DNA from: Basidiobolus meristosporus CBS 931.73
Lineage: Eukaryota > Basidiobolomycota > Basidiobolomycetes > Basidiobolales > Basidiobolaceae
Assembly (NCBI GenBank): GCA_002104905.1
Contig: MCFE01000162.1
Span: 84,956-148,955 of the forward strand
Length of the DNA: 64,000 nucleotides
Reading direction: 5' to 3'
Shown here: positions 1 through 64,000 of the stretch, in pieces
Numbering within the stretch: position 1 is the stretch's first letter
How the letters are laid out: each line of letters begins with the position of its first letter
Position numbers and translations under genes: made by a program
The notes under the pieces: model-generated
The model's database searches: none
Seen by the model: the letters and a program-made list of their open reading frames with translations, nothing else
Told to the model about the DNA's origin: nothing

Positions 1-547
1 GGGTTTGGCTAAAAAGGCAACTGAGTGGGTTTGCTATGCAGACTAGGCTTGGTGTTTATAGAATGCTAGATACGCTAGGCTTATGTAGAAACTAGAATGC
101 AATTGTTGAAATCTCAATTTTGCTGAGACACAATCTTAATTTTGCTGAGAGACACATCAAAACCAAAGGTTTAATATCCTTTATTTATACTTTTCTGATC
201 AAGTTGAATTAGTAAATGCCAAGAGAGTTGGCTAGTCAAGATCTGTTGGGGTATTTATAGGTGCATACAATAAATGAAAATTGCATCATTTATCAGCTGA
301 TGCCTGGCAACTGCTAAGTGGTTGGATAGATCTCAGATGACTAACCACTTGGAAATGCTTAGCAGATCAGTTAAGGATGTGATGACCACATGGAAATTGA
401 TCAGGTGTGGCAGCTTAAATAGACCATGAGAAGGGATAAAATAAATCATAACTGGGATTAGTTATATTTGGGTTAGGGAAAATCAACTAGAGTACTAGAT
501 TTTCCAAAGAGTAAAATTAGCTGAGTTTTAAGTGTTGATGCACAATA
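1..547 (-). repeat. LTR fragment, left edge cut by the window
   Basis: This stretch aligns along its whole length with 1305-1855 and, reverse-complemented, with the LTRs at 49061-49757 and 51607-52302. It therefore belongs to the same LTR family on the minus strand. Its inner end (TTGATGCACAATA, near 535-547) matches the LTR terminus TGTTGTGCATCAACA with small changes. The other end lies outside the window, so I cannot say whether it is a solo LTR or part of an element. CpG is almost absent. Confidence 0.8.
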
Positions 548-1157
548 GTATGTATGACCATGCCTTTGCCTTTACATGTGATGATTCTCATTAAACAAGT
601 ACTCTACCAGCAAATCCTGCTGGCCACTGATTCTCAGCAACCTGAATTTACTGCCTATGTTAAAGTATCAGAGCAGAAATATGATGGTAGTCTTGCTGGT
701 ATCTGGGCCTGAATTACCTTCCAACCTGGATAGATACCTGTATCTGTTGCTGGATGAGTTTTGCATGCTTTCCAGCAGGATACTACCAAATGCCATCACA
801 TTAAACCACATACTAGACTTGTTCTGTTGAATAGTTCCACATTGAGCCATGACTGCCAAATGATGCCATAGTGTGCCAGGGAGTCCAAGTGAACCTATAC
901 TTGGCAACACAGTGTGAAACATAGCTCTGCATCTACATGCAGAGCCACCCCTATGTTTCACCTGTTGTGCTGAAGAAAATCCATTTTTTGACCTTTTTTT
1001 TGGGATCAATGTTGTGCAGGATGTGTAAGAGCACAAAAGAATTGACAACATGCATCTGGTACTCAATGCACATGGCACTCTGAATCTAGCTCCTGTGACC
1101 TGTATCATGACACAAAAATGCATGGCACTATTTTGGCTCACTTGTACTAGCTGGCAC
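548..1157. other. Repeat-derived spacer with inverted-repeat arms
   Basis: There is no recognisable gene. Minus-strand frames stay open for about 150 codons but resemble no protein I know. The segment at about 930-1035 is the reverse complement of about 3105-3200, and about 1043-1130 is the reverse complement of about 1930-2012, so this is repeat sequence. CpG is strongly depleted. Confidence 0.6.
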
Positions 1158-1855
1158 TGCTATATCCAAGAGAAAAGTGTAATAAAACTCTTGAATGAGT
1201 TATCTGAACCTAAGTGACAACTGAGTGCAGAATCTTGAAACTGTTAAGGGTGACAGAAATATTAGTAGAGAAGTTCTGGTCTAATGTTGGTTTTGTATAT
1301 AGTTGAGTTGGGCTATAAAGGCAACAGGACTGGTTTGCTATACAGGCTAGGCTTGGTGTTCTTGGGAATGCTAGATATGCTAGGCTTGGGTGGAAACTAG
1401 AACAGAATTGTTGAATTCTTAATTTTGTTGAGGCACAATCTTAACTTCGTTGATACACACACTAAGCCAAAAGGTTCAGTAATCTTTATTTATACTTTTC
1501 TGATCAAGTTGAATTGGTAAGCACCAAGAGACTGGACTAATTGAAATCTGTTGGGGTGATGATAGGTGTATAAGAGAAATGAAAGTTCCATCATTAATCA
1601 GCTGATGTCTTGGGAACCACTAAGTGGTTGGATAGATCTCATATGACCAATCCTTTGGAAAGGCTTAGCAGATCAGTTGAGGAGGTAATGACCACTTGAA
1701 AACTGATCAGGTGGTACAGCTAAAAATAGATTCTGAGAAGTGATAAAATAAACCATAACAGGGATTAGTTATGTTTGGGTTAGGGAAAATCAGTAAGGGT
1801 ACTAGATTTTCTAACAGAGTGAAATTGGCTAAGTTTTAGATGTTGATGCACAACA
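1158..1855 (-). mobile_element. Solo LTR with 5-bp target-site duplication
   Basis: This is a 698-bp sequence, reverse complement of the LTRs at 49061-49757 (697 bp) and 51607-52302 (696 bp). It runs from TGCTATATCC (a decayed TGTTGTATCC) to GATGCACAACA. It is bordered on both sides by the identical pentamer GGCAC (1153-1157 and 1856-1860), the 5-bp duplication left by LTR-retrotransposon integration. No internal region adjoins it, so it is a solo LTR produced by LTR-LTR recombination. It carries an interrupted TATA-like and polyadenylation-like LTR structure but no coding potential. Confidence 0.85.
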
Positions 1856-2273
1856 GGCACTAAACTTAAATATTAGCCCTAACATTAAACTGGTACAAAG
1901 CACTTATAAGTGCTAGATAATACCAGTGAAGCAAGATAGTACCATGCATTTTTGTGACATGATACAAGCTACAGGAGCTAGATTCAGAGTGCCATGGGTA
2001 TTGAGTACCTGATGCAGGTCTGCAGTCCTTCTGCGCTATAGTGGGGTCACAGTGACACCCACTGACTGATGTGCTCATTCCCATATTCTCCACTCTCCTA
2101 TTTCTCCACTACACTTATTTTAGTTTTATCCCATTTGTCTTACCTGATTAGTACTATCCCATAAGCTGGTTGACTATCACTCCTGCTTACCTTATTGCAT
2201 AAGTTATCCCTCACTTTATGTAAGATTACTAGCAGTAAGTGCTGCTATAATAGGGAAGTACCCACACCAGTAC

Positions 2274-2720
2274 CTGTGACACATGATCAACCTGTGTCAC
2301 CATCCCTAACATTTCCATACCATATATGATATCCCTATTTTACACAGGTTTCAGAGTACTGATTCCTGATTGGTAGGATGAGCTGCACCTTGTAGAACCT
2401 TCCAGTACCTACTTACAATACTCTTGGGTCATTCTGATGTCATTAAGATTGCTATTGATATCCAGAACCTTCTGGAACACCATGATTAGTAATCACTTAG
2501 TCAGTAAGAAGAGTATATAAGGGAGGCTATCCCTTGACAATAAACCATCATCCCTTTTATCAATATACCAACTTGTTGATTAGTGTGATCACTGCTACCT
2601 GCTGCTACCTGAAGTTCCAACCCTAGACCACTGGACACTCCCAGGAAACCACACTGACAGCCAACTGACCTTGGAGGCACTACTTGTGAGGCACACTCAG
2701 AGTAGGTATCTTTTATTATA
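2274..2720 (+). repeat. Probable LTR of a second retrotransposon family
   Basis: The segment begins TGTGACACATG, has a strong TATA-like GAGTATATAAGGG at about 2511 followed about 20 bases later by CAATAAACC, and ends in a GAGGCACACTCA-like tail. That order (TG start, TATA box, polyadenylation signal) is typical of an LTR's U3-R-U5. No second copy lies in this window and I found no target duplication, so the borders are approximate and a host promoter remnant remains possible. Confidence 0.35.
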
Positions 2721-2917
2721 ATTGATTCTTTCCCAAGTTTGCTCTTGTACAGGCAAAGATACTTTTCTGTCTTTGTAACTATTGACCACAGCTGCATTCT
2801 TATCAAGTCCCTGCTGGTGGAGTTTACAGTTTTTTTGACTTTTGAAGCTTTAGTATATTGTCATCTCAAAGGATGCTGAGCCCAGCACATACTTTTGTTA
2901 AGACACCAACTAAGTTA

Positions 2918-2975
2918 GGGATTGTAGCTCAGTAGTTTTCCCTTGGCAAGCTTGTGGCTTTATTCCCCATCACAT
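2918..2975 (+). repeat. tRNA-derived SINE-like head
   Basis: GGGATTGTAGCTCAGTAG at 2919-2936 reads as a tRNA acceptor plus a perfect RNA polymerase III A box (TAGCTCAGTAG). GGCTTTATTCC about 20 bases later looks like a B box (GGTTCGATTCC) decayed by C-to-T changes. The cloverleaf is not intact, because the T-arm and acceptor do not pair, so this is not a functional tRNA. It is most simply a tRNA-derived SINE or tRNA pseudogene inside the repeat block. Confidence 0.4.
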
Positions 2976-4239
2976 TAGATTAGAGACAGAACCCAATTAT
3001 TCCTAGCAAGCTTTTGCCAGAGGTTATTGCACTCAGTGAGCACCCCACACACAAAACACTTGAGAAGTGCTGGATGTATCTTTCCCTTGGACTTATACAC
3101 CACCACAGTGCTCTTACACATCCAGCACAACAATGATCCAAAAAAGGTCCAAAATGGATTTTTGCCAGAATAATGGGTGAAACACAGGGGCTGCTTTGAA
3201 TGAAGATGAAGATCTATGTTGCACACTCTGTGGCCAAGTTTAAGTCTGCTATGCCTCTCTGGTACATAATAGCACTATTTAGCACTAATGGTTCAATGTA
3301 GCACTATCTAACAGAACAAGTCTATTATATTTGCATAGGAGATACACCAGCCATCAGCAAGAGTGCCAGCTTTTCTGAGCACAATGGAAGGTATAGCTGT
3401 TGAATGTGCAAAATTTAGGGGATTTACTCCATTACTCACACACATTATTGTTGTCCAAGCACCAACACTAAGAACATCATCTTCCCACAAAGGGAAGATA
3501 CAGAAGTCAGCATGCAATTGTAGCAGAGTTAGCAAGCTATATGCCATTGGCTGTGATATAGATTTAATTGGAAACCAGAGATACCTAAGATAGAAGGTAT
3601 CTATTGAAGCAAAAGCTTTCCACTGGGAGCAATGCATTACTTGTCAACAATATCCCTACACTAATGACCAACCTGTACAAGGGGCATTTCAAGCTAAACA
3701 AGTTATGTAAGATATCACAGAAATTTTACAGAATTGGCAAGATATTAAAGAGTATTTGCTGCTCAGAGTACTTCTCATGGGTTCCAATCAAGATTAATAA
3801 GAATATGTGACAATACAAATGCAAGGACTGGATGAATGGAATATGTACTTATTTAAGTGGCCTTCTAAAGTCATTTCTATCAAGAGTGCATTGCAAGCAT
3901 TGCAAGGCATATGATGCTGTTGTAGGAGTGTCTATCCAGAAGTAGATTACCAATGCTAGCTTGACACATCTACAGCTTTTATGCAAGGAGTTTGTGACAA
4001 GATTTGAGTGACTGTATTTTATGCATAATGCTAAATGCATAGTTCTCTGCTACACTAGTCAATACGGAGTCCACACAAACAAGAGCCAGAGCACTCCTAT
4101 AAGGGGGACTAGAATCCAGCAGGGAGAAGCAATATATTGGTTAATTACTAAGTAGCTCTTTGCAGAAATTCAAGAGGTATTCATGGCAAAGGTGGTGGTA
4201 ACCAAGCATATGTTCCCTATGAAAAAAAAATTAAGAAAA
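2976..4239. other. AT-rich repeat block without genes
   Basis: Short open frames in several phases show no recognisable protein. The piece 3105-3200 is the inverted partner of 930-1035. CpG is nearly absent, as in the rest of the first 8.6 kb. Confidence 0.6.
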
Positions 4240-4510
4240 GGCCAGCAGAATAACGTCATAAGATCAGCTGAATTCCAAGTTTCTCAAATTTGATAACTAT
4301 CATTATCTCATGTACTAGCAGTTGGACAGACAAGCAGACATATTTTCCAAGAGGAGACTAGGCCAACCAGGATTCATACCAAATTTGATGATTAGCTGCC
4401 CACTGCTTCCATCAGAAATTGCAACTGGATATTTTAACAAAAAACACTTGCTGAATACCAGCTGAATACTGTAAGAATACCAGCAAAGTACTGGCCAAAA
4501 ATCAGATGAA
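4240..4510 (+). repeat. Left copy of an inverted repeat pair
   Basis: The sequence matches the reverse complement of about 7490-7740 over some 250 bases; shared blocks include GACAAGCAGACATA and GGAGGAGACTAG-type strings. The two copies flank the Copia pol relic at 6355-7440. They could be the arms of one decayed element or two opposed insertions of one repeat. Confidence 0.65.
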
Positions 4511-4977
4511 TTCCAAGTTTGAGATTTTTTGTAGCAATTTGCAAGATGTACATGTTACTGGTAATGCAAGGTATATGGGAACTCTGCAAGTATTACTCCA
4601 AAAATCTGTAAAGATGAGGTGATAGAAGTATGTCAATTGCAGTAAATGTGAGTATATGTAGAGGTTAGTAAGCAGAAGGCCATAATTTTATTTGATTCAA
4701 TCAATATGTGGGATATTGCTGGTAGTAGTGGGTAAGCAAACAAAGATGGGTGATTCTACAATGGTAATATGAATGGTGCAAGAGGAGGTATAAAAAGGAA
4801 ATACCATTTGGTATATTGGTATAGTAGCAGTATGAAGAACTAGCTGTAGGCCACTGTATTGCCATAATAATGCCAACAGAGGCTTGCAATGAGGCCATCA
4901 GAATACTGCCAAGTTTCTTGCCATATAAATCAATTGGATGTATTGAACAGTTAGGTCTACTCAATCCAATGCATCAA

Positions 4978-5205
4978 GACTGTTAGAATGCCATGCAATT
5001 CTTGTCAAAAGTATGCTAAAACACCTTCAAGTTTTAAGCTTTATTTTGGCAGTAAAATCAGCAAAGCACCATCATGATCCTGTTATAAGATTGCGTAGAG
5101 GGTCAATAACTCCAAGCTGCTGGAATTATGGTAGACTCTTTGCAGGATCCTGATGGCTGATGTTGATTGGATCCACCCAGAGGACCAAATCATTTTTCAT
5201 AGGGT
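4978..5205 (+). repeat. Dispersed repeat, possible Copia LTR
   Basis: It starts TGTTAGAATGC and matches 43735-43965 in the same orientation over its length, with shared blocks such as GAGGGTCAATA and GATTGGATCCACCCA. Start bases, size and position ahead of a Copia pol relic suggest an LTR, but I see no downstream partner LTR in the window. Confidence 0.6.
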
Positions 5206-6354
5206 GTTGCCACAGCTGTATACCTTGAAGATGGAAGCTATATCAGAATACCTCATGATTCTACTCTGTTTTAGGCATGGTATGTATACATATCAAGTAA
5301 AGAACATATAGGAATATTTGTTGTAAAAATTTGTAATTCCACCTAAATATTGACCTAACTTAGTCACTTAGATCATTTCCTTCAAATCCTAGAGAATACT
5401 GACCAAATTCGTTGTCAGGATTTACTTCCAATATTTTCACCCAAATACCAGGTACCCAGAACATAAAAATTCTCAAAGTTGTCCAAACAGCCCCAACCTT
5501 TGCACACATGTTCTTGGGACCTTCCTTAACCTATTTTATGTTTTTGTAATGCCAAGACCATGTAAGAGTATAAATACTACTTTTACATTCAATAAACAAT
5601 TAAGTGAAAACCACATAATCTACTTGCCCTCCCAGTCACTTCCAATATTGCCAAGACTTTTACAAAAATATTTGGGTTTACAGCATAGGCCAATAAACTG
5701 CCTGAAAATTAGTCAAAATTTCAGCCGAAAAGTGTTAATGCATATATTTGGGCTACAGCAATGAGAGTAAGGCATACAGACTCTATAATACCAAATAAAC
5801 AAAACTGAACAAGTCCAGGCATCTGTCTTCTGATGATAATTTAGATTTCTACAAATAACAATATCAGATGATTAAATATCTGATCTTAAGTCCACCAATA
5901 GTAAGGACTGGGTTAGAGCAAAACAATGAAAATTTTCACTCCAGAGGACTCTACAACAAGGGTTCAGCCTGAATCAGTGCCCAGGAATATCCCAGAAGTG
6001 CTCATTCCAGTAGTATAAACCAGGAGATCTAACTGAACCCAAAATAGCCCAATTTACTATATCAATGATGGTATAAACTTAGCCTATGCCTATTAAGGCC
6101 ATATTGTTGAGCCCCAAATTGTAAAAGAGGCACCATATAGCTCTCAGATAAAGTTTTGGAGATCTGCAATGACTGAGTAGTATCAGGCTCTTATGGAAAG
6201 CCAAACTTGAGACTTGGTTATATTACCAATTGACCAGAAATTGCTTGGATGCAGATGGGACTTCAGGACAAAATGCAAGGCTGATGGTACAATTGAAAGA
6301 AAAAAAAACAAGGCTTGTGACCAAAAGATACTCTCAAACATAAGGACTTGACTG

Positions 6355-7440
6355 TACTAACACCTTTGCACTGGTTGCCAAGTTTAATTTCATCATATTA
6401 ATATTGGCTATTGCAGTCAAATATAAGTTTTTATTCAGTGGATGGATGTAAAAGCTGCATTTTTGAATGGAAAACTTGATGAGAGTTTGTACATAGACTA
6501 TCCTGATGGGCTTACTTATCAAGATAACCCTTATTTGGCCTGCAAGCTAAAAAAGTATCTATATGACCTGAGACAATCACCAAGAACCTAAACTAAATGA
6601 TTAACTCTTATTTGGAATCATTGAGTTTCTAAAGGAGTACTGCTGACTAAAATTACTCCTATAAGCCAGATAGAGCAAGCCCAGGTCTATCAGCTCTATA
6701 TGTGGATGATCTTACTATAGCCACCAATAACCAATAAACATTGGAAGAGACTAAATGCAACCTATTTAAGGAGTTCAAGATGTCCAAGCCCAGTTACTAC
6801 TTAGAGATAAGTTCTCCATATGCAGCAGTACCCTCACTATCACCCTAAGCCAATCCAAGTATATTAAGGATATACTACAGAAGTACCAAATGGAAAACTG
6901 TAAACTAGCAACTACTCCAATGGATACAAACCTCAGCTTGGTCAAAACTAAACCAAATCACAAAAACTTGGTGCCATTTGAAAGCCCTGACTTTCCTTAT
7001 CAGTCTATGGATGGCAGTCTGATGTATATCATACATATTTTTCCAATCACTTCCAACATCTCCAGGACTCTTACAATTCAAATGAGCATTCAGATTTTGG
7101 GCCAACATTGCTGTGCCAAGGACATATTGCAGGAATACTAGAATCTAGCAAAAGTAGAAGAGCAAGGATGCCAAAGCTTGGGAAATCTGAGGTGCAATTT
7201 CTTTCAAACAATTGTTGTATGGTGCCCTGATGGCACTGTGACAATTATTGCTCATAGGGTGCAGAAAATAATTGCCGCTACATTAGTGGCCTCATGGAGG
7301 ACATCTCAGAAATTGAGGTTAAGTACTTATGAGTATAATGCTAAGTAGGGCTTTTTCACATCTTGTCATCACACACATGCATTGACTTCAGCTTAGTAAT
7401 CAGAGCATTACTTATGGAGCTCCAGACAGTAATATTTACT
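6355..7440 (+). pseudogene. Ty1/Copia retrotransposon pol relic
   Basis: Conserved Copia reverse transcriptase blocks are readable in order. First is a TFALVAKFN-like block at about 6358. Next is WMDVKAAFLNGKLDE at about 6439, then KLKKYLYDLRQSPRT near 6545. The catalytic box LYVDD follows at 6696-6710, then the MENCKLATTPMD and QSMDGSLMY blocks at 6890-7030 and a YEYNAK piece near 7335. The blocks lie in different frames and are separated by stops, so the gene is dead. The upstream integrase and gag are not recognisable. The catalytic YVDD itself survives. Base composition is AT-rich with few CpG, as in the surrounding repeats. Confidence 0.85.
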
Positions 7441-7489
7441 TTTAGGAGAGCTATGTAAGACTAGTAATATAACTCTATGAAAAGTCTCA

Positions 7490-7740
7490 AGCTCAGTTGT
7501 CATCTGATCTTTGCTGGTATTTTGCTGGCATCCAGCTGGTGTTTTTCTACAAATTTTTAGTTGCAAGTTTTGCTGAAAGTGGTGAGTAGCTGATTACCAG
7601 ATTTGATATGAATGCTAGCTGGACTAGTCTCCTCCTGGAAACTATGTCTGCTTGTCTACCAAATAGCAAGTACCTGAGAAATTGAGAGTTATGAGTGTAA
7701 ATCATGTTGGAAATCATCTAATATTGATATTGTATTCTGC
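7490..7740 (-). repeat. Right copy of an inverted repeat pair
   Basis: This is the reverse complement of 4240-4510, with about 250 bases recognisably shared. Confidence 0.65.
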
Positions 7741-8580
7741 CTGCCACTTGATTTTTTCTCTCAGAGTAAGTGTATAAGAAAAGTCCCAAAATATGGTGTG
7801 CAAGGACTGAGGGCTTTAGGATTGGCTTGGAAAGTCTGGATAACTCTTGAACCTTTACTATTTCTGAGAATTAGTGAGCATCTTACAAGCTAAATTCCAA
7901 GTGTAAACTGATAAATTAGCAACAGGCTGCCTAGAATCTTAAGGCAAATGAGTGATTTATATGCAAAGTAAACATTTGCATAATACTTTCACCAGGTTCA
8001 GATTTGTACCAGTAAGAGACAAATCCATTTACTGACTGACCACTATGCAAGCTGCCAATGGTTGGCCTGGCCCTTGTACTGATGGGTAATAGAATGCAGG
8101 ATCACATCTGACAATACACTCCTAGTAGGGTTTTCTAAGGTAACTCCCCCACCAGATGTAGCAACCTGGCAGAGGCTTGAACTCCACCATAAGCTAAAAA
8201 TTTGCCATTGGACATGTTATGCTAGCATGCAATATGGTCACCACCAATGTGAGCTGTCACTCCCAACCTATTCCAAAGAAACCGCAATGGGATTGCTGAA
8301 CCATAAGGAAGACATTACTTGAGTCAAAGGAGCATATAAAGAGTCCCCTCGCCACAAGCCACTGATTGGCCACCAGCCCAAATACATGCACCTCTATATG
8401 ACCCACTTGGCAGGGATTAGCAATCATAGTTGGCGTAGATATATACCCAGAGAACTCCTGACCAAAACCCCCAAGGAGGCAGCTGATCTTCCACAACCAG
8501 AGAGGAATAATGGGTGCCTTTGCAAAACATCATGTCCTACAGTATCATCACGAAGATTTGAAACAAGGGACTCCTGCAGA
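7741..8580. other. Repeat/unique border region
   Basis: I see no gene. CpG stays very rare up to about 8540. From about 8580 (GCGCGTCACCGGTCG) it becomes common within a few bases, so the boundary between the repeat compartment and gene space is sharp here. Confidence 0.6.
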
Positions 8581-8813
8581 ACGGTGCGCGTCACCGGTCG
8601 ATGATTCCCCGCCCGTCTGAGGTAACGGTATATGGGTGACCGTGTTTCATACAAGACGCCCCTGGGTTGGGATCACCAATGATTTCAAGGACGTTTATTG
8701 GGAGCGTTTGGCAGGCACTCGGTACGGACCGAATCAATGGGATCCATGATATTGGAGGCGATCGATTGGCCCAGTAGAAGCCACTCAGCGCACGCGAATA
8801 TACGAGGGCCAGG

Positions 8814-9359
8814 TCAGACACTGATGCTCTTGGGCAATCCATGCTTGAACCATCGCTCCTCATCAGAGATGGCGACGTCATTCCCGGACATTTGACGACG
8901 ATACATCAGGCCATCCTCGTTGAAAGACCAGTGCTCGATACCGTATGCTGGTAACTGGAAATTAGCAAAAGAGGGGAGACGAACGGACCAGGTGGGGCGC
9001 ATATTACCTCTGTACCATTGACCCTGCGCATCATGGAACTCGTACCAAAACTGAACGGCGATCCGATTGTCACGGAAAGCAAACAGTTCTTTCTTCAGGC
9101 GGTAGCCATGCTCTTTCAGCCATTTCCGAGTCAGGAACTCGCGGATCGCTTCCCTTCCGGTAAAGAACTCGTCCCTATTTCTCCATCTACCGAGGTGTTA
9201 GCTGAAAGGGTTCGTTTCGTATGTCCCCCACCGCACCTACTCGGAATCCTCTGTGTATGCCAGTGCGACTCTCTCAGGGTCTCGCGTGTTCCACAGGTCC
9301 TCGGCAAGTTGGACCTTCTGTCTGGCGGTTTCCTCCGTAAACGGTGGCTTCAGCGACAT
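8814..9359 (-). CDS. DUF1348 (SnoaL/NTF2-fold) family protein
   Basis: The spliced product is 143 residues, the usual length of the DUF1348 family (PF07080), small cone-shaped NTF2-like proteins of unknown substrate found in bacteria and fungi. Exons are 9241-9359, 9008-9186 and 8814-8947. The 54- and 60-nt introns have GT..AG borders and CTAAC/CTAAT branch sites. The protein opens [16 protein letters not shown] and carries the family blocks [51 protein letters not shown] and [17 protein letters not shown] in order. These confirm both splice joins, since each unspliced frame breaks inside a conserved block. A TATA-like element lies about 40 bases upstream of the start. The gene is the first one inside the CpG-rich zone. 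Its biochemical role is unknown. Confidence 0.9.
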
Positions 9360-9399
9360 CTGTGTGGTGTACTGTTATGGAGACCAGGGGTGCTTGAAG

Positions 9400-9409
9400 G
9401 TATAAATAC
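9400..9409 (-). promoter_or_regulatory. TATA-like box of the DUF1348 gene
   Basis: AGTATTTATA on the minus strand lies about 40 bases before the start codon at 9359. Similar TATTTA(T/A) elements sit at a comparable distance before other genes in this window. Confidence 0.4.
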
Positions 9410-10662
9410 TGGCTCATGTGCGTGGAGATTGCAGAGGTGATTTATGATTCAGCTGAATCGATGACCGCTTTCTGGATCGACTACATCCTCATCCACACCA
9501 TTGGACCAGCTTGGACAACACTGTGAGACACCAGGGTTTACTAATGCTAGCTACCTCGCTAATGCGACGCCCAGTCGCCCAAGACAAAAGGATTTGTCCC
9601 AGAGCGAGATCACTGATTGCTGGGCATGGATACGTGCCTTCGTGGTTGATTATCAGTATAATCCACCTACCGATAGCTTCCTAGTACCAAGCACCTCATT
9701 TGGCCGGCAGCCGATCTGGCTCCTGATAAGCCTCCGATGGATCCAGAGATCCAGATCATCTCGGGTGACGCCTTGGGATAGGCAGTATTCGCAGCCATGG
9801 AGGCTGATGGAAATAGAAAGAGACAGCTCAACACCAGCAGCACTCATCGATGCATCATCATATGATGATTTTGGGCTAATTAGTCCAGTTCCTGGCTTCG
9901 ACAAGGGGCCTCATAAGGCTTCTCCCACCAAGGGCTTAGGGCTCTCGCCAGGAGATTCGATGGGAACGGATGGACGCTCTCCACACCAATACCGGGCCAA
10001 GCCAGATGCGACCGGCAGGCTGTGGGCAGGATTTCTACAAGCAGTGCATTGGATCACCTGGAAGAGTACAATCATACCGAGGAAACTGGATTCTCAAATG
10101 CGGCGTACCAACTGATGGGAACACGGAAGTGATCAGTGCCAATTCCTCACCGGTGGCCGCTGGCTTTGTTCGCAACCCAACCAACTAGGCTCACCATGTG
10201 GTCGGTAGAATTCGCAGTGTCGAACCCATCAACCTGTTTGGCTGGAATTAGGTCTCAGTCATGCCCCACTGCTTGAAAACAATGCGTATTGTGCTCGGAT
10301 GGGTGGCCAATGAGGTGGCCCAAGAAATCATCCATCCAAGGTTGATCCACGACCATTCCAATCGCCACCGAATTCATTTGGTTCTTAGACATATATGGGA
10401 ATAGAGACTAATGAGCATCTCACAAAAACATTACCTCGAGTCGATTCACCAATGGATGTGGTACGAGTTCAGCAACCGGTACCTCGTACCGTCCCTTTCG
10501 CCACCGCTATTTATATGGGCTTGGTTTGGTGTGGAGTCGACTACATTCTTCCGTGCGACTTGTCTCGTTGCACCCGACTGAGCTTTAATCGCATTTAAGC
10601 CATCACACACACAAACCAACCCTCCCCCCCACCTCAGCTAGAATCCCTCGTGAGAGCAGAGC
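9410..10662. other. Intergenic; unassigned open frames
   Basis: A 204-codon plus-strand frame (9501-10115) and a 72-codon one (9970-10188) are open but have no recognisable motif, and the minus strand is also open in places. I could not build a convincing gene with normal introns. A TATA-like CTATTTATATGGG at about 10507-10519 may serve the tetraspanin gene that starts at 10663. Confidence 0.4.
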
Positions 10663-11744
10663 ATGTTTGGTAGGAACAACCAGAGGCCCAACTTCAGATC
10701 CTCCGGGGCTTCCTTCGGAAGTGTTTCCCACAACATCCATGCCCACCAACAACCCGGCTCCACCTTGTCCATCCAGAGCTTCCATAGCTCCGACGGGGTT
10801 GCCATGTACGATAGTCTTAACCCCATTAAGATCCCGAAGAAGCCCAAGAAGTGGACAGCCTTCAAGTGGGTGCTCTTGCTAACGAACACCGTCGTAAGTT
10901 TTCTTCATGTCGCTTGTCCAGCCTCCGTACTACATAACTCACTCGTTTCCGTGCTAGCTCATGTGTATGGGAATCGTAGGGATGGTGCTGTCCGTTCTGA
11001 CTTGGTACAAGTGTAAGTGCACCCGAACCGGTGACTCTCGCTTCTTCAGCTGACCCGACTTGAGTTCAGTGTATATCCGAGCCGCTGTTGTTTTGGTCGT
11101 GTCCAGAGGGACAGTGATCTGTAAGTAGCCCCAAGTCCCCTTTTGAGATTGGTCTGGCTAAAGACATGTCCAGTGATCACCACAGTCAGCTCCTGCGCCA
11201 TTGCCGTGGCGCTTCTCGGCTACTGTGGGATCTTTTTCAACAGTCGGAGGATCCTGACCGTGTACTCCATACTTCTGTGGCCTCTTATGGGCGGGCTTGC
11301 CTCCATAGGATACGTGACGTTCAAGTTCTCGCAGTGGAATCTAGAAGATAAGCTTCGGAGCAATTGGAAGCATGAAGTCTACTCCGTCGACGACCGGATG
11401 CGTATTCAGGCCAATGTAAGCCCAACCAAACTTCTAATGGTCCGAATCCCCTTCTTGACACCGTCTTGCTTCAACAGCTCCATTGCTGCGGCTTTGATCT
11501 GCCAAATGACGGCTCGGAAGTGATCACAAACAAGTGTCACTCCGACACGAAGGTCAAGATGTACGGCTGTCGCTACAAGCTGTTCCGGATGGTGGATACC
11601 TACCTGACAAACACCTACATCACCGCCTTCAGTTTTCTGGTCCCCCATGTGTTCATTCTTTTCGCCTCACTGCTGTGCTCCAACCACATCACCGAAAACT
11701 TCGGCACCGAACCAGCGCCCAAACTCAACTATCATCAGGAGTAG
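10663..11744 (+). CDS. Tetraspanin-like four-TM membrane protein
   Basis: Exons 10663-10893, 10958-11012, 11070-11120, 11174-11415 and 11478-11744 give 281 residues. All four introns (53-64 nt) start GTAAGT or GTAAGC. After a polar N-terminal tail of about 60 residues come a first hydrophobic segment (KWVLLLTNT onward), two more up to about residue 165, and a last one near the C terminus (ITAFSFLVPHVFILFASLL). Between segments three and four is a large extracellular loop with the signature LHCCGF plus further cysteines, the CCG motif that defines tetraspanins. Fungal tetraspanins (Pls1, Tsp2, Tsp3 groups) organise membrane microdomains, and Pls1 is needed for appressorium penetration in plant pathogens. 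I cannot assign the subgroup. The long N-terminal tail is Ser- and Asn-rich. Confidence 0.85.
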
Positions 11745-12298
11745 ATGTTGGTGGTCGCTCCTGAGGCCGGGATTCGGGCCCCCCCATTGGCATCCGATCC
11801 ATAATGCACGTTCGCTCATGTATGTAAAATGACTGTAAAATTCAATTCCATGTTTGGCCCGGACCACTGTTTTGGGACTCCTTTCGTTCGCCCCCCCCCC
11901 ACTGTAACCAACATAATCCATATCTTCGAGTTGACAGCGCATCTTTTAGAACTTTTCGGATCGGTCGGACTTGGAAAAGGTCGTGTACAAGGGTACCGGA
12001 AATAAATATGTCTATCATTGAACCTTAGGCCCACCCAACACCATAGCCAATGCCGGGATGTTCGGCATGGCTGTCTGCCTGTTCGATCAGCGATGATTTT
12101 GCCCAGGAGCAATGAAGGCTCAGAACAGTTCCCCGAAACGCCCCTTGACGTTCCGGCGTGGGACAGAGGCCTACTGGTATAAATAGGGCTCTGAGGGTGC
12201 TGAAAGGTTCGCTGTTTCCCAACCACCACGTGACACGCCTGTGAGGACAAGGAAGTTTATTGCTAACTGGGAACTAGGGAGAAGAGAAGGGTAGATCA
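11745..12298. other. Intergenic region
   Basis: I see no gene. A GGTATAAATAGGG element (about 12176-12188) reads as a TATA box on either strand, but nothing recognisable follows within 150 bases. A poly-C run is at 11894-11900. Confidence 0.4.
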
Positions 12299-15200
12299 TC
12301 ACGATGCGGAATACCACAAGTTGTAATCCAAGCGTACGGCCAGACTCTGTCGTTTGGAGGATGCAGAATCGCGGTACTCCAGCGTATCGATGTACTCTCT
12401 CAGATTTACCAAGAATAATCGGTCGCTAGTTGCTAGGTGTCTATTGTCTTGTGGGATCTGGTACTGGTCGATTGGCTCCGAGGGGCGGGAGTCGCGTTTC
12501 AGAATCCTTTCGGCGAAACTTGTGAATCTACTACATACATCTAGGATCATGTACAAAACCTAACGATCCGGCTTAGTTGGAGGCTTCATGGATGCGATCG
12601 AGAATCGGGACGTATTACCTGTCGTCGGCTCTCGTTAGAGCTATCGATCATACATTCGTGCAGGCAGGAGTCCAGAAAATCCGTGTGGCATTGCAGCACC
12701 TGATCTACCGTGTTGGCCTAAAGCGCAGTATCCCGTCGAAGGTTAGGGCGCGAAACAAAGCGAGAATGAGCCCGTCGGTAACTTACTTTCGTCAGCTGCT
12801 TTTCCAATTTCCCCCAGTTTGGCTCCAGTACCTCGCTGGAAACGAAGTAAAGGATCTGCTGTACAAATTGGAGCATCCGATGGCACTGGGTCTGAATCTG
12901 CAAGGTGGATTTGACGTTGTCCGCCTCCCTTCTTCTCCGGCTATGCTGGATCTCTCGCGAAAGGCTCCAGACATGGGTTAGTTGCTTTTCAACCCCTTTC
13001 AGCTTGACTAGATGCCGGAAGATTTGCTGGTACTTCGCAACCGCCCTGGGGGAGATGACCAACGAAAACGGAAACTCGATGTTGATGTCCAGATTGAGCA
13101 TATCCATTGCCGACTCTATAGATGGATGGTAAAGGACGCTAGTTAGGAAAGCATATATGCTCTGTAGGTTCCGAAGCCCTACTCACTGTTGGCATCCGAA
13201 GTCAGGTTGACCAGACTTCTTTGTAGGTCCGATTCAATGTCTCTAGGGCTCTTCCCAGTGATGTTGGGGGACTCGAAACGGGACACTAAGGAATGACCAG
13301 ATTTAGTGACCCTCAATTCTTCGCGAAACGGGTCGGTGGAGGCGGGGGAGTCAGGATTCCTTAACGCCAGATCCAGCAGTAGCTGTAATTTGGAGAACGA
13401 TGCCTCCAAGTAGGGCTTCCGAAGCTCCGGCCAGGCCAGGTCCAAGAAATGATTGAAAAAGTCCGACTGGTCTAGGAAAAAATAACGCTTCATCGAGCTT
13501 TGCGAGTGGATAGGAAGGTTAGTCTAGTCCCAAAGACCCCGTTTCTAGCCGTATTACCGAAGTCTGCCGAAAACTTGCTTCTCCTTCATGAGCAGATCCA
13601 AGAGCAGCCGGTTGGAATAGATGTAAGCGTCATCGATTTCTTTGATGTATCTAATGGGGCTCCGACGGTTAGCTTATGCGCATAGGAAAAGAAGGCGCAG
13701 CCACTACCTTCCACCCTCTAGAGTTTGAAGTACATCTAAAACCTCCCCGTGGGTTGTATTTCGCTCGAAGTTGCTGTTCTGGTAGCTGCTGAGCAAAGGC
13801 TTGGCGGGGGTAGAAGTAGCTCTAGGTTCGAGTGTTCCGTATCGCTTCATGATGTTCAAGTATTTTCCGGCCAGCAAGATCTTGTCCTTGTATGGCTCAA
13901 GGAAGGAAGGGATTCTGCCATCGCGAAATAGATATTGTCGCTCCCATAATGTGCTATGGAGTTAAAGATGATCGACAAGGGTGCTGGGTAGTGTACAGAT
14001 GATCGATAAGGGCACAAAAGGATATGTGTCATTCACATCATACTTCCATTCGAAATTCTTCATGCTCCTCACTTTAACCATAAACTCTCCGTATGGATCT
14101 CGCAACTCGCCCTGATGGATCCACGATAGTAACATCTGGAAATATGGAGCTGAGGCGTTGGATAGAAGATGTGCGAAGAGGCATTTTGTGGATTGGTCGC
14201 TGAAGGGGATTTCATAAGGATAGGAGGCACCATGTTAGTTTGACATGGCTGCCGTGAGAAAGGGGGCCAACTTACCCTCCCCAGTCAACATACAACTTCA
14301 CCATCACATCCAGAATGACATGTCCTTTCGGATAGGACACTCCTCCACGACTGTTTCTTCGCACTTCGTTGTGGATTGCCATGATGAGTTTGTGAAGGGA
14401 CCTCATGGTCTCCAGGGTAGGTGAAATGTGGAGCCAGAGTTTGTGAAGGGTGAATTCTGGAGACTCGCGGGACTTTTGTTCAAGTTGTACAACAAGCATG
14501 GTGTATTCCTAGGCAAGGTTAATATGGTAAGGATAGAGGAGAGCCTACTGTACTGGAGCTTACTTTAAGCAACTCGCGGATAGCTGCGCAGAGAGCATGA
14601 TTCACTTTCCCACAATCAAACCGGGAGTAGATGGCGATGAAGTTTTCAATCGATGTGTAGTAAGTAACTATTGGGGCAATCTTGCTCACGAGATCTTGCA
14701 ACGTAGGCTCTGCTCGTCAATAACAGGGAATACCGGGGATTTGAATTGCTACAGGTGAGTTACGCGAAACGAATCGAGAACAGAAAAGCAAAGAAACAAT
14801 ACCCATCGAAGTGTCGATTTTACAAACTCCTCCAACCAAATCTGTTTCATCGATAGCCGCCTCATGTAATCTTATGAACCGGCCATCAGTTCCCTAGCAA
14901 TACGACGGTGAGCCCTTGTCCAAGGTATCGTTGTAGGCGAGAATGGATACCATCAATATGTATAGGATGTCTTGTAGTACATGGTATTCTTGCAGAGCAA
15001 CCGGGTACACTCCCAAAGGTAGCCTCTCTTCAGGTCCGGGCTACAGAGCGAAAGGGGTTAAATCGTATTTTTAAGACGGGATACTTGAAATTTAGTGCGA
15101 TCTCCGAACCTCATCGTAGTGAGTGTATAGGTTTGCGAATGGCGTTTCGGGGTAATTGAACTTCACTGCTGAATCTCTGATTACTAATCTACTCGGCAAA

Positions 15201-15310
15201 GGCAGAAGACCAACTTTATACTTACACAAGGACGAATCCTCCTTTGACTGTCTTGTCTGAAAGCCAATTGAGGATGTTATTGAATGGCGTCGAGAGCAAG
15301 GTACAGACAT
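12299..15310 (-). CDS. Gamma-tubulin complex component 2 (Spc97/GCP2)
   Basis: This is a 13-exon gene whose spliced product is about 730 residues, within the range of fungal GCP2/Spc97. It is a core subunit of the gamma-tubulin small complex that nucleates microtubules at the spindle pole body. GCP2-type blocks occur in order: DILYILMGTDGRFI (about 14950-14890 across an intron), LQDLVSKIAPIVTYY, FDCGKVNHALCAAIRELLK, LHKLWLHISPTLETM, PYFQMLLSWIHQGEL, DPYGEFMV, RIPSFLEPYKDKILLAGKYL, SMKRYFFLDQSDFFNHFLD (GRIP2 start), IEFPFSLVISPRAVAKYQ, and LEPNWGKLEKQL. The last exon, 12299-12556, ends the C-terminal bundle. Most introns are 47-75 nt; those before EPTLQDL and before NTLWERQY are longer, and their borders are my least certain. 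The ATG at 15310 is the first that keeps the frame. Confidence 0.9.
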
Positions 15311-15470
15311 CCTCTGCGAATATAATTACAAGCTCCCTAAGCTACGTTTGAACACTTATGAGGGGATAGACCAGGTACGTCGGCTTTTTCGTGTAGAAAG
15401 CCGATAGTCAAGTAAACAAAAGCAATTGATTCTTCAGAAAATCAATCATAACCGAGCCATCCATGCATAG

Positions 15471-15496
15471 CACACACACACACACACGCACACACA
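15471..15496 (+). repeat. (CA)n microsatellite
   Basis: About 13 CA units with one CG interruption lie in the 400-bp spacer between the GCP2 and SNAP-25-like genes. Confidence 0.9.
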
Positions 15497-15718
15497 AATG
15501 ATCAAATGGGCTTCCTGATCCACCTCCCAATATTTGCCCACTAGGTTATGTTGGGTGATTAGCTGGTTTTATTGAAATGGAGTTATGCAGCACATCAGCT
15601 CAAAACCAATGCGGATGAGTATTTTCAAGGTCCATCGAGAGAAAGTGGGTTGAATACTAGACCCCCAGTGCCCGTGTTCCAGAGAGGCAACATATATACG
15701 TATGTAGGCGCGGTTGAT

Positions 15719-16564
15719 CTAGTTGATTTTGTTCAAGCGGAATTGATTGGTATGAATTTTCTGGTCCACTTCGTCTGCGTGCCTGTTGACCTTGTCCAAT
15801 ACCTGGTTTTGAAGATCGAGCTCCTCACGCATATTGAGTCCCATATGCTTCAGACGTGACAGAGAAGCCGACATCGTATTCAAGTTATCATTGATCTGAT
15901 GCTCTTGCTCCTCACCTTCCCCATCGAAGGTGTATGGGTTGGGTGCGCCAAAATCGTGGTTTTGGGAAGAGCCATCCCCAGCATACTTGGAGCGAGTGCC
16001 GGGCCGTTTGTTCATAGCGGTAGCCATCCGCTGTTTGGTATCGATGTTGAATTGGAGCAGCTCCTCCTTTCTCTCCTGTTGAGCCCTATGCTCGGCTTGC
16101 AATTTGAGCAGCTCCTTCTCCTTCTTCTTCTTGGAACCGAAAGGATTCGAGAAACTGATCTTGAAGATCGACCCGTTGATCTTCTTTAGCTCGGCAGTCT
16201 TCTGGGCTGCAAGATCGGTTTGGGCATCTGCGATGTCCAATTGGCCTCGGATGCTATTGATGGTTTCTAGAAAGATATAAGGTAAGTATCAAAAGGCGGC
16301 GGTCGAGTGGCTGAGCTATATAAAACCTGATTGCTCTCCAAGCTTCACCAAGGTACTTTGGGCGCTCTCCTCAGCTTGTCTCAAGGTGCGGATGGCGTTC
16401 TGGGTGGAGGCCAGGGTTTCATCACGGGTCTTGTTGATTTGTTGGCGCATGGCGAGAACCTCTGCATCCTCCTCTGCATCGCCAGTTGAAGTATATTCAT
16501 ACTGAGGATCGTATGGAGATTGCTGCTGTTGCTGCTGTTGTCTGAAGCGTCTGAATTCTTCCAT
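15719..16564 (-). CDS. SNAP-25/Sec9-like Qbc SNARE
   Basis: Exons 16327-16564 and 15719-16266 with a 60-nt intron give 261 residues. The N terminus has a run of seven glutamines (16520-16540). Residues of about 60-120 form the Qb SNARE helix (TRDETLASTQNAIRTLRQAE, then GEQS joined across the intron to ETINSIRGQLDIADA). A basic linker with NPFGSKKKKEKE follows, and the last about 60 residues form the Qc helix (SRLKHMGLNMREELDLQNQV). The central Gln of the zero layer is present. The protein would act at the plasma membrane with a syntaxin and a synaptobrevin to fuse secretory vesicles. Like fungal Sec9, the linker has no cysteine cluster for palmitoylation. The first in-frame ATG is 16564; an upstream TTG frame extension is not used. 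A TATA-like element lies about 80 bases upstream. Confidence 0.9.
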
Positions 16565-16641
16565 GAGGTACAAGAACAAGTGTCGGTGTAACTGCTCGAG
16601 AAGAACCAACCAAAATAAGTCGGAAAGTCACTGGAGAATCG

Positions 16642-16653
16642 AGATATAAATAC
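16642..16653 (-). promoter_or_regulatory. TATA-like box of the SNARE gene
   Basis: GGTATTTATATC on the minus strand lies about 80 bases before the ATG at 16564. Confidence 0.4.
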
Positions 16654-17393
16654 CGCATCGGCATTCAGATGGAACTTCCATGCTGGATCACGAGCGGATC
16701 TCACTTATCCACAGAGTGTCACTTTATTCAAGCATCTAACCCTATCTCGCCAATTTGTACCATGCAAAATGGAATCTTGAGTAAACTTTCTGAGCATGTC
16801 TAGACCCAATAGTGATTGGCGATTGCTACGCAGCAGATATAAATAACTGCTTGGATACTTCCACCGAGAAAACAACTGGGCATTTCCTTTTGACACCTAG
16901 GACGCCTGATTGGGCAACCGATACAGTCAATTCATAATCATCATTTAAATCTCTGAATTAGCCAATATTCCCCTGCTTCACTGTAGCCGCTATGACATAA
17001 AGCATCCTGGGTGTCTAATAGGAAGGAGACTCCCCAATTGGGCTGGAGGATGATGATGGGCCTATCGAAAGATACAAAGCAGGCGAAGGATGGATATAGA
17101 TAGGCTGCTTGAGGGAGTTCCATGCGCTTAGGACCCTTACAGGCCAGCAATTAACGTACTCATTGGCAGAGCCATTCATGTTAAACCTCCCAATCTATTT
17201 TTCAGACTGCGCTGACGATATGGAGTTGACGTCTCCTTGGTGTATCTTATTTTTACGTCCGCTAGCCAAGGCAACTCCAGTAGAATGAGTGGCCGGTCAA
17301 GTCATGCCAGGGTATCGGTCTCTAGGAGACGAATACTGTGCAACTATTTAAGCACCAGCTACACCGCCTTCACCTCCATCATCAACACGTATC
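16654..17393. other. Divergent promoter region
   Basis: This spacer separates the divergently transcribed SNARE gene (-) and cyclophilin gene (+). I see no gene in it. CTATTTAAG at 17344-17352 is a TATA-like element about 45 bases before the cyclophilin start. Confidence 0.5.
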
Positions 17394-18100
17394 ATGCTTC
17401 CGCAAATCAAGCCATTCATCATTACCTTGCTTACTCTATCCATGGTGACAGGTGCGCCATACACTCATCCCAGGGTAACCAACAAGGTGTACCTGGATCT
17501 CACGCAAGGCGGCAAACCGCTTGGGCGAGTTGTACTGGGACTTTACGGAGACATCGTCCCTAGAACAGTGAACAATTTCAAAGCTCTGATCTCCGGAGTG
17601 AAAGGGACACCATTGCACTATCAAGGCAACAGCTTTCATAGAGTTTTGCGGGATTTCATCATTCAGGCAGGCAGCATCACTCCTCACGGCGGGGATAGTA
17701 TCTACGGGGGATTTTTCAAGGACGAAAATTTCGCTCTCCCTCACAACTCACCAGGTAGGCTTAGCATGACCTGGCAGCATTTGACTTGCTAACTCCATGA
17801 CGACCAGGTATCCTTAGTATGGCGAATGCTGGACCAGATTCGAACACGTCCCAATTCTTCATCACCCTAAACCCGACACCATGGTTAGATGGGTCTTACG
17901 TTGGTATGTGTATTTCGTTTTGATAAACTGGATTTCGTTCGTTGATTAGTTTCTGTCTAGTATTTGGACGCGTCCTGGATGGGATGCATGTGGTAAAATA
18001 TGTATCCGAGACGCCCGTAGATAGTATGTTCAAGCCCTACGAAAGCGTGTTCATCCAAGGGTGTGGAGAGCTCAAGATGGATTCTTCAGACTATTATTAG
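17394..18100 (+). CDS. Secretory-pathway cyclophilin (peptidyl-prolyl isomerase)
   Basis: Exons 17394-17754, 17808-17903 and 17961-18100 give 198 residues. The enzyme catalyses cis-trans isomerisation of proline peptide bonds. An N-terminal hydrophobic segment ([14 protein letters not shown], residues 8-21) is a signal peptide, so it acts in the ER or outside the cell, like cyclophilin B. Catalytic and cyclosporin-site motifs are present in order: [14 protein letters not shown] (with the catalytic Arg), [31 protein letters not shown] (spanning intron 1), [15 protein letters not shown] (with the drug-binding Trp) and GMHVVKYV. There is no C-terminal HDEL/KDEL: the protein ends in SSDYY, so it may be secreted or vacuolar rather than retained in the ER. 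The tail after the fold is short. Confidence 0.95.
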
Positions 18101-19529
18101 CCAGTAATTGTCAAGCGGTGGCCGCAGTCCGGTTGGCGAAGCAACTCAACTCTCGCCTCGTTCTTAACCGCCGTCAGCTTGCGTCGGAGATACGTCGACC
18201 CAACCTGTATAACCCCAACTCCTTCCAATACCAATTAAACACCCGGTTTATGAACCACAACATTAGGACGCCAACAGCGTTGAATCCACTAAACAATGCT
18301 ATTTTGGCTCCCATATTTACCATCGGATTTTGCAATTGGTGGTATCGCTACACACTATTTATACACTACTAAGGGAGAATGCGGCAATTAAGCTAGTCTG
18401 TGGCCAAGGGACTTCCTAAAGTAGCTCTGGTATATTTGAGTCATGTGTGAGATTAATCAATTGAGTGTGGAGACCATTCAACCAGATCATGTACTCTTCT
18501 ATTCATGAAAGCTCACCTCCGATTGGTTTTTGGGCCTCACTAGGTTACCCAAAGTGCATTGTGCCCATTAGCCATGTTTGGATTCCATGTCGGGCACTGA
18601 GCAGTATATGAAAATACCCTAAGCTGAATGTTACAAGGATCTTGACATCAAATACTCGAGCCATACATCAACTGTATCATACAGAGGTATATTCCACCGG
18701 TAAATAACCAGTAAACCCCCAGTTTCTCTCCAGCCTCCAACGCCCTATTTGGGAACCACTACGCTTGTTTCCTTTTGGGATGGTACATCTATGCAGCATC
18801 TGAGTATGGTGTGTCCGCAGTCCCATGTTACATGGAATCGAACTTCGCTCCAGGGACAGAGCTGAATGTGAACTTCCAAGTGGCACATTCTACCCCTGAA
18901 GAGGTAACTGAAGGCAGCGCTGAGCTGAAATGTGAGAATATAAAGGCCTGTCACTTAACATACCTAGACCTACCATTTCCAGAAGTCGAGATTCCTGAAG
19001 CATCCCACGTCAACTGGCCATATCTTTATCCCCCAACTACGCCACAATAAATGTGAGTGAAGTGCCGCCGGGGAATGTAGGTGGCAAACATCCATTGTCT
19101 ATATTGGCATCCTCCTCCCTACGTCTCCTCCTTACTTCCGAGACAATACAGCGAGCACGCAAAACAAAAATTCCCTTGGGTCTCAGATAATCGAGTGAAT
19201 CCTACTCGTAGGTACATCCACTACGGTAGTAGGTGAGCTTTCTAAGCCTGTCGGCGAGGGAGTGAAAAACGCAGTCTTGGAATACAATTAATTAAACCAA
19301 AGATGGCAAACCCCGTATATCATGGCGCAAGAAACACACGAGACATGAACTCACCGACAGACCATCGTCACACACTCACGCCCGCTCTGAAGGATATTCC
19401 CGGGCGCTGTTCTGGCGAGTGGAATACGTGATTTATGGCGGTTACTTCCCATAGCATATCCACTCTACCAGAGACGGTGGCAGAGCAGCGGTACACGGTG
19501 TTACATGGCACGGCGGACACAGGTCAAGT
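18101..19529. other. Intergenic; one 91-codon frame of unknown status
   Basis: A plus-strand frame 18775-19050 (91 codons) is open with an ATG but matches nothing I recognise and lacks a clear promoter or introns. Otherwise I see only the 3' flank of the cyclophilin gene. Confidence 0.35.
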
Positions 19530-19676
19530 CTGGCCTCCGATGTGTGTCTGATTTGCTTTGAAAAGAAGGACAATGCTGCCGTTCATGCATGAGCATTTTT
19601 ATGCGCGCTCTTGATGTACTCCGAAATTGATTGATTGCCCTCTATGCAAGGATCCCTTGACACAAGAGTAAATCAC
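19530..19676 (+). pseudogene. RING-finger relic
   Basis: The plus strand reads SLASDVCLICFEKKDNAAVH, then loses frame by one base near 19595. It continues in the next frame as MHEHFYARS, hits a stop, and ends KLIDCPLCKDPLTQE at 19672. The C-x2-C start, the H-x-F-Y centre and the C-P-L-C end are the spacing of a RING E3-ligase zinc finger. The central Cys ligands are lost and the two halves are in different frames, so this is a decayed gene. The upstream part of the protein is not recognisable. Confidence 0.5.
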
Positions 19677-21002
19677 TGAATTTTTTATGTATAATGAGTG
19701 GAAGTTTGGCGGCAAACATTAGTGTTGGCCCTCCTAATGCCAGCCGTCGGTCGTGATGGCCCATTGGCAGTATTCCTCAACTTCGCCTAGACTCGCTCCG
19801 TACGGTCGATTCGCCCTTTCATCCTGGCCACAGGCTACTCCCAGGGCATCGCAGGCACCAAGGATTTTCAGAACGTTCTATTGTTACAATTGCATGGCTG
19901 TACACCGGACCTATGCATACACCTTTATCTTTGATGCACTAATGCACGTTTATGCCGATGGAAAAGACATCGATGGTACTACGGAGTAATTGAGCTCCAC
20001 TACATCGAATGCGAATCCCTGCTTGTTCCAAGCTCATCATTTATGTAAGACCGGAAAGTAACCAACGAGTGGGCCAGCTTTTGGTGACTCCGTCCTGCTG
20101 AAAGTTACAAACATCCTGTTCCCTGGCTTCGTAGGGAACACGCGAGTATAGGAAGCGACAGTCCAAACGCCATTCGTGCAACGAACCCACCCAATGCGAG
20201 AAGATCAGACGGCATCAGATGGTGCTCCGCCAGGATGAACTCACCAAATCTCTCCAACTGGTTGATGGCGGGATTAGGAAGGAAACTTGGGATTATCTGG
20301 CGGTGCTCTTATTGTCACAGTCCGCTTCAAATAAACACCAATGTATTTGTGCTCACTATGGCCAGATTTGGTTACCCAACTTCCCCGAATGGAACTAATC
20401 CGCTTTGAAATGACCGTTACATCATTGTTCACTGAATTATAACCAGTGGAGGGATAAACGCATCACTTCTACTGGTTCATCATATGCATTGCTTGACTTG
20501 AAATTACGGGCAGGTTGATCCACAACAATGTATTTTATACTTTAATATACCTCAACCCTGTCTTCAGGCAAACCCCCATTGCACTACATATTTATCTAAT
20601 TTACCAGGCGGTGGATTTGAACTCTACATTCTGGTTATATCCTGGGTTGCTTTGCTTAATCCTCCTTTACCTGGTTCAGTCCACTTCTCCACCTCAACCT
20701 AATCTTCACAAGGAAGGGTGCTCTGGGAACTGACCACTCTCTGCTCAAACACACGCGACCTATTGCTCTCCTTCTCACTGCTTACCCTCACCAGATTACC
20801 ACCTGAACAGGACACGCCAATATCCGTGTCGCACAGTATTTCACCAAACCTACTCCCAAGCCCCCTTGTCTCCGTCCTCCGTTGCGGACTGTTGCCAACT
20901 TGTGGCTGGGAAACTCTTTGCCAGGTGCTGCTGCCCATCAGTCTGAAAGACCACTCTACCCAACGCTATCCACCGACTTAGGGCCGCCAAGGCTTTACTC
21001 GT
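19677..21002. other. Intergenic region
   Basis: I see no confident gene. An 87-codon plus-strand frame at 20718-20981 is in the same frame as the ArfGAP start at 21003 but is closed by TAG at 20979-20981. That TAG could also be an intron acceptor if the ArfGAP gene has an extra 5' exon. Confidence 0.4.
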
Positions 21003-24000
21003 ATGAAAACCCGTGAAGCAGAAGCCTACACCAGTTTGGACTTTTTACGGGAAAGCGGGACCAACCGTAAGTTGTTTTCCATTCTGGTCGCCACGCCCCA
21101 CCTTGCTCCTCGCCACTGACCTATTCCTTCTCCCTAACGTAGTCAAGTTGGTTTCGCTTGATGTGACGAATGGCACAAAGCCACTCCTGCTTGTGGAGCC
21201 GGTTGAGACCGGCGGGGTTGAGCTCAGGACAGCCAATCTCTTGCGGTTTATTCAGGACCCTGAACACCCCTCGCGTCTCATTGTACAGCTACCGTATCAG
21301 AGTGGGGAGAGTTCCGGGCTGATATTTCACTTTACCTTTACCTTCAACCAACAAGCCCCGCCGAACATCCTGGCCCTGGTCCATTCCTCGTCCGAGGCGG
21401 AGGTGGAGAGGATCCGCAGCAAGATAGAGAGTGGAAGCGACATCGTAAGTGATCCGATATTCAGCGCCCGGTGGTCCAGCATAGCCCAGTTAATCATTTC
21501 CCATGGCTCTTAGGTGTACGAGCACTCCCACATCGAAATCGTAGACACCTATCCGGTCACCAACGATTCCAACTCGTTTGAATGGACCTTCAACTACTTC
21601 CCGAGAAACGACATGATCATCCCCGGCGAACTGGGCTGGAAAGAAAGCTTCTCGGTAAGTGATACCGCGTCCACCGCCGTCCCCAGAACGCTTCCATATG
21701 CATGCACTGACCCGTTGTACCATTGAAGTTCATAGATTTGGATGTTGGCACGCACACCACCGCAATCGAACTGAGCTTTGACATCTGGGTCACCCACTCG
21801 ATTAAGTCCATCGTTCACTCGCCAGGCAACACCAAACGAAGCCCTCGTCTAACTGAGTTTACTAGGGCATCTAGCCCGGACTCGAGTAACATCGAGGAGA
21901 TGTACTCGACATTCTATCAGCTCTATTCTCCAGTGACCCGTAGCTTGAGCCCCCACATGAACCATTCGAGCTTCTCGTTGCCGAGCACCAGGAGCCAGCG
22001 AAGCGCACGTCACTCTGTTGATGAGGATACGGTGGCACGGCATTCCTTTTCAGGGAAAAACCTCCACAACTCCTTCAATCTGGACATAGTCGACTCACCT
22101 TTGCTCAGGTACAAGATCCAGCAATCCGAGAAAAGCGTTGGCACCCTGAAGCATGAGGTCAAACGTCTGATAAAGGCGGTGGCGGAGTATGAAGAGGCGG
22201 GCCGTGCCGAGATCAGGGCCAGCCGAAAGTTGATCGACGCGGTCAAGAACTCCCGCTGCTTAGATTCGGTCAATCTTTTCTTGGAGAACTGGCTGAATAA
22301 TATACTTCAGTTCCGAGAGACGATCTATGATAAGCTAGAGACTCTGGTGAAGGGCCCTATGGAGCAATTGTACGAAAAGGAGATCAAGTCCGTCGACAGC
22401 AAGACCAAGGAATTCTTGAAGGAGGCGGAGGAGTTTTACCAGTTTGAAGCCAAGCACCTGTCCTCAAAGCATGATAGTCGTAAGCTGAACTCTTCCACCG
22501 ACATCCTGTATGAGAAGCGCAAGGAAAAGTTCAACCAGAGGATCCTTGACATATACGTCTTTCTGCATGAGCTCACCGAGGGGCCAAAAGAGGGCGAGCT
22601 GATGATGTACTTTGTGAGTTTCATTCAGAAATATTTCAGCTACATCAAGGAGGCATACCACTCGGTGGAGGAGAACAACTACGAACTGACCTGTGTTGAG
22701 CGCATCGTTGGCTCCATATGTAAGGCTACTACCGACCAAAGGAAATTGATTCAAGAGCGCCGCAGACAGTCGGAGAAGAGGGCAAACACCAATTCGCTCA
22801 GCATTGGTGAGAGTGCGGGTCTAAGCATTCGGGAGCAACTAAAGTCAAACTCCTTTTCAAGCGCTCGTGGCCTGAAAAATAGGCTGGATTCCCGATTCGG
22901 GGGAGTTCGTGACTTGGGATCGTTTGACATGGAGCAAGCGTCGTCTGCCGGAAGGCACAAAGAAGGCGTGCTTTACTCTCCCGCCAGACGAAGGCCCTCC
23001 AATCTCGACAGTTCCTGGCACGGGAACTGGTGCGTCATCTCCCGCGGGCATTTCTCGGAGATAGTTAATTGGAAGAAAAAGCCCGAAGCCCACAGAGCAT
23101 CCATCAGCTTGAAGCTTGCCTCGGTTCGTCAACTTCCTAACGCTGACCGGAGATTCTGCTTTGAACTGGTGACATTGACCGGAAAACGAGTATACCAAGC
23201 ACTCTCTCACGAGGATATGATCGATTGGATCAATGTGCTGAAGAACGCCATTGAATCCCAGCTGAATGGGATGAGCTCCTCTTCCGACCTGAGGGCAATA
23301 TCCACAGTCGACCATAAGGGGAGGGCCTCTAGGTCGGAGGAAGCGGGCAGCGTGCGTACAGTGCTAAAGCATGACCCAAGCAACGAATTCTGTGCAGACT
23401 GCGGCTCCAAAAACCCTGAATGGTGCTCTATTAACTTCGGGATCCTGTTGTGCATCGGTGAGTGATTGTTGTTTGTCGTAGAACGGCCATGTTACTAAGA
23501 CAGCTCTTGATGATTTGCAGAATGCTCGGGAATCCACCGCAGCCTCGGAACACATGTGTCGAAAATCCGCTCGCTGACGTTGGACAACTCGTTCAGCCCG
23601 GACTTGATTGAGATGATCTCCAGGATAGGCAACCGAGTATTCAACGAAATCTGGGAGGCCAAGATCGTCTCGACGGATGAGATGATCCCAGTTGACCGCC
23701 AGAAATGCCGGAAACCGCGAAATACGGACTCGAGAGAGGCCAAGGCATCGTACATCAAGGCCAAGTACCTCGATCGCAAGTTTGTTCAGTCCCCTCCTAT
23801 CCAGGAGATCGTGAACTCTCCGAGCAGCCTCCTGTTTCACGCGATCGAGACCAATGACCTGGTTGGCGTAATGCGCGCATTTGCCATGGGTGCCGATCTG
23901 AATAAGCCTCTTGGTGAGTGCGAAGCCAATCCAGACGAGAAAATCGACAGCGGGATAACACCGCTCCAATTCGCCCTTTTGCTGCACTCCGATGTTCTAC

Positions 24001-24602
24001 CCAAGGTTAGCCTCGAGCCGACCATGGATCTGGGACGGGGAGACGTGGGATTTCTAAACAAGCAGAAGTCGGTCAGCCACGGCACTCGAATGGCCGGCAC
24101 CCCAGAAAACGGCCACCTTCGCAGACGCACAATCCAAGTCCTGCCTTCACACAAGACACCTTCGCTATCCTCCTCGTCCTACTCAGCGCTGGATTCCTCG
24201 GAAACCTGCTCCATATCTTCCCTATCAGAGATGCCCAACGAGAACATCACTTTCCCGATCCCCGAATTCTTGATCCACAATGGAGTGGACATCAACTCTC
24301 GGTCTTCAAGAGACGCAGTTACAGCGCTGCATCTGGTGGCCTCCAAGGGAGATCTATTTGCCGTTCGATATTTACTGGGAAAGGGGGCTGACTTGAACGA
24401 CATCAGCGATCTTGACCTCAGCTCCATTACCGCAGGGGGCAAGCTAGTGGCGAATTTGAAGAAGACCAACGACCTCGCCTCCACCCATACCCTGAGCAAG
24501 GCGCTGAAAAGTCGAGTATCGACTCCTTGTATGCACCCCAGTTCCCAGAGGTTGTCTACCTCGAAACTAGACCGGCTGAGTGTAGCAAGATTATTCAAGT
24601 AG
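21003..24602 (+). CDS. BAR-PH-ArfGAP-ankyrin protein (Csx2/ACAP type)
   Basis: Exons 21003-21066, 21143-21444, 21514-21654, 21729-23457 and 23521-24602 give 1105 residues. Such proteins stimulate GTP hydrolysis by Arf GTPases on curved membranes. Domains run in order. A beta-rich N-terminal region of unknown family covers about 1-210. A BAR-like helical domain (LLRYKIQQSEKSVGTLKHEV onward) covers about 285-530. A PH domain (GNWCVISRGHFSEI to DMIDWINVLKNAIE) covers about 605-695. The ArfGAP zinc finger starts near 730: CADCGSKNPEW, then [21 protein letters not shown] across intron 4, giving C-x2-C-x16-C-x2-C with the catalytic Arg. Ankyrin repeats (TALHLVASKGDLFAVRYLL, GADLN) lie near 1000-1030. 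Acidic-serine linkers separate the blocks. The start is the first in-frame ATG after the upstream TAG; a further 5' exon cannot be excluded. Confidence 0.9.
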
Positions 24603-24852
24603 ACATAGCACATATTGTTTGTATAATTCTTCATCACCATTTTGTTTGAGTTTCTCTAGATCCTTGGTTTCTCGGATTTTTGTACAACATTTTTCGTTAA
24701 TACCCAGGTTGCTTCTGATCTTCTGGGCCATTGTATGTGCCGAGAACCGTGGTTGATTGGATGCTGCTATACATCCTCAACGCACTCTCTACACATGATA
24801 AGCGCCCTTTGCTCGAGGCAATGATGGTGTGCCACCGTCCCAGCCCCCTACA

Positions 24853-24887
24853 CGCCACAGCGGTAGGCCAGCCTACCGTGGGGCGTT
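24853..24887. repeat. Perfect-core inverted repeat (stem-loop)
   Basis: GGTAGG CCAG CCTACC forms a 6-bp perfect stem with a 4-base loop. The outer flanks CGCCACAGC and GTGGGGCG extend the pairing imperfectly. It lies about 260 bases past the ArfGAP stop, between two convergent genes. Confidence 0.6.
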
Positions 24888-25370
24888 GCCATAAGATGCC
24901 CCCTAATTAAAGTTAATTCCATCTTCAAATATAATCGAATAAATCGCTCTTTACCCGGGCCCCCTCATTGTCAGAGCGTGTGCGTCACTCAGCAAGGAAA
25001 GACAAGCCGCCTGTCCAGTTGATGGGGGCAGCGATGGGCGTGGGCCTCAGGTGCCAAGCTTGTGCGTTCGAATCGACTCACACTCACCATGCTATTACTG
25101 GCAAACACTCAACACACGCCATTCTCCATGCGTGGGATTTTATTGTTGCCAAAAAAGTCCACGGGATTGCCAAATTGTAGGTAGGACAAGTATCCAGAAT
25201 ACGGGGATCATTTCGGGGAACGAGGCATCACTACTGTTTGAAATGTGCCAATGGGTGCGCAGACGAATGGGGGGGGTTTCACACCGCGAGCGAGTCGAAT
25301 TAGGTGGGTAGTAATAAATTTAGGCTCTTATTAAGGAGTTCACAGAGGTTGATCTAGAAATAAAAGACAG

Positions 25371-25397
25371 CGGGGAGGGGGAGGGGCAGGGGCAGGG
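25371..25397 (+). other. Potential G-quadruplex tract
   Basis: GGGG-A-GGGGG-A-GGGG-CA-GGGG-CA-GGG lies about 45 bases beyond the stop of the minus-strand phosphatase gene. On its mRNA the tract would be C-rich. Confidence 0.5.
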
Positions 25398-25441
25398 TCA
25401 CATCTCGGGCGCTTGGAAAGGAGGCAGACGGGGCGGGCAGC

Positions 25442-27041
25442 TTAGACCCCGAAGTAATAGCATAGAGCGGGACTGCCCAACGTAGCCCACCAACCAATTC
25501 CGCTGTACACTATCAGCTTGGTGAGGATGTCTACGTCGTAGCGGGGCAGGATCGAGTCCTGCTCCTTCCGGAATTCAATAAGCTCTTTCTCGAACTCCAG
25601 AATCTCTTGGGGTGAATGGGCATTCTGCGGTGGTGAGCAGCCTTTTCGATCCCTGACGTGGTTGGCGGACGGGTCGCTTGCGCTTGTCTTGAGCTCGAAG
25701 GACTCCTTCACATCAATGGCCGATTTGGGCCCAACGGTTTCGGTGAATGTATCGAGGTTCACTACAGATGGAACCATAGAGATGGAGGTTCGATTCAGTG
25801 TTTTGTATTTCCGTGCGGGCTTGTGGAATTTTCTCACTGGCAGGTTGAATAGCTTATATACGCCGGGCAATACGAGATAGCACACCTTCTTGGCCACTAT
25901 TCTCCAGCCAATTATCATCACAAATCCTATCAATACCCTCATCACGCTATGTACCAGTCCCGCCTGTGCGAATTGATACTGGAACGTAGCCTGGATGGGT
26001 TTGGTCCAAAATGATGATCCGTTTGCGCCTTGCCACGAACCAAGGTACACTCCAATGATGGCACCTAAGGAGGCCACGCTATCCTCGAAGCAGGGGCAGG
26101 CATCGATGGGGTCCGGTTGATAATGAACAATCAGGATCAACGTGGAGATAAGTGTTACCAGCACAAGCACGCTTGGGAAAAGAATGATCTTCTCAATGAT
26201 GGGCTGTCCCACATGAAACACTACCCAGAGGATCGTACCAAAGAAGATGCCACCAAGGATGTCAGTTATGCTGTGCATACCACAGTAGATTCTGCCGAAA
26301 GACACTGAAAACATATACAGCATGGAGAGGGCACCGAGGAACAACTTCATTTCAAAACCGAGCGCAGAGCCATAGGTGTATGACAAAAGGCTTAGTCCCA
26401 CTCCCACGCAACAGGCAGTGTGGGTTGATGGAAACCCATACTCCAAGTGATGGGTCTTGTTAATGGATAGGCGGTGGACAGGTGGGGAAGCAGGTCGTGG
26501 AAGACACAAATAGTCCTAGCCGCAGAAGATTCACGTCAAGTTGGGTTAGAGACTTTCCATATTCAGGCTGTAGCGTACCTTGGCAATGGCAGTTATCACA
26601 ACCCCGTAAAGAAGAAGGTGAACCATTCTGTACAAGGGGAAACCGAGTGAGCCTCTGCGTCAGCTGCACACTTCAGAGATCAACTTACTCTCGAGCCAGG
26701 CCAGGAATACCAAACATGAAGAGATGGGGTAGAATTATTAAGAAGGTTAAGTGGTTACCCAAAACCGCTGAGGCAATGAAATATTGGTCGAGAAATGAGC
26801 ATCTGAGGGAAGCCTAGTCGTAAGTGGCGTTAGAAGAAGTCTTGGAAGGATGCCTGTTCAAGGCTCTTGCCTGGATTTTTGCGAGAAGCTCGCTCTCTTG
26901 GCGTACAAAACGAAGAAGCTTATTTCTTAAGGCTGCCCTGTGGGGCGGTAAGATGCTATCATAGAGATGCTCGGGAAAGGTTATTTTCGTTAAATTAAAG
27001 TCCGTCTCTCTCGTTTCCTCGTTGACTTTTTTCTCGGTCAT
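25442..27041 (-). CDS. Lcb3-type sphingoid-base-1-phosphate phosphatase
   Basis: Exons 26871-27041, 26689-26813, 26579-26627 and 25442-26515 give 472 residues. This PAP2-fold integral membrane enzyme removes phosphate from long-chain-base phosphates in the ER, balancing ceramide and signalling lipids. The three lipid-phosphatase motifs are present: K-x6-RP as K|DYLCLPRP across intron 3, P-S-T-H-T (residues about 144-148), and G-R-IYCGMH-SITD with the catalytic His (C3 usually starts S-R; here G-R). Family blocks upstream are RFVRQESELLAKIQ and FLDQYFIASAVLGNH. Several hydrophobic helices follow the active site. Intron 1 uses a GC donor (CAG|GCAAGA), the accepted non-canonical GC-AG class. The C-terminal half after residue about 300 is polar and not conserved as far as I can judge. 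Confidence 0.9.
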
Positions 27042-28946
27042 TGTGAGGGAAGTTGGCTTAGAGAAGACTTGGGGAAAGTGTGGTGTTTAGGTCCAGCGGT
27101 GGAGTTAAAAGTGCCCTCCCTTAATGAGTAAAATCTTTTCCGGTTTTACACCAAAATCAAGTAACATTAAGACTCCAGCATTTGCGATCAATTCAAGGCT
27201 CATGATTCTAATAAAATTTGTAATCCCGTGGAGGCTCATTGGTAAGGAATGGCAAATGAGGGAGCATCAGTTCATCGCTGCACAATTGTAATGATTTCTG
27301 TTAGCTTGGCTTCTCACTCGCTTAAATTGTATTTAGATTCTATTAAACTCTTACGGATTGGGGCTGTGTAGTCTGTTTCAATTTTGGTGCTGAATCCTAC
27401 AGATCGAGTAATATGCAGGAGAGTTTCACATAGAGTTCATCGGCTAGAAATAGTCAAAGGTTCTAGAACAGGTCACTGTGATCATTATTTATCCAGGAAA
27501 GTTGATATAAAGAGCGATTCAGCTACCCGACTATCCAGCTGCGTACGGGCTGATATCCCACGTAGCGGAGTGAGGGTGCTGACCAACCGTGCTTGTGGTC
27601 ATTTCTCCGAGTTTGCCGGAAACTGGCAGCTACGTTCTGCCTGTCTTCGGCGTTGCGCAAGACCTTTAGGAACTGTCAAGCTGGTATTGCTTTCACTTGT
27701 TGCCATCGATGAGGCAACAACGTGTGTGCATTGGTGATGTAGAATAAAAGCCCTACACACAGAGATGAAGGGCGCGTGTTCCCATGATTTTGGCATCAAC
27801 CAAACCAAATATTCCAGTGGTATCTTGTAATTGGAATCTATGATCGTTTCAGACGGGAATTCCCGAACATCAGCATCAGCATCAGCACCAGCATCACAGT
27901 GCCACGCTCAAGACCAGCACTAACACCCTGCCCAGCTTAGACTCTCCTTCCGGTGGTCATCGAGGCGTCCCCCCTCATCCACCCATTCTTCTATTAGCAA
28001 CAGCCGTTGGCACAGATCGAATCGACATCATCGTGAAGTCCAGCTCAACGGTGGAAGCCTCAGCGTACCCCAATACAGTGCCATTCCAGTTTAAGGTACA
28101 TCGACAGAACTATCATTTGTGAGTCTATTAGTGAGAATAGATACATACATCATGGTGAAACATTTCCACGCTTTGACCGGAGTCTCATCGACTGGTAATT
28201 AGGACTCCGGCATCTACGGAACTCGAGTACCTCAGGATCCTCTAGCCTACCAACCGCGCAGATCTAAAATTGAAATGTTCAGTTACAATGATGATCAATT
28301 CAGCCCCAGTAGTCTACGAATTGGCAGAATTGGCAAGGCCTGATTAAGCTGGCATTGAATACAATTAGGCCGCCAGAAGTCCCTCGAAACTCCCAAGCGG
28401 ATCACCAAGATCATCGGCCACCAGGTATTTGCGCAACCTTCTGAAGGCAGCTGCAACAGCGCTTATTACTAATGCACCGGAAGAGCGAGGGGTGGGCTCT
28501 CTTTGGTTCTAAATTATCGGAATGATCGGAATGCCCTGGATTGTTGGATATGGGAAAGCCCACTCTGCCCATTCTCGTAAGGCACCTAGACCAATAGATC
28601 TCTGGGCTTCCATGTTCAGATGAACTTTTTCCCTGACCTCAAAATTTTCCCACGAAGCGCATCGTTATTTGGCCAGTGAACTTTTCTGAGTGAAGTGATG
28701 GCGAGGTGCCTCTGGCTGCTCAGTTGGTAGGTAAACAATAATCATACGTATTCAATAACATCAGGTGAAAATTTCGCGTGAGAATTCCGAGATTTCTACT
28801 ATTCCATGTTACTATAAATATGCAGCGGATTTCAAGGATCGCCTACCATTTTCGTTGTGACCTTGGGTTTGCTGAACAGCTTTACTGGGAATCCTTTTTC
28901 TTCCAAAGTTTACTTTACCTTGTTCCCCCGGTTAGAAGCCAATAAA
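27042..28946. other. Intergenic region, divergent promoters
   Basis: This spacer lies between the phosphatase (-) and PTPS (+) genes. A 117-codon plus-strand frame (27384-27737) has no recognisable motif. A short imperfect CATCAG/CAGCAT array lies at about 27870-27900. TACTATAAATATGC at 28810-28823 is a TATA-like element upstream of PTPS. I see nothing else. Confidence 0.4.
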
Positions 28947-29606
28947 ATGCCAATTGCTTACGTCTGTCGCACTGCGAGCTTCTCTGCTGCTCATCGTCTC
29001 CACTCGCCACTGTTATCTATCGAAGAGAATAAAGAGATATTTGGGAAATGTAACCACCCGAATGGACATGGACATAACTACAAGGGTAAGTGGAAATACA
29101 TGGCTAGCAATTCGGCAACAGCGAAGTTTATCAACACGGTTTTTCTTGTTTAGTGGAGATCATTATCAAAGGCGAAGTATGTGACTGACCTTGGTTGGAA
29201 GTGAATGGTTTGCTGATCTTTCAATTTAGGTAGATCCGCTTACAGGCATGGTGATAAATTTGACCGAATTAAAGCAGATCATGGAGGTTGCCATTATGGA
29301 TGTGTTGGATCACAAGAATCTGGTACGCTTTTATTTCCTTGTTTCCTGCAATGCTGCAGACGTTAACCCTTCGTTTCAGGATAAGGACGTGGAGTATTTC
29401 CAGGACAAGCCAAGGTACGTTTAGGGCAGTCTGTACGCGCGGCAACTTGATAGTAATATTTTACCCTTCGCCAAAGTACTACCGAGAACCTGGCTATCTT
29501 TATTTGGAAAAGCATGCAAGAGCATATAACATCATGCCAACTTGACGAAGTTAGAGTCCACGAGACTGACAACAACACAGCTATATTTAGAGGAGAGGGG
29601 CTATAA
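28947..29606 (+). CDS. 6-pyruvoyl-tetrahydropterin synthase
   Basis: Exons 28947-29085, 29154-29176, 29230-29322, 29380-29414 and 29477-29606 give 139 residues, the usual PTPS length. The enzyme converts 7,8-dihydroneopterin triphosphate to 6-pyruvoyl-tetrahydropterin in tetrahydrobiopterin synthesis. Zinc ligands are visible as SFSAAHRL (His16) and NGHGHNY (His41, His43). The catalytic Cys is in KCNHPNGHG (Cys35). LDHKNLD holds the Asp/His pair, and [11 protein letters not shown] the pterin-anchoring Glu. The second exon is only 23 nt. The Cys-containing motif distinguishes it from QueD/PTPS-III variants. PTPS has a patchy distribution in fungi; tetrahydrobiopterin synthesis is described in Mortierella, and most Dikarya lack it. 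No GTP cyclohydrolase or sepiapterin reductase gene is adjacent. Confidence 0.93.
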
Positions 29607-30791
29607 TGTTTTTGGTTCGCCAGCATTCATTGTATGTATTTCTATTTTCCTATCGCTCTAAGCCTCCCATATAGGATCCTCCATGTGTACGTATGTGTAT
29701 GTCATGTTAAGCTATGTTGCGTTTAGAATGGCCAAGAGAATAAGTTGTTCATCTTATCATGTAAGATCATAGATTATGGAATTTGCGTCAATATAAAGTG
29801 TTACTACCTTTCAGGTTTGTCTATATTACGTTCCACTTGAGTGGCCACTCACCGGATAGACTGCTATTCAAGGTGGTGTAGGTAGCATGAACAGCATGAA
29901 GGGCACTTAAACCAGCCTGTTGGTGTTGGATGTGCGCCAATGGTGAGATTCAACAATTGTGGTGCTTGATACATGCTACACAGAGCCCCTTTTCCAGCGC
30001 GATATACATCAAGATGGCATTTGGGAATCTGGATAAACATCAATACTTCACTCGATAATCCAGTATTTGAATCACTGTGATGACATGGAGTCTCCATTGT
30101 AGTACATCCAAAAACCTAAATTCAATCACTTGGCGGCTAATCATATGTCTGCTCGCTTCGTCCATCAGTGTTGGCTAGAGCCTGCTCAGTTGGGCATTCT
30201 TCAACAGCCTTTTGTATTTGAAGTCCTAGTCTACCTTCACAGCCATTGGTGACTATTTGTATGCAATTTGCAGGCAAAAATATTCATGCTACATACCATT
30301 AAAATCTCACCCATGGCTGTTGATGTTCTTACAGCCGCCACCAGCTGAGCAGCATGTACTGAGCGTTATTGGTGCGAGTGTGAGATACGTAGAGTGGTAA
30401 TTAATACTGTATTACGTACGACTATTTGATGCATCCTGCTGCTTGGATTCCTCATTTTTGGAAGGCTATTTAAGATACGCTACGAAGCTAACTACGACCA
30501 AACAAATAGTGCAAGGATGACTAGGGATGGTTGTGGGGAGATTGAACAACAGCAGAGCTTCTCACAGGTTTTCAGTCAAGTAAATAACTCTGATCTTTGG
30601 CTTGATGTATGGTTAGAATGGAGATATATATATATTGTTGTCTAACCTTCAATGGGTGGATTTCAATGAATTTACAACCAAGAACGCAGTATACAAGCAG
30701 TACTTCATGTAGTTAGGATATCAAGTTCATGTTCATATGATAGAAGTGATGAGATGAGGGGTTGGGTTCCATTAGTGATGGACTAGTGGAA
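29607..30791. other. Convergent intergenic region
   Basis: This spacer lies between the 3' ends of PTPS (+) and the SulP gene (-). Short frames only, no recognisable gene. A (TA)n-like stretch lies at about 30628-30640. Confidence 0.5.
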
Positions 30792-33118
30792 TCATTCAAT
30801 ATGCTCAACGCGAATCGAGACATCAGCTTCTTTTTCGGGGAGCGATCTGGCAGAAACACCAGGGCTATGATCGAGTGGCTCAAGACGTTCAAGGAGCTTG
30901 ATGTGATCGAGGACTTGGGTGATCTGTTGACAAAAGTGATCCGATCCGATCAAGTCGTAGAGGCCTGAAGTCTGGAAGAAACTAAAATGTTGCTCACGCA
31001 AGTTTACGAAGTAAATGCCAATCCCACGCGAACGGTAATCCCGCATGATCTCTAATAGAATCTGTACAGCGCTAACAACACATTTAGTCCGACAAATATT
31101 ACAAGACCAAAGCGATTGCATATCTTACCTTGCATCAACCTCAGTCATATTCTCCACCTCGAATACAACATTGCGAATAGGGCTTAAATATGGCTTTGCC
31201 GAAGGATGTACCCGGAAGTCTCCGTACTGCTCACACCGGCGCAAACGGTCTTTTAAGGAGCCGGAGTTGGCAAAGTGGAGTGGTTCATCGATCTTCAGTA
31301 TCAATAGACCTTCTGCATGAACAGCCTCTGGAAAGTCTCGAATAGGCTTGAATTTGTCGTAACTGCCAGGAATTTGTCCCTGTTCATGAAGATAGAAGGT
31401 TCAGTAAACATCTCCAGTGCTAGCTCGCCGTAGTTCTTACCAGAATAGTGATGGATGGCCTGGTGCTTCTTTTGACCAAGGTCAACAGTGCCAAGCTGAT
31501 AGAAACAAAAGTGCCAACCTCAATACCAACAGCAATTGTCAACACGAAGGTCAACACCATCAAAGCAAGATCGGTAACTGCTCGAATTCTCCATAGGAAC
31601 AGAATATCGCCTGGTGCCTCGAGCACCATACCGGTACCTGCTACAAAAATTAATGACGAGAGAACCGCCTTTGGCAGAAACTCGAAGCAGGGGAGAAGGT
31701 ATAAAATTGCCACCATCACAAGCAGTGAGCTCATTAATCCTGCCATCTGAGTTCTAGCTCCAGCAGAATTCGCCAAACGACTTCTGGGCATAGAGCCAAA
31801 AGCTGGCATGGCTTGGAAAAGCGAGCCTGTAATGTTGGATATGCCTAGTGCAACCAACTCCCTATTTGGCGACACGGGGTAGTTGTGCAGTGTGGCAAAG
31901 CTTTTCGTAATCGCGGCAGATGACACAAAGCCAAGTAACGATATAAGAACTGCAGGAACAGCCAGTTCTCTGATACGATTGTGGTCGAAGATGGGGGGAA
32001 TGTGAGGGAAGGGAATGGATCCCTTTTCGAGCTTGCCAACTACCAATACTCCTTGTTCTGACCATTCGAAAAGCCAGCAAGCTATGGTTGAGATTATCAC
32101 CACCATTAGAAATTCGGGCAAGTACTGAACGTAGGGTTGCTTGAATCTGCGTTTGAGATCTTGCACCACAAATAAAAACCCGACACTAACAAGAGATATG
32201 GTGGCAGTGAGCAGGTGGGTAGACCCCATGTTGAGGATAACAAAAATCAGTTTCTGAAGAGTCGTATGGTCGCGAGGCTTGACCAGACTGTCAAGCCCTA
32301 AAAGGGTGATTGACTGACCCACTAGAATAATGACACCGATTGCGGTGATAAATCCACGTAACAATGCTCTTGACAATAATGAGTCGAGAAAGCCTACTCG
32401 AAGCAAGCCAAGGATCAACGTAAAAGTGCCTACGAGGAAACTGATTACCGATGCAGTAGCAATCGCCTCAGTCACCATCATTTGTGGGTCGGTAATATCT
32501 GCAATACGGGCGGCAACGGAGAATCCGACAAGAATTGCTGCGACTGACTCAGGACCGACGCTCATTTGTCTAAGTGCGCAGGCCTTAGCATATATTCTCA
32601 AGAAAATGATAAAAAACCTCGATACATACCTCGACATACCAAAAAACGCATATATAATACCAGGAATGCAGGCGGTGAATAGGCCATATACCGGTGGTAA
32701 CCTGGCTAGAGCCGAAGCATAGGAGAGACTCTGGGGTACACTCAAGCATACGACAGTCAACGCACTAAACAGATCTCTGCCAAATAGCATCAACGAGTAT
32801 TCAGGAATCCATTTGAGCGCAGGAACATAGTATTTGAAGCGAGTTGATATATCCTCAAAGCTCCAGTTGTTGCTTAGTAGGGTTGATTCAACTTGGGAAT
32901 AGGAATCTAAGGATGTAGCTGCAGTACATGGAATGGTGAGTTCATACACAATAAACAGATAAAACAAAAATGGGGGCTCAATGCCGCCAGCGATTCCGGG
33001 CCATCTGTAACACACCTGAACGTACGGAGCTATAGCTTGCGCGTCTCAGGAGAGGTGCCTTGGAAGGCCGGGTCTCAAGTAGGCCCTCGGTCTCTCGGGA
33101 ATCGTGTGAACTGGTCAT
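30792..33118 (-). CDS. SulP family sulfate/anion transporter with STAS domain
   Basis: Exons 33016-33118, 32630-32918, 31441-32569, 31129-31379 and 30792-31071 give 683 residues. It is a plasma-membrane SLC26/SulP anion transporter. After a 50-residue cytosolic N terminus come the family signatures: VCLSVPQSLSYASALARLPPVYGLF, GMSR|QMSVGPESVAAILVG (split by intron 2), and about 12 hydrophobic segments. The later core reads GSMPRSRLANSAGARTQMAGL. The C-terminal STAS domain (VVFEVENMTEVDASAVQILLEI, then RGIGIYFVNL) spans exons 4 and 5. The substrate (sulfate, bicarbonate, molybdate or other) cannot be decided from sequence. Intron 1 is 97 nt, the others 57-61 nt. Confidence 0.92.
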
Positions 33119-34322
33119 GTTGGTCTACGTCGAATGCGCTTCTCAGACTAACGATATTATGTTCGCCAAGGATAAACACAGGTCAACAGAAGTGCGCCTA
33201 ACCAAGTATTGAGGAGCTTCGATCAGAAATAAGACAATTGCTCTGGGGTTTTATAGTAGCTTTTTGATTAGAATGAGCGAGTGGTTGCTTAAGATTGATA
33301 CCCAGACGGTAATGTATCAGACATACAGTAATGGAATGAATAGAAACAATGATGTTCAATATGAAGTTCTAATTACCCATTACACACCCACCCAATATAT
33401 AATGGTTTCAGTGAGACGCTTAGAGATACGACCATTGATTGGAAGCGGAAACGAAGTTTAATTTTAGAATTTTTCTTGCATGCGGGTTACAAATCTCCGG
33501 GTCCTATGCAGCTTCCACCACTACACCACATGTTAGGTTACTCATATTGAGTATCAAGTCCATGATACACCGACAATGGCTGCCGTCACCTGCATCTTGA
33601 GAAAGATCTTATCGTATTTCCCCTTCGCTCGGCCGGATATAGCAAGTATTATTTGCCGTATTGAATATATGTATCCTGACTGGGTGTTTCCTGTTTGAGG
33701 ATAGCATTTTACATCATTTTGACTCGCTCGCTCCAGGCCGCCCACCAATCAAAAGGTGCCCACCTGATGGGTTGGGGTGCGTGATTGCAGTATCAAGAGC
33801 ACGGCGATTCTCATTTATTTTAGCTTTGGTGCCCCTTGGATCCCAGCTATTGCGGAGATCCTCAGGACCACTGACGATATTTCCTAACCAAACCTCATTC
33901 CAATTCTTCCCAAACGAGCCAAGGGCCAACCCAGTTGTGCATATCAGGATGGGTCTAGCTTGACGTTGCCTCGGTGAGATTCAGGATCGAGATTGGACTC
34001 GCACTTTTCCATTTGCACTTTCTCTGGAGTCTTGAATGGCGATGGGATTCCTAACTGCGGCCCATGTGATCCTCTGTAACACTACACCTATTCTTGCTGC
34101 ACAGATGATGACATCAGGGCTGGCTCACGTTTTACATCCGCTGTCTTTCCAAGCACACGGCGAATCCATTGGGCAGTTAAGGTGACAGGCTTAGACAGTA
34201 GTGCATCTAGTACAGTTTGGGGAATCCCAGTTTAATTCATTTGGATAATAGGGAAAGGAGGAGAGGGAATGGGAGGGTGGAAGCATGGAAGGGTCTATTT
34301 ATATTGAGTTCTAACGACAGGT
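33119..34322. other. Intergenic region
   Basis: This spacer lies between SulP (5' end) and XPD (3' end). A 100-codon plus frame (33661-33963) is unsupported. On the minus strand TGGTGTAGTGG at about 33522-33532 is a perfect polymerase III A box, but the following T-arm is degenerate, so I do not call a tRNA. Confidence 0.4.
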
Positions 34323-37320
34323 TCAGCTGACCTCCATCGGCTGAGCCTCGTCCTGGTGCGAATCCACCTCCTGTAGGCTCTTTTGACGGGCCTCGATGTC
34401 TTTGACGGTCCATAGACTGACCCCGAGCTGGGATTGCTCTATCGGTTGGGCCATGGTTCTGAGGAATTTCTTGGCAATCACAAGCGCCATATCGGTTGAC
34501 AGATTCAGCGTAGGATCCGTTAGGTACTGGTTGATCCATTTAGGCAACTTGGATCTTTTGTCGGCCCGAGCAAATCGTTTGTCACAGAACACCATTAATC
34601 CGTAGTCCGTCTTACCTCGAAGTACACGTCCCACACACTGCGCAGCATGCCGCATGGCGTCAAATGTCAGGTAATCATTTTCCTTGATACGATAGTTGTC
34701 GCGAAGATACTCCAGTCTTGCTTTGAGGATACGGCTTTCGGTGTATTGATAGGGAATCCCAAACATGAGTACAGCCCGACCGTAGTTGTGATCAAAATCG
34801 ATCCCCTCCGAAACTTTACCACGTGCTACAGATAACAGGATGGCTCCGCGTCCATTGTCACAGGCCTTTCGGTAGTTTTCTAAAGCTAGTGTGGTCTCGG
34901 CTGCATCGGGGGTTTCTACGAAAATCAACTTGTGTTTCCATGCGTCGTTAAGCAAGCCCATCTCATTCCACATGGCCACGATGGATTCCATGTACAAGTA
35001 ACTGGGAAAGAAAGCCACCACTCCGTCGGGTACTATCTTGGAGTACTGAACCAGTATGTTTCCAAAATTACGGACCACAGCGGGATCATTACGCACCTCG
35101 AATTTGGAACTGATTGCTACCTGATCGCTGCCACGAGTAATAACCATGGGCAGGAAGCAGTTTCTGGTTAGTGTCATAGAGTAACTTTCCTGCACAACGG
35201 TCTGGAATTGTAGCATCTTTGGATACATCTCTAGAGGGGACAGGGTTCCGGAGGTGATGACCACCGTACCGAATCGCTCAAACACCGGTCGGATAGCCAG
35301 TGAAGGGTCTAGGCATACCAGATGGAAGAGTGGGTTAGGCACCGTCGCTTGGTCATTTTCGAAGGGCTCCAAAATCAGCATAAATCCTTTTTCGTACGTA
35401 GATACAATAGTGGCAAACTCGGCGATTTTCTGTAGTGATGAGTATTCATCAATGTCCGTCAACTCGAGGGTCCTGACCAGCGATGTCAAACGCTCCGCAC
35501 AAAACCTTCGAAGGATGCTTTAGCATATGGATTCAGCTCACTCTTCACCTATGTTCTACCAACCTTAAGGGTTTCCGATCAATGTAGGTCAATTCTCTTA
35601 AATGCTGCAGAAACGAGTAGGGAGACTCCACCACAACGTGCATTACACGCATTCTGGTCTATATATTTCGAGTTAGATTCCTTACTTCCGACAGCAGGGA
35701 GGAGGGAATAAGTGCAGTAACCTTAACGTATTCAATGAACCGTCTCAAGAAAGAGACGAAATGCTCTGCCTTTCGAATGTTTCCAGGTACAGCTTCTTTA
35801 AGCACATCGTCAGGTAGCACTGGGTTGGCCATAAAGACATCAGCATCTCTAGCTTGGTTTGCCTCACGTAGCCCTGAATATAAGTGTTGACTAGAGTATC
35901 AAGGGGGGATCGGCTATATCTTGATCATACCTTCAACCAGTCGAGAGTACTCAGAACGGAGCTTTTCTGCGTCCTGTTTCTTTAGCCTAAGAACAAGGTG
36001 TTAGTCAGCCACGAATACGGTTTACGATATCTATTTACTGACTCGTCAATGCGCTCAGAAAGTTTGGTTACACTCCGTGCACCAGCCTCTAAGATTGGTC
36101 TGGAGATATCGATACTCAACGACTCCATGCAAACGTTATCTGTAAAATGTGTGCTTAGAGTATCAGTTTGCAATTCAACAACATGATTTTGCAAGAGTGC
36201 ATACCAATGTTGTGGGCTTCGTCAAACACAACAATTGAGTCTTTGGAAAGCTCTTTGGACACAAGATCCGCAACTTTTGGGTCTAACAAGTAGTGGTAGC
36301 TGTAGATAATGACATTGGCAAATGCGATCTTCAGCATAATGTGATGTCAGTAAAGCGTTTGGCCAGAAACTTGATTGTCGTCAGGTCATATTTACCGTTC
36401 TTCGAGATAGGTAGTAAGGGCAGAAGTTGTATTCTTTTCCGTATTGCTTCAGGTCGTCCAAGGTGTAGACACCAGGGGCCAAAAGCATCTTGGAGTCGGC
36501 AGCCTCAAGTTGTTCGTAAAAGTTGCATAGTTCGACATTCTCCGGATGCACCTTTGCTCGCTCACGAACCCAGGAAGATGTCATGTTCCTGCACCGAGCA
36601 TCTACAACTCGCCCTTTTTTTTCTCTACTCACCTATTGTTTGGTAACATTGGGACTTTAGTGAAAGGGTCCTTCTCAAAATTAAAATAGATTGTTGCCGT
36701 ACTGTTGGGTGCAGACAGAGATTTCTACGTGAAGTCAATCCCAAGCCTACTATTTCTTCACGGCATCCCTGCGCGCGTCGATAAGCAACTAATCGTTTCA
36801 ATTCTGCCAACGCTTTTTCGATCTCCGGTACGGTTCGCGAACAGTAGACAAGCTTCCGGTTATCTGGATAGAACTTTAAAATTCAATTAGATATGTATTA
36901 TGAGGTGAAAGGATGGCTTCTGATTGTAGTTAGCATACCTGCTGGTATGCCAAAATCAAGGAAAGCAGGGTGATAGTTTTTCCGGTTCCTGAAGGCATTT
37001 CAAGGATGCAATGACCCTATAATGGAATTGAACTTGCTTTAATTTCGGATCAGCTAGAAGTACACCGTAAGATATATTACCTTGGCATCCAAGCTACGTT
37101 TCAGATCTACCATGTAAGCATATTGCTCAGGATATACATAATCGTAGGGGAAATATACTGGCAGGCCGTCAACTTCGAAACTTGATTTCCAAGAAAAGAG
37201 CCCATTTAGTAGATTGAATAATCCGGATGATTAAAGAGTGTGCAGTGATAAAGTGCAGGGAATAGTTGGTGTTTTCACTATTACATAAAGTCCTAAATGA
37301 TTTCTCGATACTTACAGCAT
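34323..37320 (-). CDS. XPD/Rad3 DNA helicase, TFIIH subunit
   Basis: Eleven exons encode about 763 residues, close to the 760 of human XPD. This Fe-S, ATP-dependent 5'-3' helicase works in TFIIH for nucleotide excision repair and transcription initiation. Exon 1 is only 5 nt (37316-37320: ATG plus two bases), spliced over a 135-nt intron to [20 protein letters not shown], the family N terminus. Helicase motifs follow: MPSGTGKT (Walker A, exon 3), [15 protein letters not shown] (Fe-S region, with further Cys residues), VVFDEAHNI (DEAH), SEGIDF and [14 protein letters not shown] (motif VI). The last exon is 34323-35505. All other joins fall inside conserved blocks, for instance KPLR|FCAERL. Exon 5 begins GTGAGT, itself resembling a donor site. 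The gene looks fully functional. Confidence 0.95.
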
Positions 37321-38111
37321 ACTGTCTTTAGCAGGTAGTTCTGAACTGCAATGGACCTATTGACCGTATCACTGATTTATCCGCAACTATTTGTCTCCAG
37401 GGTTACAAATACAAGTCGAGCCAACGATTTTGAAAATTTCAGGCGGTTACTCGCGGCTATTGGTTCCTCAACAACCAAGCTGCTGCGCCAAAATTGGTGA
37501 TCGAATACCATTGATTATTTTGCTGAAATCCACTTCATTTAATCAGTAATCAGTCTAATCATTTGTGACCAGTATCTATGCACTTCGATGAGGTTAGCAT
37601 CTGTCACTGAAAACTGTTGAAGGTAAAGATAACGGCCAAGATGCTTCTGAGCGGCAGAAGAATTGAAAAAGAAGTTTGCTGGGTGGAGGGGGTTGGCTCT
37701 CTGTCGGCTTAATATTTCTATAATCATTGAAACAAATTATTGGTTCGTAGAGCTTGGATCGGTGCTAATTTCAAAGGTATTATTTTTATATGGGCCTTCA
37801 TATATGCAATCGCAGAGTTTGAAGTTACAGCGCCTATCTTAGAAATACCTATGCCTGACATTAAGCACACTAGCACATATACTACACTGATGTGTTGCTT
37901 AATTCTGGTTAATTAATGACTTTCATTTGCTCACGTATCAATGATACAATCTAAAAGTTGTTTATGTAGATTCATTATCAGGGTGGTTACTTCCCAGCCA
38001 CAAGTACACCTGCTATTTTTGAGTTTCCTAATCATAAATGATAGGATTTCATTTTCTTATATCACAATGAGATTACACCCAAACTGAGTCTCATGCATGT
38101 GCGTATTGGAA
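37321..38111. other. AT-rich intergenic region
   Basis: I see no gene. This is the left edge of a second repeat-rich zone, with low CpG beyond about 37.7 kb. Confidence 0.5.
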
Positions 38112-38330
38112 ATCCCTATGAAAAATAATTTTGATGATCCTGTCAAAAGGCCGTCACAAAATTGAGATCCCGTGACTGAGAGGCATTGATGCTGTCAGAA
38201 TAAATCGCACCCTGAATGTCCAAAAAAACTTGGTCAAAATTTTTCACTTCAACGGCCCTAAGTTGCTGTTGATTGGTTCTCTGCCTTTTCCCTCACTTCC
38301 TGATCCTGGGCACTCAATCTGCTATTAAGT
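38112..38330 (+). repeat. Dispersed repeat, younger copy
   Basis: The segment aligns with 43121-43345 in the same orientation (shared GATGATCCTGTCAAAAGG and GATTGGTTCTCTGCC). This copy keeps CpG dinucleotides (GGCCGTC, CCCGTGA, AACGGCC) where the other has TG or CA, so it has decayed less. The element class is not recognisable; it may be part of an LTR. Confidence 0.7.
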
Positions 38331-39208
38331 ATGCTTTGCCCAAAACTTCTCAGAAAGACACCACCAAGGTTCGGTGATTTGCCTTGAAATAGCATGTGTG
38401 ACTGATTGCATTTGAGCACTTCTCATCTAAATACCTACCACTCGCATTTGGATAGAGGTGCCAATCATCAAGTGCTATATCTATGTTCAAGCAGTCAAAA
38501 TGAAGGTCTGGATTCCTATACAAATCTCCCATTTGCACCCAAATACTTATATTAATTTGACCACTTAAATCCTAGTACATAAGCATTATTATTTTTGGAC
38601 CAGATTCTTGGATGTGTTTTTACTTGGAACACTTTTCACCCAAGTGTCTGGCCCTCAGGGAATGATATCACTTACCAATAACTCAGATGGCAAAGAATTA
38701 GCTATATACTTGAAAACTTTCATCAGCTGTGTATTGGCACTAGCTGATAGAAATAGATGGTCATAGTCAACTGCAATAGTAACATACTGTTTAGTACTGC
38801 CAGACTCAATTGAAGAGGAGGGAATTGTCACCACACAAATTTGCCAGTATCATAAAGATCTCTGAGAAGCAAAATAGTGCATGTGATATATTGGTAGGTA
38901 TACACAATAGCCAAGAAATTATTAAAATTGCTTATGTAAAGAGCTGCACCACACAGTGTGTCCCTCTGCCAACCAAGTTCTTGGAGAAAGCTTACTTAAA
39001 GAATGGTTTGCTAGCTATTTTCCAAATAAATTGATGAGTCCAGGTAGCTACTAGTCAAGAGATAGAGTGCCAATGCTATTCTACAGGTGAGTTCTATTCC
39101 ATTTGAGGTATGCCAGTTTACTATACAAGTATATTGATAATGGTAATATTATCAGGCAGAGCTGGACAAATAGGGTATAACTTGGCAAAGTATCAGGCTG
39201 TAGAGCTA
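38331..39208. other. AT-rich, repeat-like region without genes
   Basis: Only short open frames are present and no motif. A 74-codon plus frame (38810-39034) has no support. Confidence 0.5.
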
Positions 39209-39807
39209 TTAGTGGCCACAGCGTTGTTTAACCTGTTGAACATTAGTCGCATTGAACAAGAGGTCAACGTAGCTTTCGGTATATTGATCATAAACCTTGA
39301 TCCAGTTCTGAACGCATTCTGTGCATATTCTATCATCTGGCACATCAGAAAGATCTTCATTCATGTGAACTTGCAGATCTTTTTCTTCTACCAAGAGACA
39401 ATATTCTGCTGCGAATTTTAGGTGTACTCGAGTGCAATCAGTGGCTCGTAGTTCTCCAGCACATAAGAGATCGCCTTTGCTACCTTCTGAGGTTCTTGGG
39501 AACATCCAGTTAGAATCTTACTTACAAGCGTGTTAGTCACTGACTTGTCGCAACGCGGTGCCGTACACATGGTGTTGAGGAGTGGTGAAAATTAGTCAGC
39601 ATTGCTTAGTTCATAGTTCTACCAACCTATGGAGGCGACTTGTGACCAGATTTGACTGAGCGGTAAAGATGGCTCATTATCAGTTACAATAGAGAGTAAT
39701 GATTGCCTACGAGTGGCCGACAGCTGGCCGAGATCATTGTCTACAGGTGCGGCGTTGGCAACCAAAAGAGTAGAGGCAATCACAGCAGATACACGTGAGG
39801 ATTTCAT
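39209..39807 (-). CDS. Small secreted Cys-rich protein, structure unresolved
   Basis: ATG at 39807 opens a signal peptide (MKSSRVSAVIASTLLVANA, with APVD after the likely cleavage site), followed by a polar stretch to about 39634 and an intron-like break. Further down are two protein-like Cys-rich pieces in different frames. The first is MCTAPRCDKSVTNTLV to GCSQEPQKVAKAISYVLENY (about 39560-39425). The second is AAEYCLLVEEKDLQ to ICTECVQNWIKVYDQY and the end RCGH at 39209. I could not join them with an intron of the size used elsewhere here, so the gene may carry a frameshift or an unusual intron. The Cys spacing suggests a disulfide-stabilised extracellular protein; the family is unknown. 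A TATA-like GGCTATAAATCC (39863-39874) lies about 60 bases upstream. Confidence 0.5.
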
Positions 39808-39862
39808 TGTGGGGGAGTTGCTAGCTAGTGCAACGTTGAGATTCTGCAATGGTGGGGCTATC

Positions 39863-39874
39863 GGATTTATAGCC
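39863..39874 (-). promoter_or_regulatory. TATA-like box of the Cys-rich secreted gene
   Basis: GGCTATAAATCC on the minus strand lies about 55-65 bases before the ATG at 39807. Confidence 0.4.
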
Positions 39875-40041
39875 ATAGCAAGTTCAACTGACTACCTCAG
39901 CCCTCATTTGCCAAGAAATAGGCTTTGTGACCCAAGAATCAAAGGCTTGGCAAGAAAATACGCGAATACGAGGGGGGGGGGTTCGGTTTACCCCATAGCA
40001 TCTATCCTTGTGTTTATTTCAACTACATTCGATGTTTTCTC

Positions 40042-41490
40042 CTAGTGCAAGGGAATGCTTCGGGCAAATTGGAAAACATTTTTGGGATCGTATTTGTTCT
40101 TGATATGAACTAGTCTATCGAAGTTATCCCCATAGTAGATCTTCTTCCAGTCCTTTTCGTCGTTGTCAACGTAGTTTTGGTAGCCTTGGGGGAAGTCTGG
40201 ATGAAGCGTATTATAAATTTCATGAAGCCAAGGAAGACGTGTAGCGTTGAAGACTCCGATTTGGATGCTAGAAATGGTATTGCGGTGGACAAAGGAGGTG
40301 GCATGGGTCGAGTGTCTGCCAACTTGCCCTCCTTGCATATCAAACATGATGAAGGCCTGATTGTCAACCGATTTCATAATGTCATAGACTTTGTCGGCCA
40401 CTTCTTTGGTCACCGGCTTCACCAAATAACCTGATTTAGCCTTGAAATAGCTCTTGACTGATCTCCGTTGGGTTTTGGCCAAATCATCAACCGCCATATG
40501 GGGTCCGTTGGTAGCAAAATATAGGAACGATTCGGGCAAAGTCATCTTTTGGTTAGTAATCAGCGAGGTCTTGGGGAGTTTCTCGATAATTTCTTGGAAC
40601 AATTGTTTTTGCTTCGTTGGATTGCCTGTTAAGATGGTTCCCGATACTCGAATTGCTCCGCCAGGTAAGATATGGAAAATTCCAGTAACTTCCCTGGGTG
40701 GGTTACTAGCAAACCATTCTTGAACCCCAATAAGCACGTCACTGAAGTTCCCTGCGCTAGTAGGATACGTGAGTGAGAAGACTGGGAACTTGTTAGGTGC
40801 GTGGAAATAACGGAATTGGAACTTTGTCACAATGCCGTACGAGCTATGGCCTGCACCCAATAGAGCCCAGAACAAGTCTTTGTTCTTCTTTTTACTAGCA
40901 ACAACAACATCCCCAGTAGCGGTAACCACCTCCATGGACTCTACTCTATCCAGCATTAGTCCATGAAGACGACTGTACAAACCATAGCCACCACCTAGGG
41001 TATGCCCACCAACTCCGATCTCTGGCTCGCTACCATGTGGGAGACCCACATTACGCTCTTTCCACAAGAAGTGCAAGAGCCTGCCTACCAATTGGCCAGC
41101 CTCAACCGAAACAGTACGATTGTTATCATCGAATTTGGTTTCGTGCATGTTGACCAAATCAACGACCATCTTGCCATCTTCACCTCCAAGTCCATAGCCC
41201 TCATAATCATGACCGCCGCTGCGAGCGACCACCTTCAGATTGGTTTTGCTGGCACATCTCACTGCAAGCGCTACATCGTGAGTGCTTGTAGGGCGTACGA
41301 TAACGGCTGGAGAAACCTCGGAGAGTCTGTCATTCCAGTTGAATCTTGCCTGGTCGTATCCGGTGTGTCCAGGAAGGAATACCTTATGGTGAATCTTATG
41401 CAAGCATCGGGCAATATCAGCGGAAAGTAGCGATGTGGCCAGACTGCCGGAAGCGGAGAGAAAAAGGAGCAAAGCGCTAGCTGCTTTCAT
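40042..41490 (-). CDS. Secreted FAD-linked oxidase (berberine-bridge type)
   Basis: An intronless 482-residue protein. The start at 41490 is chosen because it opens a clear signal peptide (MKAASALLLFLSASGSLATS); the longer frame begins with a non-ATG codon. Residues of about 60-230 form the PCMH/FAD_binding_4 domain: PAVIVRPTSTHDVALAVRCA, VVARSGGHDYEGYG with the His that carries the flavin, and GVGGHTLGGGYGLYSRLHGL. The last 60 residues are the BBE motif (YQNYVD, KIYYGDNFDRLVHIKNKYDP, NVFQF). The second flavin-linking Cys of double-covalent enzymes, expected just before GVGGH, is absent (the run reads GSEPEIGVGGH). Flavin is therefore probably attached once, through the His. The natural substrate could be an oligosaccharide, an alcohol or an alkaloid and cannot be inferred. 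A TATA-like GCATATAAAAGC lies about 65 bases upstream. Confidence 0.92.
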   Translation of the reverse strand: MKAASALLLFLSASGSLATSLLSADIARCLHKIHHKVFLPGHTGYDQARFNWNDRLSEVSPAVIVRPTSTHDVALAVRCASKTNLKVVARSGGHDYEGYGLGGEDGKMVVDLVNMHETKFDDNNRTVSVEAGQLVGRLLHFLWKERNVGLPHGSEPEIGVGGHTLGGGYGLYSRLHGLMLDRVESMEVVTATGDVVVASKKKNKDLFWALLGAGHSSYGIVTKFQFRYFHAPNKFPVFSLTYPTSAGNFSDVLIGVQEWFASNPPREVTGIFHILPGGAIRVSGTILTGNPTKQKQLFQEIIEKLPKTSLITNQKMTLPESFLYFATNGPHMAVDDLAKTQRRSVKSYFKAKSGYLVKPVTKEVADKVYDIMKSVDNQAFIMFDMQGGQVGRHSTHATSFVHRNTISSIQIGVFNATRLPWLHEIYNTLHPDFPQGYQNYVDNDEKDWKKIYYGDNFDRLVHIKNKYDPKNVFQFARSIPLH

Positions 41491-41552
41491 GTTGAATTCA
41501 GAGTCAGATCGGCTTGATGACTTGTCTTCATACCAGCCGCTCAAGCCGCCGC

Positions 41553-41562
41553 TTTTATATGC
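41553..41562 (-). promoter_or_regulatory. TATA box of the FAD oxidase gene
   Basis: ATATAAAA on the minus strand lies about 65 bases before the ATG at 41490. Confidence 0.5.
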
Positions 41563-42670
41563 AACATGGACTTGGAAGGGTATTAGGAAAGCTTTACCGA
41601 TACTGTAGAGCAGTATCTTCCACCCTCCCCCAAATCAAAGAGTATTACCATAAAAGGTATACAGAAGTACATAGTTACCAGGATCGCCATCACAAATCTC
41701 CGACTACCAAACATCTACAAGAGATCGCGCCAAATGGGGTGGTTGGCGTATGCCAAAATTTACCACTCTTTCCACACCATATCGCTCCGACAGTGACCAT
41801 TCTCATACCTATAAAGTACTGTTGACCAGGCTGGGAGAAGCCGATTTCTATTTGTCGTGGGTAGAAAAAGATGTCATCTAGAACTGGGCAACTTCCGAAT
41901 TAGCTCCTATACAGAAGAGAACAGGTTCATATATTGGGCTCTAGCATGGACCATTCTATTATTGCTAAGGAAGTTACGGGTCGCTTGGTTGAAACTTCCG
42001 GTTGAATCGGGTGCAGTAAAACTTTGAAACTTTTCGCATTGCTCAAAGAGTGCTAAAGGTTGCGTGGTTATCTGTTGTTGTCCCGACCAACATAAACTGC
42101 TTTTTACTGCTGACCTTGATATTTATCATGTCAGATCGAGTTACCCTGCAGGAACATAACATAACAAATATTTGTTATCCGTGAGTACCTTTTACAAATC
42201 TTAATGTGGGAGAGCATGCAATGACTCTCAGGCGGCTATTTTTGGGGTTATGGACTGAGATTATTTGGCAGTGAATAGCACAAAACCAAACCCGGCAAAA
42301 TGAAGCATGGTCGCTTTTACCATTTTTATCAGCGCAGTAAGATCAGGCGTATACCAAATTTATTACACGCACTCAAGTAGCATACCTTGAAAATATGGCT
42401 ACTTGTATTGCATTGGCAAAATAGGCAGTTGAATATGGGCTCTTCTGAGACGCCTTAAATCCCGACATCTCCTTGTGATTAGTAGCCAGCGCTGACAAAT
42501 ATGGTATTATTCTGAGTTGCAGTGTCTAGTATAGCTACTGCCCGTAAAAACATTGATATCATGTATAATCCAAAGAAAAGACATGCTTTTCTGATTGTCG
42601 ACTCTGATGTAGTGACCTGGTGTGTATTTTAACAGATAATCCAAACCTTTCTTCCAAAAACAACTCAAAC
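41563..42670. other. Intergenic, grading into repeats
   Basis: I see no gene. CpG becomes rare from about 42.4 kb. Confidence 0.5.
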
Positions 42671-43105
42671 TTGTAAGAGTTTTGGACAAACAAGAAGTGA
42701 TGAGCACAACATTTAGATTATGTGGTTTTCACTTGATGGTTTATTGAATGTAGAAGTAGTATATATTCTTTTACATGGTCTTGGCAGGACAAACATGTGT
42801 AATATGTTGAGGAAGGTCCCAAGTGCATGTGCGCAAAGTTTGGGGATGTTTGGTCAACTTTGAGAAATACCATGTTGTAGGTACCTAATATTTTAGTGAA
42901 AATATTCCAAGTAAATTCCAACAAGGAGTTTAGTCAGAATTCTCAGAGATTTGTAGGTGATGATATAAATGACCAAGTAAGGTGAATATATAGGTATAAT
43001 CACAAAATTTACAACTGATATAAGAGTGTGTAGCTGAAGGGTGTTGGCAGATAAGTTAATAAGAAGAAATGTCAACTCTCATGCTCTCAAGTCATTGCTC
43101 AGTGG
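42671..43105 (+). repeat. Internal relic of the subtelomeric LINE tail
   Basis: 42671-42855 aligns with 58335-58520, the sequence just inside the first telomeric LINE copy. 43018-43105 (AAGAGTGTGTAGCTGA onward) aligns with the LINE 3' region at 58600-58690 and 62985-63075. The middle is diverged. This piece lies 20 kb from the telomere and is more decayed than the terminal copies. Confidence 0.6.
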
Positions 43106-43109
43106 GAAG

Positions 43110-43445
43110 GGGGATAGTAATCCTTATGAAAAGTATTTGTGATGATCCTGTCAAAAGGCTGTCACAGGTTTAAATCCTATGACTAAGAGGTATTGATGCC
43201 ATTGGGACACTGCAGAGAGCATTAAAAAAATGCACCTCAGATTCTACAACAAACTTGGTTAAAAATTTTCATCACAACAATACCCAAGTGGCTTTTGATT
43301 GGTTCTCTGCCAATTCTCTCACTTTCTGATCCTGAACTCTCATTCACCTCCTATGCTTGTGTACACTGATTGGCTATTGCCTCTTTTCACACTCCTACTT
43401 CCTGACTCAACCAATGCTCATAATTTCATGCATACAAATTGGTTT
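43110..43445 (+). repeat. Dispersed repeat, older copy
   Basis: Same family as 38112-38330, in direct orientation. Many sites that are CG in the other copy are TG or CA here. Confidence 0.7.
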
Positions 43446-43734
43446 ATATCCTTTGAATCATCAATTGTGATGCAATGCCAATTGTACTGACCTCTACAAG
43501 GCCCTATACCCAACACCAACGCTAAGCCCTACCTCACACTCAACAACCCCATTAATGTCCATCATTCAATAAGTGTTTCTGCTGTAACACCCTTTGCCCC
43601 TGACTTTGGTGAGAGCCCTGCAGCTTACAGATGTCTGCATCAAGGCCATCAAAACACCATTAAGTTTTTCTTCATATGAGGCATTTGCATGTATTGGCCA
43701 GTTGAATATGCTTCAATAAATGTAGACCACAACA

Positions 43735-43970
43735 AGACCGTTAGAATGCTATGCAAATCTCACCAAAGGATTGCTAAAACACTGTCAAGTTTATTAACCT
43801 ATTTAGCAGTAAAATCTGCAAAACACTGTCACAATTCCATCATAAGATTGTGAAGAGGGTCAATAGTTCCAAGCTGCTAGCATTAAGATAGCCTCATCAC
43901 AGGATTCTGACAGTTGATCCAGATTGGATCCACCCATGGGATCAAATAATTTTCATAGGGATTAGTAGTT
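43735..43970 (+). repeat. Dispersed repeat, possible Copia LTR
   Basis: Aligns with 4978-5205 in direct orientation along its length. Confidence 0.65.
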
Positions 43971-45399
43971 TATGTATATGGGAGATTGCATGTAGGTTAT
44001 TAACTAGTGCTGAGAATTAACCAAGACTTGGACACAGCTAGGGCTTTCAATATCACCTAAAAGACCCTGGCCTTGTCAACTAACTTTTTGGTACTTTCTC
44101 AAGATATCCTTAAGTTTGGTTTTATAGAGTTTTTGATAAAGTATATAAGCATTGCTTCAGCCCTACCTACTACTACTGCAATACCAATAAGTATCATATA
44201 GTTCTCTTGGTTTGCCTAATACCTTTAATATTCTCCAGAATTCTGTGAAGCAAAAGCATCCCATAATGTGTAACCTAACATAGTAGGCTGTGCTCATATG
44301 GGTTTTGTGGAAGTAGCCAAGTGTACTTAATGTAACTGCCTTGAATAAAATACCCAGTACCTTCCATAGGCAAACATGACTGATCATTAAGGCCTTTGAC
44401 TTGTTGCTAATAGGTCAGATTGGTGCTTGTAGAGGAAGTGTTAACAGAGCCTCCATGAAAAGCAAAGGTAATGTAAGAATAACACATATGAATTGATCTG
44501 GCTAATGTGCATTGCATGTGATAGACTACACAGCTTACCTAAAAAAAATTAACAAAGTTTCCCTAAACTAACAGCTTTCAGTATCTCAGGCTCTATTGTT
44601 TTTACAAAAAGGATATATATTTTCTAGGGGGTGAATAGGCTGAATAATAGGTTTGGTAACAAGCTACTTGCTACTTTTATAATTATTTATAGCTAAGCCT
44701 AACCCTACGGTAAGCATCTATATTTGATTATATAATGCCTAGCATACTTTGTGTGGTAAGTCATAATGTTCGTTGGGTGGCTTGCTTATTCCTATTGGAC
44801 GCAGGCAATCGTGACATTCACATTTACCAGGTGTGGGACAAGTATTACTGCTGGTAGCACTAACCTAGGGTTTATGATTCTGTAAACAGAATAGGAAATT
44901 TTAAAGGCGCCTCAATTATACCTTTTTCGAGTAACTGTCACACAGACCTTGATGTAGATCAAGATACGCGTTACGATACACTTGAAAGAAAAAGATGTGA
45001 TATCCAAGAGAGTGTTGTTGTAGTGATGTGTCGATTTTGAGAGTCAATGGGCCCAGGATTAAGACTATAAGTAGCATAAGCAACTAATCAATTTATTGAC
45101 TACTACGTGGCAAAAAAGCTCCACGCGCTTGGCTTTTTCTCTCATCAGTCTTGAAAGAATTGATGTTACACATCAGCTGTGGATAGCAACTTGCTGACTT
45201 TTGGCTCAATTTAGTCTTCCAAACCCGGGAATTTGTGTGCATCTATTATGCAAAGGGTTAATGAACGTAAACTCTATTGCTGTTTTTTCAAAGTGATAAA
45301 AGCAATAAGTAAATATACTTCAGGGGCTTTAGCCTTCAAAGTGCTTGGCTTGAATGCTAACGGTATTTCAAGAATATTTGGCATATACCAATGCTTCAC
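43971..45399. other. AT-rich region without recognisable genes
   Basis: Repeat-like to about 44.7 kb, then ordinary composition with some CpG. A short telomere-like CCTAACCCTA is at about 44699-44708. No gene recognised. Confidence 0.45.
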
Positions 45400-45828
45400 T
45401 CTTACTTTCGGCAATACGCGCTACTTCGGAAGCTTTGAGCTGTTGGAGTCATATTGCTTGGTCTACGGTATCCTTGATAAGGCCGTGACGAATGATTTCC
45501 CCTGCACAGACGGCACTAATTGTAGCAATTCATCATCCGATGAATAGGATCCTAAAAAGAGTGCAATGCCCACTTACAGAGGCGAAATGGCAGGGCTGCA
45601 GCATTTTCGGTGGTCTTTGGCACCCAATTACTCAGGTGAGGCGCCTCACCCTTTGCCTCTCGTGCTCTCTGTCTGACCGACTCTTGTAAGCTCTTTTGCA
45701 AGTCTTCGAATGAAAGACTGCCTTCTCTGCACAACTCACTGACGTCTGCAGAGCTTATTGCGGCACAGGTTGCGTACCCCCTGAAGCGCAAGTACCGAGC
45801 GCCGCAATTCTCTAGGGGTCAACTTCAT
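45360..45828 (-). other. Unresolved coding patch, possibly a broken gene
   Basis: ATG at 45828 begins MKLTPRELRRSVLALQ, 50 bases downstream of a TATA-like element. In a shifted frame comes SELCREGSLSFEDLQKSLQ, an Arg/Glu-rich helix and PHLSNWVPKTTENAAALPF. Further on are pieces resembling coding sequence (AVCAGEIIRHGLIKDT, KASEVARIAESKSEALVYAK). Pieces are separated by stretches of 26-32 bases that begin GT and end AG (for example from GTAAGTGGGC to CTTTTTAG at 45560-45585). That is far shorter than other introns here. The product is not recognised. It is either a pseudogene or a gene with unusually small introns. Confidence 0.3.
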
Positions 45829-47712
45829 CCAAGGTGGTGGGATAGGGCACGACACTCTTGAAGTTCTCCACTTTCTGGCTGGTTTATAGCTTTCGGTGCA
45901 AGTGCATATTGACGATGTGAAAGGAGTTACTATGCATTATAGGGGATACATAAGCTCTAATTAAGTCAAATATAGCTTTTATGTACAAATGAAATAATGC
46001 GACATAATGATGGTTCATGTGCGTGTAGCGACCATCTGGAACATGGATCTGGATTAATAAACATCCTGAAAGTTCACATTCAAAGTGATTTATTTGCATT
46101 AAACAGGGGCTTTTGCCGCAAAAACAAGCAAGCGCCATATGACATAATATATTCTGTTCAGTGTGCCACCTCTAATAGGAGCATATATAGACATTGCTTA
46201 CCCTAAATGATGATAAGGTGTATTGCACCATAAAGAGAGTGTCTGAGTATCAAGGAGAATTCTCAACAAATATCATTATTTTTATCCTTGGATCACTATG
46301 ATGTGAGTGCTTAGGGTAACATCCTATAATATGAGAATATCTTGGATAGCAGGATGAAAGCTAAGATTAAAAAAATACATCTAGTTAAAGAATCCTTTGG
46401 TCCAGTTGTATTTAAGCCTTCTTGGTTAAACAAAGAAACCATCATTAAGGGTTGTTGCAGTGCTGTGATCCAGAATTAATGGCTGCAACACTCTACAATA
46501 ATGAGTTGATTGGCATATTCTACAGCTTTTACTGAGGTTTTACCAGTAAGGGCACTTTGTGAAAAGGTGCAGGTCATCCAAATGACATCTAAAATCATCA
46601 ACAACCATATGATGCTATCTTTGATTCTGATTGGTTTTGAGTATAGATACATTCAGTAAAATCAGATTTAGCAATATTAACCTTTCTAATTCTGAGCATC
46701 ATTTGTCTTAATACAATTATTTATACCATTTCTTAGTTACATATATCATACATAAAGTCATAATCTTTCAAATTTTGATTAGCTTTTTTGATATATTGGT
46801 GCTATTTTCCTATAGTAGATAACACCAAGATATTAAATGCTATCCAATTCTTCAAAGTGTATTGAAATAGTACAGCTTAGTTGAATAGTATGGATCTACT
46901 ATCAATACTGCTATCAAAATCTCGTTTGCTAATTTTAGCACTATTTTCGATGGACTCCTCAAGTAATGTATCTACGTTATATCTAAAATATTACAATCCG
47001 TAAGTTGTTGATTATTTATATACCAAAGTCTGTTCAAGTTGGATCGAGAGAAACATTATAAACATTAGGATCTAGTTTCCATTACGATTTTACAGTTACC
47101 ATAATTTTTCAACTTGAATCAAGAGAAGCATTGTGATTTAACTTCGAAAACTATATACCATTATGCAGATCCACTTGAGATGAGAGATCTATGCCTGCTT
47201 GGCAGCTAAACAGATAATTGTTGGTGTCAGAATGGATACATCAAATGAGAAATTCCGTGGTAAACTGGTAGGGTGACAGATAGTCAAGCTGCAATCTCAC
47301 GCATATTACCTCACCGCACCACAATCCAGCATAGAAAGCCAATGCACCCGCTGCTTTGACAAGTGGAGTGAGGGTTGAGGCCGTCCTAGCTCTCATTCCT
47401 GTACTAGGAACCAGTGAGGATACATAATCCAGCGGGATGGCCTAGACAGCAACTATCCTGATCTCATCGAAGCTTCATTACCTCACCTGTGCATTGGAGA
47501 AGATAACCCTCATGCATAGCATGAGCAACATTGTGCCATCCGCGTATGCGTGTGATTGGTTGTCTCCTACATTATAATGCATGATGAGCGAGCTATACAC
47601 AGCGATTGACAAACAGCCAACTCATTATTCTTCTCTTTACAATAAAGATATTGGGACGATTCAAAAAGTGATGTAATGTCACCGCTCAATTGCTGTGTAT
47701 CATATCGAGGCA
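45829..47712. other. AT-rich intergenic region
   Basis: I see no gene. 46.2-47.2 kb is very AT-rich with short frames only. Composition recovers some CpG from about 47.25 kb, ahead of the acyltransferase gene. Confidence 0.5.
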
Positions 47713-48495
47713 ATGCTCATGAGATCACACGTAGACTGTGGCAAAAGCGACGCTCCAGATACTACTCATTTAGCTATATATAACACTCCACAACCTGGCT
47801 TTTCTGACGCAAATCCCTCTCTTTTTGATACAGAATCAATCACAGCGTCCCCACAGACTGATCGTAACTTAGATAGGTCCAACAACCACTCAGCAATGGT
47901 ATATCAAATCAGAATCGTCAAAGATGAAGAAGGAATTAACCAAATCCAAAGACTCCTTTACACGGTCTACATTGAGGAGGGCAAATGGAAGTTCAACCCT
48001 GCCAATCCAGCTGGGATAAGGATTGTGGACCATAGGCTAATTGACAACCGGGATGGTATCGCGACATACTTTGGTGCATTCAGCAACAGGAAACTAATAG
48101 GCTGTTGCCGAATCTGTCCAAGATACGAAGGTTTATTTGAGATACAGAATTACAACAGCAAAACTTTGAACCTACTGAATGCAAAGAACTTGGTGGAGGG
48201 TTCAAGGAGTGCGGTACTACCTGAGTATAGACAGCATGGAGTATTTCATACTATGTTTCATGAAGTTCTCCAATACTGTTATCAACGAAATCTTTTGCTG
48301 TTTGTTTCTACTAGTTCAAATGAACTTCGACGTCTTTTTCGAATTATTGACTTTCCAATAGTTGAGGATTTCACATTCAAATATGAATCCCACGACCCAA
48401 AAGAGTGCCAACTCTTTGTGACTAAATCCCGATCAGACTTACTGCATAGTATTTCAAAACTTTGCCCAACAGTTCCACTACGTAATCATCTCTAA
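47713..48495 (+). CDS. GNAT-fold acyltransferase, autoinducer-synthase-like
   Basis: An intronless 260-residue protein; start at the first ATG of the frame. After a non-conserved N terminus of about 65 residues comes a single domain. It reads INQIQRLLYTVYIEEGKW, a beta-rich middle (GIRIVDHRLIDNRDGIATYFGA, KLIGCCRICP) and then VEGSRSAVLPEYRQHGVFHT followed by an aromatic-rich helix. The Arg between two beta strands with E-x-S/G-R-x-A-V is the pattern shared by bacterial N-acyl amino acid synthases and LuxI-type acyl-homoserine-lactone synthases within the GNAT fold. The acyl donor and acceptor are unknown. No introns, isolated position among repeats and similarity to a bacterial fold together suggest possible horizontal transfer. 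The family assignment is by motif only. Confidence 0.65.
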   Translation: MLMRSHVDCGKSDAPDTTHLAIYNTPQPGFSDANPSLFDTESITASPQTDRNLDRSNNHSAMVYQIRIVKDEEGINQIQRLLYTVYIEEGKWKFNPANPAGIRIVDHRLIDNRDGIATYFGAFSNRKLIGCCRICPRYEGLFEIQNYNSKTLNLLNAKNLVEGSRSAVLPEYRQHGVFHTMFHEVLQYCYQRNLLLFVSTSSNELRRLFRIIDFPIVEDFTFKYESHDPKECQLFVTKSRSDLLHSISKLCPTVPLRNHL

Positions 48496-49060
48496 GCTTG
48501 AAAAATAAACCTAACGGATGTTTCACCCTATTTTATTATATTCTATCCTTGATTAATGCTTAATTGGACCCTATTTTATATTATTCTAATTGTTGAACAG
48601 TATACGGTTATACAATTTATTTATTATCCTAGCTTTTGGTCCATATATGTATTTAATGAGTTCCTGATATTATCCTGCTTCCACTATTTAGCATTCATAC
48701 ATTTGACTCTTTATCAATTAAAATATCATAAAGTAAATCAGCCAGCACCAGAACAACTATCAAATATAAAGCCATCCTGTAGGCCTATATACTGTGGCTA
48801 AATTTTAAGTACATTAGACTTGTTATGTTTTATTGCACTAGATCATTTCTATCATGCTACACTCTGGAAAGTTCTTAAGCATTTCAGATCACTCAACATT
48901 GTACTGTCACTGGTTCTATTTTGAACTGTACAGTTATCTTTGATCAAATCATAGTCTGTTACTTTTTGTTCTGCTTCTATATTTCTCAATACCTTACCAT
49001 ATCTAATTCTCACATTAGAAATGTCTGGAAGTAAAAATACACTTTGGTTATTGATATATG
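48496..49060. other. AT-rich 3' flank
   Basis: I see no gene. Very AT-rich, with no CpG between about 48.5 and 49.0 kb. Confidence 0.5.
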
Positions 49061-52000
49061 TGTTGTGCATCAACATACAAAACTCAGCCAATTATACTCC
49101 ACTTGAAAACTAGTACCCTAGCTGATTTTCCCTAACCCAAACATAACTAGTCCCAGTTATGGTTTATTTTACCCCATCTCAGAATCTGTTTGTAGCTGTC
49201 ACACCTGATCAATTTTCATGCGGTCATTACATCTTCAACTGATCTGCCAAGCCTTTCCAAGTGAATAGTCATTTGAGATCTATCCAAACACTTAGCAGTT
49301 GCCAAGTCATCAGCTGACTGATGATGCAATTTTTATTTATCTTATGTACCTATCAACACCCAAAATGATTTCAATTAATGCAGTCTCTTGGCACTTATTA
49401 CTTCAACTTGATCAGAAAAAGTATAAATAAAGCTTACTGAGTTTTTTGGCTTGATGTGTGTGTCAACAAAATTAAGATTGTGTCTCAGCAAAAATAAGAA
49501 TTCAACAATCCTGTTCTAGTTTCAACCAAAGCCTAGCATATCTAGCACTCCAAAGAACACCAAGCTTAGCCTGCCTAGCAAACCCACTTCATTGCCTTTA
49601 TAGCCAACCCAGCTATATCCAAGACCAAAACCAGACCAGAATCTTTCTTCTAATATTTCCACTACTTTCTGACAATTCTAAGATTCTGCATTTAATTGTC
49701 CCCTTGGTTCAGTTAAACCATTCAAGAGTTTTATTACACTTTTTTCAGGATTCAACATTTTTTTGTTGAATTACATTACATTCAACCACTTAGAAAATGT
49801 GCTCAGCAGCAAGCATCCCATACCTTTACATGTTGGCAGAAGCCCAAAGAAATCAAGAAGAGCTTACTGAGCAGCTTGAATACATTATGCTTGAAAGAAA
49901 TAACTTGATGCTTGAGCACTTTGAACTCATTTCTGTTACCTAGATGAATTTGGAATAATCAAAGAAGCTCTGGAGAATGTAGTCATAGTAATTGACAGCA
50001 TTGAGAATCCCCCAGCATTGCTCTGCAGCAGCCACAAAGAGGTCATGCCATTGGATCCTCCAGATCCACATCCCCCCTAAACCTGCTCAGGTGGTTGTCC
50101 CAAGATCCTTGCCTCTTTGTGCTGAAGGTGCCAATGCTATGAAGAATCCTACTGGGTTTCTTTACTAGTTCAGTCACATATCAGCTGCAAACCAGCTAGA
50201 CCATGACACCAACTGCGCTAGACTTCTGCTTCTCTGCCTCACAATGAAAGATGCTGACTGGGTTGAAGTGAATATTGCTTCCAATGGTATATGGAAAATT
50301 GGCCAAAACCTCTTTTGCAGCCATTTTGAAGATCCTCTGAAGAAAGCATATCTGAACTACAACTTATGGAAAACTAAGTTGTAAAAGGGTGAATTGGTGC
50401 AACACTTCTGAGATAGATCCCAAAGACAAATGAGATTAGCTTGAGTTAGTGATGATAATCTGTCACTTACTACTCATATTCTTTCAAACTTCTCACTGAA
50501 GCTACAGAGCAATATTGCTATTGTCAAAGCATGTGACCCTGCATGTACTTATGACAAGATCTCAGAGATATCTACACTTGCAATCACCTTCACTGCAGCT
50601 GTCAGCCAGACTTCATGCATCTCAACTCAAGATCCCACAACAACTGGAAAGAGGCCAGTCATGTGACCAAGAAGCAGTCAGCCACTTCCAAGCACTGTGA
50701 GCTTCACAGAAGATGCTATCATTCTACCAGTGAATGCAAAGGCATCTCCAAGCAATCAAACAAGTCAGGAAATACCACAGAGAAGCAGCAAAACACCAAA
50801 ACTGATAATCCATATGCTGATGATAAATGCTTCACATGTGGAAAGGTGGGACATAGATTACCTGCCTGTCCTGAGCAGAACTCTACACCAACAGCAAAAA
50901 TTACTCAGATTCTAGATGATCATTCAGCCAATAGTATGACAGGGTATGAGGAAGCATATGAAGAACTTACGGCTCAAGATTATCACACAATGTTTGAATA
51001 TCTGGCCAAAATTGCAACTATTCAAGAAAAGTAGCAACCAATCACACAGCTAAAAGTCATAGAGGTGCCACTCACCCTCAATGGCTCAATCATATGTTGT
51101 AATACTGGATATTGTATCATCCAACTGTATTTTATCACCCAATATAGTCAAAGAACTCAGTTTGGGGTTGAAAAAACAACCAGGAAAAGTCATACTTGCA
51201 GCTAAGGACTTCTTAGCCCCAAGAATTAGCACTACCAACCCAATCATCATACATTGTGGCTGAGTAAACATAATCCATCAAATGGAAGTTATTTAGATAC
51301 TAGATGGGCCTCAGGTAGTCATTGGTCTAGACACCTTCACCAAGCTTGGGTCTCATGTAGGTGGACTACAAGTTTCCTATCCAGGAATCACTAAATCTCA
51401 GCCACCCATAATGGATCAGATTCCAGAAATTGTCTCACCCCAACCAGAAGCAGAAGAGTCAACCCCAACTTTTCAAGCTTATTCTCAAATTTATCAAATA
51501 ATCAACTTATAGTTTTAGTTTTCCAAGTGTAGTACAACATTAGGATGAAGTTGATAGTTCCTGGATGTTTGGGCATGTACTTGCATGATACAGGTGAGTT
51601 CAAGGTTGTTGTGCATCAACATTTAAAACTTTGCCAATTTGACTTTGTTTGAAAATTTAGTACCCTGACTGTTTTTCCCTAACCAAAACCTAACAAATTC
51701 CAGTTCTAGTTTATTTTATCCCACCTCAGAATCTATTTTTAGCTATCATACCTAATTTATTTTCGTATGGCCATAATGTTATCAAGTTCTGCTAAGCCTT
51801 CCCAGGTGATTAGTCATCTGAGATCTATCCAACCACTTTGCAGTTGCCAATATATCAACTGATTGCTGATGCAATTTTCATTTATTTTATGCACCTATGA
51901 ACATCAAAATTGATTTCAATCAATCCAGTCCATGAGCACTTACTAATTCAACTTGATCAGAGAAGTATAAATACAGTTTACCAAACCTTTTTGCTTAGTG

Positions 52001-52302
52001 TGTGTCTCAACAAAATTAAGATTCTGTCTCAGCAAAAACAAGAATCCAAGAATTCTGTTCTAGTTTCCATCCAAGCCTAGCATATCTAGCACTCTAAAGA
52101 ACACCAATCCTGGCCTGCCTAGCAAATGGATTTCATTGTCTTTATAGCCAACCCAGCTATATCCAACACCAATACCAGACCAGAATCTTTCTGCTAATAT
52201 TTCTGCTGCTCTCTGACAATTCTAACATTCTGCACTTAATTGTCCCTTTAGTTCAGTTAGACCATTCAAGAGTTTTATTACACTTTTCTCTTGGATACAA
52301 CA
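49061..52302 (+). mobile_element. LTR retrotransposon, internally reduced (gag and protease only)
   Basis: Two LTRs, 49061-49757 (697 bp) and 51607-52302 (696 bp), begin TGTTGTGCATCAACA and end CAACA, so termini form the inverted TGTTG..CAACA. The 1.85-kb interior carries decayed gag and protease only; no reverse transcriptase, RNase H or integrase is present. The flanks ATATG (49056-49060) and AAGGT (52303-52307) are not a target duplication. The two LTRs differ at many sites, so insertion is not recent. The solo LTR at 1158-1855 and the fragment at 1-547 are the same family. Confidence 0.85.
49797..51510 (+). pseudogene. gag-protease remnant of the LTR retrotransposon
   Basis: An ATG at about 49797 opens a gag-like coil (AEAQRNQEELTEQLEYIMLE) that stops near 49941. 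Gag capsid-like pieces (DHDTNCARLLLLCLTMKDADW, SNGIWKIGQNLFCSHFEDPL) follow to about 50390. A CCHC zinc knuckle, CFTCGKVGHRLPAC, lies at about 50830-50870 in the frame 50615-51034. The next frame (51081 onward) reads ILDIVSSNCILSPNIVKEL, which aligns with a retropepsin LDSGASxxFI site whose Asp-Ser-Gly has become Asp-Ile-Val, then GLDTFTKLGSHVGGL. Frames are broken repeatedly, so no functional product is expected. Confidence 0.75.
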
Positions 52303-52797
52303 AAGGTGATTTGAGCAACTTTGAAAATTTTGACTTTTCACACTGATCTGAGGTAATATGGTACCTGGGGTATAGAAAGTAGCTGTTACACAAATTACCA
52401 AGTCAATATAGACCATTTGAACTGATACAAATGATTAGATACATAATAAAGAATTATTCCAACAATATTGAGGTTTGTTTATTGTCAATCAATAAGTGTG
52501 GAATGATTATATATGAAAAGCGCATTGATATGAGGCACAGATATGTGGATAGCTAGGCATTCTAGATATATCTATCTAATTATTCAGTGCTCAAGTTGTT
52601 ACTAAAACAGGAATAGCAATGTGTAGAGCTTTTGTGAATAGAGTAAACAAAGCTATAGCCCCCAATGATAGTATTTGAAGTTGGTATATACACTCCAAAA
52701 TTCACCTACCAATACAATGACTATGTACGTTATATTTGCTTATATTATTCGCATAGAAGGTTGCCATGGATTACATATTATACACATGAACTGCCTC
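52303..52797. other. AT-rich flank
   Basis: I see no gene. CpG returns abruptly at about 52.8 kb. Confidence 0.5.
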
Positions 52798-53160
52798 TTA
52801 GAGACTCGAGATCACTTTGATAGCATTCACCGCAGTAGATTTGGCACTTGCAGGGTTAGCTCCAGTGACCACCCGGCCATCAGTCTGAGTAAAGTCGGCA
52901 AATGGAGTAGGGGGTGCCACATACTCTGCCCCGACCGCCTAAGTGGTGAACCCAGTAACCTTTTTGCCAGCAATTATGGACTTACCAGTGGTACTATCCG
53001 TGATACCTGGGGGAATGGCGGGTCCATGACATACAGCCGAAACCACACCCCCGCGCTTGGGGATCAACGCTGTAACGTTTTCCCTTCCGTAAGACACAAC
53101 GCATTGGCAAGCTTAATTCCTTCTTCACCATAGTAGCAAGTAACAGCTTCAGTTGCCATA
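52798..53160 (-). pseudogene. DJ-1/PfpI (Hsp31-like) pseudogene
   Basis: The minus strand reads [19 protein letters not shown] with the nucleophile-elbow Cys of the DJ-1/PfpI superfamily (Hsp31 glyoxalase/chaperone group). It continues with [13 protein letters not shown], a TAG stop, and then in the same frame [18 protein letters not shown] and [20 protein letters not shown], the family C terminus, ending at 52798. The stop interrupts a conserved block, so it is not an intron. Upstream, in another frame, [17 protein letters not shown] may be further debris. The N-terminal half is missing or unrecognisable. It keeps CpG, so it decayed by ordinary mutation rather than in the repeat compartment. 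Confidence 0.65.
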
Positions 53161-53654
53161 ATCCTCAGAAGAGGTTGAGGAGAGATCATACGGGGAGTAG
53201 TTTGTCAAGAGATCAGTATTTCCATACGTTTCTACCTCGAGGATTCAAAAACATCAGCTTGTTCGTGTAGAGCAGATATTGCAAGCAGATGGCATCGGGT
53301 TCAATCATATCGGTTAACTAATGAAGTTGAAATCAAGAAAAGAGCAACTCACCAACCTGTTTGTTGTACTTGCGCGCATCATGGCATAAAAAGCAAAATA
53401 TTTGTATCAATCATTGAATAAGCTCTACTTTCACTCTGGGTGAATATTAATACCTATGCATTTTAGTATTATGAGACGATTATATAACTTCTGCTTAGTG
53501 ATATTTCTAGGGACGGGACACCACAAGGATTTGCATGCTAATGAAGTGAATTTAGCCCACTTTACAGAATATAATTAATCCTGAATGTTTATTATACAAT
53601 CAAATATTCCAAATTTGCTCTTCACTATTTAACACTGGATTAGCTTCCCAAAAC
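53161..53654. other. Intergenic region
   Basis: Short frames only, no recognisable gene. It separates the DJ-1 relic from the 3' end of the ABC transporter. Confidence 0.5.
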
Positions 53655-56600
53655 TTAGTTGACATCCTCCAACATTTGCTTGCTCACAAGCATATGATAG
53701 AACCCACGCTTAGCTAGAAGTTCTGCATGGGTTCCCAGCTCAATCACCGTTCCGTTCTTGACCACCACAATGAGATCGGCATTCTGAACGGTTGAGAGTC
53801 TATGCGCTATAGTGATGGTCGTGCGACCTTCGGATGCGCTATCCAGGGCGGCTTGAACTACCTTCTCACTTTCCGAGTCCAAAGCTGAAGTGGCTTCGTC
53901 CAAAAGAAGTAAGGTTGGGTTACGGATGATCGCCCGAGCAATGGCTACGCGCTGCTTCTGTCCACCAGAGAGCTGGGCTCCCTTTTGGCCAACGTTGGTG
54001 TTGTATCCATTAGGAAGATTGATGATGAAGTCATGGATGTTGGCTGCCTTAGCTGCCTCTTCAATGCGGCACTGTAGCACATTGGAGATCTCCAATGACC
54101 CATCGTCTCTTGTTTGGAGGTTGTTGATGATGCCATACGCGATGTTCTCAGCAATACTGCACCCAAATAGGACCGGCTCCTGCCCGACAGTGGCCATATG
54201 AGAGCGGAGATCGTTGAGGTTCCAATCGCGCACATCGATGTCCTCAACATTAACGGAGTTGGGCTTATAGGCACTCGCATTGGAATTTTCCCTTTGGCGT
54301 ACTTGAGTGACGTCATAGAAACGTTGCACCAGGGAAACTATTGTGGATTTACCTGAACCAGAGGAGCCGACTAAAGCAACGTTCTTACCGACTAGTACAG
54401 ATAGATCGAAGCCTTGGAGAATAGGGACTTTGGGGCGAGTGGGATATGAGAAGTAGGCATCGTCTACATCTACCTTGCCGGAGAAGGAAGCTGGAGGAGT
54501 TATCTTGGAGTCGGGTAATGAATCAATTTTGGGTTGACGATCAAGTAGTCGGAATATATCGCTTGCGGCAACACGGGCCCTCGAGATATTCCCGGTAAGC
54601 GAGGAGACTTGACCAACGGTGACTGCCGAGAAGATGACCGCAAATAGGACTTGCATCACTTTGGAGGAGTCATACTCTCCGGATTTGATGAGATGTGCAC
54701 CGTACCAGAAGGCGAGTGCATAAACCAGATAGATAGAGCCATTGGAGAAGCCAGTTCCTAGCGACGATACTATAGCACCTCGGATAGCGGTTTTATGGGC
54801 CGGAGCATTACGCTCCTCAAACAAACGTTGGAAGGTTTCTTCACGTGCAAGAGAGGCCACAGTTCGCATATTCTGCACACTCTCCGATGCGATCTGCGCA
54901 GCTTGTTCGTAGGTTTTCTTGGTTTTTTCGCTAAATCCAGTTAAAGATTTCATCTGAAGTACTGTGGCAATGATGAGAACAGGAACGCACGCCAAGACGA
55001 CCAGAGTCAACTTCCATCCATTCACGAAAGCAATAATGATTCCCGTGAGAAGACCAACAACAGCCTGCACGAGGACCCCCGCCAGCTTGCCGGCCAATTC
55101 TTGCACCATGTGTGCCTCAGTGGATAGCTTCGAGGTAAGCGCACCGGTACCGTTTTCTTTTTCATCGAAATACGCTACTTCCTGGCGGAGATAAGCAACG
55201 AAACTAAGGCTCCTCAATCGGCGTGTTAAACGCTCACCAGCGATATCAAAAAATGCTGTCTTGGAAAATCCCGAAAAAAACGAGACTATTCCAAGAACAA
55301 CAAACATCAGAGACCAGAAGTTGGCATCCTTCTTCATTTTCGATAGATCCTGGTTCGCAAATGCCTCCATAATGTATCTAAAGACAATCGAGAAGATTGG
55401 CATGATTGCTCCATCGATTGCTGACCCAATGGTTCCTATGACCAGCAAATACCATTCGGGTTGATTTAACTTGAAAACCCGGCCAAACGAAAAGTTTGAA
55501 CCGCTCTCCTTGGACTCCTTGCTCTCTTCAGACACAGCTGTGTACTGCGAAAAACGACTGGCGAGCTTGGAAATTGGGTCGACTTGATTCTCTCCTAGTA
55601 TGTGGCCAACAGCATCTACTGAATCCGCGGTAACCTCCTGCTCTCTCTGGTCTTCGGACTTTCTGAGCTCTTGTGCTCTCACCAGACCAGCATAGACTCC
55701 TTCTTGTGCAATCAGCTCGCTATGGGTACCCGATTCCACCATTGTTCCCTGCTGCATGACAACAATTAGGTCGGCATTTTTGATGGTCGAAAGACGGTGT
55801 GCAATCACAATGGTGGTTCTGTCGCGGGCCGCCTTGTCCAATGCATCCTGGACAATTCCCTCTGATTCCGTGTCCAACGCACTGGTGGCCTCATCCAACA
55901 ACAGGATCCTGGGGTTCTTGATCAACGCACGTGCAATGGCAATTCTTTGCTTTTGGCCGCCAGAGAGGAGTGCACCCTTCTCACCGACAAGGGTGTCGTA
56001 CCTGTCGGGGAGAGCCGATATGAAGTCATGGGCGTTGGCTAATTTGCAGGCTTGTTCCACCTCTTCGCGGGTGGGAATATCATCGTCGTTCCTGCTTCCC
56101 CACACAATGTTTTCGTAAATACTAGTACCGAATAGGACCGGCTCTTGTCCCACAAGGCCTATGCTTCTGCGCAGGTCCTTGATGTTAAACTCCTTGAGGT
56201 CGATTCCATCGATGCTGACTGTTCCTTTGGTAGGGTCGTAGAAGCGCTCCAAGAGCTGTACGCAGGTACTCTTTCCACTACCGCTAGATCCAACTAGGGC
56301 AACCGTCTGGCCTGGCTTAACTTGCAGGTTGAAATTCTTAAGGATTGGGACATCCGGTCGACAAGGGTACGTGAAACTGACGTCTTGAAACTCTATATAT
56401 CCTTGAAGAGATTTTTCTGGATTTGAGTAGTCTATGCGTCTACCTTCGTCTGAAGAAGGATCAATCCTAGATTGGCGCTCGATGATCTCGTAGACTTTGG
56501 CAGCAGCGCCTTGGGCAGAACTAATAGAGCTCATGTAGGGGGAAGCTGTACCTAGAGACATTGCACCGAGCATGAGAGAGATGATAACATTCAAAACTTG

Positions 56601-57542
56601 CTCAGAGGTCATCGTGTTATCATAAATCAGCCGAGAGCCGTACCAAAAGCCAAGAGCGTAGGTGAAATAGACAACCATCATCATGAGACCTAAACCAAGT
56701 CCCTCGAATATACTCCGCTTTACTCCAGCTCTTTGTGCTACATCCAGGTTGGCATTGTAACGGAGGATTTCACGTCTCTGGCTTCCAAAAGCATAAACTG
56801 TTTTGATGGAAGAGAGAACTTCGTCAGCGACACCTCCTGCGCTTGCATATGCTCCTTGTCCACCTGATGTGTTTTGCGTTACGAAGCGTGTCATCAATGC
56901 ACCGACTGCTGCTAGCAGAGGGAGGGCGGAAAGTAGAACCAGCGCCATCTTCCATCCCTTCACAAACGCTAAGACAAAGCCACCAATGAAGGTAGTAATA
57001 TTCTGAATTACAAGGCCGACCTTCTGGGATATCCCTTCTTGAATTATCGTAACATCACCAGCAATACGACTGGTAAGGTCTCCACTGGATCTGAAATCAA
57101 ACCAACTAATTTCTTGGCGAAGAATTGCTGCGTAATAATATTGGCGCATGCGTAGACATTGTCGCTCTCCAGTAATTATCCATAGAGAGGTCTGACCATA
57201 GGAGAGGGTAAAAGTCACCGCACCAAGGATTATAAAATAGATGACATTCTGGTTAACTTTCGAGTTAAATTCTCCAATTAGCACTGTGTCGGTTGTCGGT
57301 TGAAAATTCACAATGTCGGCGAGTATTTTGGAGAAAATAACTGTCATTAGAGGTAGTGTCGCTCCGGAACCTACACTGCACAGGGAGGCTACCAATATGA
57401 GAAATCGATCGATACCCGAGGAATAGCGGAATAATTGCAAAACTCCTATTTTCGTCTCTGCCTCCTTCTCATCGTTTGCTGGCAGGGAATGTTCGGAGTG
57501 CAATTTAAAGAAGGAGGATCTCTTTTCTTTATCCTCTGTCAT
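53655..57542 (-). CDS. Full-length ABCB (P-glycoprotein/MDR-type) transporter
   Basis: An intronless 1295-residue protein with two homologous halves (TMD-NBD)x2. It is an ATP-driven exporter of hydrophobic compounds or lipids, usually at the plasma membrane. The ATG at 57542 is the first in frame; the longer frame starts with GTG. NBD1 has VALVGSSGSGKST (Walker A), LVGQEPVLFGTSI, LLSGGQKQRIAIARAL (signature) and RILLLDEATSALD (Walker B), with the H-loop IVIAHRLST. NBD2 has the same set: GSSGSGKST, TVGQEPVLFGCSI, QLSGGQKQRVAIARAI, LLLLDEATSALD and ITIAHRLST. All catalytic residues are present in both halves, so both sites should be competent. Six predicted helices precede each NBD. A TATA-like ATTTAAATA lies about 40 bases upstream. 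It is the gene closest to the telomere. Confidence 0.95.
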   Translation of the reverse strand: MTEDKEKRSSFFKLHSEHSLPANDEKEAETKIGVLQLFRYSSGIDRFLILVASLCSVGSGATLPLMTVIFSKILADIVNFQPTTDTVLIGEFNSKVNQNVIYFIILGAVTFTLSYGQTSLWIITGERQCLRMRQYYYAAILRQEISWFDFRSSGDLTSRIAGDVTIIQEGISQKVGLVIQNITTFIGGFVLAFVKGWKMALVLLSALPLLAAVGALMTRFVTQNTSGGQGAYASAGGVADEVLSSIKTVYAFGSQRREILRYNANLDVAQRAGVKRSIFEGLGLGLMMMVVYFTYALGFWYGSRLIYDNTMTSEQVLNVIISLMLGAMSLGTASPYMSSISSAQGAAAKVYEIIERQSRIDPSSDEGRRIDYSNPEKSLQGYIEFQDVSFTYPCRPDVPILKNFNLQVKPGQTVALVGSSGSGKSTCVQLLERFYDPTKGTVSIDGIDLKEFNIKDLRRSIGLVGQEPVLFGTSIYENIVWGSRNDDDIPTREEVEQACKLANAHDFISALPDRYDTLVGEKGALLSGGQKQRIAIARALIKNPRILLLDEATSALDTESEGIVQDALDKAARDRTTIVIAHRLSTIKNADLIVVMQQGTMVESGTHSELIAQEGVYAGLVRAQELRKSEDQREQEVTADSVDAVGHILGENQVDPISKLASRFSQYTAVSEESKESKESGSNFSFGRVFKLNQPEWYLLVIGTIGSAIDGAIMPIFSIVFRYIMEAFANQDLSKMKKDANFWSLMFVVLGIVSFFSGFSKTAFFDIAGERLTRRLRSLSFVAYLRQEVAYFDEKENGTGALTSKLSTEAHMVQELAGKLAGVLVQAVVGLLTGIIIAFVNGWKLTLVVLACVPVLIIATVLQMKSLTGFSEKTKKTYEQAAQIASESVQNMRTVASLAREETFQRLFEERNAPAHKTAIRGAIVSSLGTGFSNGSIYLVYALAFWYGAHLIKSGEYDSSKVMQVLFAVIFSAVTVGQVSSLTGNISRARVAASDIFRLLDRQPKIDSLPDSKITPPASFSGKVDVDDAYFSYPTRPKVPILQGFDLSVLVGKNVALVGSSGSGKSTIVSLVQRFYDVTQVRQRENSNASAYKPNSVNVEDIDVRDWNLNDLRSHMATVGQEPVLFGCSIAENIAYGIINNLQTRDDGSLEISNVLQCRIEEAAKAANIHDFIINLPNGYNTNVGQKGAQLSGGQKQRVAIARAIIRNPTLLLLDEATSALDSESEKVVQAALDSASEGRTTITIAHRLSTVQNADLIVVVKNGTVIELGTHAELLAKRGFYHMLVSKQMLEDVN

Positions 57543-58334
57543 TGTGTAAATTGATAAGGTTCCGAGCCTTGGTTGGACGTTATTTAAATGCACGGTCCTT
57601 CACGAATTATCAGCATTATTCGAACTCGCTTAACACCCCGGAAAAACGGCGATCTGGAAATACGGAACCTAGCGAGATTACCCGATGTGGATAAATTGTC
57701 AAGATCTAGATACAACCCGGATTTAGCGTGGGGGATGCTAACAAATGGATGTCCCGATATTTCTCATGATTAACTCGCCAGGTGGAAACAAGCGAATTTT
57801 TCTTAAGAAACCAACTCATATTTGATAAGTCCATAAACAAAAGAAGTAGTATCAGGGGATAGTAAGATTATTTTCAACTATCAAATCATAATAAGAATAT
57901 TTCCACTTTCCCTTACATGATATTAGCATTTGGTCACAAGCACATGAAGCAAGCATTTCATTAACAAAGTGTTTTTTGCTATATATGGATAATCAGGGGC
58001 TAATTGAAAATCATTGCAACATCCGCAATTACTCTGTCATGATTTACTTCCAAGTTTGCCTACCAGAAGGAAAATCACTAGTAGGTCAAATCATTGTATA
58101 AACCAAGTCAACTGGGAGATGTTGAAGATCTGCATATTAAATTAAGATGCCTGTTTCTAGCAAAGGCTGTTACTTAGAGAACATAAAATATAGTGGCTAA
58201 GGGAAGTAATAAATCTTAGATAATGCTTGTCAATATAATGCATTTGACAGCAAAACCAAGGATTAGGGGATCAAAAAAAGGCATATGCACTTGTAAATAA
58301 CAATGCCATAATGAAAGGCAATGCGCAGCAGGTG
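57543..58334. other. Upstream region of the ABC transporter and AT-rich flank
   Basis: I see no gene. CpG-containing sequence ends at about 57.75 kb, where the terminal repeat zone begins. Confidence 0.5.
57581..57590 (-). promoter_or_regulatory. TATA-like box of the ABC transporter gene
   Basis: CATTTAAATA on the minus strand lies about 40 bases before the ATG at 57542. Confidence 0.35.
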
Positions 58335-58520
58335 TTGTAAGAGTTTTTGAGATATTGGAAGTGATTGGGAAAACAAGTGGATCATGTGGTTTCTCTCAAT
58401 GATAAACTGAATGTAAAGTTGCATATAAACATTTACAAGGTCTTGGCAAAGCAAATACAGAGAATAGGCTGAGAAAGCCCCCAAAAGCATGTGTATGAAG
58501 TTTATATCTGTTTAGGGATG
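58335..58520 (+). repeat. Subtelomeric repeat, copy of 42671-42855
   Basis: Direct-repeat partner of 42671-42855 (shared ATGTGGTTT, GGTCTTGGCA, GGGATGT). It abuts the first LINE copy of the terminal array. The single TTAGGG at its right end may therefore be chance rather than a telomere junction. Confidence 0.65.
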
Positions 58521-60690
58521 TGGTACAGTCACCAACAGGTAAAATCTTTATTCCAGTTGAAACAAAGAAGCCAGCGCTACTGCTGTAGCATTGACACAAG
58601 AGTGTACAGTTGAGGGGAATTTATAGGTAAGTCAACAAGGAGAGATGATAGGTCTTCAGTGCTCAAGACACTGCTTAGTGGCAAGGGGGGTAGCAAGAGG
58701 GGTAGCAATGCTTTGTGAACAATGTTGATAAGGGGAATATGATAAGGATTGATGTTCATCATAAAGGGAGTGTGTGGTTTCAATTTACTGCTACTAAAGG
58801 TCTTTCAAGTACTTCAGGAAGACCAGCTATGGTTTTTCTGACTGCAGAATATAATGAGCAAACTTCTTGACATTTGGATCTCCAAGTATAGTTCTCCAGC
58901 AGGAGCCAGGTGTAGGGTGGTGTGCTCTCCTCCAGGCCTTGATCAGTGGGTTGTTGCAGTGGTGAAGTCTAAGATATAATTTGGTTCTAAGGTAGAGAAG
59001 TCTGATTGTATTGGGCATAAACCCAAAAGCACCAAGACTAGCATGTCTGTAAGGGCATTCAGGCGGATGAGGCACCAAGGAGGTAATGTACCAAACTGCA
59101 AACTTGTCAAGCTTAGTGCAGTCTCTAGAAGTATGAGAGAGAAGTGGGAAGCCAAATCCCAGGACAGGGAAGACAAACTGCCTGAGTAGAAGGAGACAGC
59201 TTGGAGCTGAAGTTGTAGGAGGAGTAACAGCCAGTAGCTTGTGGAGTGCCTGTCTTGCCAGAATGATTCTCTTCTTCAGGTGAGCCCCAGAGTCCAGTCC
59301 AGTAGGAAGGAAAGGAAAGCTAAGACATATAGCAGAGACCTGATCAGGCAGAGTGCAGCTCTCTAAGTTGATAGGACAACCCAAAGGTACTGTCTTTGCA
59401 ATGGAAAGCTGGAGTTTACCCTTCTGCAGATACTGGTGGATAGTCTGGGAGTCTTGCTGCAAATTGAAGGAGGATGTTCTGATGTCATTAGCAAATAAAG
59501 AAACCAGGCAGTCAGCTGAGAGTCATGAGAAGTCATTCAGGAAGATGCCAAACAGTATAGGACCAAGTGCAGAGCCTTGAACTACTCCATTGGGGACTGA
59601 GAACACAGCTGATTGCGCACTTGGGTGCAGAATTCTTGCCTGTGGATCCAGAAACAGAGACCTAGCCAGCAGGGTGAGAGATGTACTGGAGAAGCATTGC
59701 AGCTTGGACCATAGCAAATTTCTGTCAGCTGAATCAAAGGCCTTATTAATATCAAACAGAACAGAGGGATACCTGCACTGGAGAGAGTGATCTTGACCTA
59801 GAATGACTGCATATTCCAAGGAGAGGCTGGGAACAATGCCAAATTGTGCTGGGTGCAACTTGAGGGTGTCAGAGTAGTGCTTCTGAGCAGTCAGAAGCTC
59901 AAACACCCCTTTGCAGGTGGGCAGCAGAGATATTGGCCTGCAGGAGCTGGGATCCAGGTGCTTTCCTTTACCGTTGTACAGTAGCAGAGCATTGGCAAAG
60001 GTCCATTTCTCTGGAGTAGAAAGCTCAGCTGAGCATTGCTGAAACAGTGGAAGCAGAAGAGCGGACATGGCCTTAGTACTAGTCTTCAGAAGCTCATAGG
60101 AGATTATATCCATACCTGGGACAGTAGAGTTGGGAAGCCTCTTGAGCACATTCTGGATTCACTTTTGATCAAGTGCAAGTGGGGTTGGCAGAGTCTTGAA
60201 ATCAGGATAAAAGCCAGGAGTTGAGTACTGCTTTGTAGAGAAGGAGATGTTAGCCAGCTGTTCTGTTGATGGTAACTTCCTGGAAGAGGGTCTCACTGCC
60301 CTGTAGAGTCTTGACACTGTTCTTGTTATAGAGTTGGAAGATTGCAGAGGTAAAGTGCTCATAATATGGTCCCAGAGCTGAGTGTATAGATTGTGGTGAA
60401 TTGCCCTGTAGTGGTGTATGGCTGTCAGGAGGAGCTTCTCTATTTTTGGGCTAGGAAAGCTCATGTAGCTTTGTTGCAGGGCAGAAACCATGGATTCCCA
60501 TTTTCTGGATGTTACAGCAGTAGTCTTGCATGGTGGTGAGAGGGAGGCAGAGACCAGGATCAGATGCTTCACAACAAACCATGCATAGTTGAGATCATCT
60601 GGTAGAGAAAGCAGCAAACTGGCAAGCTTCAAGTAGTTCCCAAAGTCCTTCTTCTGATTCTTGGTAGCTTTGTGGCTGAGCACAGTAAGG
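58512..60690 (-). mobile_element. Telomere-array LINE copy A (5'-truncated)
   Basis: Non-LTR retrotransposon, coding strand minus. Its 3' end (left) shows, on the coding strand, GGAATAAAGATTT, then a degenerate CACC..GGTA hairpin (58530-58541), then TTAGGG-like sequence. The 5' end is truncated: the open frame runs directly into TAAGGGTTAGGG (60686-60697). The 3' region 58530-58790 is nearly the same as copy C (62910-63175). Confidence 0.85.
58827..60683 (-). pseudogene. LINE reverse transcriptase, copy A, inactivated
   Basis: One continuous frame from 60683 to 58827 is interrupted by two TGA stops (at about 60159 and 59523-59525). Reverse transcriptase blocks read in order: PNSTVPGMDIISYELLK, PISLLPTCKGVFELL, VLFDINKAFDSADRNLL, NGVVQGSALGPILFGIFLNDF and LFANDI. 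The last is the catalytic xADD box with its first Asp changed to Asn. Upstream residues 60683-60160 are an unclassified N-terminal region; no endonuclease is visible in this truncated copy. A C-terminal thumb region follows (LLAVTPPTTS to KFAHYILQSEKP). The conserved tail KPHTPFMMNINPYH continues in another frame, so a frameshift is also present. Confidence 0.85.
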
Positions 60691-60735
60691 GTTAGGGTGT
60701 AGGTGTTATAGTAAGGGCTAGGAAAAGGTTAGAAG

Positions 60736-60806
60736 AGCAGGGGGTCTGGGGGATGCAGTCCCCTAGAGATTAAAAAAGCAGGGGGTTTGGGGGATGCAAT
60801 CCCCCA
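60736..60806 (+). repeat. Tandem duplication between LINE copies
   Basis: Two adjacent units, AGCAGGGGGTCTGGGGG at 60736 and AGCAGGGGGTTTGGGGG at 60778, each continue GATGCA(G/A)TCCCC. They lie in the 200-bp spacer between LINE copies A and B. Each unit is itself palindromic (GGGGGATGCA.TCCCCC). Confidence 0.8.
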
Positions 60807-60870
60807 TACTGCTCCCATACTCTTTAAATTCCTGTTGGATTACTTTTCTCTCATTCTTGGTTCTGGTCCC

Positions 60871-60901
60871 TTAGGGTTAGAATTCCTCCTCCTAACCCTT
60901 A
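60871..60901. repeat. Head-to-head telomere motifs
   Basis: TTAGGGTTAG (60871-60880) is followed 10 bases later by CCTAACCCTTA (60891-60901), forming a small palindrome of opposed telomeric repeats immediately inside LINE copy B. Confidence 0.8.
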
Positions 60902-60906
60902 TCACC

Positions 60907-62850
60907 TTAGGGGGGGGGGAAACCACCGGTTGGTGTAATCTTTATTGTCAATCATTGTAAAAATAAAGAAGTCAGAGATGGATTCTGGAGTCTTGTAACA
61001 TATTTGTACAGACACTTTGGGTTAATATGTAGATAGGTTGCTATTTCTTGTAGTTCCTATGCATTGAATGGAGTGTTGAGAGGGAGTGGCAGTAGCACTA
61101 GCAATAATAACTTATGATCTATGTATTGTGATGTGCTTTTGCCAATTGGTGATATAAAGCAAAGAAATGGGGTTTGCTGAGTTACATACTCTTGCCATAG
61201 TTGATTAAGATACTTGCTATATGCTTCTTTGGGGTTTTTACTCCCCTCTATTGCTTTGGCATATTGCTGGACTTTTGGGCACCCAATGATAATTGCCCAA
61301 CAGGAGTTATTTTGAAGCATCTTGCGAGAAATCCATGCATGTATCAACTCATTTGTTGATTTTTGGAGTTGAATACGTAGTCTTGTACAGAGGTACAAAA
61401 TTCTGATTGAATACGGGAGTAGTCCAGAAGTTGCCAGGACTGCGTAGTGATACTGTGTTGGTGGGGGCCATGGTAATAAAGTATAAATGCTGTGAGAAAC
61501 AAACTTATCCAGTTTTGTCAGGTATCTTGTTGGAATAGGCATTATTGCCAATCTAAACTCCAGTACTGGGAGCACAAACTGCTTGAGTAACAAGTGACAT
61601 TGGCTCAAAGGTATATCTGGTGGTGTAACAGAGACTAACTTGTGTAAAGCATGCCGTGCAAGTGCTATTTGCCTCCACACATGTGCTTTTACATCCAGAC
61701 CAGATGCAGTAAATGGAAGCCCTAGATAGCTGACAGTTTCTGCTGGGTGTAGAGTTTGAGAGTTCAGCATGATACTGCATCCAACTGGCTTGGTTTTTGC
61801 CATTGAGAGACTAAGATTGTTTTGTGTAAGGTAGCTGACAGTCAGGCTAGAGTCTTTTTCCAAATTACTGGAAGAGATACAAATATCATCTGCCTATAAA
61901 GTTGTAAGTGCAGAAGCTTCCAAGGCAGGAAAGTCGTTCATAAAGATGGCAAATAGTAGAGGGCCTAGTACGGATCCCTGCACTACCCCATTTGGAACAT
62001 CATAAGTGGTAGATTGCATATTTGGATGCAAAATGTAGGCCTTTGAGTCCTGATATAAAGCCATGATAAGAGCTGTAATTGAAGGTCCAGCAAAAGCTTC
62101 AAGTTTTCTCCCAAGTAGGTTACGGTCAACTGCATCAAATGCATGGGTAATATCTAAGAGTACTGCTGGATACTTGTTACAGAGTGTGTGGTCATGGCTT
62201 AGCATGACAGCCATTTCTAGCAAGACTTTAGGTATAAAGCCAAACTGATTTGCTACAAACAAGCCACTAGATGAGAGTTGCAAAGCAATCAACAGTTCCA
62301 ATACCTTTCTGCAAGCTGGTAAGAGGGAAACAGGGTGATAGGATTCTGCCAGTTTGGCTGAGCCTCTACCTTTGTATAGAGGAATCACCTTTGCAACCAG
62401 CCATTCTGATGGCATTTGCACATGTGAAATACACTGCAAATAGAATGGGAGCAATATATGTGCCATGGCAGCAGGTGCCAGCTTCAAGATTTCATATATT
62501 ATATTGTCATGACCTGGTGCGGTATTGTTGGGTAGCTTACAAAGAGTTGCCTCTAAAGTAGCTGCATCCAGGTTAATGCGTGAGAGCAATCTCTTGAAGT
62601 AGCTGTATAGGGCTTGGAGCTGTATATGTCTTGCACAAAGAAAGCAGCAGCTAAAAGATTGGGACTTGGTAGGTCTTTTGAAGCTGGCTGTAGAGCTCAA
62701 TATATTCTTGATATGCTTCTAGTGGTGTCTGCAGCAGTCTTCAGTGGTAGAGAGTGCATTATATGATTCCAGTAGGATGTGTGTGTTTGAAGATTTTGAA
62801 GTTTCACATATTCAACTGCATCATCCAATAGCTGCTTCTGTGAGGGGTTA
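60907..62850 (-). mobile_element. Telomere-array LINE copy B (5'-truncated)
   Basis: On the coding strand the 3' end reads AATAAAGATTACACCAACC, a CACCGGTTGGTG-type hairpin (60924-60935), then a C-run of nine and CTAA. The 5' end is truncated into CCTAACCCCTC (62842-62853). It is related to copy A, with a similar reverse transcriptase, but clearly diverged: its 3' UTR shares only the terminal motif. Confidence 0.88.
61057..62840 (-). pseudogene. LINE reverse transcriptase, copy B, inactivated
   Basis: One frame from the telomere junction to 61057 carries two stops. TGA near 62700 sits where copy A has Arg (SRIY*ALQP versus SRLYRAVRP), and TAG is at 61894-61896. Reverse transcriptase blocks: LPNNTAPGHDNIIYEILK, YHPVSLLPACRKVLELL, VLLDITHAFDAVDRNLLG, GVVQGSVLGPLLFAIFMNDF, and TTL*ADDICIS, where the TAG replaces the residue (Tyr or Phe) just before the catalytic ADD. 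Both Asp are intact. The thumb and tail (LVSVTPPDIPLSQCHLLL, QQTPFLCFISPIG, LLPLPLNTPF) match copies A and D. Confidence 0.85.
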
Positions 62851-62881
62851 GGGAATTGGCGATAGCTCTGGGACAGTGCAT

Positions 62882-63182
62882 TTAGGGGTTAGGGGGGGGG
62901 AGGGGGGGAGACAGTCACCAACAGGTGAAATCTTTATTTCAGTTGAAACAAAGAAGCCAGCGCTACTGTTGTAGCTTTGATACAAGAGTGTGTAGCTGAG
63001 GGGAATTTGTAGGTAAGTTAATAAGAAGTGATGATAGTTCATCAGTGCTCAAGACACTGTTCAGTGGGAAGGGGGGTAGCAAGAGAGGTAAGAATGACTT
63101 GTGAACAACATTAATGAGGGGAATGTGATAAGGATTGATATTCATCATAAAGGGAGTGTGCTGCTGCAGATATTGCTGCCAA
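62882..63182 (-). mobile_element. Telomere-array LINE copy C (3' end only)
   Basis: Copy C is the last about 290 bases of the A subfamily. On the coding strand the end reads AATAAAGATTTCACC, the hairpin CACCTGTTGGTG (62916-62927), a C/T tract with two long C-runs and CTAACCCC. The coding part keeps HTPFMMNINPYHIPL and the C-terminal tail ending LVSKLQQ. The 5' end is truncated at the TTAGGG junction 63183-63192. Confidence 0.88.
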
Positions 63183-63773
63183 AGGGTTAGGGAGGGAAAG
63201 TCACCAAGTTGGTGAAATCTTTATTTGAGTTAAGAACTAATCTAGGTACAAATAAAGAAGCCAATTACAAAGTCTAGAACCTCTCTAATAAGTAATCTAA
63301 TTTATGTTTTGTTTCATCTCTAATGTTTGTTTCAATAAAGTAAAGCTCATCAGGGGTAAATATAAAATTCAGGGGTTTTGGGGGAAGTACAAATTGTAGA
63401 TGTTTCTGATCAATATAATCCAAGACTGGAACCCAGCCTGGGATTAGGTGTAGTAGGAAAGGTGTGTGGACTTGTAAGTAGCTCTGCCATATAGATCTTA
63501 GATGGTCCTGAGCCAGTAGTCTTGGTATTTCAGCTTTTTGAAGTTTTGAAGCAAGCTCTGTTACTACAGCAGAGCCAACCAGGGTGTGCCAGCAAGAAGA
63601 TTTCAGGGAGGAGTTAGATTGAAGCCATTGTTTGATGGAGGGGTTATGTGATTTCTGAAGTTTGACTAGGAAGGAAGCACGGAGATAGACCATTCGGATT
63701 TGGTATGGGTAGAAGCCAAAGGCTCCATTAGTTGCATGGATATAGGGAGATACTGGAAGATAAGGTACCAAGG
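63183..63773 (-). mobile_element. Telomere-array LINE copy D (terminal, 5'-truncated)
   Basis: The 3' end: AATAAAGATTTCACC, hairpin CACCAACTTGGTG (63202-63214), then CTTTCCCTCCCTAACCC. The frame 63274-63771 (165 codons) is the intact LINE C-terminal domain (ATNGAFGFYPYQIRMVYLRA, VHTPFLLHLIPGWVP, FVLPPKPLNFIF, ending YLLERF). It runs open into the terminal telomere. It is a third subfamily distinct from A/C and B. Confidence 0.88.
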
Positions 63774-64000
63774 GTTAGGGTTAGGGTTAGGGTTAGGGTT
63801 AGGGTTAGGGTTAGGGTTAGGGTTAGGGTTAGGGTTAGGGTTAGGGTTAGGGTTAGGGTTAGGGTTAGGGTTAGGGTTAGGGTTAGGGTTAGGGTTAGGG
63901 TTAGGGTTAGGGTTAGGGTTAGGGTTAGGGTTAGGGTTAGGGTTAGGGTTAGGGTTAGGGTTAGGGTTAGGGTTAGGGTTAGGGTTAGGGTTAGGGTTTA
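63774..64000 (+). repeat. Terminal telomere, (TTAGGG)n
   Basis: About 38 perfect TTAGGG units run to the end of the window, the last bases reading TTAGGGTTTA. The G-rich strand runs 5'-3' toward the end, so this is a true right-hand chromosome terminus. Confidence 0.98.

Follow-up and report, generated by a model that had tools for sequence, protein, structure and literature searches.

Probable telomere-targeted LINE families and their probable passengers share a two-hairpin tail in Basidiobolus meristosporus

A LINE array at a contig end

One contig of Basidiobolus meristosporus ends in a row of non-LTR retrotransposon copies separated by short TTAGGG tracts, which raises the question of whether these elements insert specifically into telomeric repeats. 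The window analyzed here, a stretch of 64,000 nucleotides, contains four LINE copies that share one orientation, are all 5'-truncated and are all coded on the minus strand. They represent three families, A (copies A1 and A2), B and C, and lie between the last gene and the terminal telomere tract. A sequence-only reading had already described this site, its orientation and its neighbors, and its observation is correct but understated. The features of the array region are as follows:

53655-57599, minus strand: last gene before the array, a multidrug-type ABC transporter built of two halves, open over 1314 codons, named by eye from the sequence
58512-58517, plus strand: innermost TTAGGG unit, on the centromere side of copy A1
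58525-60689, minus strand: copy A1 of LINE family A, old and 5'-truncated, reverse transcriptase (RT) and C-terminal part, 90.3% to a young reference copy
60689-60697, plus strand: GGGTTAGGG, the telomeric join where copy A1 is truncated at its 5' end, TTAGGG at 60692-60697
60698-60917, no strand assigned: other subtelomeric repeat, begins TGTAGGTGTTATAGTAAGGG, contains TTAGGG at 60872-60877 and 60908-60913
60918-62841, minus strand: copy B of LINE family B, 5'-truncated, RT and C-terminal domain, RVT_1 E 2.7e-15
62842-62853, plus strand: telomeric join flanking copy B at its 5' side, TTAGGG at 62848-62853
62882-62894, plus strand: TTAGGGGTTAGGG tract before copy A2, TTAGGG at 62882-62887 and 62889-62894
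62909-63185, minus strand: copy A2 of LINE family A, young, 277-bp 3' end only, 99.6% to the reference
63184-63192, plus strand: GGGTTAGGG, the telomeric join separating copy A2 from copy C, TTAGGG at 63187-63192
63193-63773, minus strand: copy C of LINE family C, 5'-truncated, last 166 C-terminal ORF2 codons open
63771-63998, plus strand: terminal telomere at the contig end, 38 units of TTAGGG (AGGGTT)

The short TTAGGG junctions were read where the sequence-only reading had put them, but two further units, both listed above, precede copy B. Positions 60698-60917 form a separate repeat between A1 and B, which recurs beside LINE ends at three other loci (L018, L028 and L074). In-frame stops interrupt the coding frame of copy A1, which finds itself at 100% in the assembly search, and copy B has one in-frame stop near 61893. 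Tandem TTAGGGTTAGGG is confined within the window to the terminal tract (36 matches vs 0.01 expected).

Families, passengers and the shared tail

Altogether six families (A to F) carry one two-hairpin 3' tail, whose common motif has 1,788 matches in the genome compared to 3 in the control. In the window the tail occupies 62908-62953 (minus strand) in family A, 60920-60972 in B and 63195-63257 in C, with z-scores of -4.01, -2.35 and -3.93, respectively; the 3' end is formed by a hairpin followed by C's. The LINEs encode ORF1 and ORF2 with an APE-like endonuclease and a LINE RT. As part of the joint explanation given below, A, B and C are probably autonomous telomere-specific LINEs, with D, E and F as their passengers.

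Element D (518 bp) is SINE-like, being short and non-coding (longest open frame of 59 codons) with a 3' tail common to LINEs of the same genome. Near its 5' end, TAGCCTTGTGG and GGTTCAAATCC resemble the Pol III A and B boxes when matched by eye to the consensus. A tRNA-derived head was not supported by ARAGORN (0 tRNAs in element D) or by the Rfam search, which returned no tRNA family. Element E has ORF1 only, and its ORF1-like protein matches family A ORF1 at 35% over 162 aa. A chimera of E with a Ty3-like LTR element (C2:258270-259800) was ruled out: only the first 161 bp of this segment are common to other E copies and the remainder matches sequence elsewhere on both strands, so the LTR element sits in or beside E.

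Reverse transcriptase and endonuclease

The family A ORF2 contains a LINE-type RT (RVT_1 E 2.6e-25, FADD box at 618). Among solved structures it is closest to LINE-1 ORF2p (E 1.3e-21 when searched with the alignment) and also to 8c8j, an 'RNA-directed DNA polymerase'. In a tree built by a quick method and without named clade references, the RT falls into its own long-stemmed group with five unnamed sequences. As far as searched, the family appears to be undescribed. We found no description of telomeric LINEs of Basidiobolus in the open-access literature searched; PMC7466969 has no word beginning 'telomer', and Basidiobolus is not named in PMC8381367 or in PMC12857005.

The N-terminal part of this ORF2 has the nuclease motifs LNCN, GDLN125, VDW170 and SDH200, and D126, N128, D171, S200, D201 and H202 are invariant across a five-sequence alignment. 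Matches of the family A nuclease lie under the Pfam cut-offs (20.9 vs 27.4), and the relative P0005 scores 27.5 bits, just above the PF14529 cut-off of 27.4. APE-type nucleases usually carry a Glu; at that position family A reads LCLIDVQ, where no Glu was seen. Judged by its motifs, the N-terminal endonuclease looks APE-like. A restriction-like endonuclease of the MoTeR type was negative in family A ORF2 both by pattern search (0 matches for a CCHC-like motif, RHD and PD motif) and in Pfam.

The genome also has a telomerase gene: C880 matches Telomerase_RBD with two pieces, which score 40.5 and 34.7 bits against a cut-off of 25 and one of which contains a TAG. This TERT domain rules out a telomerase-less, Drosophila-like system.

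Expression of ORF2

In family A, a UGA-CUA stop precedes ORF2 in the same reading frame and ORF2 has no AUG for 141 codons, from which we predict that it is made by readthrough. A UGA followed by CUA is sufficient for efficient readthrough in Ustilago maydis (PMC4207609, in part). A perfect 7-bp hairpin stands 12 nt after the stop, and no other such hairpin occurs within 4,200 nt. The RNA fold around the site as a whole was dropped as a notable feature, given that the 60-nt window past the stop reaches a z-score of -1.89 (rank 51 of 592 windows); the position of the hairpin alone stands out.

That translation of ORF2 starts at an internal AUG or depends on reinitiation seems rather unlikely to us. 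Termination-reinitiation is used by SART1 and has been proposed for L1 (PMC5972666, in part), the relative P0001 has a Met at the very start of its ORF2, and the unexceptional overall fold also leans this way. However, the first Met of family A ORF2 is residue 142, past two of the nuclease motifs, and ahead of this Met 74 of 139 residues are identical to P0001; the sufficiency of UGA-CUA in Ustilago and the unique hairpin weigh on the same side. Should ORF2 indeed arise by readthrough of UGA-CUA, this would add a further mode of LINE expression beside the reinitiation and 2A modes treated in PMC5972666 (in part).

Genome-wide distribution

The sequence-only reading held that a majority of copies lying away from telomeric repeats would speak against targeting, and the counts go the other way. 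Among the best-scored 150 copies of family A, 114 are on contigs longer than 50 kb; the 5' side is within 10 kb of a contig end in 110 of these and the 3' side in none, where ~9% would be expected per end, with most contig extents interpolated for these distances (largest test error 21.7 kb). Family C behaves similarly on its 5' side (94/108 within 10 kb and 106/108 within 20 kb of a contig end). None of these copies of either family is at the opposite end, and the orientation is fixed with the 3' end toward the centromere. Family A exceptions are internal (C558 and C726) or more than 20 kb from an end (C646 and C473). The copies cluster at telomeric repeats and share one prevailing orientation: 139 of 150 family A copies are on the minus strand, and telomeric runs are mostly forward (6,568 vs 68). 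Terminal (TTAGGG)n was found beyond several arrays, and perfect terminal runs reach 156-228 bp.

Most family A copies of at least 100 bp (42/51) have at least 99% identity to the reference copy, and by this near-identity they are recent. In all five loci where a family A copy below 96% identity occurs together with a younger one, the A copy lying innermost is such a diverged copy (the window, L011, L026, L067 and L072; the reference is itself a distal copy). Family C shows a weak age gradient (rho -0.18, P 0.054), and the argument from such a gradient to outward growth was set aside.

C383, C406, C520 and C1003 carry FAD-oxidase genes, four in all and with similar scores, at ~11-23 kb from their contig ends. 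Sequence sharing between subtelomeres is likely.

Junctions and proposed mechanism

At the 3' junction, a full TTAGGG stands directly ahead of the G run in 68 of 86 cases, and a telomeric hexamer occurs within 52 nt upstream in 65 of 73. The proximal tract has a median of 7 bp and reaches at least 18 bp in 1/86, while most internal tracts measure 6-15 bp. The 3' end is common to the copies and the 5' truncation points vary; at distal junctions a tract lies within 8 nt in 56/70 and is absent in 14/70. Telomeric overlap at 37 truncated LINE junctions amounts to 1.95 nt, compared to 0.76 nt in simulation. For element D, TTAGGG is within 6 nt of the 5' end in 94 of the 100 listed full-length ends (of 214) and not within that distance in six, as tallied by comparing two lists by eye.

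Position, strand and junctions support telomere targeting genome-wide, with an LTR-element control scattered. We therefore favor, with a probability of roughly four in five, a clade of telomere-specific LINEs and passengers that would be copied onto the G-rich strand of the telomere through target-primed reverse transcription. The RT would recognize the tail hairpins of the RNA, whose C-rich 3' end may pair with GGG where the element's own endonuclease has left a TTAGGG 3' end. The cDNA would then extend outward, toward the chromosome end, and its truncated end would be joined or healed with TTAGGG through ~2 bases of telomeric microhomology, with telomerase presumably maintaining the cap. Passengers D, E and F could be mobilized in trans through carrying the tail.

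Two readings dispense with targeting. That repeats simply accumulate at contig ends, where assemblies break, is hardly credible: the assembly has 1,311 contigs and the LTR control is slightly above expectation at the two contig sides (15/69 and 10/69, vs 6 expected; 44/69 at neither), but breaks do not produce a fixed orientation, terminal (TTAGGG)n or TTAGGG inside arrays, and the control has no clear strand preference (56/102 on the minus strand). Random LINE insertions that were retained and spread at ends by subtelomere recombination are very unlikely, though somewhat less so. Exchange between ends would multiply copies, and the FAD-oxidase genes near four contig ends fit it; on the other hand, truncation points vary among copies and most of them abut TTAGGG, and neither the 3' ends after TTAGGG in 68/86 nor the single prevailing strand (139/150) would be given by random insertion.

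A more serious competitor, which we still consider less than an even prospect, is terminal attachment without nicking, where the RT extends an eroded 3' overhang that keeps about one TTAGGG, telomerase caps the product and the next element follows the next erosion. SART1 requires at least three telomeric repeats (PMC7265360, in part), and the short proximal tracts thus fit terminal addition better than nicking within a long array. Spacers of about one repeat (3' median and internal tracts as above), set against the long terminal runs, the innermost position of older family A copies in 5/5 loci, and telomeric microhomology at distal junctions, as at MoTeR truncations (PMC7367193, in part), also favor it. 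However, the six invariant nuclease residues are hard to explain if nicking is needless, interstitial tracts may shorten later (between MoTeRs the spacers measure anything from half a unit up to more than 20; same source, in part) and the family C age gradient is weak. If true, terminal attachment would divide telomere maintenance between LINE and telomerase, comparable to end extension by HeT-A/TART where telomerase is lacking. A mixed system is a further, speculative and rather unlikely reading: telomerase and a LINE community would alternately extend the same TTAGGG 3' ends, with the LINE RT priming on short eroded ends, telomerase resealing the cDNA and the array buffering the end, while putative telomere-specific SINEs and ORF1-only partners parasitize one tail code and ORF2 is a fusion made by readthrough of UGA-CUA plus hairpin.

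Comparison with known telomeric elements

To our knowledge, few lineages are known to carry LINEs that target telomeres. The scale in Basidiobolus is very large, with 1,788 countable tails in a genome that has a telomerase gene. Dozens of near-identical recent copies with varied truncation points make the priming site, healing chemistry and tail code open to sequence-only study, and a telomere-confined SINE would cleanly test tail-dependent trans-mobilization. With normal telomere repeats and chromosome ends that, where examined, are crowded with elements, this is a good system for how LINEs and telomerase share DNA ends.

The layout most resembles MoTeR1/MoTeR2 of Magnaporthe, which form head-to-tail arrays with the 5' end toward the chromosome end, short (TTAGGG)n spacers and 5' truncations with telomeric seeds, and which have a non-autonomous partner with common termini and LTR elements inserted in the arrays (PMC7367193, in part). 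FoTeRs are telomeric LINEs of Fusarium (PMC12857005, in part). As far as these sources go, both printed fungal cases use a C-terminal restriction-like endonuclease, whereas the Basidiobolus elements have a separate ORF1 and an N-terminal APE-like nuclease and apparently represent a separate fungal solution. The MoTeR parallel drawn by the sequence-only reading therefore holds for the array but fails for membership in the CRE clade, since the ORF2 of family A yielded no motif of a restriction-like endonuclease. The Basidiobolus copies read also lack a long TTTGGG-like 5' tract, and here the autonomous families number three and the passengers are of at least two kinds.

TRAS and SART of Bombyx (R1 clade) have an APE-type nuclease and two ORFs, and TRAS ends in poly(A). 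The telomeric-repeat target is a likeness to both, and the Basidiobolus strand is the TRAS strand, the TRAS nuclease nicking TT^AGG (PMC7265360, in part). The Basidiobolus elements, however, join after GGG and not between T and A. The earlier TRAS parallel is sound for the strand and not for the 3' end: poly(A), also present in SART1 (PMC7265360, in part), is replaced here by a hairpin tail ending in C's. SART1 makes ORF2 by an overlapping stop-restart site (PMC5972666, in part), compared to the readthrough predicted for family A. The host here is a fungus.

HeT-A and TART maintain chromosome ends of Drosophila without telomerase; in contrast, Basidiobolus has TTAGGG tracts and a telomerase gene. 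HeT-A is described as an ORF1-only partner, of which element E is the counterpart here. Athena and Coprina are Penelope-like, telomere-associated retroelements known from fungi too; unlike them, the Basidiobolus elements have a LINE-type RT with nuclease motifs and LINE-1 ORF2p among its best solved relatives. Athena is named in PMC10088271 (in part), which also describes Zepp of Chlorella, and it is by this description, of LINE copies stacked at a telomere, that the Basidiobolus arrays are likened to Zepp.

The array in the window

The contig carrying the window (C383) ends at the window's right edge, the window covering positions 84956-148955 of 148955. From the centromere side outward, the following features were annotated, with families A, B and C denoting autonomous telomeric LINEs:

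ABC-transporter ORF
Stretch free of long ORFs
58525-60689, minus strand, family A copy A1
60698-60917, 220-bp repeat
Family B copy, minus strand, preceded by two additional TTAGGG units (60872-60877 and 60908-60913)
62909-63185, minus strand, family A copy A2
Family C copy, minus strand
38 TTAGGG units

As the sequence-only reading had described, all four LINE copies share one orientation with the minus strand coding throughout, so that their 3' ends point inward; its array coordinates were correct to within a few bases. The TTAGGG joins between the copies are single units each. The 220-bp repeat, starting TGTAGGTGTTATAGTAAGGGCTAGG, follows telomeric joins adjoining LINE ends and was also found at three fetched loci (L018, L028 and L074). 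Elsewhere in the window, 22-bp repeats (AATCTCAATTTTGCTGAGACAC and kin) at 110-154, 1417-1459 and 49457-49499 are similar to a stretch of LTR-element sequence at about C2:257885-257930, a resemblance suggesting that they are probably LTR remnants.

Genome-wide position and strand

The initial search for the family A RT gave 671 candidates, 150 of which were scored. Distances to contig ends rest on known sizes for ~30 contigs and on interpolation for the others, as the numbering of contigs reflects a lexicographic ordering of size-sorted scaffolds and the 30 known sizes fall monotonically (leave-one-out error: median 641 bases, largest 21.7 kb). Among the scored matches, 139/150 are on the minus strand. 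In 143/150 no more than 10 kb separates the 5' side from a contig end, while the 3' side is this close in 10/150, on short contigs. Restricting the count to contigs larger than 50 kb, which removes 36 rows, turns these proportions into 110/114 for the 5' side and 0/114 for the 3' side; the question raised earlier, whether most copies lie away from telomeres, is thereby answered in favor of telomeric placement.

Family C behaves similarly. With 150 of 1,193 matches scored and 42 dropped by the same restriction, a contig end is reached within 10 kb on the 5' side in 94/108 and within 20 kb in 106/108, and the 3' side is near an end in 0/108. Family B has five close matches (74-93%) in addition to the window copy, and a contig end lies no more than 4 kb from the 5' side in four of these and 11 kb away in the fifth; the other 135 rows of that search are 49-52% matches, many at places already in the family A list. 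As control we used a Ty3-like integrase found in one array (102 matches, some split over one element; 99 of 3,584 candidates scored; 33 on short contigs dropped), for which the 5' side is at an end in 15/69, the 3' side in 10/69 and neither in 44/69, with ~6 expected per side.

Two internal arrays with the same families and TTAGGG joins, L067 (C558:94700-99600) and L068 (C726:55700-60000), have their 5' side far from the contig end, and may be left over from a telomere fusion or an inversion, or be products of misassembly. The genome of B. meristosporus CBS 931.73 is reported to have been sequenced by PacBio (PMC7466969). Across the whole assembly, six-unit TTAGGG runs gave 6,568 forward and 68 reverse matches; therefore, telomeric contigs are mostly telomere-right. 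Taking ~30 matches for each tract, a rough estimate is ~200 telomeric contig ends, which would mean that chromosomes are numerous or that haplotypes are separated.

FAD-oxidase genes of similar score, matching protein P0078 at 81%, occur at C383:125003-126289, C406:122983-124269, C520:86181-87467 and C1003:30161-31447, about 11-23 kb from the right contig end (two contig sizes interpolated), which suggests subtelomeric blocks common to several chromosomes. The window FAD-oxidase gene has a 75% relative in B. meristosporus CBS 931.73, of which residues 127-444 are 100% identical at C669; two more pieces of that protein align there at 88 and 98%, the lower value perhaps an effect of intron edges.

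Shared tail and passenger elements

Six families have a common tail in which a long hairpin (CUUUAUUU...AAAUAAAG) is joined through a short linker to a second one, CACC...GGUG, followed by C's. Relative to shuffled sequences, its folding has z-scores of -4.01 (A), -2.35 (B), -3.93 (C), -3.60 (D), -3.00 (E) and -3.29 (F), and one stem pair is C-G in family A and G-C in family C. The passengers are:

Element D, SINE-like: 518 bp, longest open frame 59 codons, sharp 5' end (CCAAGAACAC), Pol III-like boxes as judged by eye
Element E, ORF1-only: 101-bp monomers (5.5 copies), 242-codon ORF1-like frame (at L061), tail; no ORF2 seen among the copies read
Tail family F (CACCAAAGGGTG): seen twice, at L014:408-480 and L067

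Exact 5' ends of element D number 214 in the assembly (control 0), and TTAGGG lies within 6 nt beyond the end in 94 among the 100 listed of these. At L072 (C2:253600-259800), one E copy of the array has a Ty3-like LTR element within it or adjoining it; MAGGY is reported to be placed likewise in MoTeR arrays (PMC7367193).

Junctions with telomeric repeats

The tail motif GGTNNAATCTTTATT has 1,616 + 172 matches in the assembly, against 1 + 2 for the reversed control. TTAGGG within 30 bases ahead of the hairpin gave 1,878 + 112 matches (control 0), a count inflated because several units can match one end. Base-by-base reading of fetched loci covered 86 ends from families A, C, D, E and F (unmutated starts only; L031-L060, L001 and L073 excluded). 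At least one full TTAGGG stands directly ahead of the G run in 68/86; the telomeric bases at these 3' joins have a median of 7, with none beyond the G's in 3/86 and at least 18 in 1/86.

On the 5' side, 98 copies yielded 70 distinct readable junctions after removal of locus-overrunning copies and repeated junctions. A TTAGGG tract lies within 8 nt in 56/70; the 14/70 without one at this distance include short E tails cross-matching family C. Where a truncated LINE meets a tract (37 junctions), element and tract overlap by 1.95 nt on average versus 0.76 in simulated joins, and none of 5,000 draws reached the observed value. Such seeds are reported for 17/23 MoTeR truncations (PMC7367193).

Anatomy and phylogeny

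Most family A copies are young, with at least 99% identity to the reference copy in 42/51 copies of at least 100 bp. The young copies are organized as follows:

5' end: tandem 99-bp monomers (8 at C370, 1 at C713)
Leader: contains CCCTAACCCTAA
ORF1: 523 codons stop to stop, first Met at 22, CPNC...CKC motif
ORF2: 922 codons, open across its length in many copies
Tail

ORF2 carries LNCN (Asn at 7), GDLN125, VDW170, SDH200 and FADD618. APE-type nucleases usually carry a Glu; this was not seen in family A ORF2, where the stretch reads LCLIDVQ. The putative N-terminal nuclease falls below the Pfam cut-off in family A and just above it in the related database protein P0005. Among solved structures, LINE-1 ORF2p and 8c8j matched first, followed by R2 proteins. 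In an RT tree of 77 rows built by a quick method, families A, B and C and five database proteins (48-80% identical to family A) form one group (SH-aLRT 100, stem 1.46), pairing A with P0002 (99) and C with P0005 (100). If these five proteins come from other species, the LINE families predate the species split.

Expression of ORF2

At 20/20 family A places (20-base seed from the ORF2 start, with enough upstream sequence), TGA followed by CTA ends ORF1 with ORF2 in the same frame, which alone is no sign of selection because the copies are near-identical: 18 contexts are identical, one has a single upstream change and one is truncated by CCCTAA just upstream. The first Met of ORF2 is residue 142, with none earlier, and the preceding part matches P0001 at 74/139 residues; this identity despite the missing Met makes translation of the part ahead of residue 142 very probable. 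In Ustilago maydis, UGA followed by CUA is reported to suffice for readthrough (PMC4207609). Within the 4,200 nt of ORF1-ORF2, a perfect 7-bp stem closing a loop of 3-8 nt occurs once, starting 12 nt past the stop; apart from it, the RNA fold around the stop is unremarkable. In family C at C380, the ORF1 part read (247300-248398) shares its frame with a 949-codon ORF2, 3,660 bases apart. In P0001 a Met stands at the beginning of ORF2, so this relative may express ORF2 in another way.

Mechanism and comparison with known systems

The cDNA strand would be the G strand, extending on from TTAGGG. Extra G's are present between TTAGGG and the element and could reflect a C-ended RNA slipping on the GGG primer end. 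The primer may be a nick, which the conserved nuclease residues favor, or the terminus of an eroded end, to which the one-unit spacers point. Telomerase, presumed to make the terminal caps, is encoded, with its RBD in two pieces at C880.

Telomere-targeted LINE arrays are an arrangement of a known kind. Since the TRAS1 nuclease is reported to nick at TT^AGG (PMC7265360), the geometry here is TRAS-like, but the join site differs. New here are the clade, the fungal setting of an APE-like nuclease, readthrough as the predicted route to ORF2, SINE-like and ORF1-only elements with a common tail, and the scale, which set these arrays apart from known telomeric LINE arrays, though of the same kind.
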